From Rhodospirillales bacterium (lineage in GTDB: Bacteria > Pseudomonadota > Alphaproteobacteria > TMED109): 63,693 bases of DNA. Below are positions 1-63,693 of this stretch, in pieces. A model generated the notes under the pieces. That model was not told where the DNA came from, made no database searches, and saw only the letters and a list, made by a program, of their open reading frames with translations. The stretch spans positions 1 to 63,693 of the forward strand of contig JAPPED010000010.1 in the NCBI GenBank assembly GCA_028824295.1, in the 5' to 3' direction. Position 1 is the stretch's first letter, and each line of letters opens with the position of its first letter. Made by a program: the position numbers and the translations under genes.

Positions 1-1115
1 TCGACGCCACCATCGCAGAATTTCTGGAACGTCCGCTTCCGCCTGCCGCCCGGCATGCCTGGCTGCTGCTCCTGATCGGGGCCGCCCAGCTGCTGTTTCT
101 TCGGGTTCCTGCCTACGCTGCGGTATCCACCTCGATGGAGCTGTTGATCCGCGGGCCGGGCCGGTCGTGGCGCGGACTCGTCAACGCCGTCCTGCGCGGC
201 ATCGCCGACCGCGGCGCGACGATCTGCCAGGACCAGGATGCCGGGCGTCTGAACACTCCGGACTGGCTGTGGCAGTCGTGGCTGCGCGCCTACGGGCCGG
301 CGACGACTGCCCAAATCGCCGATGCGCACCTGCGGGAACCCGTCCTCGATGTGTGCGCGAAGACGGACCCGGAAGCCTGGGCTGCGAAGCTCGATGGAAC
401 CGTGGTGCTGGACGGCGGCATCCGGGTGAAGGCGTCCGGTGATGTCGCCGCACTGGCCGGGTTCCGTGAGGGCGCGTGGTGGGTGCAGGACGCGGCAGCG
501 CAGCTTCCCGTCCGCCTGCTGGGGGACATCGACGGGCGGCACGTTGCCGATCTGTGTGCTGCGCCGGGCGGCAAGACCCTGCAGATGGCCGCGCGTGGGG
601 CCCGGGTGACCGCGGTGGACGTCTCCGAATCGAGGATGCGGCGCCTGGCGGCCAACCTCGCTCGCACCCGGCTGGCAGCTGAAGCGGTGGTCGCGGACGC
701 GACCGGCTGGGAGAGCGGACGTAGTTTCGACGCGGTGCTCGTCGACGCACCGTGTACAGCCACCGGCACGATCCGTCGCCGGCCGGACATTCTCTGGCAA
801 CGCACGGCCGGCGACTTCCGGGCCCTCAATCCGTTGCAGGACAGGTTGCTCGACCGTGCCCTCCAGCTGGTTCGTCCGGGCGGGCTGGTGGTCTATACCG
901 TGTGCTCGCTGGAACGCGAGGAGGGCGAAAACCGCGTGCAGGGCCTCCTTAGCCGCAACCAGGCTGCTGAGCAGGTGGCGGTCGATGCCGCGACCGAAGG
1001 TCTTCCGGACACGTTCGTGACAGACGACGGGTACCTGCGGACGCTGCCCTGCCACCTGGCAGACGTTGGAGGCGTGGACGGGTTCTTCGCCGCTCGCATT
1101 CGCCGCCGAGAATGA
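1..1115 (+). CDS. rsmB: 16S rRNA (cytosine-C5)-methyltransferase RsmB, 5' end outside window
   Basis: RsmB methylates a cytosine of 16S rRNA using S-adenosylmethionine. The reading frame is open from base 3, and the first ATG (135) lies inside the NusB-like N-terminal domain ([15 protein letters not shown] is typical of it), so the true start is upstream of the window. The methyltransferase domain follows: SAM motif [10 protein letters not shown] near nt 550-578, a [16 protein letters not shown] motif near nt 740-787 with the release cysteine, and the catalytic-cysteine motif [12 protein letters not shown] near nt 895-930. About 370 residues are visible. Its TGA overlaps an ATG at 1112 (ATGA) in the rph frame, so the two genes may be coupled. 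The family call is firm; the exact target base is inferred from the family. Confidence 0.93.
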
Positions 1116-1192
1116 TGGACCCGGCAGAATCCGCTCCTAATTCGAGTACGATTGCGATCTGGTCGGCCACGAGCGCGTTCTGCGAGGTGCCC

Positions 1193-1927
1193 TTGTCCAC
1201 TTGTCCGGTTTCCCGTCCCTCGGGTCGCGCTGCCGACGCCTTGCGTCCGATCGTGCTGGAGCCCGGTGTGTCCAAGTACGCGGAAGGTTCCTGCCTGGCG
1301 AAATTCGGGGATACGCACGTCCTGTGCACCGCGTCGGTGGAGGAGCGGGTGCCGCCGTGGCTGCGGGGTCTGAATCGGGGCTGGGTGACCGCCGAGTACG
1401 GCATGCTCCCGCGTTCCACGTTGACGCGCACCGACCGCGAGGCGGCACGGGGCAGGCAGACCGGCCGGACGCAGGAAATCCAGCGGTTGATCGGCAGGAG
1501 TCTTCGCGCCGTCGTCGACCTCACGGCTCTAGGGCCACGGCAGATCCGGATCGACTGCGATGTCGTGCAAGCCGACGGCGGCACCCGCACGGCTGCGGTG
1601 ACAGGGGGCTGGGTGGCGTTGCGCCAGGCGATCGCTGCCCTCGGGGATCGCCTGGAGGAAGGGGTGGCGCCGCTGACCGGCCAGGTCGCCGCCGTCAGCG
1701 CGGGCATCTGGAAGGATCGGGTGGTGCTCGATCTCGATTACGCAGAAGACCAGCACGCCGACGCGGATGCGAACTTCGTGTTCTCCGCCGACGGCGGCAT
1801 CGTCGAGGTTCAGGGAACTGCCGAGGAGGCGCCGTTCAGCATGGAGGCGTTCCAGACGATGCTCGAATTCGCGCGCGGGGGAGCGGAAGAACTGTTCGCG
1901 GCGCAACGCGCCGCACTTGGAACGTGA
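1193..1927 (+). CDS. rph: Ribonuclease PH
   Basis: RNase PH is a phosphate-dependent 3'-5' exoribonuclease that trims the 3' ends of tRNA precursors. Homologues begin at the equivalent of [12 protein letters not shown], which here starts at 1214. The frame is open back to ATG 1112, but the first 34 codons from there do not resemble the family. I chose TTG 1193 because GAGG (1184-1187) lies five bases upstream and the product (244 residues) fits the usual size of about 240. GTG 1187 and ATG 1112 (overlapping the rsmB stop) are alternatives. Family signatures include [18 protein letters not shown], the arginine-rich [20 protein letters not shown] segment and [15 protein letters not shown]. It overlaps rdgB by GTGA. 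Confidence 0.93.
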
Positions 1928-2535
1928 AGCCGGGGGCACCGCGCCGATGGTCGGGCGGGAGCCTCGTCGTCGCCACGGGAAATCCCGGCAAGGCGGTCGA
2001 GATCGCCGATCTGCTCGCTCCGTTCGAGGTGGACGTCCGCCGGCTCGGAGAGTTCACCGATGTGCTGCCCGATGAAACGGGCGCGACGTTCGTGGCGAAT
2101 GCGATCATCAAGGCCGAGGCGGCCGCCGCGGCCGCAGGCCTGCCCGCGCTCGCGGATGACAGCGGCCTCGCCGTGGCGGCGCTGGATGGCGCACCGGGAA
2201 TCCATTCGGCGCGGTGGGCCGAGGAGGCAGGCGGGTTTTCCGAGGCCATGGCACTGCTGGACGAGCGCCTCCGGGGGAACCCGGACCGCCGCGCGGCGTT
2301 CCACTGCGCCCTCGCCCTCGCTTGGCCGGACGGGGTGACCCGAACAGTCGAGGGAATCGTCGAGGGAGGGCTGGTCTTCCCGCCGCGCGGTGGCTTCGGC
2401 TTCGGTTACGATCCGATCTTTGTCCCTGCCGGCGACGACCGCACGTTCGGGGAAATGGATCCGGCCGAAAAGTCCGGGCGCAGTCACCGGTCAGACGCGT
2501 TTCGGAAGCTGGTCGTGGCGTGCTTTCAGACCTAG
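1924..2535 (+). CDS. rdgB: XTP/dITP diphosphatase (RdgB/HAM1)
   Basis: This house-cleaning pyrophosphatase hydrolyses XTP, ITP and dITP to monophosphates and so keeps deaminated purines out of nucleic acids. The protein has 203 residues, normal for the family. The N-terminal [13 protein letters not shown] motif, the [23 protein letters not shown] motif region and the C-terminal FGYDPIFVP and [10 protein letters not shown] elements are all present. The GTG start overlaps the rph stop (GTGA), and the 3' end overlaps hemW by 16 bases. The rph-rdgB-hemW order is typical of Alphaproteobacteria. Confidence 0.95.
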
Positions 2536-3686
2536 CCCGGCCCATCGCGCTCTACGTGCACTGGCCGTATTGTCGGTCGCGCTGTCCCTATTGCGACTTC
2601 AATGCGCATGTCCCGCGCAACCGGGTGGATGGCGACCGCTGGCTGCGGGCGTACGAGGCCGAGATCCGGCACAGTCGCCGCCTGAGCGGACCCGGGACGC
2701 TGGTGAGCGTGTTCTTCGGCGGCGGGACTCCGTCACTGATGCCCCCGGAGGTCACGCATGGGGTGCTGGCGGCCGCCTCGACCGCCTGGCCCTTGGCGGA
2801 AGCTGCCGAGATCACGCTCGAGGCCAATCCGAACTCCGTCGAGGTGGGACGGTTCGAGGCGTTCCGCGATGCTGGCGTGAACCGTGTCTCGATCGGTGTG
2901 CAGTCGTTGGACGACGACGCGCTGCAGCAGCTGGGCCGGGGCCACACGGCAGCCGAAGCCCGGCGTGCCGTGGAGACGGCCGGGACGACCTTTCCGCGGT
3001 TCTCGTTCGATCTAATTTACGGGCGTCCCGACCACGATCCTTCGTCCTGGCAGACGGAACTCGGCGACGCCATTACCCTGGCGGGCGAGCACCTTTCCTG
3101 TTACCAGCTGACCATCGAGCGGGGCACACCGTTTCATGCGCTGGCCGCGGCGGGTCGACTGCGCCTCCCGGAAGAACCGGTGCTTGCGGAGTTGTTCGAC
3201 GTTACCTCCGACACCTTGGCTGCGGCTGGACTGCCGCGCTACGAGGTGTCGAATCATGCCCGGCCAGGGGCCGAGTCCCGGCACAATCTCACGTACTGGC
3301 GCTACGGCGACTATGTCGGTGTCGGTCCGGGTGCGCACGGGCGGGTGCGGACCGGGTCCGGCGTAGGCGGATACGCCAGGATTCGCAAGCCGGAGGCCTG
3401 GTTGCGGGCCGTTGAAGCGTGCGGACACGGCACTGAAACTGCCGAATGCATCCCGGCTGCGACAGCAGGTCGTGAGATGCTGATGATGGGTCTGCGCATG
3501 GTTGAAGGGGTCAGCCGCGCTGCGTTCACCGAACGAACCGCACTGGCGCTTGATCAAGCGCTCCGGCCGGAGGCGCTTCGTCGGGCACGGGATGCCGGGC
3601 TGATGCACGCCGACCGAGACGGCGTCCGGGTCACGCCCGCCGGAATTCGGGTCCTGGATGCCTTAATCGGGGACGTCGTCGCCTGA
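2520..3686 (+). CDS. hemW: Radical SAM haem chaperone HemW
   Basis: HemW belongs to the HemN-like radical SAM enzymes but works as a haem chaperone. From GTG 2520 it has 388 residues, as usual for the family. The [4Fe-4S]/SAM motif CRSRCPYC lies at residues 18-25. It lacks the extra cysteine that follows this motif in true HemN coproporphyrinogen dehydrogenases, which separates the two groups. FFGGGTPSLM, RVSIGVQSLDD and the SFDLIYGRP strand complete the barrel, and a HemN C-terminal domain follows. The start is inside rdgB; the frame is open further upstream, but those codons are shadow translation of rdgB. Confidence 0.92.
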   Translation: MLSDLARPIALYVHWPYCRSRCPYCDFNAHVPRNRVDGDRWLRAYEAEIRHSRRLSGPGTLVSVFFGGGTPSLMPPEVTHGVLAAASTAWPLAEAAEITLEANPNSVEVGRFEAFRDAGVNRVSIGVQSLDDDALQQLGRGHTAAEARRAVETAGTTFPRFSFDLIYGRPDHDPSSWQTELGDAITLAGEHLSCYQLTIERGTPFHALAAAGRLRLPEEPVLAELFDVTSDTLAAAGLPRYEVSNHARPGAESRHNLTYWRYGDYVGVGPGAHGRVRTGSGVGGYARIRKPEAWLRAVEACGHGTETAECIPAATAGREMLMMGLRMVEGVSRAAFTERTALALDQALRPEALRRARDAGLMHADRDGVRVTPAGIRVLDALIGDVVA

Positions 3687-3688
3687 GC

Positions 3689-5047
3689 TCAGCCCTGCGG
3701 TGTCGGCGCAAACCGGGCCGGAGCGCGCTCCAGCAGCGAGTAACCGTCACGCCTGACCTCGTATACGTTGAGGCCGCGCTCCACCGCCCCGTCGGTCAGC
3801 AGCCGGAAGGCACCGAGCAGTCCCCGGAATCCCTGCGGTGTCTTCAGCCTGGCGATCCGGGTGTCGGGATCGATACCCGCCAGATTCGCAGCGACGGCCG
3901 ATGCGTCATACGCCAGGGCGGCGGTGCGCGACGGCGATGTCCCATAGATGCGCCGGAATCGTTCCGCGAATTGCCGGAAGGCTTCTTCGGACAGGTCCGC
4001 GAACTGCCCTCCCTCCAGGGCGGGCTCGCCCTGAAGGTCCGAGGTGCGCCAGCTCGAGAGGCCCAGGTAGCGAACTTGGTCCGGTGCGACGTCCCGGTAG
4101 GCCAGTTCGGCCGCGATGGCCCTGAGCACGTTCCCGCGGGCGGCAATCAGGATCGCATCACCGGGCCGGTTGGCCGAGCCGCTGACCGTATCGACGAACT
4201 GCTGCGCGACGTCGCTCGGTTCGCTGTCGTCGTTGTAGCGAATGAGACCGGATCGGTTCCGGGGTGGCACCGCCAGCTGGTAGGCCTCGGCCACGGCATC
4301 GCCGTACTCTGATTCGGGAACAATCAGGCCGACCCGCTGACCCGGTTCCTCGATCGCATGCCCGAGAATTCGGTGTACCTCTCCCCGCGGGTGCACGCCG
4401 AGCATCCATGCTTCGCGGTCAGCGACGGAAATGTCGTTGCTGAGCGCCAGGACCGGGATTCCACGATCCACCGCTTCCGGGACCACCGCCCCGGTGGTCC
4501 ATGCAAAGAGGGGGCCGACGACGAGGCTCGCTCCTTCGGCAGCCAGTTCGAGAAAAGCTGTGCGCGCGGTCTCTGCGTCACTCGCGGTATCCCTGGGGAG
4601 CAGCTCGACAAGCTCGGCGTCAACCTCGAACAGGGCCATTTCCACCGCTTGGAACAACTCGCGTCCGGTTGCCGCGTAGGCACCGGACAGCGGGAGCAGT
4701 ACCCCGACCCGCAACACTGCGTCCCGAGCGATCGGACCGGGGGCGACATCCTGTGGCGGCGCTCCCGCTCCTGTGGAGGTCGTTGAAGAATCCTCGTCAG
4801 CAGGTGGTATGGCCGCCACTTGGATGGCATCGGGTGCCGGGGCCTCCGACTCGTGAGCGCTCGCCATTGGCTCTTCCTGCGCGCCACTGCCCTCCTCGAC
4901 GTCAGCCGGTTCCGGGAGTTCCTGAACGGCCGAGCTCACCCCCGGTTCGACCGGCGCGGGCTCGCCGTCCGATGAAGGCCCGCACGCGCCCACGCAGCCG
5001 GCAAGAATCAACATGGATGCTACGACGGGTCCGGAGCGTCGATGCAC
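3689..5047 (-). CDS. LpoA-like penicillin-binding protein activator (periplasmic-binding fold lipoprotein)
   Basis: This is a predicted outer-membrane or periplasmic lipoprotein with a LivJ/LpoA-type Leu/Ile/Val-binding fold. In Alphaproteobacteria such proteins are annotated as penicillin-binding protein activators that stimulate peptidoglycan synthases. I chose GTG 5047 because it gives a compact lipoprotein signal: basic HRRSG, hydrophobic PVVASMLILAG, then the lipobox cysteine at residue 18. ATG 5143 and longer starts leave the signal buried. A Pro/Glu/Ala-rich linker (about residues 25-110) precedes the binding domain, which starts at LRVGVLLPLSGAYAATG. It converges on hemW with two bases between the stops. 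The relatives usually next to it, rsmI and yraN, are absent. Confidence 0.8.
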   Translation of the reverse strand: MHRRSGPVVASMLILAGCVGACGPSSDGEPAPVEPGVSSAVQELPEPADVEEGSGAQEEPMASAHESEAPAPDAIQVAAIPPADEDSSTTSTGAGAPPQDVAPGPIARDAVLRVGVLLPLSGAYAATGRELFQAVEMALFEVDAELVELLPRDTASDAETARTAFLELAAEGASLVVGPLFAWTTGAVVPEAVDRGIPVLALSNDISVADREAWMLGVHPRGEVHRILGHAIEEPGQRVGLIVPESEYGDAVAEAYQLAVPPRNRSGLIRYNDDSEPSDVAQQFVDTVSGSANRPGDAILIAARGNVLRAIAAELAYRDVAPDQVRYLGLSSWRTSDLQGEPALEGGQFADLSEEAFRQFAERFRRIYGTSPSRTAALAYDASAVAANLAGIDPDTRIARLKTPQGFRGLLGAFRLLTDGAVERGLNVYEVRRDGYSLLERAPARFAPTPQG

Positions 5048-5175
5048 AAAGCCCTGAATCCCGTCGGCCGGGAGCTGCCGGAGGCATGCGCGAACTAGGC
5101 TGACCAGCCGCGGCCATCCCCCACGGTCCGCAGGCGCACGCATGGCGTGGATCGACCCGTCTGGAGAACGATTGC

Positions 5176-5190
5176 CTTGCACGCTGCAAG
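5176..5190. promoter_or_regulatory. 15-bp dyad in the divergent LpoA-like/BON promoter region
   Basis: The sequence reads CTTGCA-CGC-TGCAAG, a perfect 6-bp inverted repeat with a 3-bp centre, directly followed by TATATC. It lies between two divergently oriented lipoprotein genes (starts at 5047 on minus and 5287 on plus), so a shared repressor or activator site is plausible. No regulator is known for it here. Confidence 0.35.
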
Positions 5191-5286
5191 TATATCGCCC
5201 GAGGGATTCGTTCGGAGCTTTCCGCAGGCTCCAGAGCAGGCTATTTCTATGGGGACGTTCGCCTATTGCGTTGGAACCGAAACCCC

Positions 5287-5919
5287 ATGCAACCTGCACT
5301 TCTCACATTTCGTGGTCGCATCCTCTATCTCGCTCTCGGCATGGTGTGCCTGGCCTTGCTGCCAGGGTGCGCCGGCCTCGTCGTGGGCGGGGGCGGAATC
5401 GGCGGGATGGCGGCAGCCCAGGAACGTCCGCTCGAGCGCGGCGCAATAGATCTTGCGATCAAATCTGAATTGCTAAGCACGTACTTTCAAACCCAGTTCG
5501 ACGAGCTCTTCAGCAGAGTCAACGTGCTGGTGGTGGAGGGCCGCGTCCTGCTCACCGGAACAGTGGAAACTAGAGATCTTCGGACCACCGCGGTGGAACT
5601 AGCACAGCAGACCGAAGGGGTCGCCGAAGTTCTGAACGAGATCCAATTGGGCCCGGCGTATCCGATCACCACGCGAATGAACGACACGTGGATCTCCACC
5701 GAGATCCGTGCCCGTCTGGTGGCGGCGCTGGGCTCCGGACAGATCGATTTCTGGACGACCACGCACGACGCGGTGGTGTACCTTGTCGGCATCGCCGAGA
5801 ACCAGGCTGAGATCCAGCAGGTCACCGATGTCGCTCGCAACGTGAAGGGCGTCGAGAAGGTCGTCAGTTACATCATTCTGCGCGACGATCCGCGCCGCCT
5901 GCCTGATCCCGCCGAGTAG
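5287..5919 (+). CDS. BON-domain lipoprotein (OsmY-like)
   Basis: A predicted envelope lipoprotein of 210 residues. The signal is short and hydrophobic (LALGMVCLALLPGC, lipobox LLPGC with Cys about 28), which supports ATG 5287 over the longer frame from 5266. Two BON domains follow, at roughly residues 55-120 and 130-200. Each carries the conserved glycine pattern (VVEGRVLLTGTVETRD; DAVVYLVGIAENQAE) and a VxxV element. BON domains are thought to bind phospholipid membranes and help envelope integrity. It lies 37 bases upstream of gshB, as in many Alphaproteobacteria. No lipid partner can be named from the sequence. Confidence 0.88.
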   Translation: MQPALLTFRGRILYLALGMVCLALLPGCAGLVVGGGGIGGMAAAQERPLERGAIDLAIKSELLSTYFQTQFDELFSRVNVLVVEGRVLLTGTVETRDLRTTAVELAQQTEGVAEVLNEIQLGPAYPITTRMNDTWISTEIRARLVAALGSGQIDFWTTTHDAVVYLVGIAENQAEIQQVTDVARNVKGVEKVVSYIILRDDPRRLPDPAE

Positions 5920-5956
5920 GTCTGCTCGCCGCCGCATCGGTCCGGCCGGAACGTTC

Positions 5957-6913
5957 ATGCCCATTCGTGTGGCCATCCAGATGGATCCGATCGGATCCAT
6001 CCATCTGCCATCGGACAGTACGTTCGTGCTGGCGCTGGAGGCGATGGCGCGTGGGCACGAGCTGTTCACCTACCAGCCCGACACCCTGACTTGGCGACCG
6101 GGCCGCCTGTTGGCCACGGGACGGCGGGTGAAGGCGCTTCGCCGCGAACCGGGCAATCACGTCGACGAAGGGGAGCTGGAGGCTGTCGATCTGGCCGACT
6201 TCGACGTCGTGCTGATTCGTCAGGACCCGCCGTTCGACATGGGGTACGTGACGACGACTCACCTCCTCGAGCTCTTGCCAGCCAGCACGCTCGTGGTGAA
6301 CGACCCGCAGGGCATTCGCGATTCGCCCGAAAAGGTCCTCGTGCTCCGTTTCGCCGAGTGGATGCCGCCCACGCTGGTAGCCAGCCGTCCGAAAGATGTC
6401 GTCGCGTTCCAAGCGGAATTCGGGCGGTCGGTCGTCAAGCCCCTGTACGGTCACGGCGGAAACGGGGTGTTCCTCCTGTCGGAAGGCGATCCGAACCTGG
6501 AGCCGGTGCTGGGTCTCCTCGGGGAGTCCGAGCCTGTCATCGTGCAGCAGTACGTGCCGAGCGTCACCGAGGAGGGCGACCGCCGAATCATCCTGGTGGA
6601 AGGCGAGCCTGTCGGCGCAATCGACCGAATTCCGAAACCTGGAGACATCCGGTCCAACCTGGTGGCCGGCGGCTCGGCGCGACCGGCAGTGCTCGGTGAC
6701 CGGGATCGCGAAATCTGCAGCGCAATCGGACCGGAGTTGCGGCGCCGGGGCCTGCTGCTGGCCGGAATCGATGTGATCGGGGGACGAATCACGGAGATCA
6801 ACGTGACGTCACCCACCGGGATTCCGGCCATCGAGCGGTTTGACGGGATCAGCGTCGGAGCCCGTTTTTGGGACGCGGTTTCGGTCCGAAGGGCGGCACA
6901 GAGCGCGGGTTGA
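5957..6913 (+). CDS. gshB: Glutathione synthetase
   Basis: GshB joins gamma-glutamylcysteine and glycine using ATP to make glutathione, in the cytoplasm. The 318-residue product is full length. It has the prokaryotic GSH synthase N-terminal domain (VAIQMDPIGSIHLPSDSTF) and an ATP-grasp domain (VVKPLYGHGGNGVFLL loop; RRIILVEGEPVGAIDRIP; INVTSPTGI metal-site segment near the C-terminus). The start follows a weak GGAAC. It is probably cotranscribed with the BON gene just upstream. Confidence 0.95.
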   Translation: MPIRVAIQMDPIGSIHLPSDSTFVLALEAMARGHELFTYQPDTLTWRPGRLLATGRRVKALRREPGNHVDEGELEAVDLADFDVVLIRQDPPFDMGYVTTTHLLELLPASTLVVNDPQGIRDSPEKVLVLRFAEWMPPTLVASRPKDVVAFQAEFGRSVVKPLYGHGGNGVFLLSEGDPNLEPVLGLLGESEPVIVQQYVPSVTEEGDRRIILVEGEPVGAIDRIPKPGDIRSNLVAGGSARPAVLGDRDREICSAIGPELRRRGLLLAGIDVIGGRITEINVTSPTGIPAIERFDGISVGARFWDAVSVRRAAQSAG

Positions 6914-7399
6914 GGCACGTGCCGATGGCTCGCGCATCGTCGTCATTGACGAATGCTGGTGACGTCCGGCGGGGCTTTGCTGCGTCGGCAGCACACGTTG
7001 GCGACCGGACCACGATCGATGAGCCGAGCGAGCGCGAGGCCGAGTGATCAGCGCACAACCGGACAGCTCACGGCCTGCGGATCAAGCTTCTCGCGCTGCT
7101 GTCGGTTTCGAGTGAGGGGACTTCACGTCGCCACCCGGAGCGCGGGGAATGGCCCGTCGGCGTGGAACCAGCCACTGTTCAAGGCGGCTACGGCGCCGAA
7201 AGCTGCCTCTGTTTCGGGTCCGCAATTCGTACTCGGTGGCAGGTGGTATGGCTGCTGCGGCGCCGGCCCTGACGTCCTTCAGGCGCGGCCGATGCAGATG
7301 CGCTGGTTGGAAGGCGTGCTGGGACTGCCCGAGCGGCTCCAGTTGCCGCCTAGACTAGCGGCCGAAACAGTCGCCGAGGACAGCGCCCTGACCGCCAAC
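6914..7399. other. Intergenic stretch without a recognisable gene
   Basis: Nearly 500 bases between gshB and the TPR protein. Short frames are open on both strands, but none has family motifs, a ribosome-binding site and coherent composition together. It presumably holds the promoter of the downstream gene, but I see no convincing -35/-10 pair. Confidence 0.4.
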
Positions 7400-7413
7400 G
7401 AAGGAGGCATGCC

Positions 7414-8925
7414 ATGACCATTGCCAATGACCGGTGCATCCGGATTTTCCTGTCGGTCGCTGGTCTCGTGGTGGGTTCGAGTGTGCTGAATCCGGCCATC
7501 CCCGTAGCGACAGCCACAGACAGCCTGTCCGCGAACCTGGGCAGCATCGATTTTCCGAACTCCGGTGCAGCTGAGGCGCAACCGGCCTTCCTCACTGGAA
7601 TGAAGGCGTTTCACAGCTTCGAGTTCGAGGATGCGCGCGAAGCCTTTCGCGAAGCACAGTCCATCGACCCGGATTTTGGCCTGGCCTACTGGGGCGAAGC
7701 GCTCAGCTACAACGCTCCGCTCTGGGCTGAGCAGGACGGAGACGCCGCCCGCGCAACGCTGGCCAGGTACGGGGCGACGCCGCAGCTGCGCTCGCAAGCC
7801 TTGCCGCCTGGTCGTGAGCGGGGGCTCATGGAAGCGGTGGAACGTCTCTACGGCGACGGCGACAAGCTCTCCAGGGACATCGCCTATTCCGAGGCGATGC
7901 AGCGTCTCCACGAGGACTTCCCCGACGATGATGAGATCGCCACGCTGTACGCGGTCTCGCTGCTTGGCACGGTTCGCCCCGGTGACCGAGGATTCGCCCG
8001 GCAAATGCGGGCAGGTGCCATCGCGCTGGAAGTGTTCGCGCGCAATCCCCGGCATCCGGGGGCGGCCCATTTCATCATTCACGCATTTGACGATCCGGAG
8101 CACGCCATCCTGGCGTTGCCCGCAGCGAGGGCCTACGCCGAGATCGCGCCGGACGCACCCCACGCGCTGCACATGCCGTCGCACATCTTCGTCCAGCTCG
8201 GGATGTGGGAAGGTGTTGTGGCCTCGAACGAGGCCTCCTACGAGGCGGCGCTTGACCACATCGAGCGCAAGGACATCGCGCGCGGCCGTTCTGAATTCCA
8301 CGCGCTGCGGTGGTACCACTACGGACAACTGCAACTGGGTAACGACGACAGGGCGCAATGGGCGCTCGACGAGGCACTTCGAACGTTGGCGCAGTTCCCG
8401 ACCGCAGGGGTGCGAAACGGCACGTTGAGCATCCTCGCCCGCCACACCCTGGAAAGGGAGAGCTGGTCAGAATTTGACCATGACATCGTGACCGACGCCG
8501 AACGAAACCACTCCGCTGTGCAACTGGCTGCCGGTCTGAGTGCGGCGCACACCGCCAACCTGGCAGCGGCGGAAACGGCGCTCGCCAACATCAGGGGTGC
8601 CTACGAGCGCCTCAAGCGCGATCCCTCGACAGCCTACCGCGCCAAAATCGTTGCGGTGGAAGCAAAGCAGCTGGAAGCCGCGATCGCGTGGACGCAAGGC
8701 GATACCGCCGCCGCCGAAGGGTTCCTCGTCGAAGCGACCGATCTCGAGGGCGAGCTGAACGCCCCGTTCGGTCCGCCGATCCCGATGAAGCCCACATTCG
8801 AGATGTACAGGGAGTTCCTGGTGGCGCAGGGCCGGATGGAAGCCGCAGCCGTGCAGTTCGGCAAGGCATTGGCGCGCACGCCGAACCGCACCCGGTCTGT
8901 TCAGGGGCTGGAGCGCACCCGGTAG
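7414..8925 (+). CDS. Exported tetratricopeptide-repeat protein
   Basis: A 503-residue protein with a signal-like N-terminus (IFLSVAGLVVGSSVLNPAIPVATA). It is helical and TPR-like throughout, for example AFHSFEFEDAREAFREAQ followed by DFGLAYWGEALSYNAPLW. The middle carries the signature of a conserved bacterial family of unknown function: HFIIHAFDDPEHA, then APHALHMPSHIFVQLGMW and VVASNEASYEAAL. The conserved histidines could suggest a site beyond scaffolding, but no reaction is known. The start is well supported by AAGGAGG about eight bases before ATG 7414. It is monocistronic: the next gene converges. Confidence 0.8.
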   Translation: MTIANDRCIRIFLSVAGLVVGSSVLNPAIPVATATDSLSANLGSIDFPNSGAAEAQPAFLTGMKAFHSFEFEDAREAFREAQSIDPDFGLAYWGEALSYNAPLWAEQDGDAARATLARYGATPQLRSQALPPGRERGLMEAVERLYGDGDKLSRDIAYSEAMQRLHEDFPDDDEIATLYAVSLLGTVRPGDRGFARQMRAGAIALEVFARNPRHPGAAHFIIHAFDDPEHAILALPAARAYAEIAPDAPHALHMPSHIFVQLGMWEGVVASNEASYEAALDHIERKDIARGRSEFHALRWYHYGQLQLGNDDRAQWALDEALRTLAQFPTAGVRNGTLSILARHTLERESWSEFDHDIVTDAERNHSAVQLAAGLSAAHTANLAAAETALANIRGAYERLKRDPSTAYRAKIVAVEAKQLEAAIAWTQGDTAAAEGFLVEATDLEGELNAPFGPPIPMKPTFEMYREFLVAQGRMEAAAVQFGKALARTPNRTRSVQGLERTR

Positions 8926-9139
8926 GCGGCGTCGGGTATCCCGTTGCCGGTGCGACGTGAGGGGAGCACGCACCCGGCATCATCTGCTTTGCCGGCGACC
9001 GCTCCGGCTACGGGGTTCGGTCCCCGCCCGCCTCGGCAGCGCCACGGGTGGGAGCGCGAGGACGGGGCCGGACCCTTCCTCGACATCGCCGCTGCCAAGA
9101 CGCCTGCAGGAGCTGAACCCCGCGATCAGTTCAGGGCGT

Positions 9140-9523
9140 TCATCCTCTCGGCGGCTTGATCATCCGGCCGAGCGGCTCGCCTCCGAACACGTGCACATGG
9201 AAGTGCGGCACCTCCTGGAAGGCGTGTTCGCCGTGGTTCGAAAGAAACCGGTAGCCGTCGGCCTCGACGCCTGCCTCGCGCGCGACCCGGCCGATCGTCC
9301 GGATCAGGGACTCGATTTCCGGCCCCGTTGCGCGCGCCGAAAAGTCGGCCATGGACACGTAACGTCCTTTCGGGATGACGAGGATGTGGACTCGCGTCTG
9401 CGGCTGGATGTCCCGAAACGCCAGCGTGTGTTTGTCCTCGAAGACCTTGTCGCAGGGGAGTTCCCCTCGAAGGATGCGGGCGAAGACATTGCTGTCGTCG
9501 TAGGGGTGCTCCGCCGAGCCCAT
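9140..9523 (-). CDS. HIT-family nucleotide-binding protein (HINT-like)
   Basis: A 127-residue histidine-triad protein, predicted to hydrolyse nucleoside phosphoramidates or AMP conjugates. The triad motif HFHVHVFGG is near the C-terminus, preceded by YDDSNVFARILRGELPCDKVFED and HILVIPKGRYVSM regions typical of HinT. ATG 9523 is supported by AGGAGGGGAAG just upstream; longer open frames extend into hisE and are not real. Start and hisE stop overlap (TGATG), so it is the last gene of the histidine operon, a common alphaproteobacterial arrangement. Confidence 0.93.
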   Translation of the reverse strand: MGSAEHPYDDSNVFARILRGELPCDKVFEDKHTLAFRDIQPQTRVHILVIPKGRYVSMADFSARATGPEIESLIRTIGRVAREAGVEADGYRFLSNHGEHAFQEVPHFHVHVFGGEPLGRMIKPPRG

Positions 9524-9894
9524 CAGCCTTCCCCTCCTGTTGTGGAGCGCTCCTCCTGACCGTGCTGGCCCGTCCGGCCATGGATCGATCCCTGCGCGCG
9601 CTCGGCGAGTTCGACCGCAACCGCGTCCGGCTCCACCCCGGCGGCCTGCCAAAGCACCAGCAGATGGTAGAGAAGGTCCGCACTTTCGTTCACGAGCGCG
9701 CTCGGGTCCCGGCGGACACCGGCGATTACCGTCTCCGTTGCTTCCTCGCCGACCTTCTGCGCCACCCGCTCCACGCCGCCGGCCAGCAGGCGGGCGGTAT
9801 ACGAGGACTGGGGGTCAGCCGTTCGGGCTCGTGCGCCGATGACCGTCCACAGGTCATTGAGAGCGGAAGCCAGTGTCGCGGGTTGGTCAGCCAT
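9523..9894 (-). CDS. hisE: Phosphoribosyl-ATP pyrophosphatase
   Basis: HisE removes pyrophosphate from phosphoribosyl-ATP, the second step of histidine synthesis. The 123-residue protein has the all-alpha MazG-like fold: [25 protein letters not shown] with the metal-binding EExxE pattern, then [15 protein letters not shown]. It stands alone rather than fused to HisI, as usual in Alphaproteobacteria. It overlaps hisI by eight bases and the HIT gene by one. The Gln/Gly/Glu-rich tail after residue 105 is not part of the core fold. Confidence 0.95.
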
Positions 9895-10258
9895 CGGCCT
9901 TGCCTTCCACCGCGGGACGAATGTCCGTCACCGCTGCGTCTCGAAATGCCCGGAAAAAGCACGAACGACGTCCCATGTGGCAGGCCGGTCCGGTCTGGTC
10001 GACCAGTGCCAGCAACGTGTCACCGTCGCAGTCCACCCTGAGCTCCATGAGCCGCTGGACGTGTCCGGAAGTTTCACCCTTGACCCATTCGGCCTGCCGA
10101 CTCCGAGAGAAATACGTCACGCGCCCGGTGGCCAGCGTGGCATCGATTGCGGCTCGATCCATCCACGCCAGCATCAGCACCTCACCCGTGTCGTGTTGCT
10201 GAGCGACGACCGGGACGAGCCCGGCCTCGTTGAAACGCACGACGTCCGTCAGACTCAT
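9887..10258 (-). CDS. hisI: Phosphoribosyl-AMP cyclohydrolase
   Basis: HisI opens the adenine ring of phosphoribosyl-AMP, the third step of histidine synthesis. The 123-residue protein shows [11 protein letters not shown], the [17 protein letters not shown] motif and the metal-binding region [16 protein letters not shown] with the downstream cysteine in [11 protein letters not shown]. The start overlaps the hisF stop (ATGA), so translation is coupled. Confidence 0.96.
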
Positions 10259-11037
10259 GCTCGCTCCTTCGCCGTTTGCGGCTCCGGCCGCACAGGAATG
10301 CCATCCGCCCTGAGTGCGCGCCGGACATCGGCAATTGCAGTGTCACCGTAGTGGAAGATCGATGCAGCGAGGACAGCGCTCGCACCACCCGCCTGCACGG
10401 CCTCCGCCAGGTGGGCGGCGCTACCAGCCCCGCCGGAGGCAATCACGGGCACATCGACGGCATCGCTGACCGCGCGGGTGAGTTCGATGTCGAACCCGTC
10501 CCGGGTACCGTCCCGATCCATGGAGGTGAGCAGGATTTCACCGGCGCCCATGCCGGTGACCCGGCGCGCCCACTGCACCGCGTCGATACCGGTCGGGCGT
10601 CGCCCACCGTGCGTGAAGATCTCAAAGCCGTCGCCGCCGCGCTTGGCGTCGATGGCTACGACGATGCACTGGGACCCGAACTTTTCTGCAGCCCTGGCCA
10701 CGAGTTCCGGTTCCCGGATGGCTGCGGTGTTGATCGAGACCTTGTCTGCGCCCGCCAACAGGAGCCGGCGGATGTCGTCGATTGTCCGAACGCCGCCGCC
10801 CACCGTCATCGGCACGAAGCACTGTTCCGCAGTCCGGCGCACGACGTCCAGCAGGATGCCGCGATCCTCGTGCGAGGCCGTGATGTCGAGAAAGCAGAGC
10901 TCGTCAGCGCCCTGGGTGTTGTAGACCTGCGCTTGCTCCACGGGGTCGCCCGCGTCCTGAAGATTGACGAAGTTGGTTCCCTTGACGACTCGGCCGTTCT
11001 TCACGTCCAGGCAGGGAATGATCCGGATCTTCAACAC
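10255..11037 (-). CDS. hisF: Imidazole glycerol phosphate synthase, cyclase subunit
   Basis: HisF is a TIM barrel that uses ammonia from HisH to convert PRFAR into imidazole glycerol phosphate and AICAR. The 260-residue product has the catalytic aspartates in [15 protein letters not shown] and in [15 protein letters not shown], and the phosphate sites VGGGVRT and ASGGAG. It begins three bases after the hisA stop and overlaps hisI. The usual C-terminal SGVXVR-like segment is present as ADGIPVRP. Confidence 0.97.
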
Positions 11038-11040
11038 TCT

Positions 11041-11766
11041 TCAAGCGGCCAGCAGCCGGGCGGCCCGCTGCACGTCGAGGCGACCCTCGTAGAACGCGCG
11101 ACCCACGATCACGCCCTCGATGTTGGTGTCGCCCAACGCCTTGATCCGCTCCAGGTCGCCCACAGTGGTGACACCACCTGATGCCACGACCGGTATGGGG
11201 CTCGCTCTGGCGACGCGGTGCAGCTCGGCGAGGTTGACGCCCTGCAGTACGCCGTCTCGGGAGATGTCGGTATGGATCAATGCAGCCGCTCCGAAGTCGG
11301 ACGCGGTGGCGGCAAACGTTTCGACGTCTACGTCGGTGGTCTGGGCCCAGCCCTCGATGGCGACCTGGCCGGCCCGCGCGTCCGCTGCGACGGCGACTCG
11401 CCCCGGGTGGGTCCGACAGATCGAGCGCGCGACGTCAGGATCGGTCACCGCAATGGTTCCGAGCACGATCCGCTCCACCCCGGCTTCCAGCCAAGCCGCC
11501 GCGGCGGCGGCGGTACGAATCCCCCCCCCGAGCTGGACCCGCATGGAGGTCTCTTCCAACATCGCCTTGATCGCTTCCGTGTTCGGCGACCCACCCATGA
11601 ATGCGCCGTCCAGATCGACGACGTGCAGCCACGTACATCCCGCGTCCTCAAACCGCCGGGCCTGATCCGCCGGGTCATCGCCGAACACGGTCGCGCGGCC
11701 CGGGTCGCCGCGTTCCAGACGTACGCACCTTCCGTCCTTGAGATCGATCGCGGGATAAAGGTTCAC
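11041..11766 (-). CDS. hisA: ProFAR isomerase (HisA)
   Basis: HisA carries out the Amadori isomerisation of ProFAR to PRFAR. It is a 241-residue TIM barrel with catalytic Asp in LYPAIDLKDGRCVRL and the second acid in ALIHTDISRDGVLQG; VQLGGGIRT and VASGGVTT are the phosphate-binding loops. The GTG start (11766) overlaps the stop of the preceding acetyltransferase (GTGA). The longer frame upstream is discarded because homologues begin at NLYPAIDL. Confidence 0.96.
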   Translation of the reverse strand: MNLYPAIDLKDGRCVRLERGDPGRATVFGDDPADQARRFEDAGCTWLHVVDLDGAFMGGSPNTEAIKAMLEETSMRVQLGGGIRTAAAAAAWLEAGVERIVLGTIAVTDPDVARSICRTHPGRVAVAADARAGQVAIEGWAQTTDVDVETFAATASDFGAAALIHTDISRDGVLQGVNLAELHRVARASPIPVVASGGVTTVGDLERIKALGDTNIEGVIVGRAFYEGRLDVQRAARLLAA

Positions 11767-12290
11767 GCAATCTTCTTTCGGTAGAAGTGCCCAGCGATCA
11801 TCTTGCCTTCGACAAGGTGGTAGTCGGGCAGGGTCCCCCAACGTTCATATCCATTCGCCTCGTATAGCCGAATGGCCCGTTCTTGGGTCACTCGCACATC
11901 CAGGCAGATCTGCTTGAAGCCCGCCGCCGCCGCGTGTTGCTCCGCGTGCTCGAGCAGGGCGCCAGCCAAGCCGTGCCCCCGCGCCCAGGGCGCAACGAAG
12001 TGGGTGTCGAACGAAGCCGAGAACGCTCGCGCCTCGTCGCGGGTGACCGGCCGAACGACTTGGACGGAGCCCGAGACGACCCCGCGGTACCGTCCGACGA
12101 TCAGGGTTCGGTGGGGCACCACCAGGACTCCCTTCCAATAGGATTCCAGCCGCTCGTCGGAGGGGATGGAGACCCAGCCGAAGCCGATGCCGTCGTCGAG
12201 GGCATTGCGGGTCGCGTCGCACAGCTCGGCAAGTTCCCCCGGGCGGAACCGCTCGATGATGTCGGTCGCGGTGTCGGTCACGGCATCCAC
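11763..12290 (-). CDS. GNAT-family N-acetyltransferase embedded in the his operon
   Basis: A 175-residue GNAT protein. Core features are VGRYRGVVSGSVQVV (strands 2-4), the acetyl-CoA loop VAPWARGHGLAGALLEHAE with the R-x-x-G-x-G/A pattern, and the C-terminal CLDVRVTQERAIRLYEANGYERWG strand-helix-strand. The substrate is unknown. It overlaps hisH by 13 bases upstream and hisA by GTGA downstream, so it is transcribed and translated with the histidine enzymes. A link to a small metabolite or to the pathway itself is possible but not shown. Confidence 0.88.
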   Translation of the reverse strand: MDAVTDTATDIIERFRPGELAELCDATRNALDDGIGFGWVSIPSDERLESYWKGVLVVPHRTLIVGRYRGVVSGSVQVVRPVTRDEARAFSASFDTHFVAPWARGHGLAGALLEHAEQHAAAAGFKQICLDVRVTQERAIRLYEANGYERWGTLPDYHLVEGKMIAGHFYRKKIA

Positions 12291-12916
12291 CGGACGAAAT
12301 TGGCGAGCATGCGCAAGCCAGTGGCTTGGCTCTTCTCCGGGTGAAACTGGGTACCAATCAGGTTGTCGCGTGCGAGCGCCGCCACGACGGGCCCGCCGTG
12401 GCAGGTTCGGGCGGCGACGTGCTCCGGCTGATCGGCGTGAACCGCGTAGCTGTGGACGAAGTACGCGTGCGCGTGCGGCTCAAGGTCGGCGAACACCGGG
12501 TGAGGGGTCACGTCAAGGAGTTCGTTCCAACCCATGTGGGGGATCCGATAGCCGGGCTCCGATGTCATCCGGGCAACGCGGGCCGGGATCCAGCCCAGAC
12601 CCGGGTGCCGTCCGTGCTCTTCGCTTTCCCGACTCATCATTTGCATGCCGACGCAGATTCCAAGAAACGGGATGCCGTCGTCAATGACTCGACGCTGCAG
12701 GGCCTCCGTCATGCCGGGAATCTGGCGGAGGCCGCGCATGCAATCGGCAAAGGCCCCGACACCCGGCAGCACGATGCGGTCCGCCTTCCGGACGATAGCC
12801 GGCTCTCCCGTCACGGCCACTTCAGCACCGCGCCCGTCCGCCTGCAGGACGTACTCGAATGCCTTCGCGACCGAGCGCAGGTTTCCCGATCCGTAATCGA
12901 TGATGGCAGTGATCAT
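12278..12916 (-). CDS. hisH: Imidazole glycerol phosphate synthase, glutaminase subunit
   Basis: HisH is the class I glutamine amidotransferase that feeds ammonia to HisF. The nucleophile lies in FLGICVGMQMM, and the catalytic His/Glu in GTQFHPEKSQ; the oxyanion-type IVLPGVGAFADCM loop is intact. I prefer ATG 12916 (MITAIIDYGSGN) because homologues begin there; ATG 12928 adds four residues. It is separated from hisB by about 30 bases and overlaps the GNAT gene. Confidence 0.95.
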   Translation of the reverse strand: MITAIIDYGSGNLRSVAKAFEYVLQADGRGAEVAVTGEPAIVRKADRIVLPGVGAFADCMRGLRQIPGMTEALQRRVIDDGIPFLGICVGMQMMSRESEEHGRHPGLGWIPARVARMTSEPGYRIPHMGWNELLDVTPHPVFADLEPHAHAYFVHSYAVHADQPEHVAARTCHGGPVVAALARDNLIGTQFHPEKSQATGLRMLANFVRWMP

Positions 12917-12947
12917 GGTTGGCACCAACGCCGTCGCGGCCCCTGGC

Positions 12948-13562
12948 TCATGCAGCTCCGGCTTGGGCGTCGTTCCGAAGGATTCCCTTGGTGGACGGGA
13001 TCTGGTCGGCTGCCGCCGGGTTCACCCGTATGGCATCGTGCAGGCTGCGTGCCAGCCCCTTGAAGCAGGACTCGATCACGTGGTGGTTGTTCACCCCGTA
13101 GAGATTCTCGACATGCAGATTGCAGCCCGCCGCCTGCGTGAACGCCTGGAACCATTCCCGAAACAGCTCAGTGTCCATTTCGCCCAGCCGATTTTGCGTA
13201 AACGCCACCTTCCAGACCAGGTAGGGACGCCCGGACAGGTCGACGACCACCCGAGACAGCGTCTCGTCCATGGGGATCAGCGCGTGGCCGAACCTGCGGA
13301 TCCCGCGGCGGTCGCCAAGGGCGTCGGCTACCGCCCGGCCAACCGCGTAGCCGGTGTCTTCCGTCGTGTGATGTCCGTCGATGTGCAAATCGCCATCGGC
13401 CGCGATCTCAAGGTCGATCAGGCTGTGTTTGGCGAGCTGCTCCAGCATGTGATCGAGAAAGCCGATGCCGGTGGCGATGCTGCGCTGGCCGGTGCCGTCC
13501 AGCGACGCAGTGACCCGTACCGAGGTCTCACCGGTTGATCGTTCGACACTGGCGGTGCGCAT
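12948..13562 (-). CDS. hisB: Imidazoleglycerol-phosphate dehydratase
   Basis: HisB dehydrates imidazole glycerol phosphate to imidazole acetol phosphate. The protein is the monofunctional type (204 residues, no phosphatase domain). The di-manganese histidine motifs are visible: [26 protein letters not shown], and [20 protein letters not shown]. It is the first gene of the minus-strand run ending with the HIT gene. The promoter should lie in 13563-13643, but I cannot point to boxes. Confidence 0.96.
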
Positions 13563-13643
13563 GCGACATGTCGCGAACCGGCGCGATTTCCTGCGCCGTC
13601 GTCCGCCCTCCTCTTAGGTTCCTGTCCTGTCGGTTCCCGACCG

Positions 13644-13982
13644 TCAGAACCGCATCGTGGTCTGACCCGCCGGTTCCCCGTTCACAAGGCACTCGTCCTT
13701 GGTCAGCTCGATCACGTCCGAGTCGCTCGTCGCCTCGCACGTCAGGGTACCTTCAGGGTATTGGACATAGACCGTGACAGGGAAGGCTTCGGGGTGAAAC
13801 ACGACGCTCTGGCCGGCATTGACCCACCGGAGCCAGTAGTCGATGGACACCTTTGCCCGGAGCTGCGGATCGGAATTGGTAACCGTGAAGGCATGTGCCG
13901 GCGCGACCGCAGCAATGGAGCCCAGGACCGCCATCAGCATTCCCAGGCGAAACGCTCGCGGGAGGCTGGCGAATGTGCGCAT
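13644..13982 (-). CDS. Small exported protein of unknown function
   Basis: A 112-residue product with a clear Sec signal: basic RTFASLPRAFRLG, hydrophobic MLMAVLGSIAAVAP, cleavage after AHA. The mature part (about 85 residues) is beta-rich and has two cysteines (LTCEAT and KDECLV) that could form a disulphide. I do not recognise a family. GGGGAG lies about eight bases upstream of ATG 13982; the frame is open further upstream but without a signal. It stands alone between hisB and the cyclase gene, on the same strand. Confidence 0.65.
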   Translation of the reverse strand: MRTFASLPRAFRLGMLMAVLGSIAAVAPAHAFTVTNSDPQLRAKVSIDYWLRWVNAGQSVVFHPEAFPVTVYVQYPEGTLTCEATSDSDVIELTKDECLVNGEPAGQTTMRF

Positions 13983-14080
13983 GCGCGTCTCCCCAAGACA
14001 TGGAAAGAGAGACCATGGCCGACTCCGGCCGGCCATGGTCTCAACAACCGATCAGACGCGCCGAAACGCGTCCTTGGTGA

Positions 14081-15133
14081 TTACCAGATCGCGACCGGCG
14101 AGCCGATCGAGCCCGTTGCACCCTTGACGGGCACCGGGCTGTAGAAGTACGCGAACTGGTAGACACCCGCATCCGCGAGCACGGACAGCTTCAGGTTCTC
14201 CTGGTTCACGATCCCGTGCCGCGTCTGCAGGTACGTGTGCACGCAGAAGGCGCAGGCCGGGTCCGGGTTCGGGACCGCGTCGCCGGGCCAGGTGTCAAAG
14301 CCGGTGACACCCGCCTGGACGGTCTCGGCGATCCAGCGGGCGACTTCCATGCCGATGCCGGGGCAGCCGTCGTTGTATGCGGGCGCGTTCTCCCAGTGAC
14401 GCTCCCATCCGGTCCGGATCAGGATGGCGTCACCAGCCATCGGCTCGTAGTCAGCCATGCCCTGCGCTGCGAGGGCAGCGTTGACGTCAGCCATGGTCAC
14501 CACGTCGCCCTTCTCCATCGGGGCGTCGCGGACGGCTGCGACGTCGATCAGAATGCCGCGCGCGATGATCGGGTGGAGCTTTTCGCTGCCGAGGTGGTTC
14601 AGCCCATACGGGTTGCCCATCTGCTGTGCGGTGAAGCCGTTGTACCAACGCATTTCGGTCTTGTCGCCGACCGCGCCGACCTGAACGCCGATGTGCCCGA
14701 GGCCGTCAAACTGGGTACCGACCTGGCCGATTTCCGTGGACAGGAACTCGTCGTTCCACATGATCTGGTTCGCGCCGAAGGCGCCGCCGGTCGGCGTACC
14801 GGGGATCCGGAGCGAGAATTTCCGCTCTCCGAACAGCGGCATGCCGCTGACGTAGTCGTGCCCGATCTTCATCGCCTTGCCTTCGCTGATCTGCGCAAGA
14901 GCACGCATCACGACATCGGTTTGGGTGTACCAGTTCGTGGAGCCGGCTTCGTCACCCTCGCCCCAGAGGGGGTGCGGCCACCACTTGGAGCCCAACGGGG
15001 TGTCCATGACGTCGCCGTCAACCCACGGTTTGCCGGCGCATTCGCCCCAGCTGTCGGCACCACATTCCGCGGTTGCGGAAGCGGCCCATCCTGTGACGGC
15101 GAGCACCGCCGTCAATGCGACAAGTTTCTTCAC
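14081..15133 (-). CDS. Exported cyclase-family (kynurenine formamidase-like) metal hydrolase
   Basis: A 350-residue protein of the cyclase fold (PF04199), whose members include kynurenine formamidase and isatin hydrolase. The metal-site segment reads VGTQFDGLGHIGVQVG, the longer-subfamily form of the HxGTHxDxxxH motif, with later GDAILIRTGWERHWEN and TGFDTWPG elements. The GTG start at 15133 has GAGGGAG upstream and gives a Sec signal (KKLVALTAVLAVTGWAASATA), so the enzyme is periplasmic, which is unusual in the fold. Cysteines in the mature N-terminus (AECGADSWGECAG) fit an oxidising compartment. The substrate is unknown. Confidence 0.8.
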   Translation of the reverse strand: MKKLVALTAVLAVTGWAASATAECGADSWGECAGKPWVDGDVMDTPLGSKWWPHPLWGEGDEAGSTNWYTQTDVVMRALAQISEGKAMKIGHDYVSGMPLFGERKFSLRIPGTPTGGAFGANQIMWNDEFLSTEIGQVGTQFDGLGHIGVQVGAVGDKTEMRWYNGFTAQQMGNPYGLNHLGSEKLHPIIARGILIDVAAVRDAPMEKGDVVTMADVNAALAAQGMADYEPMAGDAILIRTGWERHWENAPAYNDGCPGIGMEVARWIAETVQAGVTGFDTWPGDAVPNPDPACAFCVHTYLQTRHGIVNQENLKLSVLADAGVYQFAYFYSPVPVKGATGSIGSPVAIW

Positions 15134-15298
15134 CTGTCTCTCCCTCTTTAGTTTCGCCCATTCGGGTCGCAGCCTGTCAACCTGGCTGCCGATGCCGGCA
15201 ACCATGTTTTCAGGCATAACAGCGAACCTTATCACGTCGCCGTACAGGCGGAAAGCAATGGATTGTCATCGATTCAGGGGAGAGTCGGCAAGTACGAA

Positions 15299-16075
15299 TC
15301 ACTGTTCCGGGACTGGCGACTGGTCGCCGGCGCACACGGCCATCTCGAAATAGAGTCCGCGGGCCGGTGCCGTAGGCCCGGCGGCGGACCGGCTCCGGGC
15401 AGCCAGCGCGCGCGCGGGCGCGCCGATATCGACACGCCCGAGCCCCACCTCGACCAACGTCCCGACGATGATCCTCACCTGTTTGTAGAGGAACGACGGG
15501 GCTCGGGCGCGGACGGTGACATGGGCTCCGGCGTGCCCGACTGCGAGCTCCGTGAGCGTGCGCAGCGCGGTGTCCGCCTGGCAGCCTGCCGCCCGGTAAC
15601 TCGTGAAGTCGTGCAGCCCGACGAGCGGGCGCGCGGCCGCCGCCATAGCGTCCGCGTCGAGTGCCTGGGGCATCCACCAGACATGGTCCCGCCCGAATGC
15701 CGGCGGTGACGGCCGCGTCAGGATCCGATACAGGTAACGCCGCTCGACGGTGGAGAACCGGGCGTGGAAGTCCGGTGCCACTTCGTTGCAGTCGAGCACC
15801 ACGACAGTGCCGCCGACAGCCCGGGCGAGGTGAAAGTTGAGCCCCATGCGTACCGATTCGGGAGGTCGCGGGCGCGCGAGGTCGAAGTGCGCCACCTGGC
15901 CGAGCGCATGGACACCGGTGTCCGTACGTCCGCTCCCGAACACGGTCGGCGCCTCGCCCGAATAACGGGCGACTGCGGCCTCCAGGGCTGCCTGAACCGA
16001 TACCCCCGTGGCCTGACGCTGCCAGCCCTGGAATCGGGAACCGTCATATTCCACGGTGAGACGATAGCGCGTCAC
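15299..16075 (-). CDS. truA: tRNA pseudouridine(38-40) synthase TruA
   Basis: TruA makes pseudouridine at positions 38-40 of the tRNA anticodon stem-loop. The 258-residue protein starts with YRLTVEYDGSRFQGWQRQ and carries the catalytic aspartate in FGSGRTDTGVHALGQVAHF; RYLYRILTR and LVGLHDFTSYRA follow. The stop is about 160 bases from the cyclase gene start. Full length with no unusual features. Confidence 0.96.
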   Translation of the reverse strand: MTRYRLTVEYDGSRFQGWQRQATGVSVQAALEAAVARYSGEAPTVFGSGRTDTGVHALGQVAHFDLARPRPPESVRMGLNFHLARAVGGTVVVLDCNEVAPDFHARFSTVERRYLYRILTRPSPPAFGRDHVWWMPQALDADAMAAAARPLVGLHDFTSYRAAGCQADTALRTLTELAVGHAGAHVTVRARAPSFLYKQVRIIVGTLVEVGLGRVDIGAPARALAARSRSAAGPTAPARGLYFEMAVCAGDQSPVPEQ

Positions 16076-16094
16076 CGGATGTCCAGACTGCCGG

Positions 16095-17738
16095 TCAGAG
16101 GGAGCGCGCCCGTTCGCGCAGCGTGAACTTCTGGATCTTGCCGGTCGAAGTCTTCGGAAGTGCCCCGAAGATCACGGTCTTCGGGGCCTTGAAGTGGGCA
16201 AGCTGGCTTCTGCAGAACGCGATGAGCTCCGTCTCCGTGACCGTGTCAGCGTCATTCCGGAGTTCCACGAACGCGCACGGTGTTTCGCCCCACTTGGCGT
16301 CGGGCCGCGCGACGACCGCTACCGCCGCGACCCCGGGGTGTCGGTACAACGCGTTCTCGACTTCGATCGACGAAATGTTCTCGCCGCCCGAGATGATGAT
16401 GTCCTTCGAGCGGTCCTTCAGTTCGATATAGCCGTCCGGGTGCGCCACCGCGAGATCGCCGGTGTGAAACCATTCGCCTGCAAATGCCGCGTCAGTGGCC
16501 TCCTTGTTCTGCAGGTATCCCTTCATGACGATGTTTCCGCGGATCATGACCTCACCCAGCGTGGCGCCGTCCCGCGGCACCGGCTCCATGCTTTCGGGAT
16601 TCATGACGCGAAGTTCCTCGAGGGAGGGATACCGGACCCCTTGCCGGGACTTGAGCCGGGCCTGCTCGGCCGGTGTTAGGTCTGCCCATTCCTCCTGCCA
16701 GGCAGACACGACGGCCGGGCCGTAGCTTTCGGTAAGGCCGTACACGTGCGTGATGTGAAATCCCTTTGCCTGCATGGCTTCGATCACGGTTGCGGGGGGC
16801 GGTGCCGCCGCTGTCATGACCCGGACCGTCCGCGGCAGCGGCTCGGTGAGCTTCGAGGCCGCCTCCGTGACGGTCGCGAGGACGATGGGGGCACCGCAGA
16901 AATGCGTCACTCCACGGGCATGGATGGCGTCAAGAATGGCATCGCCTTCCACCCTGCGCAGACAGACGTGGGTGCCGCCCAGGGCAATGATGGTCCAGGG
17001 GAAACACCAGCCGTTGCAATGGAACATCGGCAGGGTCCACAGGTAGACGGGATAGTGACCGAGATCCCAGACAAGCTGGTTGTTCATCGCGGTGAGGTAG
17101 GCGCCGCGGTGGTGATAGACCACGCCCTTCGGGTGACCGGTCGTGCCCGAGGTGTAGTTGAGGCTGATGGCTTCCCATTCGTCTTCCGGCATACGCACAT
17201 CGTGTCTGGGCGTGCCGGTCCCGGCGATGTCTTCGTAGTCGGTGCCGATCACTTCCGGCGACGGCCCTTCCGAATCCGCTGCCCAGATCACGCTTGGGCG
17301 GTCGTTCGTCGGGATCCCCTCCATGGCCCCCTCGACGAGCCCGCGGTGTTCCGTGTCGGCAAACAGCAACTGCGCCTTGCCGTGCTGCAGGATGTACCTG
17401 ACCGTCACGGCATCGAGGCGGGTGTTGATGGTGTTCAGCACTGCCCCGGCCATCGGCACGGAGTAGTGGCACTCAAGCATTGCCGGCGTGTTGGGGAGGA
17501 GCACCGCCACCGTGTCGCCCGGCCGAATGCCGGTTTCCTGCAACCAGGATGCGACGCGGCGGCACCGCGCCAGGAATTCCTCGTACGTGGCGGACCGGCG
17601 GCCGTGCACCCATGCGTGTCGCTGCGGAAACACGTCGGCGCTTCGGAGCAGGAACCGGATTGGCGTGAGCGGCTGGTGATTGACGGGCCGGCGCTGCAGG
17701 CCCTCCGAGAAGGGATGTTCCGGTGGCAGCGGGCTCAT
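16095..17738 (-). CDS. AMP-forming acyl-CoA synthetase (medium-chain/DmdB-like)
   Basis: A 547-residue adenylate-forming enzyme that activates a carboxylic acid with ATP and CoA. Motifs: LNYTSGTTGHPKGVVYHH (P-loop), VYGLTESYGPAVVS, WFHTGDLAVAHPDGYIEL, DRSKDIIISGGENIS, and the catalytic lysine in PKTSTGKIQKF near the C-terminus. The N-terminus (QPLTPIRFLLRSADVFPQRHAWVHG) resembles enzymes of the AlkK and methylmercaptopropionate-CoA ligase group; the exact acid cannot be assigned. The ATG overlaps the stop of a small exported protein (ATGA), an odd partner, and truA follows after 19 bases. Confidence 0.9.
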   Translation of the reverse strand: MSPLPPEHPFSEGLQRRPVNHQPLTPIRFLLRSADVFPQRHAWVHGRRSATYEEFLARCRRVASWLQETGIRPGDTVAVLLPNTPAMLECHYSVPMAGAVLNTINTRLDAVTVRYILQHGKAQLLFADTEHRGLVEGAMEGIPTNDRPSVIWAADSEGPSPEVIGTDYEDIAGTGTPRHDVRMPEDEWEAISLNYTSGTTGHPKGVVYHHRGAYLTAMNNQLVWDLGHYPVYLWTLPMFHCNGWCFPWTIIALGGTHVCLRRVEGDAILDAIHARGVTHFCGAPIVLATVTEAASKLTEPLPRTVRVMTAAAPPPATVIEAMQAKGFHITHVYGLTESYGPAVVSAWQEEWADLTPAEQARLKSRQGVRYPSLEELRVMNPESMEPVPRDGATLGEVMIRGNIVMKGYLQNKEATDAAFAGEWFHTGDLAVAHPDGYIELKDRSKDIIISGGENISSIEVENALYRHPGVAAVAVVARPDAKWGETPCAFVELRNDADTVTETELIAFCRSQLAHFKAPKTVIFGALPKTSTGKIQKFTLRERARSL

Positions 17739-18088
17739 CGTCCCTCCCTCTCACTGCTGAACGCGTCCGCGCCCGACTCACCTCCACCCAGCGCACAGGC
17801 AGTGCCGTCGTGTTCTACCCGGAGCAAGGTCCACGAGCCGGTCTCGGGGGAGCGGTACAATTCCATGACGGCCTTGCCGTCGCCGCTGACTCCCCACCAG
17901 GCCAGGGCCTCTCCGTGGACTTCGGCGAGGGCGCCCTTGAAGGCTTCATGGTCGCGGCAGAACATCGTCCGCTGCAGGGTTCGCCACTCCGCCATACCCG
18001 TCACCGGGATAGCGAAGCCGGCCAACAGGACAATTGCAGCCCGCAAAACGCCCGCTCGGGCGGGACCGGCAGCTGGGCGGCGAGGCAT
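17735..18088 (-). CDS. Small exported protein coupled to the acyl-CoA ligase
   Basis: A 117-residue product with a twin-basic N-terminus (PRRPAAGPARAG) and hydrophobic stretch VLRAAIVLLAGFAIPVTG before a likely cleavage site near GMA. The mature part has the look of a small globular domain (EWRTLQRTMFCRDHEAFKG; AWWGVSGDGKAVMELYR; GSWTLLRVEHDGTACALGG) with two cysteines. I know no function. ATG 18088 is chosen because it creates the signal; the frame is open about 75 codons further. Its last base pairs overlap the ligase start (ATGA). Confidence 0.6.
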   Translation of the reverse strand: MPRRPAAGPARAGVLRAAIVLLAGFAIPVTGMAEWRTLQRTMFCRDHEAFKGALAEVHGEALAWWGVSGDGKAVMELYRSPETGSWTLLRVEHDGTACALGGGESGADAFSSEREGR

Positions 18089-18339
18089 TGGACGCTCCAA
18101 GAGTCCTGAACACGGGAGGCATCGGGGGCCTGCCGGCAGCAAATTGCGTTCGTCCGCGGCAGCCAGGGCGTTCAGCATGTCGCGCTGACCGGTCGACGCA
18201 ATCGGCTTTGGCCTGGCCCTGCCGGTGGAGCTAGCGGGCCGGGCGCCCGTACGGCGAAATGAGCGCAGCCGCAAGCAAGCGGACAGTGGCAGGGCTTGGC
18301 GCTGAGCCGGCACGACCGGGTCCGTCCGACGATCCCGCG

Positions 18340-19275
18340 CTACTCGGGGAGCGCCTGAAGCAGCGCCCTTACCACTCTCGTCGCGTTGTCAGCGGCCAGC
18401 CGGAAGAAGATGTCGAGCTGGTTTCCTTCGGCATTTCCGCCGGCGAGGTCGGACAGGCTGCGGACGGCGATGAACGGCACTTCGTTCGCCCAGGCCACGT
18501 GCGCCACGGCCGCGCTTTCCATGTCCAGGACGAGGGCCCGGAAGGTATTGAACGTGTAGTCGCGGAATGCGGCATTGTCGATGAAGGCGCCACCGGATAC
18601 CCCGGCACCGCCAATGACGATCTCAGGCGGGTTCTGCAGGCAGTTGGTTTCCGACGTGCAGTGCTCGAGGGTGACGCTGCCGGCAGCAGCGCGGGCCGCG
18701 GCGAGCATGGTCGGATCCGCCGGGAACCAGAACCTCGTCTCCGGTGCCGGCGCTCCTGCCCGTTGCACGGTCACCGATCGAGGAAACATCATTCCGAAAT
18801 TCCCGAACGGGTATTCGAAGAAGGGAGGCTTCTTCCACCCGTGTTCAGTCTCACGGGCGAAGACGGTTTCCAGGTACTGCCCCCAGCGATCGGCGACCAC
18901 CACGTCCCCGATGCCCAACTCGGGGGCCACGCCCCCCGCGATGCCCGAAAACACGATGCGCTCGATTGCAAAGTGGTCGAGCGCGAGCTGCGCGGTCATC
19001 GCCGCGTTCACCATGCTGATGCCGCTCAGAAACAGGACGACATCGCGTCCCTCGAGCCGGCCGGTGGTGAACTCGACACCGTTCACCATGTAGACCTCTG
19101 TGCCCACCAAGTCGTGTTTCAGGATCGTCAGTTCCGGCGCAAAGGCGGAAACCACGGCGATGCGGGGGACATCGTCACGGGCACCGTGCGCCGGCACGGG
19201 TACGGCGGTCGCCTCCGCGATCCAGCCGAAGGCGAGCAACGCGGCGGGCAAGGTCCACAGTCTGCAGATGTTCAT
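18340..19275 (-). CDS. Exported nucleoside phosphorylase-like protein (MTA/SAH nucleosidase superfamily)
   Basis: A 311-residue member of the phosphorylase/nucleosidase superfamily (PF01048). RIAVVSAFAPELTILKHDL, RIVFSGIAGGVAPELGIGDVVVADRW and the substrate-site segment ALVLDMESAAVAHVAW with the following VPFIAVRSLSDLAGG are clear. A Sec signal (LWTLPAALLAFGWIAEATA) sends it to the periplasm, where nucleoside or adenosine-type salvage is conceivable. An insertion with two cysteines (LEHCTSETNCLQNPP) is not part of the cytoplasmic Pfs/Mtn core. The natural substrate is unknown. Confidence 0.82.
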   Translation of the reverse strand: MNICRLWTLPAALLAFGWIAEATAVPVPAHGARDDVPRIAVVSAFAPELTILKHDLVGTEVYMVNGVEFTTGRLEGRDVVLFLSGISMVNAAMTAQLALDHFAIERIVFSGIAGGVAPELGIGDVVVADRWGQYLETVFARETEHGWKKPPFFEYPFGNFGMMFPRSVTVQRAGAPAPETRFWFPADPTMLAAARAAAGSVTLEHCTSETNCLQNPPEIVIGGAGVSGGAFIDNAAFRDYTFNTFRALVLDMESAAVAHVAWANEVPFIAVRSLSDLAGGNAEGNQLDIFFRLAADNATRVVRALLQALPE

Positions 19276-19586
19276 CGTTGTCCCCGTTCGGCCGTCCGCC
19301 CAATCCCCTGAGCCCCCGCCGCAGGCCGCGCCTGCAACGCCCGAGGGTTTCGCGAGGCGAGATCCAGCCTACGCGCGGTGGCCGCTGACCGCGATGCATA
19401 ACACATGGGATTCTCAGCACGTGTTCCGACACCCCTGGCGGTGTCGAGGCAGGGCCTCCGGATCATCGTGGGACGGGTCCGTCGCAGTGGGGGTGAACTC
19501 GGATTTGCCCGGACCGGTGCCTGTGGCGGACTTCCCCCGCATAAGGCGGGGCGGCCTGTTTGGACAGGACTGGCCTCGACAAGCGG
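19276..19586. other. Intergenic stretch without a recognisable gene
   Basis: About 310 bases upstream of the minus-strand phosphorylase gene and of the repeat array. Short frames on both strands show no motif or ribosome-binding site. Promoters for the two divergent genes must lie here or in the array, but I cannot place boxes with confidence. Confidence 0.35.
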
Positions 19587-19668
19587 ATTCCGAATCGGAC
19601 GGCCTGTCATTCCGAATTGGACGACTATATATTCCGAATTGGACGGAATAACATTCCGAACTGGACGG
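19587..19668 (+). repeat. Four direct repeats with 22-bp period before a DUF4143 ATPase gene
   Basis: Copies of a 16-bp core start at 19587, 19609, 19631 and 19653: ATTCCGAATCGGACGG, ATTCCGAATTGGACGA, ATTCCGAATTGGACGG and ATTCCGAACTGGACGG. Each pair is separated by six variable bases, giving an exact 22-bp period, two turns of the helix. Within each core TCC and GGA form a small dyad around GAATT. The last copy ends seven bases before the ATPase ATG. It looks like cooperative protein-binding sites for autoregulation; it is too regular and too short in period for a CRISPR. Confidence 0.75.
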
Positions 19669-19675
19669 CCAATTC

Positions 19676-20950
19676 ATGGCAAAAGGGAAGAGCGTTCTGT
19701 CGCGTGACGGGTTTGTACAGCGGCACGCTGAACCCAAGGTCATCAGGGCGCTGGCAGACACGCGCGTCACGGCCATTGTCGGTCCGCGCCAATCCGGCAA
19801 AACCACGCTGGCTCGTCGAATCGCTGATAGGGACGGACGCTCTTTCATCACCCTGGATGATGCCCAGTACAGACGATTTGCCAACCATGACCCCGACGGC
19901 TTCATGCGCGGTCTCGAGTACGCGGTAATCGATGAAGTCCAGCGTGCTCCCGACCTCATTCTCGCCATCAAGAAGGCGGTTGATGAGGACCCCAGGCCGG
20001 GGCGTTACCTGATCACCGGATCGGCCGATCTCTTCAGGGGCACGCTTTCCCCCGATTCACTGGCAGGCCGAATCGAGATTGTGCAACTCCTGCCGTTTGC
20101 GCAGTCGGAGATCGCCGGCACCCAGGCGATCGATTTTCTCGACCGGGCTTTTGCGGGAGATTTCCCTGGCACTACCACGATCGGACCCACGGAAGACCTG
20201 GTGGAGCGCGTCATTTCGGGCGGGTTCCCGGAGGCGCTTTCCCGGAGCAATCCTGGGCGTCGTCGCAGCTGGTTGCTCGCATACGTCCGCTCCCTGGCAG
20301 AACGCGATGCGGTGGAGATTGCCGCTGTTGAGAGGCCGGCGATGACCAGCCGGCTGATCGAATCGGCGGCGCCGACCGCGGGGCAGCTGACGAATGCATC
20401 GCAGCTGGGGATGCAGCTCGGAGTCGACAGCAAGACCGTTACCCGCTGGATCACGGTGCTCGAGCAGATGTTCCTGGTTCGACGGATCCGGGCGTGGCAC
20501 CGAAACAACCTGAAGAGGCTGGTCAAGACCCCCAAACTGCAGTTCTTGGATTCGGGTCTGCTGGCAGCGCTGCAGCGAGCAGACGCGGCGCGTCTCGCAT
20601 CGGATCGACAGGCCTTGGGCCCGCTTCTCGAATGCTTCGTGCATGCGGAACTGGCCAAGGTCGCAACGCTAACCGACACCCCGACGTCCCTTTACCACTT
20701 CCGGGACAAGGATCAGATGGAAGTCGATTTTGTGGCGGAACGACCGACCGGTGACATTGTCGGCATCGAGGTGAAGGCTGCTGCAACCGTGCGTCCCAGA
20801 GATTTCCGGGGGCTTGCCCGACTGGAAAAGCTCGCCGGGCAACAATTTACCTGCGGCATCCTCCTGCACGACGGTGACCGCGTTCAACGCGTATCCGCCA
20901 GAATGTTCGCGATGCCGGTCGGGATGTTGTGGCGCCCCCGGTCACGCTGA
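19676..20950 (+). CDS. DUF4143-family AAA ATPase (first copy)
   Basis: A 424-residue AAA_14/DUF4143 protein. The ATPase domain (about residues 25-165) has Walker A VGPRQSGKTTLARR, a sensor-like ITLDDAQYRRF, Walker B AVIDEVQRAPDL and sensor ITGSADLF. The C-terminal DUF4143 half includes a winged-helix-like segment (LTNASQLGMQLGVDSKTVTRWI) and a restriction-endonuclease-like tail (DKDQMEVDFVAE, then GIEVKAAATV, giving a D...ExK pattern). Function is unresolved; members are often mobile-like, multi-copy and strain-variable. There is no Shine-Dalgarno; the start sits seven bases after a four-copy repeat. It differs strongly from the second copy at 60673. Confidence 0.85.
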   Translation: MAKGKSVLSRDGFVQRHAEPKVIRALADTRVTAIVGPRQSGKTTLARRIADRDGRSFITLDDAQYRRFANHDPDGFMRGLEYAVIDEVQRAPDLILAIKKAVDEDPRPGRYLITGSADLFRGTLSPDSLAGRIEIVQLLPFAQSEIAGTQAIDFLDRAFAGDFPGTTTIGPTEDLVERVISGGFPEALSRSNPGRRRSWLLAYVRSLAERDAVEIAAVERPAMTSRLIESAAPTAGQLTNASQLGMQLGVDSKTVTRWITVLEQMFLVRRIRAWHRNNLKRLVKTPKLQFLDSGLLAALQRADAARLASDRQALGPLLECFVHAELAKVATLTDTPTSLYHFRDKDQMEVDFVAERPTGDIVGIEVKAAATVRPRDFRGLARLEKLAGQQFTCGILLHDGDRVQRVSARMFAMPVGMLWRPRSR

Positions 20951-20987
20951 GCCGTCTCATCGACCTGCCGGTTCGGGACACGTCGGA

Positions 20988-21983
20988 TCAGCGGAGAGGG
21001 GAGAGGTTGGCGAGGAACTGCCGCGCGCTGGCATCCCATCCGCGCCCTTCGGCGAAACGCCGGCAGGCGACGCGGTCCAGTTTGAGGGCCGCGTGTGCGG
21101 CCCTGCCTAGGTCGTGGTCGAGAACGGCGACCTCGGGGGCATCGCCGACCACGTCGAGGGGTCCCGGCTCCGGATAGGCCGCGACGGGTACGCCGCAGGC
21201 AAGCGCTTCCAGCATCACGTTGCCGAACGTGTCGGTGCGGCTCGGAAAGACGAATACGTCGGCTTGCGCGAATGTGCGGACGAGGTCGTCTCCGGTTCGG
21301 GTGCCCGGGAACTCGACGTCGGGAAAGCGGCGTTGGAGGGACTCCCTCGCCGGTCCGTCGCCCACCACCATCTTCCGTCCCGGCAGCTTCAGCTCGAGAA
21401 ACGCCTCAAGGTTCTTCTCGACGGCGACCCGTCCGACCGTCAGCCATAGCGGGCTGTCGGGCACACGATCCATACGCCTGGGGCGAAACAGCGACGTATC
21501 GACACCGCGACTCCAAAGCCGGACCTGCCCGAATCGCCGCTGCTCGAGTTCGGCGACCAGTCTCGGCGTCGCGGCCATCACGGTAGCGGCCCGCCGATGA
21601 AACCGCCGCAGGACGGCGTAACCAAATGCCTCCGGCAGGCCGGTCCGCGCCTTGAGGTATTCGGGAAAGCGGGTGTGAAACGAGGTGGTGAAGGGTGTGG
21701 ACAAACGGCGACACGACCGGCGCGCCGCCCAGCCCAGGGGTCCTTCGGTCGCAATGTGGACGGCTTCCGGCCGGAAGGCTTCGATGGTGCCGCGCACGCG
21801 CCACGGGTCGAGGGCAATCCGGATCTCCCGGTAGGTCGGGAGCGGCGCCGTCCGGAAACCGTCCGGTCCGATGATCCGGACCGTGTGTCCGAGCGCCCGG
21901 AGTTCCGGCTCGAGCGCGGTGAACGTGCGGACCACCCCGTTGATCTGCGGGTGCCAGGCATCCGAGACGATCAGGATGCGCAT
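20988..21983 (-). CDS. GT4-family glycosyltransferase
   Basis: A 331-residue GT-B glycosyltransferase of family 4, close in pattern to alpha-mannosyltransferases. The N-terminal domain opens with ILIVSDAWHPQINGVVRTF and contains PFTTSFHTRFPEYLKAR. The nucleotide-sugar domain has WLTVGRVAVEKNLEAFL, VFVFPSRTDTFGNVMLEALA (the E-x7-E type motif) and CGVPVAAYPEPGPLDVV. Its substrate is probably a glycolipid acceptor. The start lies seven bases after the stop of the broken LpxH-like gene; intact versions of this pair are common neighbours in Alphaproteobacteria. Confidence 0.9.
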   Translation of the reverse strand: MRILIVSDAWHPQINGVVRTFTALEPELRALGHTVRIIGPDGFRTAPLPTYREIRIALDPWRVRGTIEAFRPEAVHIATEGPLGWAARRSCRRLSTPFTTSFHTRFPEYLKARTGLPEAFGYAVLRRFHRRAATVMAATPRLVAELEQRRFGQVRLWSRGVDTSLFRPRRMDRVPDSPLWLTVGRVAVEKNLEAFLELKLPGRKMVVGDGPARESLQRRFPDVEFPGTRTGDDLVRTFAQADVFVFPSRTDTFGNVMLEALACGVPVAAYPEPGPLDVVGDAPEVAVLDHDLGRAAHAALKLDRVACRRFAEGRGWDASARQFLANLSPLR

Positions 21984-21989
21984 GACGCG

Positions 21990-22331
21990 TCAGGACGCCG
22001 TCGCCAGCTCCGAGGCCCGGCGCTTAAAGCGGCTCAGCGTGCCGCCCTGGAGGATTTCCAGCTGGCCGTCGAAGTGCTCGACGAGCGCGGTGCAGCTCTC
22101 GGTCCAGTCACCGTCGTTGCAATAGAGGATGTCGCCGATGGTGCGCATCTTTGCATGGTGAATGTGGCCACAGATCACGCCGTTGACCCCCCGTTGACGT
22201 GCCTCCTGGGCAAGCGCGTTCTCGAAATCCGCGATGAACTGCACCGCGTTCTTGACCCGGTGCTTCAGGAACCCCGACAGCGATCAGTACGGAAGCCCGC
22301 TGACCCGCCGGGGGAAACCGACGATGTTCAT
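21990..22331 (-). pseudogene. Remnant of an LpxH-like UDP-2,3-diacylglucosamine diphosphatase/metallophosphoesterase
   Basis: The C-terminal third of a calcineurin-type phosphoesterase survives: GVNGVICGHIHHAKM (last metal-binding GHxH motif), DILYCNDGDWTESCTALVEH, and a basic tail. Upstream in the same frame comes GLPY, then TGA (22284-22286), then SLSGFLKHRVKNAV; the family has Trp at this point, so TGG to TGA is the simplest reading. The N-terminal metal motifs (DxH, GD, GNHD) are absent from the flanking DNA. The gene is therefore both truncated and stopped. A GTG at 22244 could in theory start a fragment, but it could not bind both metals. Confidence 0.75.
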
Positions 22332-22482
22332 GTCCGGAACGCACCCCGCCAACAGTGGCGGCGGTCGACCGACCCGCCGCCATTATCCAACTAGCGGCAA
22401 TTGGAGCAGGTGACGTGATGCGTGCCGGAGTCCATTCCGTGAAGAGTTTTTGACAATTGGCGGGCGCGCGTCGGGGGAGGGC

Positions 22483-23496
22483 CTACTCGTCAGCCACCTT
22501 TACGACCAGCTTGCCGAAGTTCCTGCCCTGCAGCAGCCCCATGAACGCTTCCGGCGCCCGTTCGAGCCCTTCGACGACGTCCTCCCGATAGCGCAGCTTG
22601 CCTTCCTTGATCCAGCGCGCCATGCGGCGAAGGGCGATGGGGTATTTCTGCGTGAAGCGGAACACGAGAAAACCTTCCACGCTGGCCTGATTGATCAGGA
22701 CATGCCGCAACGACCGCGGCCCCATGGCTTCCTCCGTGTTGTTGTACTGGGAGATCTGGCCGCAGATGGCGACCCGCCCCCACTGCGCGAGATTCGCAAA
22801 GGCCGCGTCGGTGACAGGACCGCCCACGTTGTCAAAGTAGACGTCCACGCCGTCCGGGCAGGCTTCTCGAACCGCCGCGTTGAGGTCACCTGCCGCCCGG
22901 TAATTGATGCCGGCGTCGAAGCCGAGTTCCTTGGTGATGTAGTTCACCTTGTCGTCGGAACCGGCGGTGCCGACGACTCGGCAGCCGCCGATCTTGGCGA
23001 TCTGCCCGACCGCCGCCCCCACGGCGCCGGACGCCGCGGACACCAAGACCGTGTCACCGGGAACCGGGCGTCCGACCTCGAGCAGGCCGAAGTAGGCGGT
23101 CATCCCCGGCATGCCGAGGATCCCGACCGACGTCGAGATGGGCGCGAGCGAAGGATCGACCTTGCGAATCTGGGCCGACGTCGCGATCGCGTAGTCCTGC
23201 CAGCCGAGCGCAAATCCTTGGACGATGTCTCCTTCCTGGAAGGCCGGATCCTGACTCTTCTCGACGCGTCCGCAGACACCCCCCGTCATGACCCCGCCGA
23301 CCGGGTTAGGCGCGGCGTACGACTTGCCGGCACTCATCCGCCCGCGCATGTAGGGGTCGAGCGACAGCCAGAGCGCGCGGACTAGGACTTCCCCGTGCCG
23401 GGGCTCGGGGACCGGTTCCTCTTCAAGGCGGAAGTTCTCGGCGGTGGGCATTCCCACGGGACGGGAGGCAAGGACGATCCGGCGATTGACGGCCAT
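22483..23496 (-). CDS. CurA/LTB4-dehydrogenase-like NADP-dependent alkene reductase
   Basis: A 337-residue zinc-free medium-chain reductase, similar to E. coli CurA and prostaglandin/leukotriene reductases, which reduce activated double bonds with NADPH. It shows the substrate-site LWLSLDPYMRGRM near the N-terminus, the Rossmann element TVLVSAASGAVGAAVGQIAK, VDVYFDNVGGPVTDAA and YNNTEEAMGPRS. Zinc-ligand cysteines of alcohol dehydrogenases are missing, as expected. It stands alone; the physiological substrate is unknown. Confidence 0.88.
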   Translation of the reverse strand: MAVNRRIVLASRPVGMPTAENFRLEEEPVPEPRHGEVLVRALWLSLDPYMRGRMSAGKSYAAPNPVGGVMTGGVCGRVEKSQDPAFQEGDIVQGFALGWQDYAIATSAQIRKVDPSLAPISTSVGILGMPGMTAYFGLLEVGRPVPGDTVLVSAASGAVGAAVGQIAKIGGCRVVGTAGSDDKVNYITKELGFDAGINYRAAGDLNAAVREACPDGVDVYFDNVGGPVTDAAFANLAQWGRVAICGQISQYNNTEEAMGPRSLRHVLINQASVEGFLVFRFTQKYPIALRRMARWIKEGKLRYREDVVEGLERAPEAFMGLLQGRNFGKLVVKVADE

Positions 23497-23559
23497 GGCA
23501 GGTTCCTGGACTAGGTGGCGAGAAGGCGCCGCGTTGGGCGGCGTGAGAAGTAGAGGGTT

Positions 23560-24531
23560 TTACCCGATCAGGCCGGTGACGGGCGATGACGGGTCACCGA
23601 CGAACTTACGCGGAATGCGGCCTGCGAGATAGGCGTCGCGGCCGGCGCTCACAGCCGCGCGCATCGCCCGGGCCATCCGCACCGGGTCCTCCGCGCCGGC
23701 GATCGCCGTGTTCATCAGGACGGCGTCGCAACCAAGCTCCATGGCGAGCGTCGCGTCCGAGGCGGTTCCTACCCCGGCGTCGACGATGACCGGGATTTGC
23801 AGGCGCTCCACGATGAAGCGGATGTTGAGCGGATTCTGGATTCCGAGCCCCGAGCCGATCGGCGCGCCAAGCGGCATCACCGCGGCCGCCCCCAGATCCT
23901 CCAGGCGTCGCGCCAGCAGCGGATCGTCGGTGCAGTACACCATCACCTCGAACCCCTCGCGGACCAGGATCTCGGTCACGCGGAGCGTCTCAGGCATGTC
24001 CGGATACAGTGTGTCTGGGTCGCCCAGCATCTCCAGCTTCACCAGCGTCCAGCCCCCGACCTCGCGCGCGAGGCGCAGGGTGCGCAGTGCATCCTCCGCC
24101 GTGTAGCAGCCGGCCGTGTTCGGCAGGTAGGTGTACGCCTTGGGATCAATCGCGTCGGTCAGCCGTTCGGCGTTGGGGTCGTCGAGGTTCACGCGGCGCA
24201 CGGCGACGGTGATGATCTCGGCGCCGGAGGCCTCCAGCGCCGCGCGGTTCTGGGCGTAGGTCGCGAACTTGCCGGTGCCGATGATCAGGCGCGAACGGAA
24301 GCGCCGGCCTGCGACTTCCCAACGGTCATCGTCACCGCCGCCCACCAGTTGGACGATTTCGATGGAGTCGCCGCTCCTGAGCTTCAGAGTCGCGAATTCG
24401 GCGCGCCGCACGATCTCGCGGTTCCGCTCAACCGCGATCTTCCTGGAATCCAGCCCCAGGTCCCGCAGAAGATCATCAAGCAATAGATCGGGGGCGACGG
24501 TACGCTCCGTACCGTTGACCGAAATCTCCAC
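23560..24531 (-). CDS. thiG: ThiS-ThiG fusion: sulfur carrier plus thiazole synthase
   Basis: A 323-residue fusion for the thiazole half of thiamine. Residues 1-67 are a ThiS beta-grasp domain ([21 protein letters not shown] ... IVQLVGGG), including the Gly-Gly that normally ends free ThiS and becomes thiocarboxylated. A six-residue linker (DDDRWE) leads into ThiG, a TIM barrel beginning [15 protein letters not shown], with the Schiff-base lysine in [11 protein letters not shown] and the phosphate loop [14 protein letters not shown]. In the fusion the Gly-Gly is internal, so either sulfur transfer differs or the chain is cut. No other thi genes are adjacent. Confidence 0.92.
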
Positions 24532-24607
24532 CGAATGCTACCCCGCGCGCGTTTGCCGTTCCTCGGAATCTCAAGGCATTGCCGTGCCGTTACTGTAGAT
24601 TCCTTTC

Positions 24608-25081
24608 ATGGCACAGGCTACTACCGTGTTCGTGCTGAACGGCCCGAACCTGAATCTCCTCGGAACGCGTGAGCCCGGCATCTACGGCCGCGAGACCCTG
24701 GTCGACGTGGAGGCACTGTGCCGCAGGACGGCGGACCCGCTCGGGATTCGGATCGACTTCCGGCAGACCAACCACGAGGGCGTACTGGTCGACTGGATTC
24801 AGGAAGCGGCAGCCGAAGCAGGCGGAATCGTGCTCAATGCCGCCGCCTACACCCACACCTCCGTGGCGCTGCTCGACGCGTTGCGGGCGTTCGATGGGCC
24901 GGTGATCGAGGTGCACGTTTCGAATGTGTACGCGCGCGAACCCTTCCGCCACCATTCCTATGTCTCGGCCCGGGCGGACGGGGTTTTGTGCGGGGTCGGC
25001 GTGGCCGGTTACGCTCTCGCGCTTGAGGCCATCGCGCCCATGCTGGATGCCCCGCCGGCTGGCGAGACCACCCGGCAGTGA
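24608..25081 (+). CDS. aroQ: Type II 3-dehydroquinate dehydratase
   Basis: AroQ dehydrates 3-dehydroquinate in the shikimate pathway. The 157-residue protein has the family opening [21 protein letters not shown] (catalytic Tyr in GIYG), [31 protein letters not shown] and [17 protein letters not shown] with the catalytic histidine region. It starts the conserved run aroQ-accB-accC-aat; accB begins 23 bases after its stop. Confidence 0.96.
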
Positions 25082-25103
25082 AACGAGGGACGGCAAGGCT
25101 GGC

Positions 25104-25580
25104 ATGCCCAATTTCCCGGTAGACGAACCGTTTCTCCGTCGGTTGGCGGAGTTGATGAACGAGACCGACCTTGCCGAGCTCGAGCTGACGTTCGGGCGCC
25201 GCTCCATCCGGCTGGCCAGGGGGGCGCTGCCGCCGGCGCCTGTCAACCGCCCGCCCGATCCCGATCCGGTGCCGGCCGAACCTGCAGCACCTGAGCCGGC
25301 GCCCTCGGCACCGGATCCCGACCGTCCCGAAGAGTTCGCGAACCACCTGGGGGCGGTCACGTCGCCGATGGTGGGCACGCTGTACGTGGCGGCTGCGCAA
25401 GGGGCGGAGCCCTTCATCAAGGTAGGTGATGAGGTTGGCGAAGGGGACCAGCTTTTCATCATCGAAGCCATGAAGACGATGAATGCGGTGCTGGCGCACC
25501 GCGGCGGGACCGTGGCGCAGATCTTTGTCGAGGATGCCACGCCGGTCGAGTTCGGCGCTCTGCTGGCGATTATCGAGTAG
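25104..25580 (+). CDS. accB: Biotin carboxyl carrier protein of acetyl-CoA carboxylase
   Basis: AccB carries the biotin that shuttles carboxyl between AccC and the transferase. The 158-residue protein has an N-terminal helical region (FLRRLAELMNETDLAELEL), a Pro/Ala/Asp linker (about residues 40-80) and the C-terminal biotinyl domain with the lysine in IIEAMKTMNAV. The start is ATG 25104; the frame is open upstream but overlaps aroQ. accC follows after seven bases. Confidence 0.96.
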   Translation: MPNFPVDEPFLRRLAELMNETDLAELELTFGRRSIRLARGALPPAPVNRPPDPDPVPAEPAAPEPAPSAPDPDRPEEFANHLGAVTSPMVGTLYVAAAQGAEPFIKVGDEVGEGDQLFIIEAMKTMNAVLAHRGGTVAQIFVEDATPVEFGALLAIIE

Positions 25581-25587
25581 GCATCCG

Positions 25588-26937
25588 ATGTTCAGGAAGG
25601 TGCTCATCGCCAATCGGGGCGAGGCAGCGCTCCGCATCCTCCGAGCCTGCCACGACCTTGAGGTCCGGACCGTCGCCATCCATTCGACCGCCGACGCCGA
25701 TGCCATGCATGTCCGGCTGGCCGACGAATCGGTGTGCATCGGCCCGGCCGACGTGCAGTCGAGCTATCTGAACGTGCCCGCCATCATCACGGCGGCCCAC
25801 GTCAGCGGCGTCGATGCCCTGCATCCGGGCTACGGCTTTCTTTCCGAGAATGCCGATTTTGCCCAGATCGTCGCCCTCCATGACATCACGTTCATCGGCC
25901 CGAAGGCGGAACACATTTCGGTCATGGGGGACAAGGTGGAGGCCCGCCGGCGCATGCGCGCCCTTGGTGTGCCGGTGGTCCCGGGCGCCGAGGGCGCGCT
26001 GTCCTCCCTGGAGGAACTTCGAGCCGTGGCCGGAGAGATCGGGTTCCCGCTGATCGTGAAGGCGGCGGCGGGCGGCGGCGGGCGGGGCATGAAGGTGGTC
26101 GAGACGGAGACCGAACTGGAAGGCGCCTGGCAACTGGCGCGGGCCGAGGCGCTGGCGGGATTCGGCGACGATACCGTGTACGCCGAGCGTTACTTGGCAA
26201 CGCCCCGGCACGTCGAGTTCCAGATCCTCGCCGACGCACACGGCAACGTGATGCAGCTGGGCGAGCGCGACTGCTCGGTCCAGCGGCGCCATCAGAAGAT
26301 GGTGGAGGAAGCGCCGTCGCCGGCGATCGATGCCGATGCGCGGCGGCGGGTCGGCGACACGATCGTGGCGGCGGTGCGGGAACTCGGGTACCTCGGACTG
26401 GGTACCGTGGAAATGCTCTACGACGACGGCGAGTTCTATTTCATCGAAATGAACACCCGCCTGCAGGTGGAGCATCCTGTGACCGAGATGGTGACCGGAA
26501 TCGACCTGGTATGCGAACAGCTGCGTGTCGCGGCCGGCGAGCCGGTGAGCTTCGAGCCCGACGCGTTCACCGTGACGGGTCACGCCATCGAGTGCCGGAT
26601 CACCGCCGAGGATCCGGAGACGCTGACGCCGCAGCCCGGCCGGGCGGACGTCTACCATGCGCCGTCCGGGCCCGGGGTCAGGGTCGATTCGGCGATGTTC
26701 GGCGGGAGCGAGGTGTCGCCGCACTATGACAGCCTGATCGCCAAGCTCATCGTGCACGGCCGTGACCGCGACGAGGCGCTCCGCCGGCTGCGGCGCGCGC
26801 TCCGCGAGTACGCGATCGACGGACTGGCCAACACCATCCCGCTGCACCAGCGCATCCTCGAACACCCCGATTTCGTGGCCGGGGAATACGACGTTCACTG
26901 GCTGGAACGAGAGTTCATGGGCCGGGAGAATCCGTGA
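25588..26937 (+). CDS. accC: Biotin carboxylase subunit of acetyl-CoA carboxylase
   Basis: AccC carboxylates the biotin on AccB with ATP and bicarbonate, the first step of fatty-acid synthesis. The 449-residue protein is full length: FRKVLIANRGEAALRI N-terminus, the ATP-grasp glycine loop IVKAAAGGGGRGMKVV, RDCSVQRRHQKMVEEAPSP, and the EMNTRLQVEHPVTEMVTG site. The true start is ATG 25588, where homologues begin. It overlaps aat by GTGA. Confidence 0.97.
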   Translation: MFRKVLIANRGEAALRILRACHDLEVRTVAIHSTADADAMHVRLADESVCIGPADVQSSYLNVPAIITAAHVSGVDALHPGYGFLSENADFAQIVALHDITFIGPKAEHISVMGDKVEARRRMRALGVPVVPGAEGALSSLEELRAVAGEIGFPLIVKAAAGGGGRGMKVVETETELEGAWQLARAEALAGFGDDTVYAERYLATPRHVEFQILADAHGNVMQLGERDCSVQRRHQKMVEEAPSPAIDADARRRVGDTIVAAVRELGYLGLGTVEMLYDDGEFYFIEMNTRLQVEHPVTEMVTGIDLVCEQLRVAAGEPVSFEPDAFTVTGHAIECRITAEDPETLTPQPGRADVYHAPSGPGVRVDSAMFGGSEVSPHYDSLIAKLIVHGRDRDEALRRLRRALREYAIDGLANTIPLHQRILEHPDFVAGEYDVHWLEREFMGRENP

Positions 26938-27662
26938 CGGAGGCCGCCGTCCTGCCAGTAGCGGGGGTGCTCGAAGCGTATCGGCAGGGCTGGTTTCCCA
27001 TGGCGCAGAGCCGCGGCGACCAGAAGGTCTACTGGATCAATCCGGACGTTCGGGGGGTGCTGCCGCTGGCGCGTTTTCACGTGCCGCGCCGACTGGCGCG
27101 CACGCTCCGGCAGCGCTCGTTCGGGCTCACGGTCGACCAGGCGTTTCCGGCGGTGATCGGCGCCTGCGGCCGGTGCGATCCGGACGGGGACCGCTCGGAG
27201 ACGTGGATCAATCCGGCGATCCGCACCGTGTTTCTGCAGCTGTACGAGGACGGCCACGCCCACTCGGTGGAGTGCTGGCGGGACGGTGAGCTGGTTGGCG
27301 GCCTCTACGGACTTGCCGTCAACGGCGCCTTCTTCGGTGAAAGCATGTTTTCGGTCGTTCGTGACGCCAGCAAGGTTGCGCTTGTGCACCTCGTGGACCG
27401 GCTCCGCGCCGGCGGGTTCGTGCTGCTCGACGCACAGTTCGAGAACGATCACCTAGACCAGTTCGGTCAGGAACGCCTGTCACGTGCCGCGTTTCGTCGG
27501 CACCTGGAGGTCGCAGTGACTCATGATGCCGACTTTTTCCGGATCGGTGGCGCCGGGCAAGTGCCGGACCACCTGTATCCGGATTCGGTTCGCCTGCCCA
27601 TGGCCATCGGCGGGTCATGTCCGGCCAGGCCGAGGCACGCGGAAACGGTGCCTTCCGTCTAG
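26934..27662 (+). CDS. aat: Leucyl/phenylalanyl-tRNA-protein transferase
   Basis: Aat adds Leu or Phe from tRNA to the N-terminus of proteins with basic N-termini, marking them for ClpAP. The 242-residue protein contains YRQGWFPMA, WINPDVRGVLPL, FHVPRRLARTLR, ETWINPAIRTVFLQLYE and GVYGxAxxGAFFGESMFS-type LYGLAVNGAFFGESMFS. The GTG start overlaps accC, so it is coupled. It converges on the DUF2155 gene with 13 bases between stops. Confidence 0.95.
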   Translation: MTEAAVLPVAGVLEAYRQGWFPMAQSRGDQKVYWINPDVRGVLPLARFHVPRRLARTLRQRSFGLTVDQAFPAVIGACGRCDPDGDRSETWINPAIRTVFLQLYEDGHAHSVECWRDGELVGGLYGLAVNGAFFGESMFSVVRDASKVALVHLVDRLRAGGFVLLDAQFENDHLDQFGQERLSRAAFRRHLEVAVTHDADFFRIGGAGQVPDHLYPDSVRLPMAIGGSCPARPRHAETVPSV

Positions 27663-27675
27663 ATGCCGGTGGCGG

Positions 27676-28266
27676 TCAGCGCGGGCTTTCGTCCGCGACC
27701 CCGGGTTCGACGGGTCGTGTCGGCGGCTCCGCCCGGGGCTCAGGTCCCGGGGTTCCCCCCAGCCGGCAATCCAGCACCCAGACGTCGTGCGTCGGGTATT
27801 CGAGGGCCGACAGGCCGGGACTGGAGGCGAACATCCACCCCCTGAAGATCTCGGCGCCCGCGAAGCGGCTGGCCGGGTCTAGCTCCGTGATCACGAGAAA
27901 CGCGGCACTCTCGGGCACGTCCTCGGGCGGTGGTTCCCAGCAGCGGGTCGGCACGATCTCCAGCGGCCCCACCCGGGTCGTGGTGTGTAGCGGCGCCTCG
28001 ATGGCGTACGCGCGGGCCGGCCCCTTCTCCAGGACCCGCAGAACCACTACGGGTCCTTCGGCCACGGCGGCATTCAGTCCGAAAACGGCTCCGGCAAGTC
28101 CTGCACAGAGCGCGCCAAGACAGCGCGCACCTGCTCGGGGTCGGCGCCCATCAGCACCCCGTCTTCGAGCGCATCCCGCGCGAGATCCCGGATCTCGCGG
28201 ATGTTCTCGTTGAGCACCTTGATCTTTTCCGTGCAGGACAATGGCGTCTGGTCTGGTGCAAGCCAT
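27676..28266 (-). CDS. DUF2155-domain exported protein (start uncertain)
   Basis: An alphaproteobacterial DUF2155 protein: VVVLRVLEKGPARAYAIEAPL, LEIVPTRCWEPPPEDVP and IFRGWMFASSPGLSALEYP then YDVWVLDC-type HDVWVLDCRLGG. Its role is unknown; it sits next to mlaD. A secretory signal (LGALCAGLAGAVFGLNAAVAEG) lies inside the frame, but no ATG, GTG or TTG occurs between it and ATG 28266, which lies about 45 codons upstream and inside the small gene at 28074-28298. Either the long basic leader is real, a rare start is used, or a base is wrong. GTG 28065 would remove the signal. The protein ends in a Pro/Glu-rich tail. Confidence 0.75.
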   Translation of the reverse strand: MACTRPDAIVLHGKDQGAQREHPRDPGSRAGCARRRGADGRRPRAGARCLGALCAGLAGAVFGLNAAVAEGPVVVLRVLEKGPARAYAIEAPLHTTTRVGPLEIVPTRCWEPPPEDVPESAAFLVITELDPASRFAGAEIFRGWMFASSPGLSALEYPTHDVWVLDCRLGGTPGPEPRAEPPTRPVEPGVADESPR

Positions 28267-28298
28267 TGCTCGGGAATGAACTCCGAAGATGCAGTCAC
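28074..28298 (-). CDS. Small conserved alphaproteobacterial protein between mlaD and DUF2155
   Basis: A 74-residue cytoplasmic protein from GTG 28298. The core PLSCTEKIKVLNENIREIRD, followed by ARDALEDGVLMGADPEQVRAVL, is a pattern I know from hypothetical proteins at this place in Alphaproteobacteria; it is mostly helical with no signal. The start comes 16 bases after the mlaD stop. Its 3' half overlaps the DUF2155 frame. Function unknown. Confidence 0.6.
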   Translation of the reverse strand: MTASSEFIPEQWLAPDQTPLSCTEKIKVLNENIREIRDLARDALEDGVLMGADPEQVRAVLARSVQDLPEPFSD

Positions 28299-28314
28299 GG
28301 GGCGTCCGTGCGGG

Positions 28315-28770
28315 TCACTGGTTGCCGAAGAGCTTCGAGATGGCGCGCAGGAAATCAACTGCGGATTCGGTGTTCTCGATGGTGTCGCCGGGTGCCAGCA
28401 TGGTGTCTTCGGCACCCGGGCTCACGCGGAGGTGGGCGCCCCCCATCAGTCCGTCGCTGGCTACCGAAACATAGGAATCGCTCGGCAGCTGGACCGCGGG
28501 TTCCAGCATCAGGGTGACCACCGCCTCGTAGGTGTCCGGATCGATGGCCTGGCTGACGACCGTCCCGACGGTGATGCCACTGACGCGAACGGGAGCGCCC
28601 ACGGTGAGGCCCCCGACCGACGCAAAGCGGGCCGAGAGCTCGTAGCCGCCGCTGGTCTGCAGCGCGGTACGCTCGTGGGCATAGACCAGGAAGAACGCCG
28701 CTGCCACCAGGACCACGGCACCGAGGAGCGTTTCAAGAGCGTTTCGGGACAGGGGGAGTCTCCTCGTCAA
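28315..28770 (-). CDS. mlaD: MlaD-like MCE-domain lipid-transport protein
   Basis: MlaD is the substrate-binding part of the Mla phospholipid transporter at the inner membrane. The 151-residue protein has one N-terminal membrane helix (ALETLLGAVVLVAAAFFLVYA, about residues 11-31) and one MCE domain (YELSARFASVGGLTVGAPVRVSG ... SVASDGLMGGAHLRVSPG). The C-terminal helix SAVDFLRAISKLFG follows. mlaE, mlaF and mlaC are not nearby. It overlaps NDUFA12 by 38 bases, a common alphaproteobacterial arrangement. Confidence 0.9.
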   Translation of the reverse strand: MTRRLPLSRNALETLLGAVVLVAAAFFLVYAHERTALQTSGGYELSARFASVGGLTVGAPVRVSGITVGTVVSQAIDPDTYEAVVTLMLEPAVQLPSDSYVSVASDGLMGGAHLRVSPGAEDTMLAPGDTIENTESAVDFLRAISKLFGNQ

Positions 28771-29122
28771 GTGCGGGCGTCCACGGCTGGTACGGACGCG
28801 GCGACGGGGGAGTGGTGCCGAGCAGCGAACCTGGCGGGCGGTGGGCCTCCGCCGTTCCGGTCAGATTCGGGCGGTGCGGTCGCTGCCAGGGATAGGGGGC
28901 GGGCGCGCCTTCGATGGGCGGCTGGTCGGTCGTGTGCGTGAGCCACGCCTGCCAGAGCGGTGGTACGGCGGACCCTTCGGCGGGTCCTCGGTAGAGCACC
29001 CAGCGCCGTTCCCGATCACCAACCAGCGGGCGCCCCCGGTAGTACCGATTGCCGAATTCGTCGACGCCGACCCTGGTGCCAAAGAGCTGGACGGTGAGCC
29101 AGATTGCCGGACTGTTGGACAC
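28733..29122 (-). CDS. NDUFA12-family complex I accessory protein
   Basis: A 129-residue homologue of mitochondrial B17.2/NDUFA12, present in Alphaproteobacteria as an accessory subunit of NADH:ubiquinone oxidoreductase. Diagnostic segments are GTRVGVDEFGNRYYRGR, RRWVLYRG, PPLWQAWLTHTTDQPP and YPWQRPHRPNLTGT. The Pro-rich C-terminus is typical. It is the first gene of the minus-strand run NDUFA12-mlaD-small protein-DUF2155, divergent from trcR. The complex I core genes are elsewhere. Confidence 0.92.
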   Translation of the reverse strand: MSNSPAIWLTVQLFGTRVGVDEFGNRYYRGRPLVGDRERRWVLYRGPAEGSAVPPLWQAWLTHTTDQPPIEGAPAPYPWQRPHRPNLTGTAEAHRPPGSLLGTTPPSPRPYQPWTPALDEETPPVPKRS

Positions 29123-29291
29123 GTTTGCTACTTGCTCGTTCCATGCCCGGAGACGGGTCGCACGTCACCCCTCCGGAAGCACACGAGGTCCCTAAATTGC
29201 CGCCGTTCGCCAAGTGTGGCAGGAATCGACGGGAACCGCACGCCCTAAATGTATCGTGCCGCCCGTTTCTTGCCGAGTTCAGGAATTCCAG

Positions 29292-29933
29292 ATGACCGGT
29301 CCATTGATGCCCAAGGCGACGGCCCTCTGGCTGATCGACCACACGACGCTGACCTTTGAACAGATCGCGCAGTTTTGCCAATTGCACGTGCTCGAGGTGC
29401 AGGGAATCGCCGATGGGGATGTGGCCGCCGGCGTGGCAGCCCGGAATCCGGTGGTCAGCGGCGAGGTGGAGCAGGCGGAGATCGATCGCTGTCAGCAGGA
29501 TCCCTCAGCCCATCTGACAACCAATCCGAACCTGAACGTGGATGACGAGGCCCGCCGCACGGGACCGCGCTACACGCCGGTAGCCCGTCGTCAGGATCGT
29601 CCGGATGCGGTGGCTTGGCTGCTCCGGCAACATCCGGAATTGAGCGACTTCCAGATCGGCCGGCTGGTAGGGACCACCAAGGGGACCATCGACAAGATCC
29701 GGAACCGGGAACACTGGAATTCGCCCAACATCACGCCCCGTGATCCGGTGTTGCTGGACTTGTGCAGCCGGGCCGAATTGGTGGAGGCGGTCGAGAAAGC
29801 ACGCAAGTCGAAACGCTGGCTCGACCGGGAGCGGGCACGAGAGGAAGAGGAACAGCGAAAGGCGGCCGAGGACACGGCCGAGCCCATGCTCTTACGGTCG
29901 CTGGCCGAGCGGCAGGCCGAGCCTTCCGAGTAG
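29292..29933 (+). CDS. trcR: TrcR/DUF1013 cell-cycle transcriptional regulator
   Basis: A 213-residue DUF1013 protein; members are named TrcR and take part in alphaproteobacterial cell-cycle transcription. It starts at ATG 29292 (MTGPLMPKATALWLIDHTTL), matching the family. It has two helix-turn-helix-like units: LTFEQIAQFCQLHVLEVQGIA and LSDFQIGRLVGTTKGTIDKI. A charged Glu/Arg/Lys C-terminal helix (ELVEAVEKARKSKRWLDRER and beyond) is probably coiled-coil. It is monocistronic and divergent from NDUFA12. Confidence 0.88.
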   Translation: MTGPLMPKATALWLIDHTTLTFEQIAQFCQLHVLEVQGIADGDVAAGVAARNPVVSGEVEQAEIDRCQQDPSAHLTTNPNLNVDDEARRTGPRYTPVARRQDRPDAVAWLLRQHPELSDFQIGRLVGTTKGTIDKIRNREHWNSPNITPRDPVLLDLCSRAELVEAVEKARKSKRWLDRERAREEEEQRKAAEDTAEPMLLRSLAERQAEPSE

Positions 29934-30294
29934 GAGCTGTCCCGCGTCCCGTGGGAGTAAGCTGCGCTGACGCCTGCGCCTACATCCGGGTGACGTGCCT
30001 TCGGCGAATTTCCCCATGCCGTCGATGCCGGACGGATCGACGCCGTCTACTGTCGCCATCCCGCGGGTATCCGAGCGATCCAATGTCGGCCCAAGCGCGC
30101 CCGCTCGGGCCTTCAGACACCGGACCAACGTCCCAGTAGTGACGATCACGCCGCCGGTTGACAGGTCAATCCGTATCAGTGGATCGACTTGATGGCGGCT
30201 GCGGACAAGGCGCGAAAGTCCGAACGGTGGCAGGAAGCGCAGGACTTTTCCGAAGAGACAAGTCTCTCGGCGACGGCACCGTTGGGTGCTCTGG
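29934..30294. other. Intergenic stretch with a possible decayed trcR-tail copy
   Basis: No intact gene. At about 30162-30240 a frame reads IDLMAAADKARKSERWQE after a stop, resembling the TrcR tail AELVEAVEKARKSKRWLD. Over 45 aligned bases (trcR 29797-29841 against 30186-30230) roughly 70 percent match by eye. The rest shows no recognisable sequence. Confidence 0.3.
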
Positions 30295-30325
30295 AACGGG
30301 GCAGGCGCGCGTGCCCTGCCCCGTT
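30295..30325 (-). terminator. Strong hairpin after the SRPBCC gene
   Basis: Perfect 11-bp stem AACGGGGCAGG / CCTGCCCCGTT with a nine-base loop, ending 12 bases past the stop codon of the minus-strand SRPBCC gene. There is no T-run on either side, so it may act as an intrinsic terminator of reduced strength or as a 3' stabilising structure. Confidence 0.5.
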
Positions 30326-30337
30326 CGGAATCAATGG

Positions 30338-30859
30338 TTACTGGGAAACGAACGCCGCCATTTCCTTGGCGCCAGCCTCGTAGATACCGTTCAGTGTGGC
30401 GGCAAGATCGTCTGCCGCGGCCATGTCGGGCATGGCAGCGCGATCGAACACGCCCGTCCAGCTCACGATGCTCGTTCCTGCTTCTGCGCCGGCTCTCACC
30501 ATGAAGGTGCCATGGTACTGGATACCGGCAAGAAAACCGGCGGTCATCGCATAGGTGTAATGCATCGGCCCATTGGCGACCATCGGTTCCTCCACCACTT
30601 CGCCGTTGGCCAGTTCAAGGCGTCGGACGGAGCCCATGCCGCCGTCGCCGGCAATGATCTCGCAGCTCACGACGAGGCTAAGGAAGTCCGCGAGGTTGCA
30701 GAAGCCGCCAACGCTGGCCCATGCGTCCGCCGGCGCAACCTGCACCGTCTCTTCGCTGTGAATGACCTCGATGTCGGCGGCGAGTGCCGGGCTCAGGCTG
30801 GCAACAAACATGACGGCGGCAAAGAGTGCGGCAGCGGCACCGCGGACCAGATGGTTCAT
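30338..30859 (-). CDS. Exported SRPBCC-fold (polyketide cyclase/START-like) protein
   Basis: A 173-residue protein with Sec signal (RGAAAALFAAVMFVASLSPALA, cleavage near residue 28). The mature part is a SRPBCC helix-grip fold: IEVIHSEETVQVAPADAWASVGGFCNLADF, SVRRLELANGEVVEEPM, GTFMVRAGAEAGTSIVSWTGVF and a C-terminal long helix ending GAKEMAAFVSQ. Such domains bind small hydrophobic ligands; the ligand here is unknown. ATG 30859 has AAGGAG about eight bases upstream; the much longer open frame beyond has no coding character. Confidence 0.82.
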   Translation of the reverse strand: MNHLVRGAAAALFAAVMFVASLSPALAADIEVIHSEETVQVAPADAWASVGGFCNLADFLSLVVSCEIIAGDGGMGSVRRLELANGEVVEEPMVANGPMHYTYAMTAGFLAGIQYHGTFMVRAGAEAGTSIVSWTGVFDRAAMPDMAAADDLAATLNGIYEAGAKEMAAFVSQ

Positions 30860-31559
30860 GAGAAGTGCTCCTTGGCGAGGGACGGCCCCAGGCTGTGGAA
30901 AGGGGGCGACGGATTCGCGTGATTGGACTGCACGGATATCGTGCGACGCCACGATAGCATGACCGAACAAATGCCCGCGAATCTCCTTGGTGACGCTGGG
31001 GAAGCATCCGATGCGCGGTCTCAGCGTTCCTGCCGGTCCCCCGCAGGTTCCTCCGCATCGCCGCTGTCGCATGGTGTCCGGCCGAGAGGCTGGCGGCAAT
31101 GGTGGTGCTTTGGTACGGCGGCAACGCGGTCGATGCTGCCGTTGCCGGCGCCGCGATCCTCGCGGTTGTGTAGCGCCATTCGACGGACATTGGCGGGAGA
31201 GTCTTCTGTCTCTACGCGCCCGGCGCGTCGCGTTGGCCGAAGCCCTCCAGACGGCGGTCAACCCGCTGGACGGCGGAGCCAGACGCCTGGCGGCGGCCGA
31301 TCCTGGTTCCGCTGGTCCGTGCCGAACCGCCGGCCAGCTGGCTCCGGGGCTTGGCGCGCGGGCGAACGGGAGCACCGTATGCCGCGTGACAATGGCCCGT
31401 ATGTCCCGGAGATCCGTCACCGATTGGAATTATCCGGTCCCGCTGGGGATGCCGGGGTCGGCCGTCCGCCGCGCCCGCGAACCGCAGGCTTTGACTCGCA
31501 CAGGCGATCGTGGCAAAGGGGCGTCCCCTCCGCACCGATTTCCACGAAGGACTTGTATC
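30860..31559. other. 700-bp stretch with only gene debris
   Basis: Apart from the gamma-glutamyltransferase fragment listed separately, I see no gene. Long frames on both strands are Arg/Pro/Ser-rich shadow translations without ribosome-binding sites. Confidence 0.4.
31075..31230 (+). pseudogene. Fragment of a gamma-glutamyltransferase (Ggt) gene
   Basis: One frame reads ERLAAMVVLWYGGNAVDA and continues AVAGAAILAVV, a TAG stop (31171-31173), RHSTDIGGRVFCLYAPG. This is the N-terminal Ggt motif (family: GGNAVDAAVAAAA ... VEPHMTGIGGDCF.LYAP), with the stop where the conserved Glu before Pro-His would stand. No start, and nothing of the catalytic Thr small subunit, can be seen downstream. It is a short decayed remnant. 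Confidence 0.65.
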
Positions 31560-31853
31560 GTGCCGGAACTCGATCTTGGAGAGAAACGCGCATGCAGCGA
31601 CTGCGGCATTCTCTTCTTCGACCTCAACAAGTCACCGCCCAAGTGCCCGAAATGCGGAAACGAGGTCCGAATCATGCAGCAGAGGACGGCGGCGGCCGTG
31701 CAAAAGACCGACGTCGCCAGTGATGACGTCGTGGACGACGCTACCGACGAGACCAAGCAAGAGGAAGATGAGTTCGAAGACGACACCGATAGCGTGACGC
31801 TCGGACCCTCTCCAAAGCCGACCATCGAGGACGAAGCACTGGAGGACGAATAG
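31560..31853 (+). CDS. TIGR02300 family acidic zinc-ribbon-like protein
   Basis: A 97-residue alphaproteobacterial protein. The N-terminal zinc-ribbon-like part has CSDCGILFFDLNKSPPKCPKCG (positions about 11-33), the signature of TIGR02300 (usually FYDLN). The rest is strongly acidic (Asp/Glu stretches to the end) and probably disordered. GTG 31560 is preceded by AAGGAC at a good distance; the frame is open far upstream without coding character. Function unknown; it normally precedes tRNA-Ala and aroA-cmk-rpsA, of which only the tRNA is here. Confidence 0.85.
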   Translation: MPELDLGEKRACSDCGILFFDLNKSPPKCPKCGNEVRIMQQRTAAAVQKTDVASDDVVDDATDETKQEEDEFEDDTDSVTLGPSPKPTIEDEALEDE

Positions 31854-31914
31854 CGCCGACAGGTTGCACGCCTGCATTCGTTTGCACACAATCCAGCCAA
31901 CCCGCCGGAGGATC

Positions 31915-31990
31915 GGGGCCGTAGCTCAGTTGGGAGAGCGCGTGAATGGCATTCACGAGGTCAGGGGTTCGACCCCCCTCGGCTCCACCA
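31915..31990 (+). tRNA. tRNA-Ala (GGC anticodon)
   Basis: A 76-base tRNA with encoded CCA. Acceptor stem GGGGCCG pairs with CGGCTCC (one G-T). The anticodon stem CGTGA/TCACG closes loop ATGGCAT, anticodon GGC, decoding GCC (and GCU). D-arm (AGCTCAGTTGGGAGAGC) and T-arm (AGGGGTTCGACCCCCCT region) are normal. Confidence 0.97.
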
Positions 31991-32017
31991 TCCGGAATCG
32001 AGATTGTTCGCATGAGT

Positions 32018-32074
32018 TGATCGAAACGATCATTTCATGGTTAACCTAGAGTTTGGGCACAACTAATGGTTAAC
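32018..32074. promoter_or_regulatory. Dyad and 9-bp direct repeats downstream of tRNA-Ala
   Basis: TGATCG-AAA-CGATCA (32018-32032) is a perfect 6-bp dyad, 27 bases after the tRNA, followed by TTT; it could be a weak terminator or an operator. ATGGTTAAC occurs at 32037-32045 and again at 32066-32074, 29 bases apart; each contains palindromic GTTAAC. They lie upstream of the DUF6036 pair in a locally AT-rich leader of about 200 bases. Confidence 0.35.
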
Positions 32075-32194
32075 GGCGGCAAGCTGTGAAACACACCGAA
32101 ATTTTTCATAAAGTGCAAACTTGAAGTTTCCACGAATCCGACCACGTCATTCGACATCTCCAACGCGCACGCTGACTGGACTGGCGCGGTTCGC

Positions 32195-32608
32195 ATGACC
32201 GAATTCCGCCTAGTGCTCGAGACCTACGCCAACGCTGTCCGCAGCGGCTGGCCGGCCGCCGACTTGGAACGAGCGATCCTGCATGACCTTCCACGCCGGT
32301 TCCACGGCCTGCCGGCCGAGGCCCAGGCTGGCGTCCTCGCAACGGCTCCGTCGCTGACCCACACCCGCTGGGATGCGCTGATCGCGGCCATGATCGAGCA
32401 CGTCGCCCGGCTGCATCGCCACGACCTGCCGGCCTGGATCGACGAACCCGAGCGTTTCCTGGACCGTACCTGGGTACTCCCCGACATCCCGTTCATGCGG
32501 CGGAACGCGATCCTGTACGCACCGGCTGCCTTCATCCGCCACGGGGCGCTGCCGGACCCGCGCGACTTGGATGCCCGCGGTGGAGAGCGCCATGCCTGGG
32601 TCCCGTAA
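32195..32608 (+). CDS. Putative partner (antitoxin-like) of the DUF6036 nucleotidyltransferase
   Basis: A 137-residue helical protein: FRLVLETYANAVRSGWPAADL, ILHDLPRRFHGLPAEAQAGVLA, HTRWDALIAAMIEHVARLHRH, PERFLDRTWVLPDIPFMRRNA. I have no domain name for it, but the WDALIAAMIEHVARLH and DEPERFLD pattern looks like a conserved family found before DUF6036 genes. It overlaps the downstream gene (32592), the usual layout of an antitoxin-toxin pair. The antitoxin role is inference. Confidence 0.6.
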   Translation: MTEFRLVLETYANAVRSGWPAADLERAILHDLPRRFHGLPAEAQAGVLATAPSLTHTRWDALIAAMIEHVARLHRHDLPAWIDEPERFLDRTWVLPDIPFMRRNAILYAPAAFIRHGALPDPRDLDARGGERHAWVP

Positions 32609-33143
32609 TCCGCCCGGCGCGCTTGACCGCGACACCCTGCTCCAGCTCTTCGAGGAACTTGCGGATGCACTCGCGCAAGCGCGGGTCCGCGCCTGCATCT
32701 ACATCATCGATGGGGCAGCGATGACCATGGCCTACCAGCGCGACCGCACCACGCAGGACGTCGACGCCCGGATCGACGACGGCCACCAGGCCGTGCTGAC
32801 GGCGGTCAGCACCATTGCCCGACGGCACGGACTGCCGACCACTTGGCTGAACGAACAGGCCACCGCCTACCTTCCGGCGGCGCCCGACCAACGGGTTCCG
32901 GTCGTGTTCGACTCGCCGCACCTGATCATCACCGGTGCCTCGGCCGAACACCTGCTGGCCATGAAGCTGGAGGCCGCGCGGCGCACCGATCAGGCCGACA
33001 TCGCCACGCTGCTCCGGACCCTTGACATCCAGGACGCGAACGCCGCCATGGCGATCCATGCTGATCTGTTCCCGCATTCGGAGCAGGCAGGCCGAGCCCG
33101 CAAGATCCTCGACACCATGTTGGCGGAACCGGGCCGGTGCTGA
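32592..33143 (+). CDS. DUF6036-family nucleotidyltransferase (AbiEii/MNT-like)
   Basis: A 183-residue protein of the minimal nucleotidyltransferase/AbiEii type. The site is recognisable: IYIIDGAAMTMAYQRDRTTQDVDARI, with the Gly-Ala-Ala in place of Gly-Ser/Gly and the paired acids DVDARID. AEHLLAMKLEAARRTDQADIATLL is the family helix near the C-terminus. Relatives act as toxins that nucleotidylate tRNA or as abortive-infection proteins. ATG 32592 has GGAG about eight bases upstream and overlaps the preceding gene by 17 bases; ATG 32571 is the alternative. Confidence 0.75.
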   Translation: MPGSRNPPGALDRDTLLQLFEELADALAQARVRACIYIIDGAAMTMAYQRDRTTQDVDARIDDGHQAVLTAVSTIARRHGLPTTWLNEQATAYLPAAPDQRVPVVFDSPHLIITGASAEHLLAMKLEAARRTDQADIATLLRTLDIQDANAAMAIHADLFPHSEQAGRARKILDTMLAEPGRC

Positions 33144-34077
33144 CCCGTGCGCCTGAGAGCAGCAGTCTGAAATACACTGGCGTTTTCCGCACGTCGGTTC
33201 GGCCGCGCCCTGCAAACTTCCGATTTCTGGACGGCGAAGTTGAAGGTGCGTTTCAGACAGGGCGCCTGCTCATAAGCTGAAGATCCCGGAACTTGAGCCG
33301 GTCCCTCAGCAAGCCTTGAGCCGCACACTCGATTTCATGGGCGAACAGATAAGGATCACGCAGGGCGTGCTTGCCATCCTCGTGTTGGCCAGCGTCTGCG
33401 AACAGCCTGGCTAGCCGCACCACTCCACGAGCAACAGGTACAAGCCAATGCGGTATTAGTGACCGCCCTCGAATAGATACGCGAGGAGACCGAACGGACG
33501 GCCGACAGCGTTGAGCGCGCGCATCGAGCGTGCCAGCGGACAGCCGGAGACTGGTTCTGGCCGGGGCAGTCATTGAGAGAAACTTGTGCAGATTCCAGTT
33601 CGGCCAAAGACCCGATTCAAGGTTTGGCGGCACCGGATTCCGGCGGGTGCCGAGGACCTCAAGGGAGGCGCTTACACCATGCACGGGAAGCGGATAGTGC
33701 TGCTCAACAGCTTTCCCGCAGAGAAACGATACGTAGTTATTGTCTGCATACGCGATGGGAAGACGCTCCACCTTGCGATTGATGCGACCATCTACACGGC
33801 CATGATCGGGTGCTCGGGGCGACGGCTACGCGGGGCGGGCTGTCGCTCGAGAAGCGACGACGGGGCTACATGCCTGCCAGCATCCCGCCGATGCAGATGT
33901 CGCGGCTCTCTTCGTAGACAGCGAGCCTCTCCGCGCGGGGTCGGCCAGTGACGGACGGCGCGAAGAACGCGGAGTCCGGTGGAAACGTTGGGACAAGATG
34001 AACAGGAGCAAAACGCTCAGGGCGGCGCGGCGCAGACAGCGGAGCGATGCGGCCGTCCGCAGAGGCCGGTTTCGGTC
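33144..34077. other. 930-bp stretch without a confident gene
   Basis: A plus-strand frame from 33586 reads coherently for about 70 residues (KRIVLLNSFPAEKRYVVIVC, then DGKTLHLAIDATIY) before turning into Arg/Ser-rich shadow; there is no clear ribosome-binding site. On the minus strand 33253-33420 encodes LFADAGQHEDGKHALRDPYL, then FAHEIECAAQGLL, with no family known to me. Both look like gene debris; I make no call. Confidence 0.35.
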
Positions 34078-34422
34078 CTAACGGCCGAGGACGGTGTCGA
34101 TGCCCGCGAGCAGCAGACCGAGCTTGGCCGACGAAATCCGGCCCGTGCGTTCTTCGAGGAGCGACCGGTCGAGCGCGACGATCTGTGTCGCGTTCGCGAC
34201 GGAATCTTTCGGCAGCCCCGTCATCGCGGCGGTCAACCGCACGTTGCCCGGCGCGTCCTCCCACCGAAGGTTGCTCGTGAGCGGGATGCACACCGCCGTG
34301 GCCAGCCGGCTCCGGTTCAGCGCATCGCCCTGGACGACGACGACCGGCCGGCGGAAGCCCGACCCCGACCTCGTCGGCTCGGGTAACTCGGCCCAGCACA
34401 CATCGCCCTGGGTGATCACCAT
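34078..34422 (-). CDS. MazF/PemK-type endoribonuclease toxin
   Basis: A 114-residue MazF-fold toxin, expected to cleave mRNA at short motifs. ITQGDVCWAELPEPTRSGSG is the N-terminal strand pair, FRRPVVVVQGDALNRSRLATA contains the conserved RPVVVVQ-D/N, and VCIPLTSN with VANATQIVALDRSLL gives the T/S and the catalytic strand. The start is inside the antitoxin gene (overlap 34416-34422), as usual for such pairs. Confidence 0.92.
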   Translation of the reverse strand: MVITQGDVCWAELPEPTRSGSGFRRPVVVVQGDALNRSRLATAVCIPLTSNLRWEDAPGNVRLTAAMTGLPKDSVANATQIVALDRSLLEERTGRISSAKLGLLLAGIDTVLGR

Positions 34423-34652
34423 TCGGTGTCGGTGAGCACCCGCCTGCCGGCGGCAGCGAGGAAGGCGTCATCGTTCCCTCCGACCTGGCCGCATACCCGG
34501 TTCATCGCGTCGGTGACCTCGTCTTGCGCATGGCGCGCGAGATATTCGTCGAGCGCCGCCGCGTAGACTTCGCTTCGGGACCGGCGTCCCTGCGAGGCCA
34601 GTCGTTCGGCGCGAGCGAAAATGTCGTCGGGGATGGACACGGCTGTTTTCAT
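34416..34652 (-). CDS. Ribbon-helix-helix antitoxin of the MazF pair
   Basis: A 78-residue MazE-type antitoxin of the RHH class. KTAVSIPDDIFARAERLAS and SRSEVYAAALDEYLARHA form the DNA-binding strand and helices; the C-terminal part (about residues 45-78) would wrap the toxin. ATG 34652 lies only a few bases after a -10 box (TATACT), so its message may be leaderless. The frame extends upstream to ATG 34676, which overlaps the promoter. Confidence 0.88.
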   Translation of the reverse strand: MKTAVSIPDDIFARAERLASQGRRSRSEVYAAALDEYLARHAQDEVTDAMNRVCGQVGGNDDAFLAAAGRRVLTDTEW

Positions 34653-34658
34653 ACCCGC

Positions 34659-34689
34659 AGTATAACCACCTCCCATGGCGGACGGTCAA
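34659..34689 (-). promoter_or_regulatory. Promoter of the MazF/RHH pair
   Basis: On the minus strand TTGACC, a 19-base spacer and TATACT, then six bases before the antitoxin ATG. The spacer is longer than ideal. Transcription would start at or within a base or two of the ATG, predicting a leaderless transcript. Confidence 0.5.
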
Positions 34690-35336
34690 GGTCGAGGGGT
34701 TCTGGACTAGGTTCAGCGCGCCCACGCAACTTCCAGGCGTCGTCGGCGACCAGATCCGCACGGTCGTGGCCCGGCCGGCGCAGGGACACGACATGTCAGT
34801 AACGTCATACTCGGGCGCCGGCACACTGCCGGCAAGCGCTGGACGGTCGAGATTGCCGAGGAGTTCGAGCCTGAGTTATTCGCGGTGCAGCAATTGGCTT
34901 GCGGGTCTTGACGAAGGCATAGGACAGACGAAGTTGGAGTGGCCTCCGGCGGCGGCGTCGAAGTCGGCGCGCCATTCGGGGTCGATCATGGCCTTACCGG
35001 ACAAAGTCGCTCTCGGGGCGTGGGCGGCAGAACATGCGGAGGACGGTGCCGGGCCGGACATGATACCCGCGGGGCGTGCCAGTTTTTCTCGGCGACAGCC
35101 GTCGGAACGCGGTCAGGCGGCTCTGCATGGCAAGCAACCTGGTGGTCCCCGCGGGCGCGGTTGCCGGGCGGGCCGCTGAACTCTCAGAAGTGCAAACGGC
35201 CAAGACCCCACAAGGGACAAACAGCGACAACTTACGTGGTGTTTGACTGGAGGCGCGACCACGGGCGGCGGTCGGTGGGCGACACTAATGTCGGTGTCTC
35301 ACGATTGAAACAGCACGCAAGACGGAGTGGGGGCCG
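34690..35336. other. 650-bp stretch without a recognisable gene
   Basis: Between the RHH promoter and the DUF3365 gene. A few short frames (for example minus-strand 34876-35061 with AMIDPEWRADFDAAAGG) look protein-like over 20 residues, but I know no family and see no start signals. Probably remnants. Confidence 0.35.
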
Positions 35337-35903
35337 CTACTCCAGCGGCTGGACGATCGTGAACGCCCCCCGGATGTCTCCTGCCGCGAAGCCGCGCGCC
35401 TGATCGACCGGATACAAGGCGTCAAGCTGGGCAATGATCTCCGGCGCAATACTGCTGCCATGGCATGTCGTACAGACCTCTTGCGTGATGATGGCCTTCA
35501 TATACCGGAAGTTGCGATGACCGTCGCCAGCCACGATTTCGGCGTGGTCCAGCGTCTTCGGGTCGGCCCCGGCCGCCTTGCGGGCTTCGAAGTCCTGAAG
35601 GACGGCCATTTCCCACGCATCGGGTGCATTGTCGGGGTTCCTGAGCTTCAGGCTGGTCCGTCCGACGCGCCATCCGCGGGCCGAGGATTCCGCTTGTGCA
35701 ATGCCGGGCGCGGCCAAATTGCACACTTCGATTGCGGCCACCGGCCCGCCGTCGGCCATGGCCAGTGACAGCTGTTCCTTCAGCGCACCCACAAACGACT
35801 TGATCACATCCCGGCTGGCCGCCGTGCGTGCGGCCACGTCGTCATCGGCGAACGCAGGGTTGAGGACGACAAGAAGACCAAGGACGGCCAGAAACACTCG
35901 CAT
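35337..35903 (-). CDS. DUF3365/Tll0287-like exported haem protein
   Basis: A 188-residue protein with Sec signal (RVFLAVLGLLVVLNPAFA, cleavage near residue 19). The mature part has DVIKSFVGALKEQLSLAM, AIEVCNLAAPGIAQ, KLRNPDNAPDAWE and one haem c site CTTCH in IITQEVCTTCHGSSI, followed by the redox-tail FAAGDIRGAFTIVQPL. DUF3365 domains are haem-containing sensor or electron-carrier modules. ATG 35903 is chosen for the signal; the frame is open 13 codons further. It stands alone. Confidence 0.85.
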   Translation of the reverse strand: MRVFLAVLGLLVVLNPAFADDDVAARTAASRDVIKSFVGALKEQLSLAMADGGPVAAIEVCNLAAPGIAQAESSARGWRVGRTSLKLRNPDNAPDAWEMAVLQDFEARKAAGADPKTLDHAEIVAGDGHRNFRYMKAIITQEVCTTCHGSSIAPEIIAQLDALYPVDQARGFAAGDIRGAFTIVQPLE

Positions 35904-36157
35904 AAGCGACCTTCGACGGTGGTTCGCGATCCAGCTTATCAAAATCGCGGCTCACGGACGTCCGTCCCGGCAACGCACTGGATCGGCGCGACTCGTCGGC
36001 CGGCCGCGAATCGCTTGCCGGTGGTCGCAGCATGTTGCCGTGCAGCAGGCCAGGGCGGGTTCGCAAACGGCACCGGGCCCGGTTCGGCAACGAAGCCGAA
36101 TGGCCGGGACGGACGTCGGGGAACGAGCGGCCCGGGCCGGCTCAGAGGATCTGAGCC

Positions 36158-36251
36158 ATGCAATTACTGCATACCATGGTCGCAAAAGTTCGCACGGATA
36201 TTTCTGAAATCTGCTGAGTTTTGGGCATTGCTCATCATGCAGAAATTGCAT
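36158..36251. promoter_or_regulatory. Two matching dyads upstream of the EmrA/EmrB genes
   Basis: ATGCA-ATTAC-TGCAT (36158-36172) and ATGCA-GAAAT-TGCAT (36237-36251): identical 5-bp arms, the same 5-bp spacing, centres 79 bases apart. A lone ATGCA half-site follows at about 36273. They lie in the roughly 450-bp gap (35904-36356) between the divergent DUF3365 and efflux genes, which otherwise holds no gene apart from a doubtful 38-codon frame starting at 36237. This looks like paired operators for a dimeric repressor of the MarR/TetR size class. Confidence 0.55.
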
Positions 36252-36356
36252 GACTTCCTTGACTCCTTTTCGATGCAGGTGGAGCGTGTATGGCTTGGAA
36301 AAGGCCTGCACCTGACCGATCCGGCAACGGGGCATGGCCTCGGACGGAATTGATCC

Positions 36357-37547
36357 GTGAAGACAAGCACGATCGTGGCATTGCTGATGGCCGTCGTCAT
36401 CGTGGCGGGGCTCGGGGTTTGGGGCACCGTTTGGTGGCAGGAGCGCCGCCATTTCGAGGTCACCGACAACGCCTACGTGCGCGGCAGCATCACGATGATT
36501 GCTTCCCGCATCAGCGGCTATGTCACCGAAGTACCTCCGCCGACGCACACGCATGTCCATCCCGGCGACGTGCTGGCGGTGTTCGAAACCGAGCCCCTGG
36601 AAGCGGTTGTGGACGAGCGGCGAGCGAGTGTCGAGGTGGCCTCGGCAGCCATGTCCGCTGCCCTCGCCGAGGTGGAAGCCGCCAACGCCGCAGGTGCCGC
36701 CGTGGCCGGCCACCGGGTTACGACCGAAGCCCGCAAGGTGGCGAAGCAGGTTGAAGTGCGCAGCGCTGAGGCCCGGGCGGCTTCGCTGGAGGCCGAGCGC
36801 GACCACGCAGCCATGGACGCCGAGCGGGCGGAGACCTTGTACGACGCGCGTTCAATCAGCCGCAGCGGTCTGGATGACGCCAGGACCCGGCTGGTGCGCG
36901 CCGAACACGATCTCCAGGCCGCCATCGCTGACGCCGCCAAGCTCCGCAGCGAGCTTCTGGTGCTCGATGCCGAGATCGCCGAGCTGGACGCGGAGGCCAC
37001 GGAACGCGAAGCCAACCTGAGCCGGGCGAACGCCCGCCACCAGAGTGCCGCCGCCGCACTCGAAAGCGCGAAGGCCAAGCTGGAGGCGGCGGAACTGGAC
37101 TTGGCGTCGACCGAAGTGCGCGCGCCGATCGAGGGTTTCATCGCCAACCAGACGGTTGAGCCGGGCTTCTACATCGAGGAAGGCTGGCCGATGATGGCAG
37201 TGGTGCCGCTGCACAGCATCTGGGTTACGGCCAATTTCAAGGAAACGCAGCTGGAACGGCTGCGCGTCGGGCAGGAAGTGCGAATCGAGGTCGATGCGTT
37301 CCCGGACCATCCGATCACCGGCCACATCCTGAGTTTCGCGCCGGCAAGTGCCGCGTCGTTCTCGCTGCTGCCGCCGCAAAACGCATCCGGCAACTTCGTG
37401 AAGGTCGTGCAGCGAGTGCCTGTCAAGATCCGGTTCCAGACGCCGGAAGCCCTCACCAACCGGATCGTGCCCGGCATGTCGGTCGTGGTCGCGGTTGACA
37501 CTCGTACGGCGCCGCAGGGTGCAGCCCTAGCGGAGCGCACACCGTAA
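36357..37547 (+). CDS. EmrA-like HlyD-family membrane fusion protein
   Basis: A 396-residue periplasmic adaptor for a multidrug efflux pump. It has one N-terminal membrane helix (TIVALLMAVVIVAGLGVWGTVWW), a barrel-sandwich strand VTDNAYVRGSITMIASRISG, a long Ala/Glu-rich coiled coil (about residues 85-235) and the second hybrid half DLASTEVRAPIEGFIANQTV, then VTANFKETQLERL typical of EmrA. GTG 36357 has only weak Shine-Dalgarno support. It is followed after 74 bases by the EmrB partner and preceded by two matching dyads. Confidence 0.9.
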   Translation: MKTSTIVALLMAVVIVAGLGVWGTVWWQERRHFEVTDNAYVRGSITMIASRISGYVTEVPPPTHTHVHPGDVLAVFETEPLEAVVDERRASVEVASAAMSAALAEVEAANAAGAAVAGHRVTTEARKVAKQVEVRSAEARAASLEAERDHAAMDAERAETLYDARSISRSGLDDARTRLVRAEHDLQAAIADAAKLRSELLVLDAEIAELDAEATEREANLSRANARHQSAAAALESAKAKLEAAELDLASTEVRAPIEGFIANQTVEPGFYIEEGWPMMAVVPLHSIWVTANFKETQLERLRVGQEVRIEVDAFPDHPITGHILSFAPASAASFSLLPPQNASGNFVKVVQRVPVKIRFQTPEALTNRIVPGMSVVVAVDTRTAPQGAALAERTP

Positions 37548-37621
37548 GCACGCCCTCCGTCCTGCCGCCAGCAATCGATGTCGGCGGACTGACACCATCC
37601 GGCCGTCTCGCCTTCTGGGCG

Positions 37622-39151
37622 ATGACCGGCGGGATGTTCCTGAACCTGATGGGGGTTCAGAATCTGGCCATCGCGTTCCGGCACATCCAGTCGGGTCTGG
37701 GGGCCGGACCGGACGAGGTCAGCTGGATCATCACGTCGTTCCTGATCGCGGAAGTCGTGATGCTCGCGATGTCCGGGTGGCTGCTGCGGGTGCTGTCGAT
37801 CCGCTGGATGTTCACGATGTGCGCGGGCGGGTTCACCGTCGGGTCGGTCCTCTGTGCGCTCGCTTGGGACATCAATTCCGCCGTAGCCTTCCGCGCCGTT
37901 CAGGGGCTGTTCGGCGGCGGCATCATGCCGTGCGTCTTTTCGGTGATGTTCACGCATTACCGACCGGAGGCCCGCGATCGCGTGAGCATGCTGGTCGGGC
38001 TCTTCGCGACCGCCGCCAGCGCGCTCGGCCCCATCCTCGGCGGCTTCATCGCCGAGTCCCTGTCGTGGCGCTGGATCTTTCTGTCCAACGTGCCGTTCGG
38101 CATCGTCGTGACCCTGCTCGGCGCGTCGCTCGGCCGATACGACTCGCCGGAGACGGGCCTCTGGAAACGGGCGGACCTGCCAGGGATCGTGCTCGCGATC
38201 CTGGTCCTGGGCCCGGGCCTGGTCGTGCTGGAAGAGGGTCGCCGCGCCGACTGGTTTGCCTCCGACCTGATCACCTCACTGACCGCGGTGTCGGCCATCG
38301 CCCTCCTGCTGTTCCTGGCCCGCGAACTCACGTGCAAGAATCCGGTGGTCGACCTCTCGGTGTTCAAGACGCGGAACTTCGCGCTCGGGAGCGCCGTCGT
38401 GTTTTGCTGGGGCGTCGTGCTGTTCGCTCCGGGATACCTGCTCCCCGTATTTCTTGCCCGGGTGCGCCTGCTCGACAGCATCGTCATCGGGCAGATGGTG
38501 TTCGTGCTCGGGGTCGGCCAGTTCCTGTCCGGTTTCATCACGCTCGCGCTGTTCCGGATCTGGCCGCGCCGGATCGTGGCCCTCGTCGGCATCCTGATGA
38601 TGGGCACGGGCACCCTGATGCAGGGCTTCATGTTTGCCGGACCGGGTTTCTGGGATGTGTTTCCGGCGCAGACCGTGCGCGGCCTCGCCGCGCAGCTGAC
38701 GTTTCTCCCGATCCTGAACCTGGCGCTCGGCTATCTGGGGCCCGACCGCATCAAGAACGCGTCGGGCTTGTTCAACCTGATCATGCGGCTCGGCGCGGCG
38801 GTCGGGATCGGCGCGATGAACTCCATCCTGGAAGCCAGAATCCAGCACCACTACACCCATCTGTCGGACGTTGCCCGGAACTCGGCCGCCGTGGCCCACG
38901 ACTGGCTGCGGATGCTCTACCGCGGCCTGGAACCGACGGTGTCAGACTCGTTTGCTGCCGTCCGGGGAACGGCGGGTTACATCTACCTGGTTGCGGAACG
39001 CGAGGCGATGGTCCTGGCGTTCAACGAATCGATGCTGGGGCTTGGTGCAGCAATGCTGCTGCTGGCGCCTTCGGTGCTGTTCCTCAAGAGCATTGCAGGA
39101 ATCCAGCCGACGCGGCGGCGCGGTGCCGATAGTAGGGTACGTGGCCCGTGA
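37622..39151 (+). CDS. EmrB-like DHA2-family major facilitator efflux transporter
   Basis: A proton-driven efflux transporter of the 14-helix DHA2 group, working with EmrA. Helices are evident throughout: FLNLMGVQNLAIAF, SWIITSFLIAEVVMLAMSG, AVQGLFGGGIMPCVFSVMF, LVGLFATAASALGPILGGF (motif C-like) and WRWIFLSNVPFGIVVTLLG. ATG 37622 cuts into helix 1; in-frame codons back to the EmrA stop encode SGRLAFWAMTGGMF, which fits the family, but they contain only a CTG (37562), so the true start may be non-standard. The last helix is followed by a short basic tail. Confidence 0.9.
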   Translation: MTGGMFLNLMGVQNLAIAFRHIQSGLGAGPDEVSWIITSFLIAEVVMLAMSGWLLRVLSIRWMFTMCAGGFTVGSVLCALAWDINSAVAFRAVQGLFGGGIMPCVFSVMFTHYRPEARDRVSMLVGLFATAASALGPILGGFIAESLSWRWIFLSNVPFGIVVTLLGASLGRYDSPETGLWKRADLPGIVLAILVLGPGLVVLEEGRRADWFASDLITSLTAVSAIALLLFLARELTCKNPVVDLSVFKTRNFALGSAVVFCWGVVLFAPGYLLPVFLARVRLLDSIVIGQMVFVLGVGQFLSGFITLALFRIWPRRIVALVGILMMGTGTLMQGFMFAGPGFWDVFPAQTVRGLAAQLTFLPILNLALGYLGPDRIKNASGLFNLIMRLGAAVGIGAMNSILEARIQHHYTHLSDVARNSAAVAHDWLRMLYRGLEPTVSDSFAAVRGTAGYIYLVAEREAMVLAFNESMLGLGAAMLLLAPSVLFLKSIAGIQPTRRRGADSRVRGP

Positions 39152-39257
39152 AGCACTGCACGACAGGTTCCATGCGGTTGCACGGTGCGAGCATGTCATC
39201 GCTTCGCGCCGACAGTCGTGAAACGGTCAAGACTTCGCGCTAAGGTCACCCTGCCCC

Positions 39258-40562
39258 ATGCAAAACGCCACCCGCTTCCTGCTTGACGACTCCCACGCCG
39301 GCGTCGGCCCGGACGATGTTCCGTCCGTCTTCCGGCTCCGCCAGCAGTTCCCGCGCCCGATCGAGCCGGATCTTGTCGCGGCGGTGCGGCGGGAGATGGC
39401 GCCGGTGGTCGCCGCTGTGTGGCCCGGCCAGCGCATCGTGGTGACGGGTTCGAGCCGGGGCATCGCGAACCTCGCAACCGTAGTGCGCGAGTGCGTGGGC
39501 GCGCTGCGCGATGCGGGCGCCCGTCCCATCGTCGTCCCCGCGATGGGTAGCCACGGCGGCGCGACGGCCGACGGGCAGGCGCGGGTGCTGGACGACATCA
39601 ACGGCATCACCGAGGCGAGCGTCGGCTGCCCCATCGAGTCGAGCATGGAGGTGGTGCAGATCGGGACCACCGCCAGCGGTTTCCCGGTGTACCAGGACAG
39701 GATCTGCCACGAAGCGGACGGCGTGCTCGTGGTCAATCGCGTCAAGCCGCACACCGGCTTCACCGAACGGGTGGAGAGCGGCATCTGCAAGATGCTCGTG
39801 ATCGGCATGGGCAAGCAGGCCGGTGCGTCGAAGATCCACCATCAGGCGTTGCGGCTGGGCATGGGCCGGCTCGTGCTCGAAGCGTCCCGCATGATCGTGG
39901 AATCCGCCCGACCGCGGCTGGTCGGGGCCATCGCGCTCGTGGAGAACGCATTCAAGGAGACCGCCGTCGTCCAGGGCGTGCCGGTGGGACGCTTCGACGC
40001 GCTTGTCGAGGCGGAAGGCGAGTTGCTCGAACGCGCCTACTCGCTTCTGCCCCGGCTTCCGTTCGAGGATCTCGACGGCCTCATCGTCGACGAGATGGGG
40101 AAGAACGTGAGCGGTGCAGGCATGGACACCAACGTCATCGGGAAGAAGGATGGCATGACGAGCCCGCGGATCGGCGCCATCTACGTGCGCGGGCTGACCG
40201 AGGACACCCACGGCAATGCGGTCGGCCTGGGAAACGCCGACATCATGCCGCGCTCGCTGCTTCCGCACGTCGACCTCAACTCCACGTACATGAATGCGTT
40301 CACCGCGAAGCGCCTGTCCGTCTGCAAGGTACCGATGCTGGTGGAGAACGAGCTGCAGGCATTGCAGGTCCTGCTCAATTTCCGGGCCGAGGAGGATCCA
40401 GCGTCGCTCCGGCTCGCGTGGATCCGCAACACGTCAATGCTCGACGAGATGTGGGCCTCGGAGGCGCTGCTCGGCGAGGCGCGCGCCGCTTCGAACATCG
40501 AAGTGCTGTCTGCGCCGGCCCCGATCCGCCTCGACGACGCGCTCGCGCTCGCTGCTCCCTGA
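39258..40562 (+). CDS. LarA-like DUF2088 protein
   Basis: A 434-residue protein related to the N-terminal domain of nickel-pincer lactate racemase LarA. Signatures are RIVVTGSSRGIANLATVVREC, PIVVPAMGSHGGATADGQ, VLVVNRVKPHTGFTERVESG and VIGMGKQAGASKIHH. LarA itself forms the cofactor attachment at a conserved Lys and two His in comparable loops; here Lys/His in KPHTGF and HHQAL are candidates. No larBCE cofactor genes are near. The reaction is unknown; a racemase or epimerase of a hydroxy acid is the obvious guess. Confidence 0.78.
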   Translation: MQNATRFLLDDSHAGVGPDDVPSVFRLRQQFPRPIEPDLVAAVRREMAPVVAAVWPGQRIVVTGSSRGIANLATVVRECVGALRDAGARPIVVPAMGSHGGATADGQARVLDDINGITEASVGCPIESSMEVVQIGTTASGFPVYQDRICHEADGVLVVNRVKPHTGFTERVESGICKMLVIGMGKQAGASKIHHQALRLGMGRLVLEASRMIVESARPRLVGAIALVENAFKETAVVQGVPVGRFDALVEAEGELLERAYSLLPRLPFEDLDGLIVDEMGKNVSGAGMDTNVIGKKDGMTSPRIGAIYVRGLTEDTHGNAVGLGNADIMPRSLLPHVDLNSTYMNAFTAKRLSVCKVPMLVENELQALQVLLNFRAEEDPASLRLAWIRNTSMLDEMWASEALLGEARAASNIEVLSAPAPIRLDDALALAAP

Positions 40563-40886
40563 CGAGGGCCTGCTTCCCCGCCATCGCTATGTCCTGCACC
40601 CGCCGGATCGCCGGGAAGGTGCCCGCCGTCGTCTTCTCACCCCCCGCCCAGCACATGGCACCGAACCGGGACAAGAGTGATCCCTTTCGTTTAGAGGACC
40701 GACTATTGAAGGTTAATCCATTAACATACAATAGCGGGACGCCTTGTTGCAGGAATTCAAATAAGGGCTTGTCCGTCGTGTGGCGCGGTCAAACGGACAG
40801 CCACAGCCTGCCGAAATTCGGCTTGGAGCCTGTCAAGGCGTTCGTGCCGCCGCGCCGCCGGGGTCGTGCTGCGGTGAGCCGAGCGA
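40563..40886. other. Intergenic, partly AT-rich, no gene seen
   Basis: About 320 bases between convergent genes. A locally AT-rich block (around 40700-40740) includes the repeated TTAA of GGTTAATCCATTAACAT. I see no intact gene or clear terminator. Confidence 0.35.
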
Positions 40887-41723
40887 TCAGTGCGACAGCA
40901 GCACCGGGACCGTCATGCTCTTCAGCAGGTCTCGCGTGACTCCGCCGAGCCACAGCTCCCGCACGCGGGCATGGCCGTACGCACCCATCACAAGGAGATC
41001 GATCCCGGCGTCTGAAATCCGATTGAGGATCAGGTCGGAGATCGGCACGTCCGGAGCGTTCAGCTTCTCCACAGACACGTTGACGCTGTGCCGCGCGAGA
41101 TGCCGTCCGAGATCCGCGCCGGGGACGGGACCGTGCCGGTCGCCTCGCTCCTCTGGGTCCACCGAGAAGATCACAACCTCGGCCGCCTGCTGCATGATGG
41201 GGAGTGCGTCGGCTACCGCCCGGGCGGATTCCCGGCTCGCGTCCCACGCCACCATTACGCGCTCGCCCACCTTCGGATAGGTGCCGAAGTGGGGAACCAC
41301 GATGACCGGTCGCCCGCTCGCAAGGAGGACGTGCTCGGCTAGGTCCCGGGATGCCCCGAAGGCACCGCCTTCGCGCCCACTCTGTCCGATGACGGCGATG
41401 TCTGCGTGCCGGCTGAAGAGGGCAGTCGTCCTGACCGGGTCGCCCTCCGTGGAATGCCATTCATGGGCGACCCCCGCCGCCTGCGCGCTTCGTTCAAACC
41501 CCTCGCGGACCCGTGCATGGGCCGCGTCCTCCGTCCGTCGCCGTGTGTCCAGATCTCCCGAAAACACGTCTGCGGCGGCGTACCCGGCGAACGACAGGTC
41601 GTCTCGAAGCATCATCCCGATCGCGTGTGCCTCGTGGCGGGCGGCCAGCCGGATCGCGTACTGCACGCGCTCCTTGCTTTCAAGCGTGTCGTCCGCCACC
41701 ACGAGAATGTCCTTGTAAGCCAT
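40887..41723 (-). CDS. Tandem-domain universal stress protein
   Basis: A 278-residue UspA protein with two domains. Domain 1 (about residues 1-145) begins YKDILVVADDTLESKERVQYAI and ends in VLLASGRPVIVVP. Domain 2 has the ATP-type signature GAYGHARVRELWLGG, then VTRDLLKSMTVPVLLSH. Such proteins bind ATP and protect against various stresses. ATG 41723 has GAGGAG nearby. Monocistronic; the next gene upstream on this strand is 417 bases away. Confidence 0.9.
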   Translation of the reverse strand: MAYKDILVVADDTLESKERVQYAIRLAARHEAHAIGMMLRDDLSFAGYAAADVFSGDLDTRRRTEDAAHARVREGFERSAQAAGVAHEWHSTEGDPVRTTALFSRHADIAVIGQSGREGGAFGASRDLAEHVLLASGRPVIVVPHFGTYPKVGERVMVAWDASRESARAVADALPIMQQAAEVVIFSVDPEERGDRHGPVPGADLGRHLARHSVNVSVEKLNAPDVPISDLILNRISDAGIDLLVMGAYGHARVRELWLGGVTRDLLKSMTVPVLLSH

Positions 41724-42140
41724 CGCGTACTCCTCGCAGCTGCCTCAGCAGCCGTTCTTGAACTCTTGTGGAAGTAGCACCGCGCCGCCGGCGCAGGATC
41801 ACAACGTCCGGGCGTCAGCCTCTCCGGACGGGTGATCGGCGCCAATCGATTGGCCTGGCGGAAATTTAGTGCACGGCGGGGTCGGCGGCCAAGCAGGTCG
41901 TCTGGAGCGCGCGCGTTCCGCCACTTGGCCGATCTTCGGTCGGCACATGCCGGCGCACGATAGCTGTGACTTTCAGGATGAGACGAGTTGGAAACGCCGG
42001 TTGGCTGCCTGGGATCCCCGAGCCCGGCATGCTTTCGCGTCGCTGCACGAACACCGAGCGCGCTTCACCGAGTGGCCCGAGATTACACGTCCACGTTCAA
42101 GCTACGGGCCGGCCGCGTCCCGACGGGAGCGGGCGGCCGT
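41724..42140. other. Intergenic, no gene seen
   Basis: About 420 bases between the stress-protein start and the dioxygenase stop. Frames on both strands are shadow-like (Arg/Pro/Ser-rich) with no motifs. Confidence 0.35.
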
Positions 42141-43016
42141 TCACGCGGCGGCGCGCTCCCCCCGGTACAACCCCGGCGTGCCCCGCAAGCTGATCCGCCA
42201 CAGGAGACGCTCGGTCCCGGGACCGTCCGGATCGTCCATCGGAGCCGCGGAGTGCATGGTCATCTGGGTGTCCCAGATGCCGATATCGCCGACCTCGTAC
42301 TTGTGCGCGTAGATGTACTTGTCCTGCACGCAATGGTCCTTGAGCGACCGCAGGAGGGCGTCCGAGGCCTTTTGAGGCATGCCTTCGATGGCGCGAGGCG
42401 TGCCGCTGACGGCGTACAGCGTGCGCTCGCCCGTGATCGAATGAGCGCGCACCAGCGGATGCAACACGGGCGGCACAGTGGCTGCCTGCGCGTCGGTGAG
42501 TTGCTGGGTCGGGTGTTCACTGTCGCGGCCAGCCGTCGCCCCGTAGCAGTGAACCGCGACCAGTTTGTCGACGCGTGCGCGCGTGTCCTGGTCAAGACCG
42601 TCGTAGGCGGCCTTCATGTCGAGAATTCGGGTCTCGCCGCCCACATCGGGGACCTTCTGGGCGTACAGCATGGTCGCGCTGGCAACTTCGGCCTCGTAGG
42701 ACTGGTCCGTATGCCAGAAGACGGCGGTGTTCCGGCTGTACTCCCGCCAGCGTCGCGTCACGTTTCCTACTTCGAGGAGATCCGGGTAGCCCGGCATCCG
42801 TGCCGTATCGATGACGTGCTGGATAGGGACTCCCCACTGGCGGCCGAACCGGAGATACGCGTCCTTGTCGCAGTTCTGCTGCTTCAGGACCAGCAGGCGA
42901 TGCCGGTAGAGTGCCTGCGACAGCGTGAGGAATTCGTCGTCACTTACACCTGCCTTGAGGTCCACGCCATGGACGGCTTGGCCGAACGGGCCGTCGAGCG
43001 CTTCGAAACGAATCAT
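42141..43016 (-). CDS. TauD/TfdA-family Fe(II)/2-oxoglutarate dioxygenase
   Basis: A 291-residue 2-oxoglutarate-dependent oxygenase. The iron ligands are visible: first His and Asp in VFWHTDQSYEAEV and the distal His in MTMHSAAPMDDPDG, with the 2-oxoglutarate-binding Arg in RLLWRISLRG. The N-terminus (FEALDGPFGQAVHGVDLKAG) is typical of TauD. Members release sulfite from taurine-like compounds or hydroxylate other substrates; which one applies here is unknown. It is the only gene of its unit. Confidence 0.9.
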   Translation of the reverse strand: MIRFEALDGPFGQAVHGVDLKAGVSDDEFLTLSQALYRHRLLVLKQQNCDKDAYLRFGRQWGVPIQHVIDTARMPGYPDLLEVGNVTRRWREYSRNTAVFWHTDQSYEAEVASATMLYAQKVPDVGGETRILDMKAAYDGLDQDTRARVDKLVAVHCYGATAGRDSEHPTQQLTDAQAATVPPVLHPLVRAHSITGERTLYAVSGTPRAIEGMPQKASDALLRSLKDHCVQDKYIYAHKYEVGDIGIWDTQMTMHSAAPMDDPDGPGTERLLWRISLRGTPGLYRGERAAA

Positions 43017-43291
43017 GGAGAGACCCTCGTTTCGATAAGATCCGATAGGCGGGACCCCATGGTGGCGTCGAGTTCGGCTCTGTGCAACTGTGCGGGCGTT
43101 GAAGGGGGCTGGTGAATGTTGACTGGAAACCTCGGAGCCACCCGGCGGATCTTCACCAGCCTGGGGGAGCGGCCAGAAGGGAACCGGCCCATCTTTGCTG
43201 CTGGAGACGGCTGGTACAACACACTCGGGCGCACTGTCACATCACAGTTGTGCGACTCGAGATCACCAAACTTTTCATCCACGATATCGTC

Positions 43292-43539
43292 GTGATCAGG
43301 ATCAACATCGCCGAGGCAAAGGCTCATTTTTCGCGGTATATCGAGGCCGTCGAACGGGGCGAGACGGTAATTGTCTGTCGCCGCAACGTTCCGGTTGCCG
43401 AAATTCGGCCGCTGTTGCAGGTGTCACACCAACGGCGGCCTGTCGGCATTGACGCGGTATGCAGGTGCCCGCTAGCTTCTTTGATCCCCTCCCCGACGAC
43501 TTGCTCGCCGCCTTCGAGGGCATGGCCGGTAGAGAGTGA
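43292..43539 (+). pseudogene. Frameshifted Phd/YefM-type antitoxin without its toxin
   Basis: From GTG 43292, IRINIAEAKAHFSRYIEAVE and AEIRPLLQVSHQRRPVGID are a normal Phd antitoxin N-terminus (about 50 codons). At about 43453-43458 the frame goes wrong, while one frame over the true tail is intact: GMQVPASFFDPLPDDLLAAF, then EGMAGRE and TGA. The expected Arg-Gly-Met after Gly-Ile-Asp would need one extra base, so a one-base deletion is the simplest cause. No PIN or other toxin follows in the next 380 bases. Confidence 0.7.
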
Positions 43540-43923
43540 GGCTATTGCTCGAGTCCTGAGCGTTGCCCTGATGGGCGGCAGATGAGGCACAGTTGACGGA
43601 CACGGCTCTGACGCGATGCCGCGACTCAGGGCACGAAGCGTTTCTCAGTGCTGTATTCGCCTTGGAAAACGCATGCAAGCGCTACTCGTTTGGTGTCCGC
43701 TTCCATCTTGTAGTTGCGGACTTGAGCACGGCGCAGCGTCATCCGTACGTCCCTTTGCCCAGAAATCGTGCCAGCACTTGCAGCGGGAAACCTTGCACCA
43801 CGGCATCACTTCCGAACGAATGCCGGCGTGTTCCATCAGCGATGCTTGAAGGCGAGGCTGGTGCCGGCCAATCGCGTGCGATCAAGCGTCCTTTGCCGCA
43901 GAAACCGGTCTGGAGGCAGGAAA
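43540..43923. other. Intergenic, no gene seen
   Basis: About 380 bases where a VapC-type toxin would be expected after the Phd remnant. I find no PIN-domain acid motifs in any frame. Confidence 0.35.
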
Positions 43924-44259
43924 TCAGTCTGACAAGCGATCGGCTGCAGGATCGGCAAAATTCGTAATCGTGACATCCCCTTGGGGAAATTCGGCGACAA
44001 TATTGAGTTTCCCGCCCATGGCCTCGATATAGGAGCGAAGGTTGGACACGTACATGTCGGTTCTGCGCTCAAGCTTGGCGACAGCAGGTTGTTTGACATT
44101 TAGCGCTTGCCCAATCGCTTGCTGAGTCATGGCGCGTGCCCGGCGGAGTTCATGAAGCGGCATGGCCGCGCGAAGCGCGGCCTTTCTTTCTTCAACACGA
44201 TGCCGACGTTCAGGCGTGAAGTCCCGGGTCAACTCTCGAAAGTTCTTCCGTCCGGTCAT
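43924..44259 (-). CDS. HigA-type XRE antitoxin
   Basis: A 111-residue XRE DNA-binding protein. The helix-turn-helix is at about residues 36-60 (RRARAMTQQAIGQALNVKQP, then AVAKLER), followed by a short segment (DMYVSNLRSYIEAMGGKLNI) and strand VAEFPQGDVTI. It is encoded after the toxin, the HigBA order. Its start overlaps the toxin stop by four bases (ATGA). It probably binds the dyad in the promoter at 44624-44652. Confidence 0.9.
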   Translation of the reverse strand: MTGRKNFRELTRDFTPERRHRVEERKAALRAAMPLHELRRARAMTQQAIGQALNVKQPAVAKLERRTDMYVSNLRSYIEAMGGKLNIVAEFPQGDVTITNFADPAADRLSD

Positions 44260-44618
44260 GGGATCAATCCCTCCCCTTTCAATTCACTCAGGTAGATGTC
44301 GTAGAGACGATCGGCAACAGGTACGTACTGTTTGTAGAAGCGCGCATTTCCTGTTTTGTCTCCGCCGATGAGCAGAATTGCTGTTCGTCTGGGGTCGAGC
44401 GCATAGAAGACCCTAAGAGGTCTTCCGGAGCTCTGGATTCGGAGTTCCCTCATGTGACCGTGGCGGGAGCCCAGGACGCCCGACGAGTACGGAAACGGCA
44501 AGTGGGGTCCGTACTCCATCAGGAGTTCGACGACTGCAGTGATGTCGTTCTGCTCATTGTCAGAGAGACTGCTCCACCAATCGCCGAACTCGTTGGTGAA
44601 TTCGACTTCTTGGGTCAT
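44256..44618 (-). CDS. HigB/RelE-type toxin
   Basis: A 120-residue RelE/ParE-superfamily toxin (Gp49/HigB-like), a ribosome-dependent mRNase by family. EFTNEFGDWWSSLSDNEQND, FPYSSGVLGSRHGHMRELRI and RPLRVFYALDPRRTAILLIGGDK give the strands and basic residues of the active surface. Its ATG is about five bases after the -10 box, so the mRNA should be leaderless or nearly so. It is coupled to HigA. Confidence 0.9.
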   Translation of the reverse strand: MTQEVEFTNEFGDWWSSLSDNEQNDITAVVELLMEYGPHLPFPYSSGVLGSRHGHMRELRIQSSGRPLRVFYALDPRRTAILLIGGDKTGNARFYKQYVPVADRLYDIYLSELKGEGLIP

Positions 44619-44623
44619 CTGTT

Positions 44624-44652
44624 CTAATATTCCATAGGCGGAATACAGTCAA
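44624..44652 (-). promoter_or_regulatory. HigBA promoter with internal operator dyad
   Basis: On the minus strand TTGACT, exactly 17 bases, TATTAG, then five bases before the toxin ATG. Inside the spacer lies TATTCC-N6-GGAATA (44628-44645), a perfect 6-bp dyad overlapping the -10 side. Autorepression by HigA here would block RNA polymerase directly. Confidence 0.7.
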
Positions 44653-45358
44653 CTGGAGTCACCCGCACTCGGTGCCGTTAATGGCTGGGAACGTGCTCCA
44701 CCGACGATGTCTCCAGTAGATGCCTCCAATCCAATCACAGTCCTGTCCGACGATCGGCGGGAGTTCTCCCGCTTGCCAGTAAGAATGGGTCGCAAATGTT
44801 CGCTGCGATCCTTTCAGCGGCAAGTTCGGGTAGAAACCTCCGCAAGGAGCATGCAGCCAACGATGGTCAGCACCTGCGTATGACCAAGCAATCGTCGGAC
44901 AACTTACAGACTCGCAGCGAGTGACGACGCTCGGGAAACGAAGCCATGGCTTCGGTCCCGTCTCGCTGTCCGACAAAACCACCTGACCGGTCTGCAGTTC
45001 GAGGTGTAGACTGCAGTTGAGCCAAGTTCTTCCGAGCGAACATGTAGGCTTGGCCAAGACATAAGATGCTGACCATAATGGCTTCTACCATTACGAACGA
45101 ACCGCCTCCTGGATACTCCTTCGACTCGCAACCGTTGGGCCGCTGCTGATGGAAGCAGTTGTCGCGGCTGCAAGCATGCTTCGACTTCTCCAGGTTTCGG
45201 ACAGGTATGCCGCACGGCGTTCGCAAGACACACGCCTCAGCGGGATGTCCCGTTCATGTGCGGTTTGAAATTGGCAGTTCTCCGGCTATTTCGAGCCGCT
45301 AGCGGGACACGGGCCACCGTTACCCAGCCGTGCCGGCCATCCGGGAGAGAGCATTGCA
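44653..45358. other. Low-GC block of about 700 bp, probably acquired
   Basis: Apart from the doubtful frame at 44659-45057, I see no gene. Composition is clearly less GC-rich than the surrounding genome. Near 45240-45310 an AGCGGGATG ... CTAGCGGGACAC stretch contains small hairpins but no element I can name. Confidence 0.4.
44659..45057 (-). CDS. Possible small Cys/Trp-rich hypothetical protein
   Basis: A 132-residue frame from TTG 45057 with unusual but protein-like composition (eight Trp, eight Cys): VSCPTIAWSYAGADHRWLHA, CGGFYPNLPLKGSQRTFATH, DWIGGIYWRHRRWSTFP. GC content falls below the neighbours. No family is known to me, the start is weak, and overlapping frames are also open, so this could be foreign non-coding DNA or a decayed gene. 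Confidence 0.25.
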   Translation of the reverse strand: MAKPTCSLGRTWLNCSLHLELQTGQVVLSDSETGPKPWLRFPSVVTRCESVSCPTIAWSYAGADHRWLHAPCGGFYPNLPLKGSQRTFATHSYWQAGELPPIVGQDCDWIGGIYWRHRRWSTFPAINGTECG

Positions 45359-45742
45359 ATGACTGAACAGGAGCGGAACAAGTCGAACGTCGTCGCCTTC
45401 TATGACCTGATGTTCAACAAGTGCGATCCCAGACAGGCCGTCGCGCTGTATGTCGGCGCGGACTACATCCAGCACAATCCCCATGTCGCCACAGGGAAGG
45501 CAGGATTTGTTCGTTATTTCGAGGACATGGCGCGGCGGTATCCCGGCAAGTCGGTCGAGTTCAAGCGTGTGTTCGCGGACGGATCGTTCGTTGTGCTCCA
45601 TTGCCATCAGGTCTGGCCTGGTCTGCCAGACTACGCCGGCATCGACATCTTCCGTCTCGACGGGCAAGGAAAGATCGTCGAGCACTGGGACGTCTTGCAA
45701 GAGATCCCGAAGGAATGCGCACACACGAACGGCATGTTCTGA
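45359..45742 (+). CDS. SnoaL-like (NTF2-fold) protein
   Basis: A 127-residue NTF2-like protein of the SnoaL group. [21 protein letters not shown] and [20 protein letters not shown], then [20 protein letters not shown] and [20 protein letters not shown] are the signature strands. These proteins bind small ligands or isomerise them; many are stress- or detoxification-linked, with no fixed function. Monocistronic, in front of a convergent gene. Confidence 0.85.
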
Positions 45743-45863
45743 CGGACTGACGCCCGCGTTGAGGAGCCGGGCACCGACGGCACCTCCCGCAACCGCAAGC
45801 GGCTCCCGAACTGCAAGCCACAGGGGGCGAGGGCCGCCGAACTGGACCAAGGGAAGCTCGAGG

Positions 45864-47867
45864 TCAGTCCGCGAGGCTCTCGGCCAGGCGCATCATGGTC
45901 ACAGCTTCCCGGCGGTAACCGAAGCGATCGTCGCCCATATTGGCCTCGGCCAGCGCGATTGCATCCGGATAGGACCAGGTGCCAAGGTAGCGGCCGCCAC
46001 TCAGGATTTGGCCGAAGCCGGCAATGGCGGCAACGAAACGGGTATCCGCATTGGCCGTGCCCATGCCGAGCGTGATGGGGAATTCAGTCAGCCGGCTCTC
46101 CGCTTCACCGGGCTCCTTGTACCGCAAGCGCAGGTATGCGAGTTCGCCGTCGAAGTCCTGCATCGCCTCGCGGCGTTCGGCATAGCGCAAGGGATCGCTG
46201 CGCACGGCCGGCGAACCGACCGGCGTGATCTCGTAGAGCGCGGTCACCGAGTGGCCGGCACCGATCTCCCCCGCGTCAACCTTGTCGTTGTTGAAATCCT
46301 CGCGTGCAAGCGCGCGGGTTTCGTAACCGATCAGGCGGTATTCGGCGACGGCCGCGGGATTGAACTCCACCTGGATCTTTACATCGTTGGCGATGGGAAA
46401 GAGTGCCCCGGTGAGCTGGTCTACGAGCACCTTCCGCGCCTCGGAGAGCGTGTCGATGTAGGCCGCTTGGCCGTTTCCGTTCTGAGCAAGCGCCTGCATG
46501 GTGGCATCATCCAGGTTGCCCCGGCCGAAGCCGAGGACGGCTAGGTAGATGTCGCTTTGGCGCTTGCGGGCGATGAATTGCTCCAGGGCGTCCGGGTCCG
46601 CGATACCGACATTGAAATCGCCATCGGTGGCGAGAATCACCCTGGTGACTTCTCCCTCGGCTGCCATCCGTTCGGCGGTCTGGTAGGCGAGCCGGAGGCC
46701 CTCGGCTCCGGCCGTCGATCCGCCGGCATGTAGCTGGTCCAGCGCGGCGAGGATGGCCGTGCGATCGTCGGCGGGCGTCGCGTCCAGTACGAGGCCGGCG
46801 CTCCCGGCGTAGGCGACGATGGCGATCTGGTCTTGCGGGCGCAGCTGCCCGAGCATCAGGCGGAACGACTGGACCAAGAGCGGCAGCTTGGCGGGGTCAT
46901 CCATGGATCCCGACGTATCCACGAGGAACACGAGGTTCAGCGGTGGCCGATTCTCGACGGCGGGCGATCTGCCCTGGAGCGCGATGTGGATCAATTGCGT
47001 ATCGCGGTTCCAGGGGGTCTCCAAGACGGTGACGGTGGGCCGGAAGGGGCTCCCGGTTGCCTCCGGCTCGGCATATTCGTACGGGAAGTAGTTGATCATT
47101 TCCTCGATCCGTACGGCTTCGGGAGACGGCAGGAAGCCATGCATCAGCGTCGAGCGGACGAGGGCGTAGCTGGCCGTGTCCACGTCGACGGCAAAAGTCG
47201 AGACGGGCGCTTCGGCCGCGACGCTGAGTGGTTGCGGGTCGGCATTGGCGAAGGTTTCCGAGCCGGGCCTGCGTGTGCTGTCGTGCCCGATGGGCTCAGC
47301 GTCTGCGATGCTCTCGGCGCGCAGGGCAAGCTCCACCTCCGGGTCGACCGCCCTTGACCGAAGGCTGCGCACGCTCGGGGCGACGTCCAGGCTCTCGGTT
47401 TCGGCGAGGTCAATCGGGCTGCCCACGGCCGCCGCGGGAGTGGGTGCAGACGGAGGCTCGACGGAAGCAGGCGCTGCAGCGACTTCCGCGACTTCGTCGC
47501 CTGCAGGGCCAATCGACATTTCGTCTTGTGCGACCATGGTGCCCGACAACGGGTCTTCCGGTTGCAGTAGTGGTACGCCGCCCTCGCGGATCAGGGGCAC
47601 CAGTACGATCAGGCCGAGAGCAGCGAGACCGGTGGTGGCGGCCAGCGCCGGGCGTGCGGCAAGTGCTGCAAACATGCGTCCTACTCCGGTTTTCAATCCC
47701 GCCCAGCCGGTGGGTCGGTCATGGGTAGGACGCGGCGCCGCGGCCAATCCTTGGGCACGTTCGAAGATTTCCTCCGCGCGTGCCAGATTGGCGGCGCGTC
47801 GAGCCGGGTCCGGCGTCGGGGTCGCGCGGTCCATTGCGCGTTTCAGTTCGTCGAGCGGGTCCGTCAT
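45864..47867 (-). CDS. YfbK-type VWA protein with membrane anchor, coupled to an ECF sigma factor
   Basis: A 667-residue protein. Residues 1-70 are a charged, probably cytoplasmic segment (DELKRAMDRATPTPDPARRA), residues 72-93 a membrane helix (RPALAATTGLAALGLIVLVP) and residues 95-220 an Ala/Pro/Glu-rich linker. The extracytoplasmic part has the YfbK-type N-terminal domain (FAVDVDTASYALVRSTLMHG, about 225-300), a VWA domain with MIDAS motif DTSGS at 317-321 and a C-terminal YfbK_C/DUF3520-like domain. The ATG overlaps the sigma-factor stop (ATGA). Position and topology suggest the N-terminal segment is an anti-sigma factor, with the VWA domain as sensor; this is inference. Confidence 0.85.
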   Translation of the reverse strand: MTDPLDELKRAMDRATPTPDPARRAANLARAEEIFERAQGLAAAPRPTHDRPTGWAGLKTGVGRMFAALAARPALAATTGLAALGLIVLVPLIREGGVPLLQPEDPLSGTMVAQDEMSIGPAGDEVAEVAAAPASVEPPSAPTPAAAVGSPIDLAETESLDVAPSVRSLRSRAVDPEVELALRAESIADAEPIGHDSTRRPGSETFANADPQPLSVAAEAPVSTFAVDVDTASYALVRSTLMHGFLPSPEAVRIEEMINYFPYEYAEPEATGSPFRPTVTVLETPWNRDTQLIHIALQGRSPAVENRPPLNLVFLVDTSGSMDDPAKLPLLVQSFRLMLGQLRPQDQIAIVAYAGSAGLVLDATPADDRTAILAALDQLHAGGSTAGAEGLRLAYQTAERMAAEGEVTRVILATDGDFNVGIADPDALEQFIARKRQSDIYLAVLGFGRGNLDDATMQALAQNGNGQAAYIDTLSEARKVLVDQLTGALFPIANDVKIQVEFNPAAVAEYRLIGYETRALAREDFNNDKVDAGEIGAGHSVTALYEITPVGSPAVRSDPLRYAERREAMQDFDGELAYLRLRYKEPGEAESRLTEFPITLGMGTANADTRFVAAIAGFGQILSGGRYLGTWSYPDAIALAEANMGDDRFGYRREAVTMMRLAESLAD

Positions 47868-48403
47868 GAACTCAGTTCCTCCTGTCGCATGGCGCGGAGG
47901 CGCTTGCGGATTTCCGAAAGGCGCCAGCTGACGGTGCCTTCGGAGACGCCGAGTACCAGGGCGGTCTCGGCATGGGTCAGTTCCTCCCCGAGAACGAGTG
48001 CGGCGGTATCGCGAAGCTGCTCCGGCAGCGCGGTCATGGCGCGACGCAGCCACCGGAGGTTCTCGGCCGAATCCTCGATGGCCGCGCGCCGGTCGGACTC
48101 CCAGTGGCCCCAGCCCTCGGCCGATTTCGCACGGGTGGCGGCGCGGCGTCGGCGGTCATGGGCGGCGTTCACGGCCACGCGGTAAAGCCAGGTCGTCAGT
48201 TTGGCTTCGCCGCGAAAGTGCTTCAGTTTCGCCGGCAGGGCCAAGCAGATGTCCTGGGTCAGGTCTTCCGCGGTTTCCCGGCGACCCGTGAGGCGGAAGC
48301 AGAGGCCGAAGAGGCGGTCGTAATGGCGCGCCAGCAGAGCGGCAAATGCCGCCCGATCCCCGCTGGCGGCGGCCAGGGCCAGGTCGCGGTCACCGTTAGC
48401 CAT
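47864..48403 (-). CDS. ECF-type RNA polymerase sigma factor
   Basis: A 179-residue sigma-70-family ECF factor. Region 2 (about residues 22-88) has HYDRLFGLCFRLTGRRETAE, DLTQDICLALPAKLKHFRGE, then KLTTWLYRVAVNAAHDRRRR; region 4 (about 120-172) has RAMTALPEQLRDTAALVLGE and HAETALVLGVSEGTVSWRLS, the -35-recognition helix-turn-helix. ATG 48403 is preferred over 48409. It is followed by the VWA membrane protein with ATGA overlap, an arrangement typical of a sigma with its membrane-bound regulator. Confidence 0.9.
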   Translation of the reverse strand: MANGDRDLALAAASGDRAAFAALLARHYDRLFGLCFRLTGRRETAEDLTQDICLALPAKLKHFRGEAKLTTWLYRVAVNAAHDRRRRAATRAKSAEGWGHWESDRRAAIEDSAENLRWLRRAMTALPEQLRDTAALVLGEELTHAETALVLGVSEGTVSWRLSEIRKRLRAMRQEELSS

Positions 48404-48659
48404 GCACATCGCATCACATATGACGCACGAGCGCAGCCGATTCTTGGCGCGGGAATCTTGCTGCCCGGCGCCGGACCGGCGCGCACGTGCAACGCATGCC
48501 CAATGTTGTACCCCAGCGCGCAGGGCGCGCCCACGTTGGTGGAAATGGCGAGTGTCGTCTGCTTCTGAAGCTGCTCCGCCGGCACGGCGGACCGGGGGGA
48601 CGCGGGTCTATCCGAGGAAGGCCAAGCGGCCGCGACCTCCCGCCGTCCCGGACGCGGCG

Positions 48660-49577
48660 CTATGGCGCCTCTTGGGCGCCGAACACACCCACGTAGCGAC
48701 CGGTGTCGAAGACGCCGAAGGTCTCGCTGTGGTCCGGACCGAGGAAATGCCCTTCGAGATAGATGCCCTCGGCCTCCGAGACATAACGGCCGTTGACAAG
48801 CGCCATGGCCTCCCAGCCCTGAGCACTGATGTCATGCCCGGGAATTGCGATGTCCACGCCGACGCGGGGCCGGGACAGATCGGCGATCGTGACGGTGGCG
48901 GTTCCCTGGTGGCGCTCGGACGTTGCGGTAGAGGCGGCCTCTGCGATACCGGTCCACGTCGCGCTCCCGGCTCCGCCGGGGTTCGAACCTGACGTGTCGC
49001 CGATGACGTAGGCACCTGCAAACCCCATGCTTCCGCTGATCTCAGTCCCGTCAGTCAAGCCGGATATCGTGGCATCGACGATGTCGATTGCGGCGAAGCC
49101 GTACTCCCCCCAGAACCCCTAACTGTTGATCGTCGGGCTGGTGGTCAACGTGACCTCGGGAATGCTCTCCTCGACTTCGAAAACGCCGTGCAACGTTGCC
49201 GTGTCGAAACCGCTGCGCGAACCCAGTTCGAAGTCCGTCGAAGCGATGGCGGAGGACGGATCAACCAGGTCCGCAACGGTGATCTCGGTGCCATCATCTT
49301 CGGCCACGCATCGCACGCCGGAACAGGCGAAACCGACGACCAGATCGTCGGTCAGCGTCACACCTTGCGACAAGAACGAATAGCGGAGGTGGAGATTCGG
49401 GATGACCAGAGTGTCCGCCCGTTCGAGAATGCCCTCCAACCGAACCACCCGCGGGTCAGAGCGGAGTTCGTCAAGTCTGCGTTCCGTTGCGGTTGGGCTG
49501 TCGCTACCGCCGGCACAAGCGGCAAGCATCAACGGAATTGCCACCGCTATGGAAATCAGCACGTGTGCGGGTGTCAT
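48660..49577 (-). pseudogene. TbpB-like/fHbp-like lipoprotein gene interrupted by one in-frame TAG
   Basis: One frame of 306 codons broken only by TAG at 49119-49121. From ATG 49577 (GAGGAGGG upstream) the product begins with a lipoprotein signal (HVLISIAVAIPLMLAACAGG, lipobox LAAC). After the TAG the frame continues GFWGEYGFAAIDIVDATISG, then NPGGAGSATWTG, RPRVGVDIAIPGHD and GIYLEGHFLGPDHSETFGVF, GRYVGVFGAQ: the C-terminal barrel of transferrin-binding-protein-like lipoproteins, where GSATWTG and a final GxF are hallmarks. Nonsense mutation is the simplest reading; readthrough or a sequencing error is possible. Separate short genes on either side of the stop are unlikely. Confidence 0.7.
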
Positions 49578-49725
49578 GGTTGCCCTCCTCGATGCCTTCA
49601 AGACGTCGCCAACACTGGGAACGAATGTCTCGCGGCATTCGCGAGAGGTTGCCCACGAGGTCACCGGCCATCGCACGCTGGCCGACTCGCCCGGGAAGCA
49701 GCGTCGAACGGAGTTACGAGTCGCG

Positions 49726-51021
<1,296 letters not shown>

Positions 51022-51036
51022 TCACCTGGAAATCGT

Positions 51037-51351
51037 ATGGTACTTCGCTTGTTTCTGTCGGCTGCGGCAATCACGTTGAGCTTCGAGCTCCTGGCACCCG
51101 CGCCATCCGACGCCTCCTTCGTGCACTCGGTGGGGCGTGACTACATGATCCGTGAATGGGTCGACCAGGAGCTGGATTCCGTTCTCGTCGAGATCACCCC
51201 GATCATGCACGAGGGCAATCCCGCCTACCGGGTGAGTTTCCGGCCACGCTCGGACGCGCCGGATTCCCGGCCGACGGAAATTCTCGTCCGGGCCGATGAC
51301 TTCCGCGACATGAAGCCGGTGCTGGTGCACCCGCGGCAAGACGACGGGTAG
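51037..51351 (+). CDS. Small exported protein of unknown function
   Basis: A 104-residue product from ATG 51037 with a Sec signal (LRLFLSAAAITLSFELLAPAPSDA). The mature 80 residues are charged and beta-rich (SVGRDYMIREWVDQELDSVL, VEITPIMHEGNPAYRVSFRP, TEILVRADDFRDMKPVLVHP); no family is known to me. It precedes the kinase-enolase pair by 35 bases on the same strand and may share its transcript. Confidence 0.6.
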   Translation: MVLRLFLSAAAITLSFELLAPAPSDASFVHSVGRDYMIREWVDQELDSVLVEITPIMHEGNPAYRVSFRPRSDAPDSRPTEILVRADDFRDMKPVLVHPRQDDG

Positions 51352-51386
51352 GTTCGCTGCCCCGGCCCACTGCCCCCGATGCGGCG

Positions 51387-52382
51387 TTGCTGCGGGTCCT
51401 CGCGGCACTTGACCTCGGCCGCGGAGCAGAACCGCTCGAAGTGTCCCCGTTGACCGGGGGCGTATCGTCCGACATCTGGAAAGTGGTGTTTCCCGACCGC
51501 ACCGTCTGTATCAAGCAGGCCCTTGCGAAACTCCGCACCGAGGCGGACTGGTACGCGCCGGTCGGACGCAATGCGGCCGAGGCCGACTGGCTCCGCTGGG
51601 CCGGCCGGGCGGTGCCGGGGTCGGCGCCGGCGCTGCTGGCGGAGGACCGTGGGGCGGGCCTCCTCGTCATGGAGTACCTCGCGCCCGACCGGTACCCGCT
51701 GTGGAAGGCGGAGCTGATGGCCGGCCACGTGGATGCGGCGTTCGCCGCTCGGGTCGGGGAGACGCTGGGGCGCCTGCATGCAGCGGCCGCGGCGGACCGC
51801 GCCGTGCCGGCGGGGTTTCCCAATGCCGCGACGTTCCACGACATCCGCATCGAGCCGTACCTGCTGCATCCGATCGAGCAGAATGGTGATCTCCGTGCTC
51901 CCCTCGAAGCGATCGCCGGTGATCTGGCCGGCCGGGCGCCGACGCTGATCCACGGTGACGCCAGCCCGAAGAACCTGCTGCGGTCGCCCGGGGGCGCGCC
52001 CGTATTCCTCGATGCCGAATGCGCTACCGCCGGTGATCCGGCCTTCGACCTCGCGTTCTGCTTGAATCACCTGCTGCTCAAGGGCCGCCTGTTTCCGAGC
52101 CGCGGGGCGGTGCTGCTCGCCAGCGCGGCCGGGCTGCGCGAGGCCTATCTCCGGCGGGTGGCTTGGGAAGAACCGGCCGCGCTCGAGACGCGTGTGGCGC
52201 GGCTGCTGCCCGGCCTGATGCTCGGTCGCGTCGACGGGCGCTCGCCGGTCGAGTACCTCGATACCGAGCCGCTGCGGGCCCCGGTGCGCGCCTTCGCCCG
52301 CGCGCATCTGGTCCGGCCGCCGGCGACCCTGTCCTCGCTCTTTGCAGACTGGGCCGGTCTCCTGGAGAAGCTCAATGCCTGA
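51387..52382 (+). CDS. Small-molecule kinase of the APH/choline-kinase-like fold
   Basis: A 331-residue phosphotransferase. The nucleotide lobe has PLTGGVSSDIWKVVFPD and Lys43 (CIKQAL); the catalytic loop is HGDASPKNLL at residues 189-198, with Asp191 and Asn196, and the Mg site is the unusual FLDAECATAGDPAFDLAF (Asp209-Glu211). It is not an antibiotic-type enzyme by pattern; the DAECA motif and following CLNHLLLK recall sugar or hydroxy-acid kinases. TTG 51387 is the first acceptable start; no ATG or GTG fits. Its last eight bases overlap the enolase-like gene, so both proteins should be made together. Substrate unknown. Confidence 0.82.
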   Translation: MLRVLAALDLGRGAEPLEVSPLTGGVSSDIWKVVFPDRTVCIKQALAKLRTEADWYAPVGRNAAEADWLRWAGRAVPGSAPALLAEDRGAGLLVMEYLAPDRYPLWKAELMAGHVDAAFAARVGETLGRLHAAAAADRAVPAGFPNAATFHDIRIEPYLLHPIEQNGDLRAPLEAIAGDLAGRAPTLIHGDASPKNLLRSPGGAPVFLDAECATAGDPAFDLAFCLNHLLLKGRLFPSRGAVLLASAAGLREAYLRRVAWEEPAALETRVARLLPGLMLGRVDGRSPVEYLDTEPLRAPVRAFARAHLVRPPATLSSLFADWAGLLEKLNA

Positions 52383-53667
52383 CACGACCATTCGCGGCGT
52401 GCAGGGACGTCGCATCTGGGATTCACGCGGTCATCCGACCGTGGAGGCCGACGTGATCCTGGCGGGTGGCACCAGAGGTCGGGCCGCCGCACCGGCGGGC
52501 GCCAGCCGGGGGGGCGGGGAGGCGATCGATCTTCGCGACGGCGGTGCGGCGCTCGGTGGCCGAGACGTGGCCGGAGCGCTCCGGGCGCTCAATGGACCGG
52601 TGCGCGATGCGCTCTTGGGAGCGGATGCCGCCGACCAGTCGGCCGTAGATCAGATCCTCGCGGAGCTGGGCGGCGAGGGGTTCGCGAAGATCGGCGGCAA
52701 CACCTCGACGGCGGTGTCACTGGCCGTCCTCGACGCTGCCGCCCGAGCCCGTGGGCTCGCGCGCTGGGAGCTGCTGGCGGGCGACAGTGCGCCGCTGCTG
52801 CCGTTACCCGAAATTCAGCTGCTGGGCGGCGGCGCCCATGCCGCACGTGCCCTCGACCTGCAGGACATCATGGTGATGCCGGTCGGCGCGTCCTCGTTTG
52901 CGGAGGCTCTCCGGATCACCGGCGAGACATACCGGGCCGCCGGTCAGCTGCTGGCGGACACCGGGCGCCTTGCGGGCGTGGCGGATGAAGGCGGCTACTG
53001 GCCCGTCTTCGATTCCAATCGGGAGGCGCTCGCGTTCGCCGTCCGGTCCATCGAGGCCGCCGGCCTCCGACCGGGCACCGACATGGCGCTGTCGCTGGAT
53101 ATCGCGGCCAACCAGCTGCATGAAGACGGCCGGTACCGGCTCCGCCTCGAGGACCGGGAGCTGGAGCCCGGCGCCTTCGCAGACGAGCTGCTTGGCTGGT
53201 GCCGGGAGTTCCCCGTCATCTCGATCGAGGATCCGCTGGCGGAAGACGACAGGGAAGGAATGGTCCGGTTCGTGACGGCGGTCGATGGGCGGGCCCAGGT
53301 CGTGGGTGATGATTTCCTGGTGACTGACGCCGCCCGCACGGCCGATGCTGCCCAAGCTCACGCTGCCACGGCACTACTCGTGAAACCCAACCAGGCGGGC
53401 ACGGTTACCCGCGCTAGGTGCGCGCTCGACGCGGCGCGAAGGGCGGGCTGGGGGATCATCGTGTCGGCACGTTCGGGCGAAACCGAGGATGTGTCGGTGA
53501 CCCACCTGGCGGTGGGTTGGCGGGCGGGCCAGATGAAGGTCGGCTCCTTCGCCCGTTCCGAACGCATGGCGAAGTGGAACGAAGCGCTCCGGATCGAGGA
53601 GCGTGCTGGTGCCGATGCCCGCTTCGCTGGTCGCGCCGCCGTGGTGGCGCCCCAATTTGGTGCCTGA
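52375..53667 (+). CDS. Non-canonical enolase-superfamily protein (enolase paralogue)
   Basis: A 430-residue enolase homologue. It keeps the fold (GRRIWDSRGHPTVEADV, EGFAKIGGNTSTAVSLAV, KVGSFARSERMAKWNEALRI) and the metal ligands Asp242, Glu285 and Asp312, Glu205, Lys337 and Lys388. It departs at catalytic points: the SHRSGETED motif is SARSGETED (Ala365 for yeast His373), Asp164 replaces Glu168, and the mobile loop GASTG is GASRGG (residues 42-47). His155 (yeast His159) remains. A simple housekeeping enolase is therefore unlikely; a related acid-sugar or phosphonate-like phosphate ester is more plausible. It overlaps the upstream kinase gene. Confidence 0.85.
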   Translation: MPDTTIRGVQGRRIWDSRGHPTVEADVILAGGTRGRAAAPAGASRGGGEAIDLRDGGAALGGRDVAGALRALNGPVRDALLGADAADQSAVDQILAELGGEGFAKIGGNTSTAVSLAVLDAAARARGLARWELLAGDSAPLLPLPEIQLLGGGAHAARALDLQDIMVMPVGASSFAEALRITGETYRAAGQLLADTGRLAGVADEGGYWPVFDSNREALAFAVRSIEAAGLRPGTDMALSLDIAANQLHEDGRYRLRLEDRELEPGAFADELLGWCREFPVISIEDPLAEDDREGMVRFVTAVDGRAQVVGDDFLVTDAARTADAAQAHAATALLVKPNQAGTVTRARCALDAARRAGWGIIVSARSGETEDVSVTHLAVGWRAGQMKVGSFARSERMAKWNEALRIEERAGADARFAGRAAVVAPQFGA

Positions 53668-53949
53668 TCTGGGCTGACGGCAGACAGGTTCCAAGCCCGC
53701 GAGAATAGGGCCGGGCCTGCCAGACTTGGTCACGTGGGCCCGCACCCGACGTGGAGCATCGAGGACGTGCTGCTGCTTCGCCGGCGGCTAGCCAACTCGC
53801 GCCCCAGCCCTTCTGCTCTGCCGAATAGTGGGGATTGATATTCCCTTGGTCGCGTTTGATCTCGTTGCCGCGTCCCGTTCGGAACGCGCTGCTGACACAG
53901 CTTGGACACTGGTACGCCCGGAAAGGACCGACGCTGGCTTTGTCACCTC
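53668..53949. other. Intergenic before VapBC
   Basis: No gene recognised. The stretch after the enolase-like gene holds only short frames without motifs; the VapBC promoter region follows it. Confidence 0.35.
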
Positions 53950-54006
53950 TTGCAGGGATCCAGTTCCAGAAATATGATTTTCTTATTCTGATATTCAGAG
54001 TAAGAA
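53950..54006 (+). promoter_or_regulatory. VapBC promoter with operator dyad
   Basis: TTGCAG (53950-53955), exactly 17 bases, TATGAT (53973-53978). A 27-bp nested dyad follows at 53980-54006: outer arms TTCTTA/TAAGAA and inner arms TCTGA/TCAGA around TAT. Transcription would begin inside the dyad, which ends four bases before the antitoxin ATG and also could fold in the leader RNA. Confidence 0.75.
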
Positions 54007-54010
54007 CAAC

Positions 54011-54226
54011 ATGCGCATTTCTGAGCGTGGTCAGATCACCATTCCCAAGGCCTTGCGAGACCGCTTTGGGATGAGCCACAACGTGGAGGTGGAAATCACT
54101 CCGACTCGGGAGGGCCTTCTCATCCAGAAGCGGACGTCGGCAAAACATCCTGTGGAGCGCGTGTATGCGATCTTGGGCAATGTTGGCGACACGGACGAAT
54201 ATCTTGAAGAAATCCGCGGAAGGTGA
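54011..54226 (+). CDS. vapB: VapB/AbrB-type antitoxin
   Basis: A 71-residue SpoVT/AbrB swapped-hairpin DNA-binding antitoxin: RISERGQITIPKALRDRFGM and VEVEITPTREGLLIQKR are the two hairpins; a C-terminal tail (HPVERVYAILGNVGDTDEYL) would bind the toxin. There is no Shine-Dalgarno, only a dyad ending four bases upstream. It overlaps vapC by GTGA. Confidence 0.93.
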   Translation: MRISERGQITIPKALRDRFGMSHNVEVEITPTREGLLIQKRTSAKHPVERVYAILGNVGDTDEYLEEIRGR

Positions 54227-54618
54227 TCACGGCGGTCGACACAAGCATCTTGCTTGACGTGTTCATGGCCGATACTCGGTACGGCGAACGGTCGAAGTCA
54301 TGGCTGCGCGCCGCCTACGATGCGGGCGCCATTGTGGTATGCGATATCGTTTATTCAGAGCTGGTTCCGGCCTTCCGCGATCGGTCAGTGCTCGACCGCG
54401 CATTGCGGGAAATCAATACAGCCGCTTCCCCAATCGATACTGCTGTCGCCTACGAAGCCGGCATTCGCTGGAAGCGTTATCGGCAAGCGGGCGGGCCTAG
54501 GAATCGGATCATCACCGATTTCCTGATCGGTGCCCACGCCGTTACTGTTGCCGACAATTTCCTAACGCGAGATCGAGGTTTCTACGCCACGTATTTTCCG
54601 AAGCTGATGAAACCATGA
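54223..54618 (+). CDS. vapC: VapC PIN-domain ribonuclease toxin
   Basis: A 131-residue PIN-domain endoribonuclease. The metal-binding acids are Asp6 in TAVDTSILLDVFM, Glu in DIVYSELVPAF, and the pair in RIITDFLIGAHA with the final Asp in LTRDRGFYATYFP. GTG 54223 is coupled to vapB. The target RNA is unknown. Confidence 0.94.
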   Translation: MITAVDTSILLDVFMADTRYGERSKSWLRAAYDAGAIVVCDIVYSELVPAFRDRSVLDRALREINTAASPIDTAVAYEAGIRWKRYRQAGGPRNRIITDFLIGAHAVTVADNFLTRDRGFYATYFPKLMKP

Positions 54619-54894
54619 TTGACGGGTCGGGTCAGCGTACTCTACTCCGCATCGATCACCGCGACTTCGTCTGAGGCGGGCAGTTCAAATACCTGCGATT
54701 CGCACCAGGCTCTTGCCCCGCGCACTGCGCAATCCTCACTGGCGACAGGGGCGAGAAATTCACCGGATTTCTCGCTGACATGACACTGTCAGGCTGCGCC
54801 GGGAACGAGTTCAAACCCGACGCTGGGTTGGGCAATGGAGTTACTGCAGCTGGCTTTTGACCTTGTCTCGTCGCCGAACCTCGCTTCGAGGTCT

Positions 54895-55356
54895 CTACTG
54901 CACCTGGAGGTCCGGAAGCGAAGGAACCGCTTCGATGGCGACGATGTAGCCCAACGGTAGGTCAAGTTCCCGGGCTCCCGCGAGCACCAGCTTCTTGTAC
55001 CAGTCGAGCGGCTGGAGGCCGGCGTCGCGTGCTTCCGGTTTCGCCAGATACAACGTGGCGTCCATCGATTGTTCGCCGAGCGTCACCCTGACGGGTTCCC
55101 GCCGGTATCCAGGGCCTTCAATCGCGTCCAGTTTGGCGATCTGAGCATCAGTCAGACGGTCGAGCGCGCCCCATACCCGGTCGTCCGGATGGCCAGTGTG
55201 GAACGCATCGCATTTGCCGGTGCCATCTCGCCCACCCACCTTGTGAAATCGGAGCGCGTGTCCGGTGAGATAGGCTGCCCCAACCCGCTCGCAGGGGCCG
55301 AGACGGGCCTCGATACGCGCCCTGAACATGTTGGATCCGTACGACAGGTGCAGCAA
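54895..55356 (-). CDS. Gamma-glutamylcyclotransferase-fold protein
   Basis: A 153-residue GGCT-fold protein, a group acting on gamma-glutamyl amino acids or glutathione. LSYGSNMFRARIEARL near the N-terminus is the YGSN/L substrate loop, ALRFHKVGGRDGTGKCD follows, and the catalytic Glu is in KLDAIEGPGYRREPV. I chose TTG 55356, six bases after CGGAG; TTG 55362 is too close to the site. Stands alone, divergent from the TRAP operon. Confidence 0.82.
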   Translation of the reverse strand: MLHLSYGSNMFRARIEARLGPCERVGAAYLTGHALRFHKVGGRDGTGKCDAFHTGHPDDRVWGALDRLTDAQIAKLDAIEGPGYRREPVRVTLGEQSMDATLYLAKPEARDAGLQPLDWYKKLVLAGARELDLPLGYIVAIEAVPSLPDLQVQ

Positions 55357-55616
55357 CGTCAACTCCGTACGTACGATTCACGGTGTCGCGCCAGGAGGGC
55401 AAGGCCGCTCCCGGACGGATCCTGCGGCCGGCAGCAACGTTGGCCGAAATCCTGGCTCGCGCCGATCAACGTAGCGGCACCGCCGTGAGAAGTCGTGGGG
55501 CCGCATGGCCACCGATGCGCATGAAGATGGAGTTTCGCGACGCAGTCCCGCAATACCTAGCGATTCAAACATGCTTTAGGATGACCGGTTCCGCGCGGAT
55601 TGGATTGGAGGCGTCG

Positions 55617-56738
55617 ATGCCGAGGGTGATCAAGTTCGGAATGGCAGTGGCTCTCCTTGCGGGCGGCCTGACTGCCACCAACGCTACTGCCAAGGATTTG
55701 ATCTTCGCCATCGGCTTGCCGCCCATTCACACCTGGTCGAAGACGCTGGCCTACGTCGACGAGCACATCGACGAACGGTCCGGCGGGGCGCTCTCGACGG
55801 AGGTCTTCTACGGGTCGCTCCTTAACCTCAAGCAGGGGCTCAACGGAGTCCGCGATGGACTGGCCGATGCCGCCCTCCTGGTGCCCGGCTATCACCCGGC
55901 GGAGATGCCCCAGGTCAACCTGATTCTCGACCTGGCGATGCTCGGGCAAAACGCCACGGTCCTCTCGGCCGCAACCAGCGAATACATGTTCACCTGCCCG
56001 GAGTGCCTGGCGGAATCCGAGGCCAACGGTTCCGTGTTTCTCGCCATGACCTCGAACGCCCCGTACATGTTGCTCACCACGGAGCCGATGACCACGGTGG
56101 AGTCCCTCAGGGGCAAGAACATCCGCAGCTTCTCGGCGTTCGGGCGGTGGGTCGAGTTCATCGGCGGGATCAAGATGTCACTGTCAGCCAACGACATCTA
56201 CGACGCCCTGAGCCGCGGGACGCTGGACGCGAACCTGCATCCCGCCACCGAGCTCTACAACCTGAACTTCAAGGACGTCGCCAAGTACATCACGCGGCTG
56301 CCGCTTGGCACCTACCACGGCAATCAGTTCAACATGAACATCGACACGTGGCGGAATCTCACAACCGACGAGCGTCGCCTCTTGCTGGACCTGTTCGCCG
56401 AAGCATCGGCTCTGACCACAGTGCAGTTCCAGACGTTCAACGACGACATCCTGAACGGCGGCGGAGCCGCCGACGGGATCCAGGTTCTGGAACCGGCGCC
56501 GGAGCTGGTGGCGGCCACCGAACAGTTCATCGCCGAGGACATGGCCAAGATGGAGGCCATGGCCAGGGACAACTACGGCATCACGGATGCCGGGCCCCGC
56601 ATTGCGCGGTTCACCGTCCTGATCGAGAAGTGGCGCGGACTGCTGGCGGCCATTGACGCGACCGATGTGGACGCGGTGACGGCGCTCTACAAGCGCGAGA
56701 TCTGGGACCGTGTCGATGCCGCCACGCATGGGATGTGA
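55617..56738 (+). CDS. dctP: TRAP transporter substrate-binding protein (DctP family)
   Basis: A 373-residue periplasmic binding protein with a Sec signal (RVIKFGMAVALLAGGLTATNA, cleaved near AKD). It has the DctP fold: GRWVEFIGGIKMSLSANDIY, NIRSFSAF, DALSRGTLDANLHP. The carboxylate-binding Arg is the one in KNIRSF by family analogy. A CPECLAESEANG loop with two cysteines is not usual. ATG 55617 has GGAGG at a good distance; the frame is open upstream without signal. It is followed by DctQ and DctM, then an acyl-CoA ligase. Confidence 0.9.
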   Translation: MPRVIKFGMAVALLAGGLTATNATAKDLIFAIGLPPIHTWSKTLAYVDEHIDERSGGALSTEVFYGSLLNLKQGLNGVRDGLADAALLVPGYHPAEMPQVNLILDLAMLGQNATVLSAATSEYMFTCPECLAESEANGSVFLAMTSNAPYMLLTTEPMTTVESLRGKNIRSFSAFGRWVEFIGGIKMSLSANDIYDALSRGTLDANLHPATELYNLNFKDVAKYITRLPLGTYHGNQFNMNIDTWRNLTTDERRLLLDLFAEASALTTVQFQTFNDDILNGGGAADGIQVLEPAPELVAATEQFIAEDMAKMEAMARDNYGITDAGPRIARFTVLIEKWRGLLAAIDATDVDAVTALYKREIWDRVDAATHGM

Positions 56739-56813
56739 ACGCATCTTGCTAGGCCATTCGGTTTCAGGTGCCTAACGGCGCTCCGATGAATATGGCGCTG
56801 AACTAGGACCGGC

Positions 56814-57359
56814 ATGCATCGCCTGGGGCGCATCCTCGGCCGCTTGACGGACATCCTCGCCGTGATCGGCTGCGTGGCGGTCGTCCTGATGATGCTGCAC
56901 ATCACGCTGGATGTGTTCATGCGGCTGATCGGCCACCCGATCCCGGCCACGGTGACCATCGTGCCGCACTACTACATGCTGCCGATCATCTTCCTGCCGC
57001 TGGCGCTGGCCGAGCGCAACGACGCTCACATCACGGTGGAAGTCTTCGTCCAGCTGCTGCGCCGGCGCTGGCAGCGAGTACTCGCGGTGGTGAGCTGGGT
57101 GGCCTCGGCGGTCGTCTTCAGCCTGCTCTTCTACCAGACCCTTCTCGACGCATTGGAGAAAACGGCGGTCGGCACATTCATGATGGAGGTCGATTGGAAG
57201 ATTCCGATCTGGGCTTCTTACTATTTCCTGCCGGTCGGCTTCGCACTGGTCGTGGTCGTGCTGCTCTACCGGATTGCGGTGACGGTCATGGGGGTGAAGA
57301 GCAGCCTGGGCGAGGTCCAGCACGACGCCTTCAGAGAATCCCACGTCGGCCCGGAATAG
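56814..57359 (+). CDS. dctQ: TRAP transporter small permease (DctQ)
   Basis: A 181-residue membrane protein with four helices (DILAVIGCVAVVLMMLHITL, HYYMLPIIFLPLALAERN, VVSWVASAVVFSLLFYQTLL, YYFLPVGFALVVVVLLYRIA) and the family DVFMRLIGHPIPATV stretch after helix 1. It associates with DctM; the conserved LAERNDAHITVEVF segment is the Q-subunit signature. Begins 76 bases after dctP; its stop abuts the dctM start. Confidence 0.9.
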   Translation: MHRLGRILGRLTDILAVIGCVAVVLMMLHITLDVFMRLIGHPIPATVTIVPHYYMLPIIFLPLALAERNDAHITVEVFVQLLRRRWQRVLAVVSWVASAVVFSLLFYQTLLDALEKTAVGTFMMEVDWKIPIWASYYFLPVGFALVVVVLLYRIAVTVMGVKSSLGEVQHDAFRESHVGPE

Positions 57360-57360
57360 C

Positions 57361-58671
57361 GTGTTCGACCGCACCGAAATCGGACTGATCGGAATCGGCG
57401 TCCTGCTCGTCCTGATCCTGCTGCGGATTCCGGTGGGGATTTCGCTGATCGCGGTGTCGTTCGGCGGGATCTGGGTGCTCGTCGGGCTGAAGCCGGCTTG
57501 GGGGATCCTGACGGCCGTTCCGTTCGACTTCGGGGCCAAGTGGACCCTCACCTCGGTACCCATGTTCCTGCTCATGGGCTTCTGCTGCTACCACGCCGGT
57601 CTCACCCGGGGCCTATTCGAGGCCGCGCGCAAGTGGCTGTCCGCGCTCCCCGGCGGGCTGGCGGTTGCCTCGGTGTTCGGGGCCGCGGGGTTCTCGGCCG
57701 TTACCGGATCCTCCGTCGCCTGTGCCGCCGCGATGGGCCGGATCGCGGTGCCCGAGATGTTGCGGAACCGGTACGATGCCACCCTCGCGACCGGCACCGT
57801 GGCCGTGGCGGGGACCATCGGCGCGCTGATCCCGCCGTCGATCCTGCTCATCCTGTACGGCATCTTCGTGCAGGTGCCGATCTCCAAGCTGTTCCTCGGC
57901 GGCATCGGTGCCGGCCTGCTGACCGTGGCCGCCTACACGCTCGTCATCATCGTCCGGGCCAAGCTACATCCGGAGCTCGCGCCGGCCGTCCGCGAGCGCA
58001 CGTCGCTCGGCGAGAAACTGCTGGCGCTGGCCGATACGTGGCCGATCATTCTCCTGGTCATCGGGGTGTTCGGCGGCCTGTTCGCGGGCGTGTTCACGCC
58101 GACCGAGGCTGGCGCGGTGGGCGCCTTCCTCGCCTTCGTCATCGCCGGCGCGAAAGGCGCGCTGACCTGGGCGACGTCACGGCAGGCGGTTGTCGAAACC
58201 ATTCAGACCACGGCTGCGATCTTCGTCATCGCTATCGGCGCGAACCTGCTGACCCGTTTCCTGGCGCTCTCCGGCGCCTCGCAGTTCCTGTCGCAGATGG
58301 TCATCGATCTCGGCGCCGACACCGTGCTGCTGATGGCCGGTATCGCCGTGATGTTCCTGATCCTCGGGATGTTTCTAGAGCCGCTCGGCGCGATGCTGCT
58401 CACCATCCCGGTGCTGCTGCCGATTCTTCAGGACACCGGGCTCAGCTTGATCTGGTTCGGCGTGGTCCTGACGAAGTTCCTGGAAATCGGGATGATCACG
58501 CCGCCCATTGGGCTTAACGTCTTCGTGATCAAGGGGGTGGTAGGCAATCTCGCCACCACCACGCAGATCTTCAAGGGCATTGTGTACTTCCTGCTGGCCG
58601 ACATCGTAGTGGTCGTGCTGCTCATGATGTTTCCCGACCTAATCCTGTTCTGGCCGAACCTGATCGACTGA
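57361..58671 (+). CDS. dctM: TRAP transporter large permease (DctM)
   Basis: A 436-residue transporter with about 12 helices; DctM drives Na+-coupled uptake. Signatures are SVPMFLLMGFCCYHAGL, GFSAVTGSSVACAAAMGRIA, GTIGALIPPSILLILYGI, TPTEAGAVGAFLAFVI and the conserved ITPPIGLNVFVIKGV near the end. The GTG start is one base after the dctQ stop. Full length. Confidence 0.95.
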   Translation: MFDRTEIGLIGIGVLLVLILLRIPVGISLIAVSFGGIWVLVGLKPAWGILTAVPFDFGAKWTLTSVPMFLLMGFCCYHAGLTRGLFEAARKWLSALPGGLAVASVFGAAGFSAVTGSSVACAAAMGRIAVPEMLRNRYDATLATGTVAVAGTIGALIPPSILLILYGIFVQVPISKLFLGGIGAGLLTVAAYTLVIIVRAKLHPELAPAVRERTSLGEKLLALADTWPIILLVIGVFGGLFAGVFTPTEAGAVGAFLAFVIAGAKGALTWATSRQAVVETIQTTAAIFVIAIGANLLTRFLALSGASQFLSQMVIDLGADTVLLMAGIAVMFLILGMFLEPLGAMLLTIPVLLPILQDTGLSLIWFGVVLTKFLEIGMITPPIGLNVFVIKGVVGNLATTTQIFKGIVYFLLADIVVVVLLMMFPDLILFWPNLID

Positions 58672-58699
58672 GCTTGCCCGGGGCGCGACGGAACCATCC

Positions 58700-60409
58700 A
58701 TGGATCAAGACGCTGTCGTATCCGAAGCCGAGTACCTGGACCGCCTCCGCGCGATTCAGGCCGCCAACTGGCCGGCCGGCGTGCCCAGGGAGCCGCACTA
58801 CCCGCTCGGCGAGATCGCGCTGACCGACCATCTCCGGCACTGGGCCACCGAGACCCCGGATGCGGCGCTCTACAACTACTACGGCCGGGTCGTGACGTTC
58901 GCCGAGATGGATCGGCTCAGCGACCGGTTCGCGGCGCTGCTCCAGCAGGAAGGTGTCGGCCCGGGCGACGCGGTGGCGGTGTTTCTCGGCAACTGCCCGC
59001 AATTCGCGGTGGCGTTCTTCGGCATCCTCAAGGCGGGCGCGATTCACGTTCCCGTCAATCCGATGTTCAAGGCGCACGAGCTCACGTACGAACTCAACGA
59101 CACACAGGCGACGCTCATCGTCGCGGATCACGCGCTGGTTCCGCTTGTGCGCTCGGTCGAGGGTCAGACCAACGTCCGGCGGGTGTACGGGACCGGCATC
59201 GGCGCCCTGATTCCGGAGGAGCCCGCCTTCCACGTGCCGGAAGCCGTGGCCGGATCGGCGCGCACGTCCGATGCCGACGACCTCCTGGTCGCCCTGGAAC
59301 GGGCCGGGGAACCCAGGCGGGTCGCTCCCAACCTCGACGCCGTCGCCGCCCTCAACTACACCGGCGGGACCACGGGCCTGCCGAAGGGATGCGTCCATAC
59401 CCAGCGCGACATGCTCTACACGGCCGCGACGGCGTGCGCGACCAATTGTCCCCTCGAAGCCGGCGACACGACGGTCAACTTCCACCCGCTGTTCTGGATT
59501 GCCGGCGAGGACCTCGGGCTGATTTTCCCCGCGTTCGCCGGCGCGACGTGCATTCTGCTCGCGCGCTGGGACCCCCTCAGCTACATGCAGGCCGTCCACG
59601 CCGAACGGCCCAATCGCGCGGTGCTGCTGGTGGACAGCGCGGTGGCGCTCATGGAGCATCCCGAGGTCGGGCGCTACGACCTCAGGTCGATCGACACGAC
59701 CGGGGTGTCTTCCTTCGTCAAGAAGCTCAACACGGAATACCGGGCGCGCTGGCGGCGGCTGACCGGCTCGACGATGGTAGAGCTGTCCTACGGGATGACC
59801 GAGACCCACACGTGCGACACTTTCACGGTGGGGCTGCAGGACGGCGATTTCGATCTCAGCATACAGCCCATCATGTGCGGTTTTCCGGTGCCCGGAACGG
59901 AACTCAAGGTCTGCGACTTCGAGACCGGCGCGCTGCTGCCGCTGGGCGCGGAAGGCGAGATCTGCGTGCGCTCGCCGTCGACCCTGAAGGCGTACTGGAA
60001 CAAGCCGGATGCAACCGTCGAGGCGCTCCGCGACGGCTGGCTGCACACCGGCGACATCGGCGTGATCAACGAGCGGGGACTGCTGCAGTTCCTCGGCCGG
60101 CGCAAGGAAATGCTCAAGGTCAGCGGCATGTCCGTCTTCCCCGCCGAGATCGAGGCCATGCTCGGCCGCCATCCGGCCGTCGTCGGTTCGGGCGTCATCG
60201 GACGGCCGGACGACGACCGCGGCGAAGTCCCCGTGGCGTTCGTCGTACTCGACCCGGACCGGGAAGCCGCGGTCTCGGTGGCCGATATTCGATCGTGGTG
60301 CCGGGAGGCCATGGCCACCTTCAAGTGTCCGGAGGTGCGGATCGTGGAGGCGCTGCCCATGACGGCAACCGGCAAGGTAAAGAAGGGCGAGCTGGCGAAG
60401 TTGCTGTAA
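58700..60409 (+). CDS. AMP-forming acyl-CoA ligase downstream of the TRAP operon
   Basis: A 569-residue adenylate-forming CoA ligase of the crotonobetaine/long-chain type. LNYTGGTTGLPKGCVHTQRD is the P-loop, LSYGMTETHTCDTF the adenine motif, GWLHTGDIGVINERGLLQFL, then GRRKEMLKVSGMSVFPAEIE, and the catalytic Lys in MTATGKVKKGEL. It begins 28 bases after dctM, so the imported acid may be its substrate. The acid is not deducible from sequence alone. A 28-bp piece is repeated at 62063. Confidence 0.9.
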   Translation: MDQDAVVSEAEYLDRLRAIQAANWPAGVPREPHYPLGEIALTDHLRHWATETPDAALYNYYGRVVTFAEMDRLSDRFAALLQQEGVGPGDAVAVFLGNCPQFAVAFFGILKAGAIHVPVNPMFKAHELTYELNDTQATLIVADHALVPLVRSVEGQTNVRRVYGTGIGALIPEEPAFHVPEAVAGSARTSDADDLLVALERAGEPRRVAPNLDAVAALNYTGGTTGLPKGCVHTQRDMLYTAATACATNCPLEAGDTTVNFHPLFWIAGEDLGLIFPAFAGATCILLARWDPLSYMQAVHAERPNRAVLLVDSAVALMEHPEVGRYDLRSIDTTGVSSFVKKLNTEYRARWRRLTGSTMVELSYGMTETHTCDTFTVGLQDGDFDLSIQPIMCGFPVPGTELKVCDFETGALLPLGAEGEICVRSPSTLKAYWNKPDATVEALRDGWLHTGDIGVINERGLLQFLGRRKEMLKVSGMSVFPAEIEAMLGRHPAVVGSGVIGRPDDDRGEVPVAFVVLDPDREAAVSVADIRSWCREAMATFKCPEVRIVEALPMTATGKVKKGELAKLL

Positions 60410-60632
60410 CCGGGGTCTGGCCGGAGCGGGTCCGGACCGGGAGCGTCTTTACCGCCCCTTCTTCTTCGACGACTTGATATACCGGCCGATGCTGGATGGT
60501 GATCCTCCGGGAAAATGCTCCCGGGGCGATCGGGCAAGAGCAGTTTCGGGGATTCCGCCCCGGGTTCGGGTGTGTGTGGGGGGTTCGCGGGTCGACGACG
60601 CGCACAATGGGAATGGTTGGCCCACAAGAATG

Positions 60633-60668
60633 TTGCAAATCGCCCGCACCATGAGCGATAATCGCTCA
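60633..60668 (+). promoter_or_regulatory. Promoter plus 17-bp palindrome of the second DUF4143 ATPase
   Basis: TTGCAA (60633-60638), 18 bases, GATAAT (60657-60662). The -10 lies inside TGAGCGAT-A-ATCGCTCA (60652-60668), a perfect 8-bp inverted repeat around one base. The ATG follows four bases later, so the mRNA should have almost no leader. The palindrome would block polymerase at the -10, suggesting autoregulation. Confidence 0.7.
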
Positions 60669-60672
60669 CATC

Positions 60673-61908
60673 ATGGGCGGTCAGCAGTACCTTCCTCGAG
60701 TCGCCTCGCGACTGCTTGAGCGCGCCTTGGCCGCATCACCGGTCGTCGTTCTGATGGGTGCCCGTCAGACCGGCAAAAGTACGCTGGTGCAGTCCGAGCC
60801 GTTTCTCGACGATCGTCTCTACCTGACCCTCGACGATCTTGGGGTTCGGGAGCGCGCGCGAATGAACCCTGATGACCTGGTCAGGAGCGCCGAGCGGATC
60901 ATTCTCGATGAGGTTCAGCGCGAGCCGGACGTGCTACTGGCGGTCAAGCGTGCGGTGGATGAAGACCGCCCCCGCAAGAACGGCCGCTTTGTTCTCACGG
61001 GTTCCGCCAACCTGCTTCTGACGCACCGTGTCTCGGAATCTCTGGCCGGCCGGGCAACCTACGTCAATCTGTGGCCACTGACCCGCCGGGAACGGATGGG
61101 ACATGGCCGTGCCGGAATCTGGAGCGAGTTCTTCTCGGCATCCGTATCCAAGTGGCCTGAACTAGTCGCATCTAGGCCTGCCGTACCGGCGAGTTGGCAG
61201 GACGAGGTGCGCCGTGGCGGGTATCCGACTCCGGCAACGGAACTTCCGAGCGAAGAGGCCTGCACACTGTGGTTCGACGGCTACCTTCGCACCTACCTTG
61301 AGCGTGATCTCCAGACCGTTGCAGCGATCAGCAACCTGGTCGATTTCCGGCGCTTCATGCGTGCCGCCTGCCTGCGTCTTGGCACCGTGGTCAACCAGAC
61401 CGGATTGGGTCGCGACACCCAGGTTCCTCGTGCGACGGCGCAGCGCTACCTCAATTTACTCGAAGCTTCCTTCCAGCTGGTACGCGTTGAGGCCTATGCG
61501 CTCAGCCACACTAAACGGTTGGTCAAGAGCCCAAAGCTCTATTGGAGCGATCCGGGGCTCGCCCTTTGGCTGGGCGGTACCGACGCTGCTTCCGGAGCCC
61601 TTCTTGAGAATCTGGTCCTGAGCGACCTCCTGGTGTGGCGCGATAGTCAGATTCCCGCTCCCGAAGTCCTGTTTTGGCGCACCGCCACCGACCTCGAGGT
61701 TGATTTCGTTCTCGAGACCCGTGGCGGCCTCCTGCCGGTCGAAGTCAAAGCCGCAACGAGCCCTGGCTTTGCCGATACTCGGGGCCTTCGGGCGTTTCGG
61801 GAGGAATACCGCAACCAGTTTGTCGGTGGCCTGCTGCTCCATGGCGGAAGCCAGACGCAGTGGATGTCCGACGAGATCCTCGCTGTTCCCTGGTGGCGGG
61901 TGTTGTAG
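60673..61908 (+). CDS. DUF4143-family AAA ATPase (second copy)
   Basis: A 411-residue AAA_14/DUF4143 protein, only distantly similar to the one at 19676. Walker A is MGARQTGKSTLVQSEP, Walker B RIILDEVQREPDVL, sensor VLTGSANLLLTHR; the C-terminal half has LGRDTQVPRATAQRYLNLLE, ALSHTKRLVKSPKLYWSDPG, and a nuclease-like tail (TDLEVDFVLETRGGLLPVEV, then K) with D...ExK pattern. No Shine-Dalgarno; start four bases after a palindrome. The function of the family is not established. Confidence 0.85.
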   Translation: MGGQQYLPRVASRLLERALAASPVVVLMGARQTGKSTLVQSEPFLDDRLYLTLDDLGVRERARMNPDDLVRSAERIILDEVQREPDVLLAVKRAVDEDRPRKNGRFVLTGSANLLLTHRVSESLAGRATYVNLWPLTRRERMGHGRAGIWSEFFSASVSKWPELVASRPAVPASWQDEVRRGGYPTPATELPSEEACTLWFDGYLRTYLERDLQTVAAISNLVDFRRFMRAACLRLGTVVNQTGLGRDTQVPRATAQRYLNLLEASFQLVRVEAYALSHTKRLVKSPKLYWSDPGLALWLGGTDAASGALLENLVLSDLLVWRDSQIPAPEVLFWRTATDLEVDFVLETRGGLLPVEVKAATSPGFADTRGLRAFREEYRNQFVGGLLLHGGSQTQWMSDEILAVPWWRVL

Positions 61909-62025
61909 TCGCCGGGTGCCCACGAGGGGCTAGGCTGTTCGCCCCCGGTACGGTTTCCCACGTCTGCGGGCACCGTCAGTCGCGGAACGCGTGCGACCTC
62001 GTAACCGCTCGGGTTGCACCACGTT

Positions 62026-62096
62026 GCCACCAAGCGGTGGTGCTGGTGGAAAGCGTGGTCCTGCTCATGGAGCATCCCGAGGTCGGGCGCCGAATC
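62026..62096 (+). pseudogene. Short copy of part of an acyl-CoA ligase gene
   Basis: HQAVVLVESVVLLMEHPEVG in one frame matches NRAVLLVDSAVALMEHPEVG of the ligase at 58700-60409; 28 bases (62063-62090) are identical to that gene (59646-59673), and the preceding 30 are similar. Flanks do not continue the gene. It is debris of a related ligase or of a duplication, placed between the second ATPase and hipB. Confidence 0.6.
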
Positions 62097-62164
62097 ACAC
62101 GGGGTCTTGGCGGTTGGAGGATGCTGACCGGGCAAGGGGTGCGGCCGCTGCGCCAAGATCTGGG

Positions 62165-62200
62165 TATAATGCTTGTAATCTTGGTGCTACATATTTAGCA
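62165..62200 (+). promoter_or_regulatory. Putative HipBA promoter and operator
   Basis: A consensus TATAAT at 62165-62170 without a good -35, and TGCTA-CATATT-TAGCA (62185-62200), a 5-bp dyad with six-base centre, about 24 bases before the hipB ATG. HipB proteins bind short dyads in their own promoter. Confidence 0.45.
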
Positions 62201-62223
62201 TTTTTGTAGTATGAAGGTTCCAT

Positions 62224-62559
62224 ATGCCGACACCCCACAACCCTCCTGCCGCCGTTCGGCGGGCATTGCGCAAACTTGGAGCGGACATCCGTGATGCCCG
62301 TCGCCGCCGGCGGCTGCCCATGGCGGTCGTGGCGGAACGCGCCTTCACGTCCCGCTCGACCCTTCAAAGAGTCGAGGCCGGCGACACCAATGTCGGCATC
62401 GGCATCTACGCCGGTGTCCTGCAGGCGCTCGGACTGCTCGACGGCCTGAGCCAGATTGCCGACATCGGCAATGACAGCGTCGGACAGGCCCTCGCCAGCG
62501 CGGAGCTGCCCAAGCATGTCCATCTCAGGCGGCCGGCCGGATCGTCCGGCAATGGCTGA
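62224..62559 (+). CDS. HipB-type XRE antitoxin
   Basis: A 111-residue XRE-family DNA-binding protein. The helix-turn-helix is about residues 30-56 (LPMAVVAERAFTSRSTLQRV), followed by GIYAGVLQALGLLDGLSQIA. It overlaps hipA by eight bases and is its likely repressor and antitoxin. The C-terminal tail after residue 90 would be flexible. Confidence 0.85.
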   Translation: MPTPHNPPAAVRRALRKLGADIRDARRRRRLPMAVVAERAFTSRSTLQRVEAGDTNVGIGIYAGVLQALGLLDGLSQIADIGNDSVGQALASAELPKHVHLRRPAGSSGNG

Positions 62560-63693
62560 CTTCGAGGTCCATATCGATCTTGACGGCCGTACCCGGCAGG
62601 TCGGGCTGGCGAGAAGCAATCGCGTTCGCGGCAGGGAGACTATCGTCTTCGGGTATGACGGCGCCTGGCTGGAAGACCCTGACAGGTTCTCGCTGGAGCC
62701 TGCGCTTGCGCTGGGACCAGGCGACTTCCCGTCGCCCGCTGGCCTAGCGACCTTCGGATCCATCGGTGATTCGGCGCCCGATAGCTGGGGCCACCGGCTG
62801 ATGCAGCGTGCCGAGCGCCGCCTTGCCGAACGCGAAGGCCGCGCCGTTCGCACGCTCCTGGAGAGCGATTATCTCCTTGGCGTGATGGACGAGACCCGGC
62901 TGGGTGCGCTGCGCTTCCGTCGGGCCGGGGACAACACCTTCCAGGCTCCGCCTCGCGCAGGCGTGCCGGCACTGATCGAGCTCGGCCGCCTGCTTCGGAT
63001 CACCGAGCGGATTCTCCGCGACGAGGAAACCGACGAAGATCTCTGGCTCATCTTCGCCCCCGGCTCCTCCCTGGGCGGTGCGCGCCCGAAGGCGTCGGTG
63101 GTCGACCAGCACGGCCGCCTCTCGATCGCCAAGTTTCCGAAGGAGACCGACGACTACTGCATGGAAACCTGGGAGGAGATTGCGCTGCGCCTCGCCGGCC
63201 AGGCCGGGATCGCCACGCCCATGCACGATCTGATCGACGTCGCCGGCAAGAAGGTCATGCTGTCACGGCGCTTCGATCGCCAGGAAACGATCCGCATTCC
63301 GTTCCTGTCGGCGATGGCGATGATGGGCGCGCGAGACGGCGAGCGCGGCAGCTACCCCGAGATCGTCGATGCCCTCGCGGAACATGGTGCCCAGGGAAAG
63401 ACGGACGCCCACGCCCTTTATCGGCGCGTCGTCTTCAGCGTGCTGATCTCCAATGTCGACGATCACCTGCGCAACCACGGCTTCCTGTGGCTCGGCAGGA
63501 CGGGATGGTCGCTGTCCCCCGCCTACGATCTCAATCCTGTGCCCTCGGACCTCAAGGCGCGAATCCTGACCACCAACATCGATCTCGACGAGGGCACCTG
63601 TTCGCTCGATCTGTTGGAGGCCGCCTCCGGGTTCTTCGCGCTCACGCTGGCGCAGGCTCGTTCGATCATCAAAGAAGTCGCGACCGTGACCGC
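62552..63693 (+). CDS. HipA-type serine/threonine kinase toxin, 3' end outside window
   Basis: About 380 residues are visible from ATG 62552, running off the window. HipA kinases phosphorylate aminoacyl-tRNA synthetases and cause growth arrest. The Gly-rich loop region FAPGSSLGGARPKASVV contains the autophosphorylated Ser equivalent. LSIAKFPKETDDY has the ATP lysine, and VLISNVDDHLRNHGFLW is the catalytic Asp/His/Asn motif; LSPAYDLNPVPSD is the metal-site DLNP. The N-terminal HipA_N-like domain is at about residues 5-105. A GxG/RxGAL-like LGALRFRRAG segment matches the family. Confidence 0.9.
   Translation, partial: MADFEVHIDLDGRTRQVGLARSNRVRGRETIVFGYDGAWLEDPDRFSLEPALALGPGDFPSPAGLATFGSIGDSAPDSWGHRLMQRAERRLAEREGRAVRTLLESDYLLGVMDETRLGALRFRRAGDNTFQAPPRAGVPALIELGRLLRITERILRDEETDEDLWLIFAPGSSLGGARPKASVVDQHGRLSIAKFPKETDDYCMETWEEIALRLAGQAGIATPMHDLIDVAGKKVMLSRRFDRQETIRIPFLSAMAMMGARDGERGSYPEIVDALAEHGAQGKTDAHALYRRVVFSVLISNVDDHLRNHGFLWLGRTGWSLSPAYDLNPVPSDLKARILTTNIDLDEGTCSLDLLEAASGFFALTLAQARSIIKEVATVT

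Follow-up and report, generated by a model that had tools for sequence, protein, structure and literature searches.

Why would a bacterium that already possesses a canonical enolase carry a second, altered one, whose gene overlaps that of a small-molecule kinase? This question is raised by two genes in the window, by which we mean the whole stretch of 63,693 nucleotides from a Rhodospirillales bacterium that was analysed. The kinase, of the APH fold and resembling methylthioribose (MTR) kinases, is encoded at positions 51387 to 52382, and the variant enolase, a protein of 430 amino acids, at positions 52375 to 53667; both genes are on the forward strand, as are all motifs and residues of the pair located below. 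An earlier note on this DNA had reported an overlap of eight bases, and indeed ATGCCTGA belongs to both the end of the kinase gene and the beginning of the enolase gene. The enolase gene has its ribosome-binding site, GGAG (positions 52364 to 52367, 7 bases 5' of the ATG), within the kinase gene, and both the GGAG and the overlap are kept in a near relative. The two reading frames did not arise by chance, since the proteins are 86-95% identical within the genus and the changes are mostly in third positions. The TTG start of the kinase gene at 51387 is uncertain, because the homologues extend for about 10 more residues and the frame is open further upstream.

The assignment of the kinase to the APH fold, made in the earlier note, is upheld by a profile search (Pfam APH, 3.1e-18) and by an AlphaFold model with a mean pLDDT of 93. 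The best VIA matches of this model are MTR kinases (Z of 35-37, rmsd of 2.3-2.5, 304-324 residues aligned, 18-20% identity), which score clearly higher than PsiK of the psilocybin pathway (Z of 32) and LxmK (Z of 25). In an alignment of 28 kinases, the ATP-binding Lys43 (51513 to 51515), the catalytic loop His189-Gly-Asp191 (51951 to 51959), Asn196, Asp209 and Glu211 are invariant, and hence the Lys, HGDxxxxN and DxE motifs are all present. The metal motif FLDAECA, which contains Asp209-Ala-Glu211 (52011 to 52019), had been considered unusual; it turned out to be the ordinary D-x-E of APH kinases. The 5-methylthioribose kinase MtnK, also of the APH fold, is the closest match in both fold and profile and shares the catalytic HGD and D-x-E motifs. 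However, the window kinase obtains only 42.9 bits against the methylthioribose kinase model TIGR01767 (cut-off 275), its gene neighbours are of the sugar-acid type, and no methionine-salvage gene was noted among them; it should not be classed as a methylthioribose kinase. The kinase is a member of an uncharacterised family of APH kinases with more than 100 loci and, to our knowledge, its fold is unlike that of the described glycerate kinase classes.

The second protein is a true enolase in its architecture, with matches to Pfam Enolase_N (113 bits) and Enolase_C (265 bits), and its AlphaFold model (mean pLDDT of 88) has a TM score of 0.95 to the enolases of M. tuberculosis and E. coli. The acid-sugar dehydratases of the MR/MLE group, which belong to the enolase superfamily, resemble it in having a TIM-barrel and, in principle, in Mg-dependent sugar-acid dehydration, but the variant matches MR_MLE_C only under the cut-off, and it has a kinase partner. 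We compared its active site in 112 aligned variants and 31 canonical enolases. Ser44, His155, Gln163, Glu205 (52987 to 52989; yeast Glu211), Asp242, Asp312, Lys337 (53383 to 53385; yeast Lys345, the proton-abstracting lysine of canonical enolase), Arg366, Ser367 and Lys388 (53536 to 53538; yeast Lys396) are kept in all 112 variants, and Glu285 is invariant in an alignment of 33 sequences. Thus, the variant has the metal, phosphate and carboxylate ligands of glycolytic enolase, together with the equivalents of Lys345, Lys396 and Glu211, and the claim that the metal ligands and these three catalytic residues are retained holds throughout the family. On the other hand, three positions differ without exception between the 112 variants and the 31 canonical enolases. 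Asp164 (52864 to 52866) replaces yeast Glu168, Ala203, two residues before Glu205, replaces a glycine, and Ala365 replaces the active-site histidine (yeast His373), so that the canonical SHRSGETED reads SARSGETED (53464 to 53490). Two of these replacements, those at Ala365 and Asp164, had been noticed in the window sequence alone. Many further positions switch in more than 90% of the variants, among them Leu to Trp15, Ala to Trp209, Leu to Trp275, Thr to Trp382 and Tyr to Trp401. The GASRGG loop, by contrast, had been taken for a special mark and is not one: its Arg position is R in 46, T in 51 and M in 13 of the 112 variants. When placed in a tree together with the 31 canonical enolases, the variants are monophyletic, with a support of 0.997.

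In the M. tuberculosis enzyme, the alpha proton goes to the lysine and the C3 hydroxyl is removed by Glu204; Glu163 (at the position of Asp164) contacts the carboxylate, and binding of phosphoenolpyruvate (PEP) raises the pKa of both Glu163 and Glu204 (PMC10619443). Based on these roles, the changes in the variant surround Glu205 and the leaving group, and not the phosphate. They can mean that there is more room at C3, or that an ionised Glu205 is able to act as a base, and the sequence leaves both possibilities.

The variant is not the glycolytic enolase of its host. A search of the window genome with Enolase_C returned two genes, the one in the window and a canonical SHRSGETED gene on contig 1 (G000:C1:150764-151609), located beside pyrG/kdsA/tpiA-like genes, and thus the normal eno whose presence elsewhere in the genome had been anticipated does exist. 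Nearly all of the 38 other genomes containing the kinase also have an additional canonical enolase; G255, which is 63% complete, has only the variant, and G292 has only enolase fragments. Together with the Ala and Asp present in 112 of 112 variants, the separate canonical gene speaks against classing the variant as a glycolytic enolase; it is an extra genomic copy next to a kinase. It nevertheless scores 393 bits against the NCBIfam model TIGR01060 for 'phosphopyruvate hydratase', exceeding the cut-off of 300, and this equivalog match is why automatic annotation calls it eno. The annotated plasmid copies beside the kinase bear the name 'phosphopyruvate hydratase', and they are probably misnamed.

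How widely is the pair conserved? When the window enolase was used as the query against public genomes, 80 loci with 53-94% identity were obtained from Alpha- and Betaproteobacteria, Streptomyces and others; in nearly all of them a kinase that is 38-95% identical adjoins an enolase with the motif SARSGE[T/S]ED. Plasmid loci add Rhodococcus, Paracoccus, Methylobacterium, Rhizobium, Roseibium and Haladaptatus. The pair is therefore kept across dozens of genera, as the earlier note had predicted, including Betaproteobacteria, Actinobacteria and haloarchaea, and it occurs in many bacteria from soil and water or associated with plants. The prediction that this version of the motif accompanies the kinase was also met. 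In a sample of 385 Alphaproteobacteria genomes, the kinase (E <= 1e-15) is present in 39 and the DNA motif (S/T)ARSGE(S/T)ED in 33, and every one of these 33 genomes also contains the kinase (hypergeometric probability 6e-42, or 1e-31 at the genus level, not corrected for kinship). The two genes are within 300 bp of each other in 80 of the 98 loci holding both, and in two genomes (G080 and G298) they still co-occur on different contigs. In three genomes (G004, G320 and G341), the kinase is accompanied by a canonical enolase alone, and no variant enolase is present. Their kinases (loci L161, L162 and L163) are 44-47% identical to that of the window, and in G341 the kinase gene is followed by a 2-hydroxyacid dehydrogenase gene.

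The neighbouring genes were called by codon score, longest-ORF calling having given mostly shadow ORFs in this GC-rich DNA. Within 6.5 kb of the pair, 43 of 108 loci have a D-2-hydroxyacid dehydrogenase of the glyoxylate/hydroxypyruvate reductase kind, 26 have a FAH-fold hydrolase and 11 a specific SDR; LacI regulators and transporters of the CUT1, CUT2, TRAP, TTT or branched-chain-type ABC kinds are found as well. The closest match of the FAH proteins of the sugar-type clusters is '2,4-didehydro-3-deoxy-L-rhamnonate hydrolase', over the full length and with 338-362 bits (cut-off 500), and an SDR in Paracoccus resembles D-xylose 1-dehydrogenase. Two operons are particularly complete: in L108 the genes for the kinase, the enolase, FAH, SDR, an IlvD-type dehydratase and another SDR make up a full set of the non-phosphorylative sugar pathway known as Route III plus the pair, and in L200 the two genes of the pair are lined up with those for FAH, SDR and a sugar-acid dehydratase of the IlvD type. 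L050 and L201 combine the pair with a UxaA-type dehydratase, and L055 has the same gene clusters as L050. No dehydratase is found nearby in the sugar-type clusters L114, L117, L177 and L179, which hold a sugar transporter, a sugar dehydrogenase-like SDR, an SDR and mostly FAH. An L-threonate dehydrogenase scoring above its cut-off adjoins the pair in L051. Other front ends are very different: an HpcH/HpaI aldolase and MR/MLE enzymes adjoin the pair in Haladaptatus, and clusters of Rhizobium, Paraburkholderia, Streptomyces and Rhodococcus contain an extradiol-dioxygenase-like VOC protein, a cupin, an alcohol dehydrogenase, an FMN reductase or a carboxymuconolactone-decarboxylase-like protein. 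In Rhizobium (L056, L058, L065, L068, L072 and L116), the genes for the 2-hydroxyacid dehydrogenase and the kinase are immediately preceded by a complete PEP carboxylase gene. We considered whether its product could be an altered enol-phosphate hydrolase; its HPTE and GRGG motifs are intact and canonical. A sulfolactate-type elimination, for which the dehydrogenase and UxaA-like neighbours were considered, was rejected, because the other neighbours are of the sugar type and not the sulfonate type.

Two further kinds of surroundings were observed. In L197 (2534-6113), genes resembling those for sucrose phosphorylase, glucosyl-3-phosphoglycerate synthase and mannosyl-3-phosphoglycerate phosphatase adjoin the kinase-enolase-FAH-SDR genes, which may point to glucosylglycerate and thereby to glycerate. 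In eight betaproteobacterial loci (L035, L036, L040, L052, L053, L042, L081 and L088), a gene for GlpK (glycerol kinase) or a GlpD-like gene is present beside or near the pair, often with genes for an EamA transporter and a thioesterase-like protein.

The window pair itself has no Route-III gene beside it. On contig 23 of the same genome (locus L191, 7698-12233), a UxaA-type dehydratase gene is divergent from genes for FAH, a GhrB-like 2-hydroxyacid dehydrogenase and SDR, and this FAH scores 425 bits against the L-rhamnonate-type hydrolase; it is an inference that the window pair is fed by these genes. The exported protein encoded at 51037 had been proposed as a possible member of the unit. 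We do not include it, since it adjoins the pair only within the genus (cluster 60). The pair often stands without a downstream gene, and no downstream partner was counted in the window either: the TRAP transporter (55383-58671) and acyl-CoA ligase genes found there are co-linear only in relatives of the genus, and a PIN-domain gene lies in between. Elsewhere in the window, at 43924-44618 on the reverse strand, two overlapping small genes have, judged by eye only, the look of a RelE/HigB-type toxin and an XRE-type antitoxin.

What reaction, then, does the pair catalyse? It is very likely a kinase-plus-enolase-type dehydration step of some kind. A two-step path, in which a small hydroxy acid is phosphorylated and then dehydrated, had been suggested from the window alone, and it remains the best class of explanation, well supported by the strict co-occurrence (33/33) and by the canonical enolase that is also present, the biochemistry being inferred. 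We envisage that the pair could act as a two-enzyme exit module for sugar-acid catabolism, in which the kinase would phosphorylate a 2,3-dihydroxy acid at its C2 hydroxyl and the altered enolase would remove water to yield an enol phosphate. As for the substrate, we tentatively favour L-glycerate, converted via 2-phospho-L-glycerate into PEP, a proposal in which substrate, stereochemistry and activity are all inferred and which we would not put at even odds. The L-glycerate would come from L-configured hexonic acids that are cleaved by the dehydratase, SDR dehydrogenase and FAH-fold hydrolase of Route III into pyruvate and a C3 acid. The described Route-III enzymes yield pyruvate and glycolate or lactate (PMC6336799, PMC11199699); since the products are pyruvate and a hydroxy acid, a hexonate would give glycerate, and we infer on chemical grounds that this three-carbon acid is the only Route-III product usable by an enolase. 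D-glycerate would require only a normal enolase, whereas L-hexonates would give L-glycerate. Both D-glycerate and D-2-phosphoglycerate are served by housekeeping enzymes, and a dedicated enolase is therefore needed only for a substrate that the canonical one cannot use. It is in line with such a source that the H. huttiense Route-III dehydrogenase accepts L-2-keto-3-deoxygalactonate (L-KDGal), and that a UxaA-type L-galactonate dehydratase has been proposed by Watanabe and colleagues for an unidentified L-galactose pathway. Mechanistically, the lost His373 and the shortened Glu168 are both neighbours of Glu211, and their change may convert this residue (Glu205 in the variant) from a proton donor into an acceptor working on the opposite face; Lys337 would then be the putative donor. 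If so, the pair might represent an enantio-complementary end of glycolysis, in which an L-glycerate 2-kinase of the APH fold, representing a new class of glycerate kinases, is joined by an opposite-face enolase making PEP from 2-phospho-L-glycerate. It would be spread over Bacteria and Archaea under the name 'eno', and we put this broader proposal forward with more reserve still.

Several observations support L-glycerate as the substrate. L108 and L200 hold the full Route-III set besides the pair, and the pair therefore most likely handles the leftover acid. That one conserved pair stands behind front ends so unlike each other fits an exit step for a single small acid that they have in common, and the PEP carboxylase gene adjoining the dehydrogenase and kinase genes in Rhizobium counts in favour as well. 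Other observations weigh against it: the kinases of G004, G320 and G341 have no variant enolase, known glycerate kinases phosphorylate L-glycerate at 13-34% of the D rate, and the catechol-dioxygenase-like clusters do not obviously yield L-glycerate. Furthermore, the fully conserved phosphate ligands imply, on a simple reading, the same C2 configuration as in D-2-phosphoglycerate, and in L114, L117, L177 and L179, with no dehydratase nearby, dehydration could be carried out by the pair itself.

The latter possibility leads to the main rival, in which the kinase phosphorylates a larger (2R)-2,3-dihydroxy acid (a tetronate, pentonate or hexonate) at the C2 hydroxyl and the enolase forms the enol phosphate of a 2-keto-3-deoxy acid. 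The C3 pocket would be widened by the His373Ala and Glu168Asp changes, the pair would replace the usual aldonate dehydratase, and SDR and FAH would act later. This would explain why every invariant change lies around the leaving C3 hydroxyl and Glu211, with none at the phosphate site, and it fits both the four clusters without a dehydratase and the L-threonate dehydrogenase in L051. However, IlvD- or UxaA-type dehydratases are found in the same operon in L108, L200, L050 and L201, and because of these operons we demoted this explanation from favourite to rival. In addition, there is no recurrent gene whose product could remove the enol phosphate, and the pair often lacks a downstream gene altogether, as in the window. 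We consider it unlikely, although it deserves to be kept in mind.

It is also conceivable that the pair consists of a D-glycerate 2-kinase of a new fold and an isozyme enolase acting on D-2-phosphoglycerate. The TIGR01060 match well over its cut-off, the frequently adjoining dehydrogenase of the glyoxylate/hydroxypyruvate reductase kind and the retained Mg, phosphate and lysine ligands would agree with this, but a canonical enolase is already present, leaving no reason for strict pairing with an altered one, and His373 and Glu168, invariant in 31 of 31 canonical enolases, never occur in the variant, making this explanation improbable. Kinase and phospho-lyase pairs have precedent in other families, and the loss of His373 and Glu168 around the leaving hydroxyl could also be understood if the kinase phosphorylated the C3 hydroxyl, or the acid carried another leaving group, and the enolase-type lyase eliminated phosphate or that other group rather than water, since such an elimination needs no general acid and therefore no His373. 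Against this, the phosphate ligands Ser44, Arg366 and Ser367 are in the canonical 2-phosphate place in 112 of 112 variants and Glu205 is kept too, and we regard it as quite improbable. Finally, with one active-site residue lost, the enolase might have only a regulatory or structural role and the neighbouring kinase an unrelated function. This is hard to reconcile with the invariance of all metal and other catalytic residues and with a co-occurrence that persists even where the genes are unlinked, and we give it very little credence.

Returning to L-glycerate, the chemistry proposed for the pair, C2 phosphorylation followed by dehydration to PEP, is the same as that of the glycerate 2-kinase and enolase in the non-phosphorylative Entner-Doudoroff route (PMC2063504). 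The pair differs in having a dedicated, altered enolase and, as proposed, an L rather than a D substrate. Similarly, the SDR, the FAH-fold hydrolase and the IlvD- or UxaA-type dehydratase of Route III adjoin the pair, but the published routes end in pyruvate and glycolate or lactate, and no kinase-enolase pair appears in the portions of text that we searched (PMC6336799, PMC11199699). The earlier note knew of no described pathway with this pair, and in the literature that we searched for it we likewise found no paper or published pathway; it is apparently a widespread metabolic module that has remained undescribed. Few enzymes are as conserved or as thoroughly studied as enolase. If our proposal is true, a widespread altered paralogue with its own kinase implies that a central-metabolic reaction is missing from the description of many genomes, with errors in metabolic models as a result. 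It would also provide L-hexose and L-hexonate pathways with a final step, no dedicated route having been described for their C3 product, and constitute a natural experiment on changing the catalysis or stereochemistry of enolase by a few residues.

A more distant relative of the pair was observed on a plasmid of Enterobacter chuandaensis (L118, 7205-17838). Here, a more divergent enolase homologue, annotated as 'hypothetical protein' and with AGRSIDSED in place of SHRSGETED, is encoded divergently from a kinase homologue with 36% identity. Genes for a 2-hydroxyacid dehydrogenase, an aminotransferase, an iron-containing redox enzyme, U32 and M14 peptidase-like proteins and an MFS exporter are also present, and the locus looks like a biosynthetic cluster employing the same chemistry as the pair.
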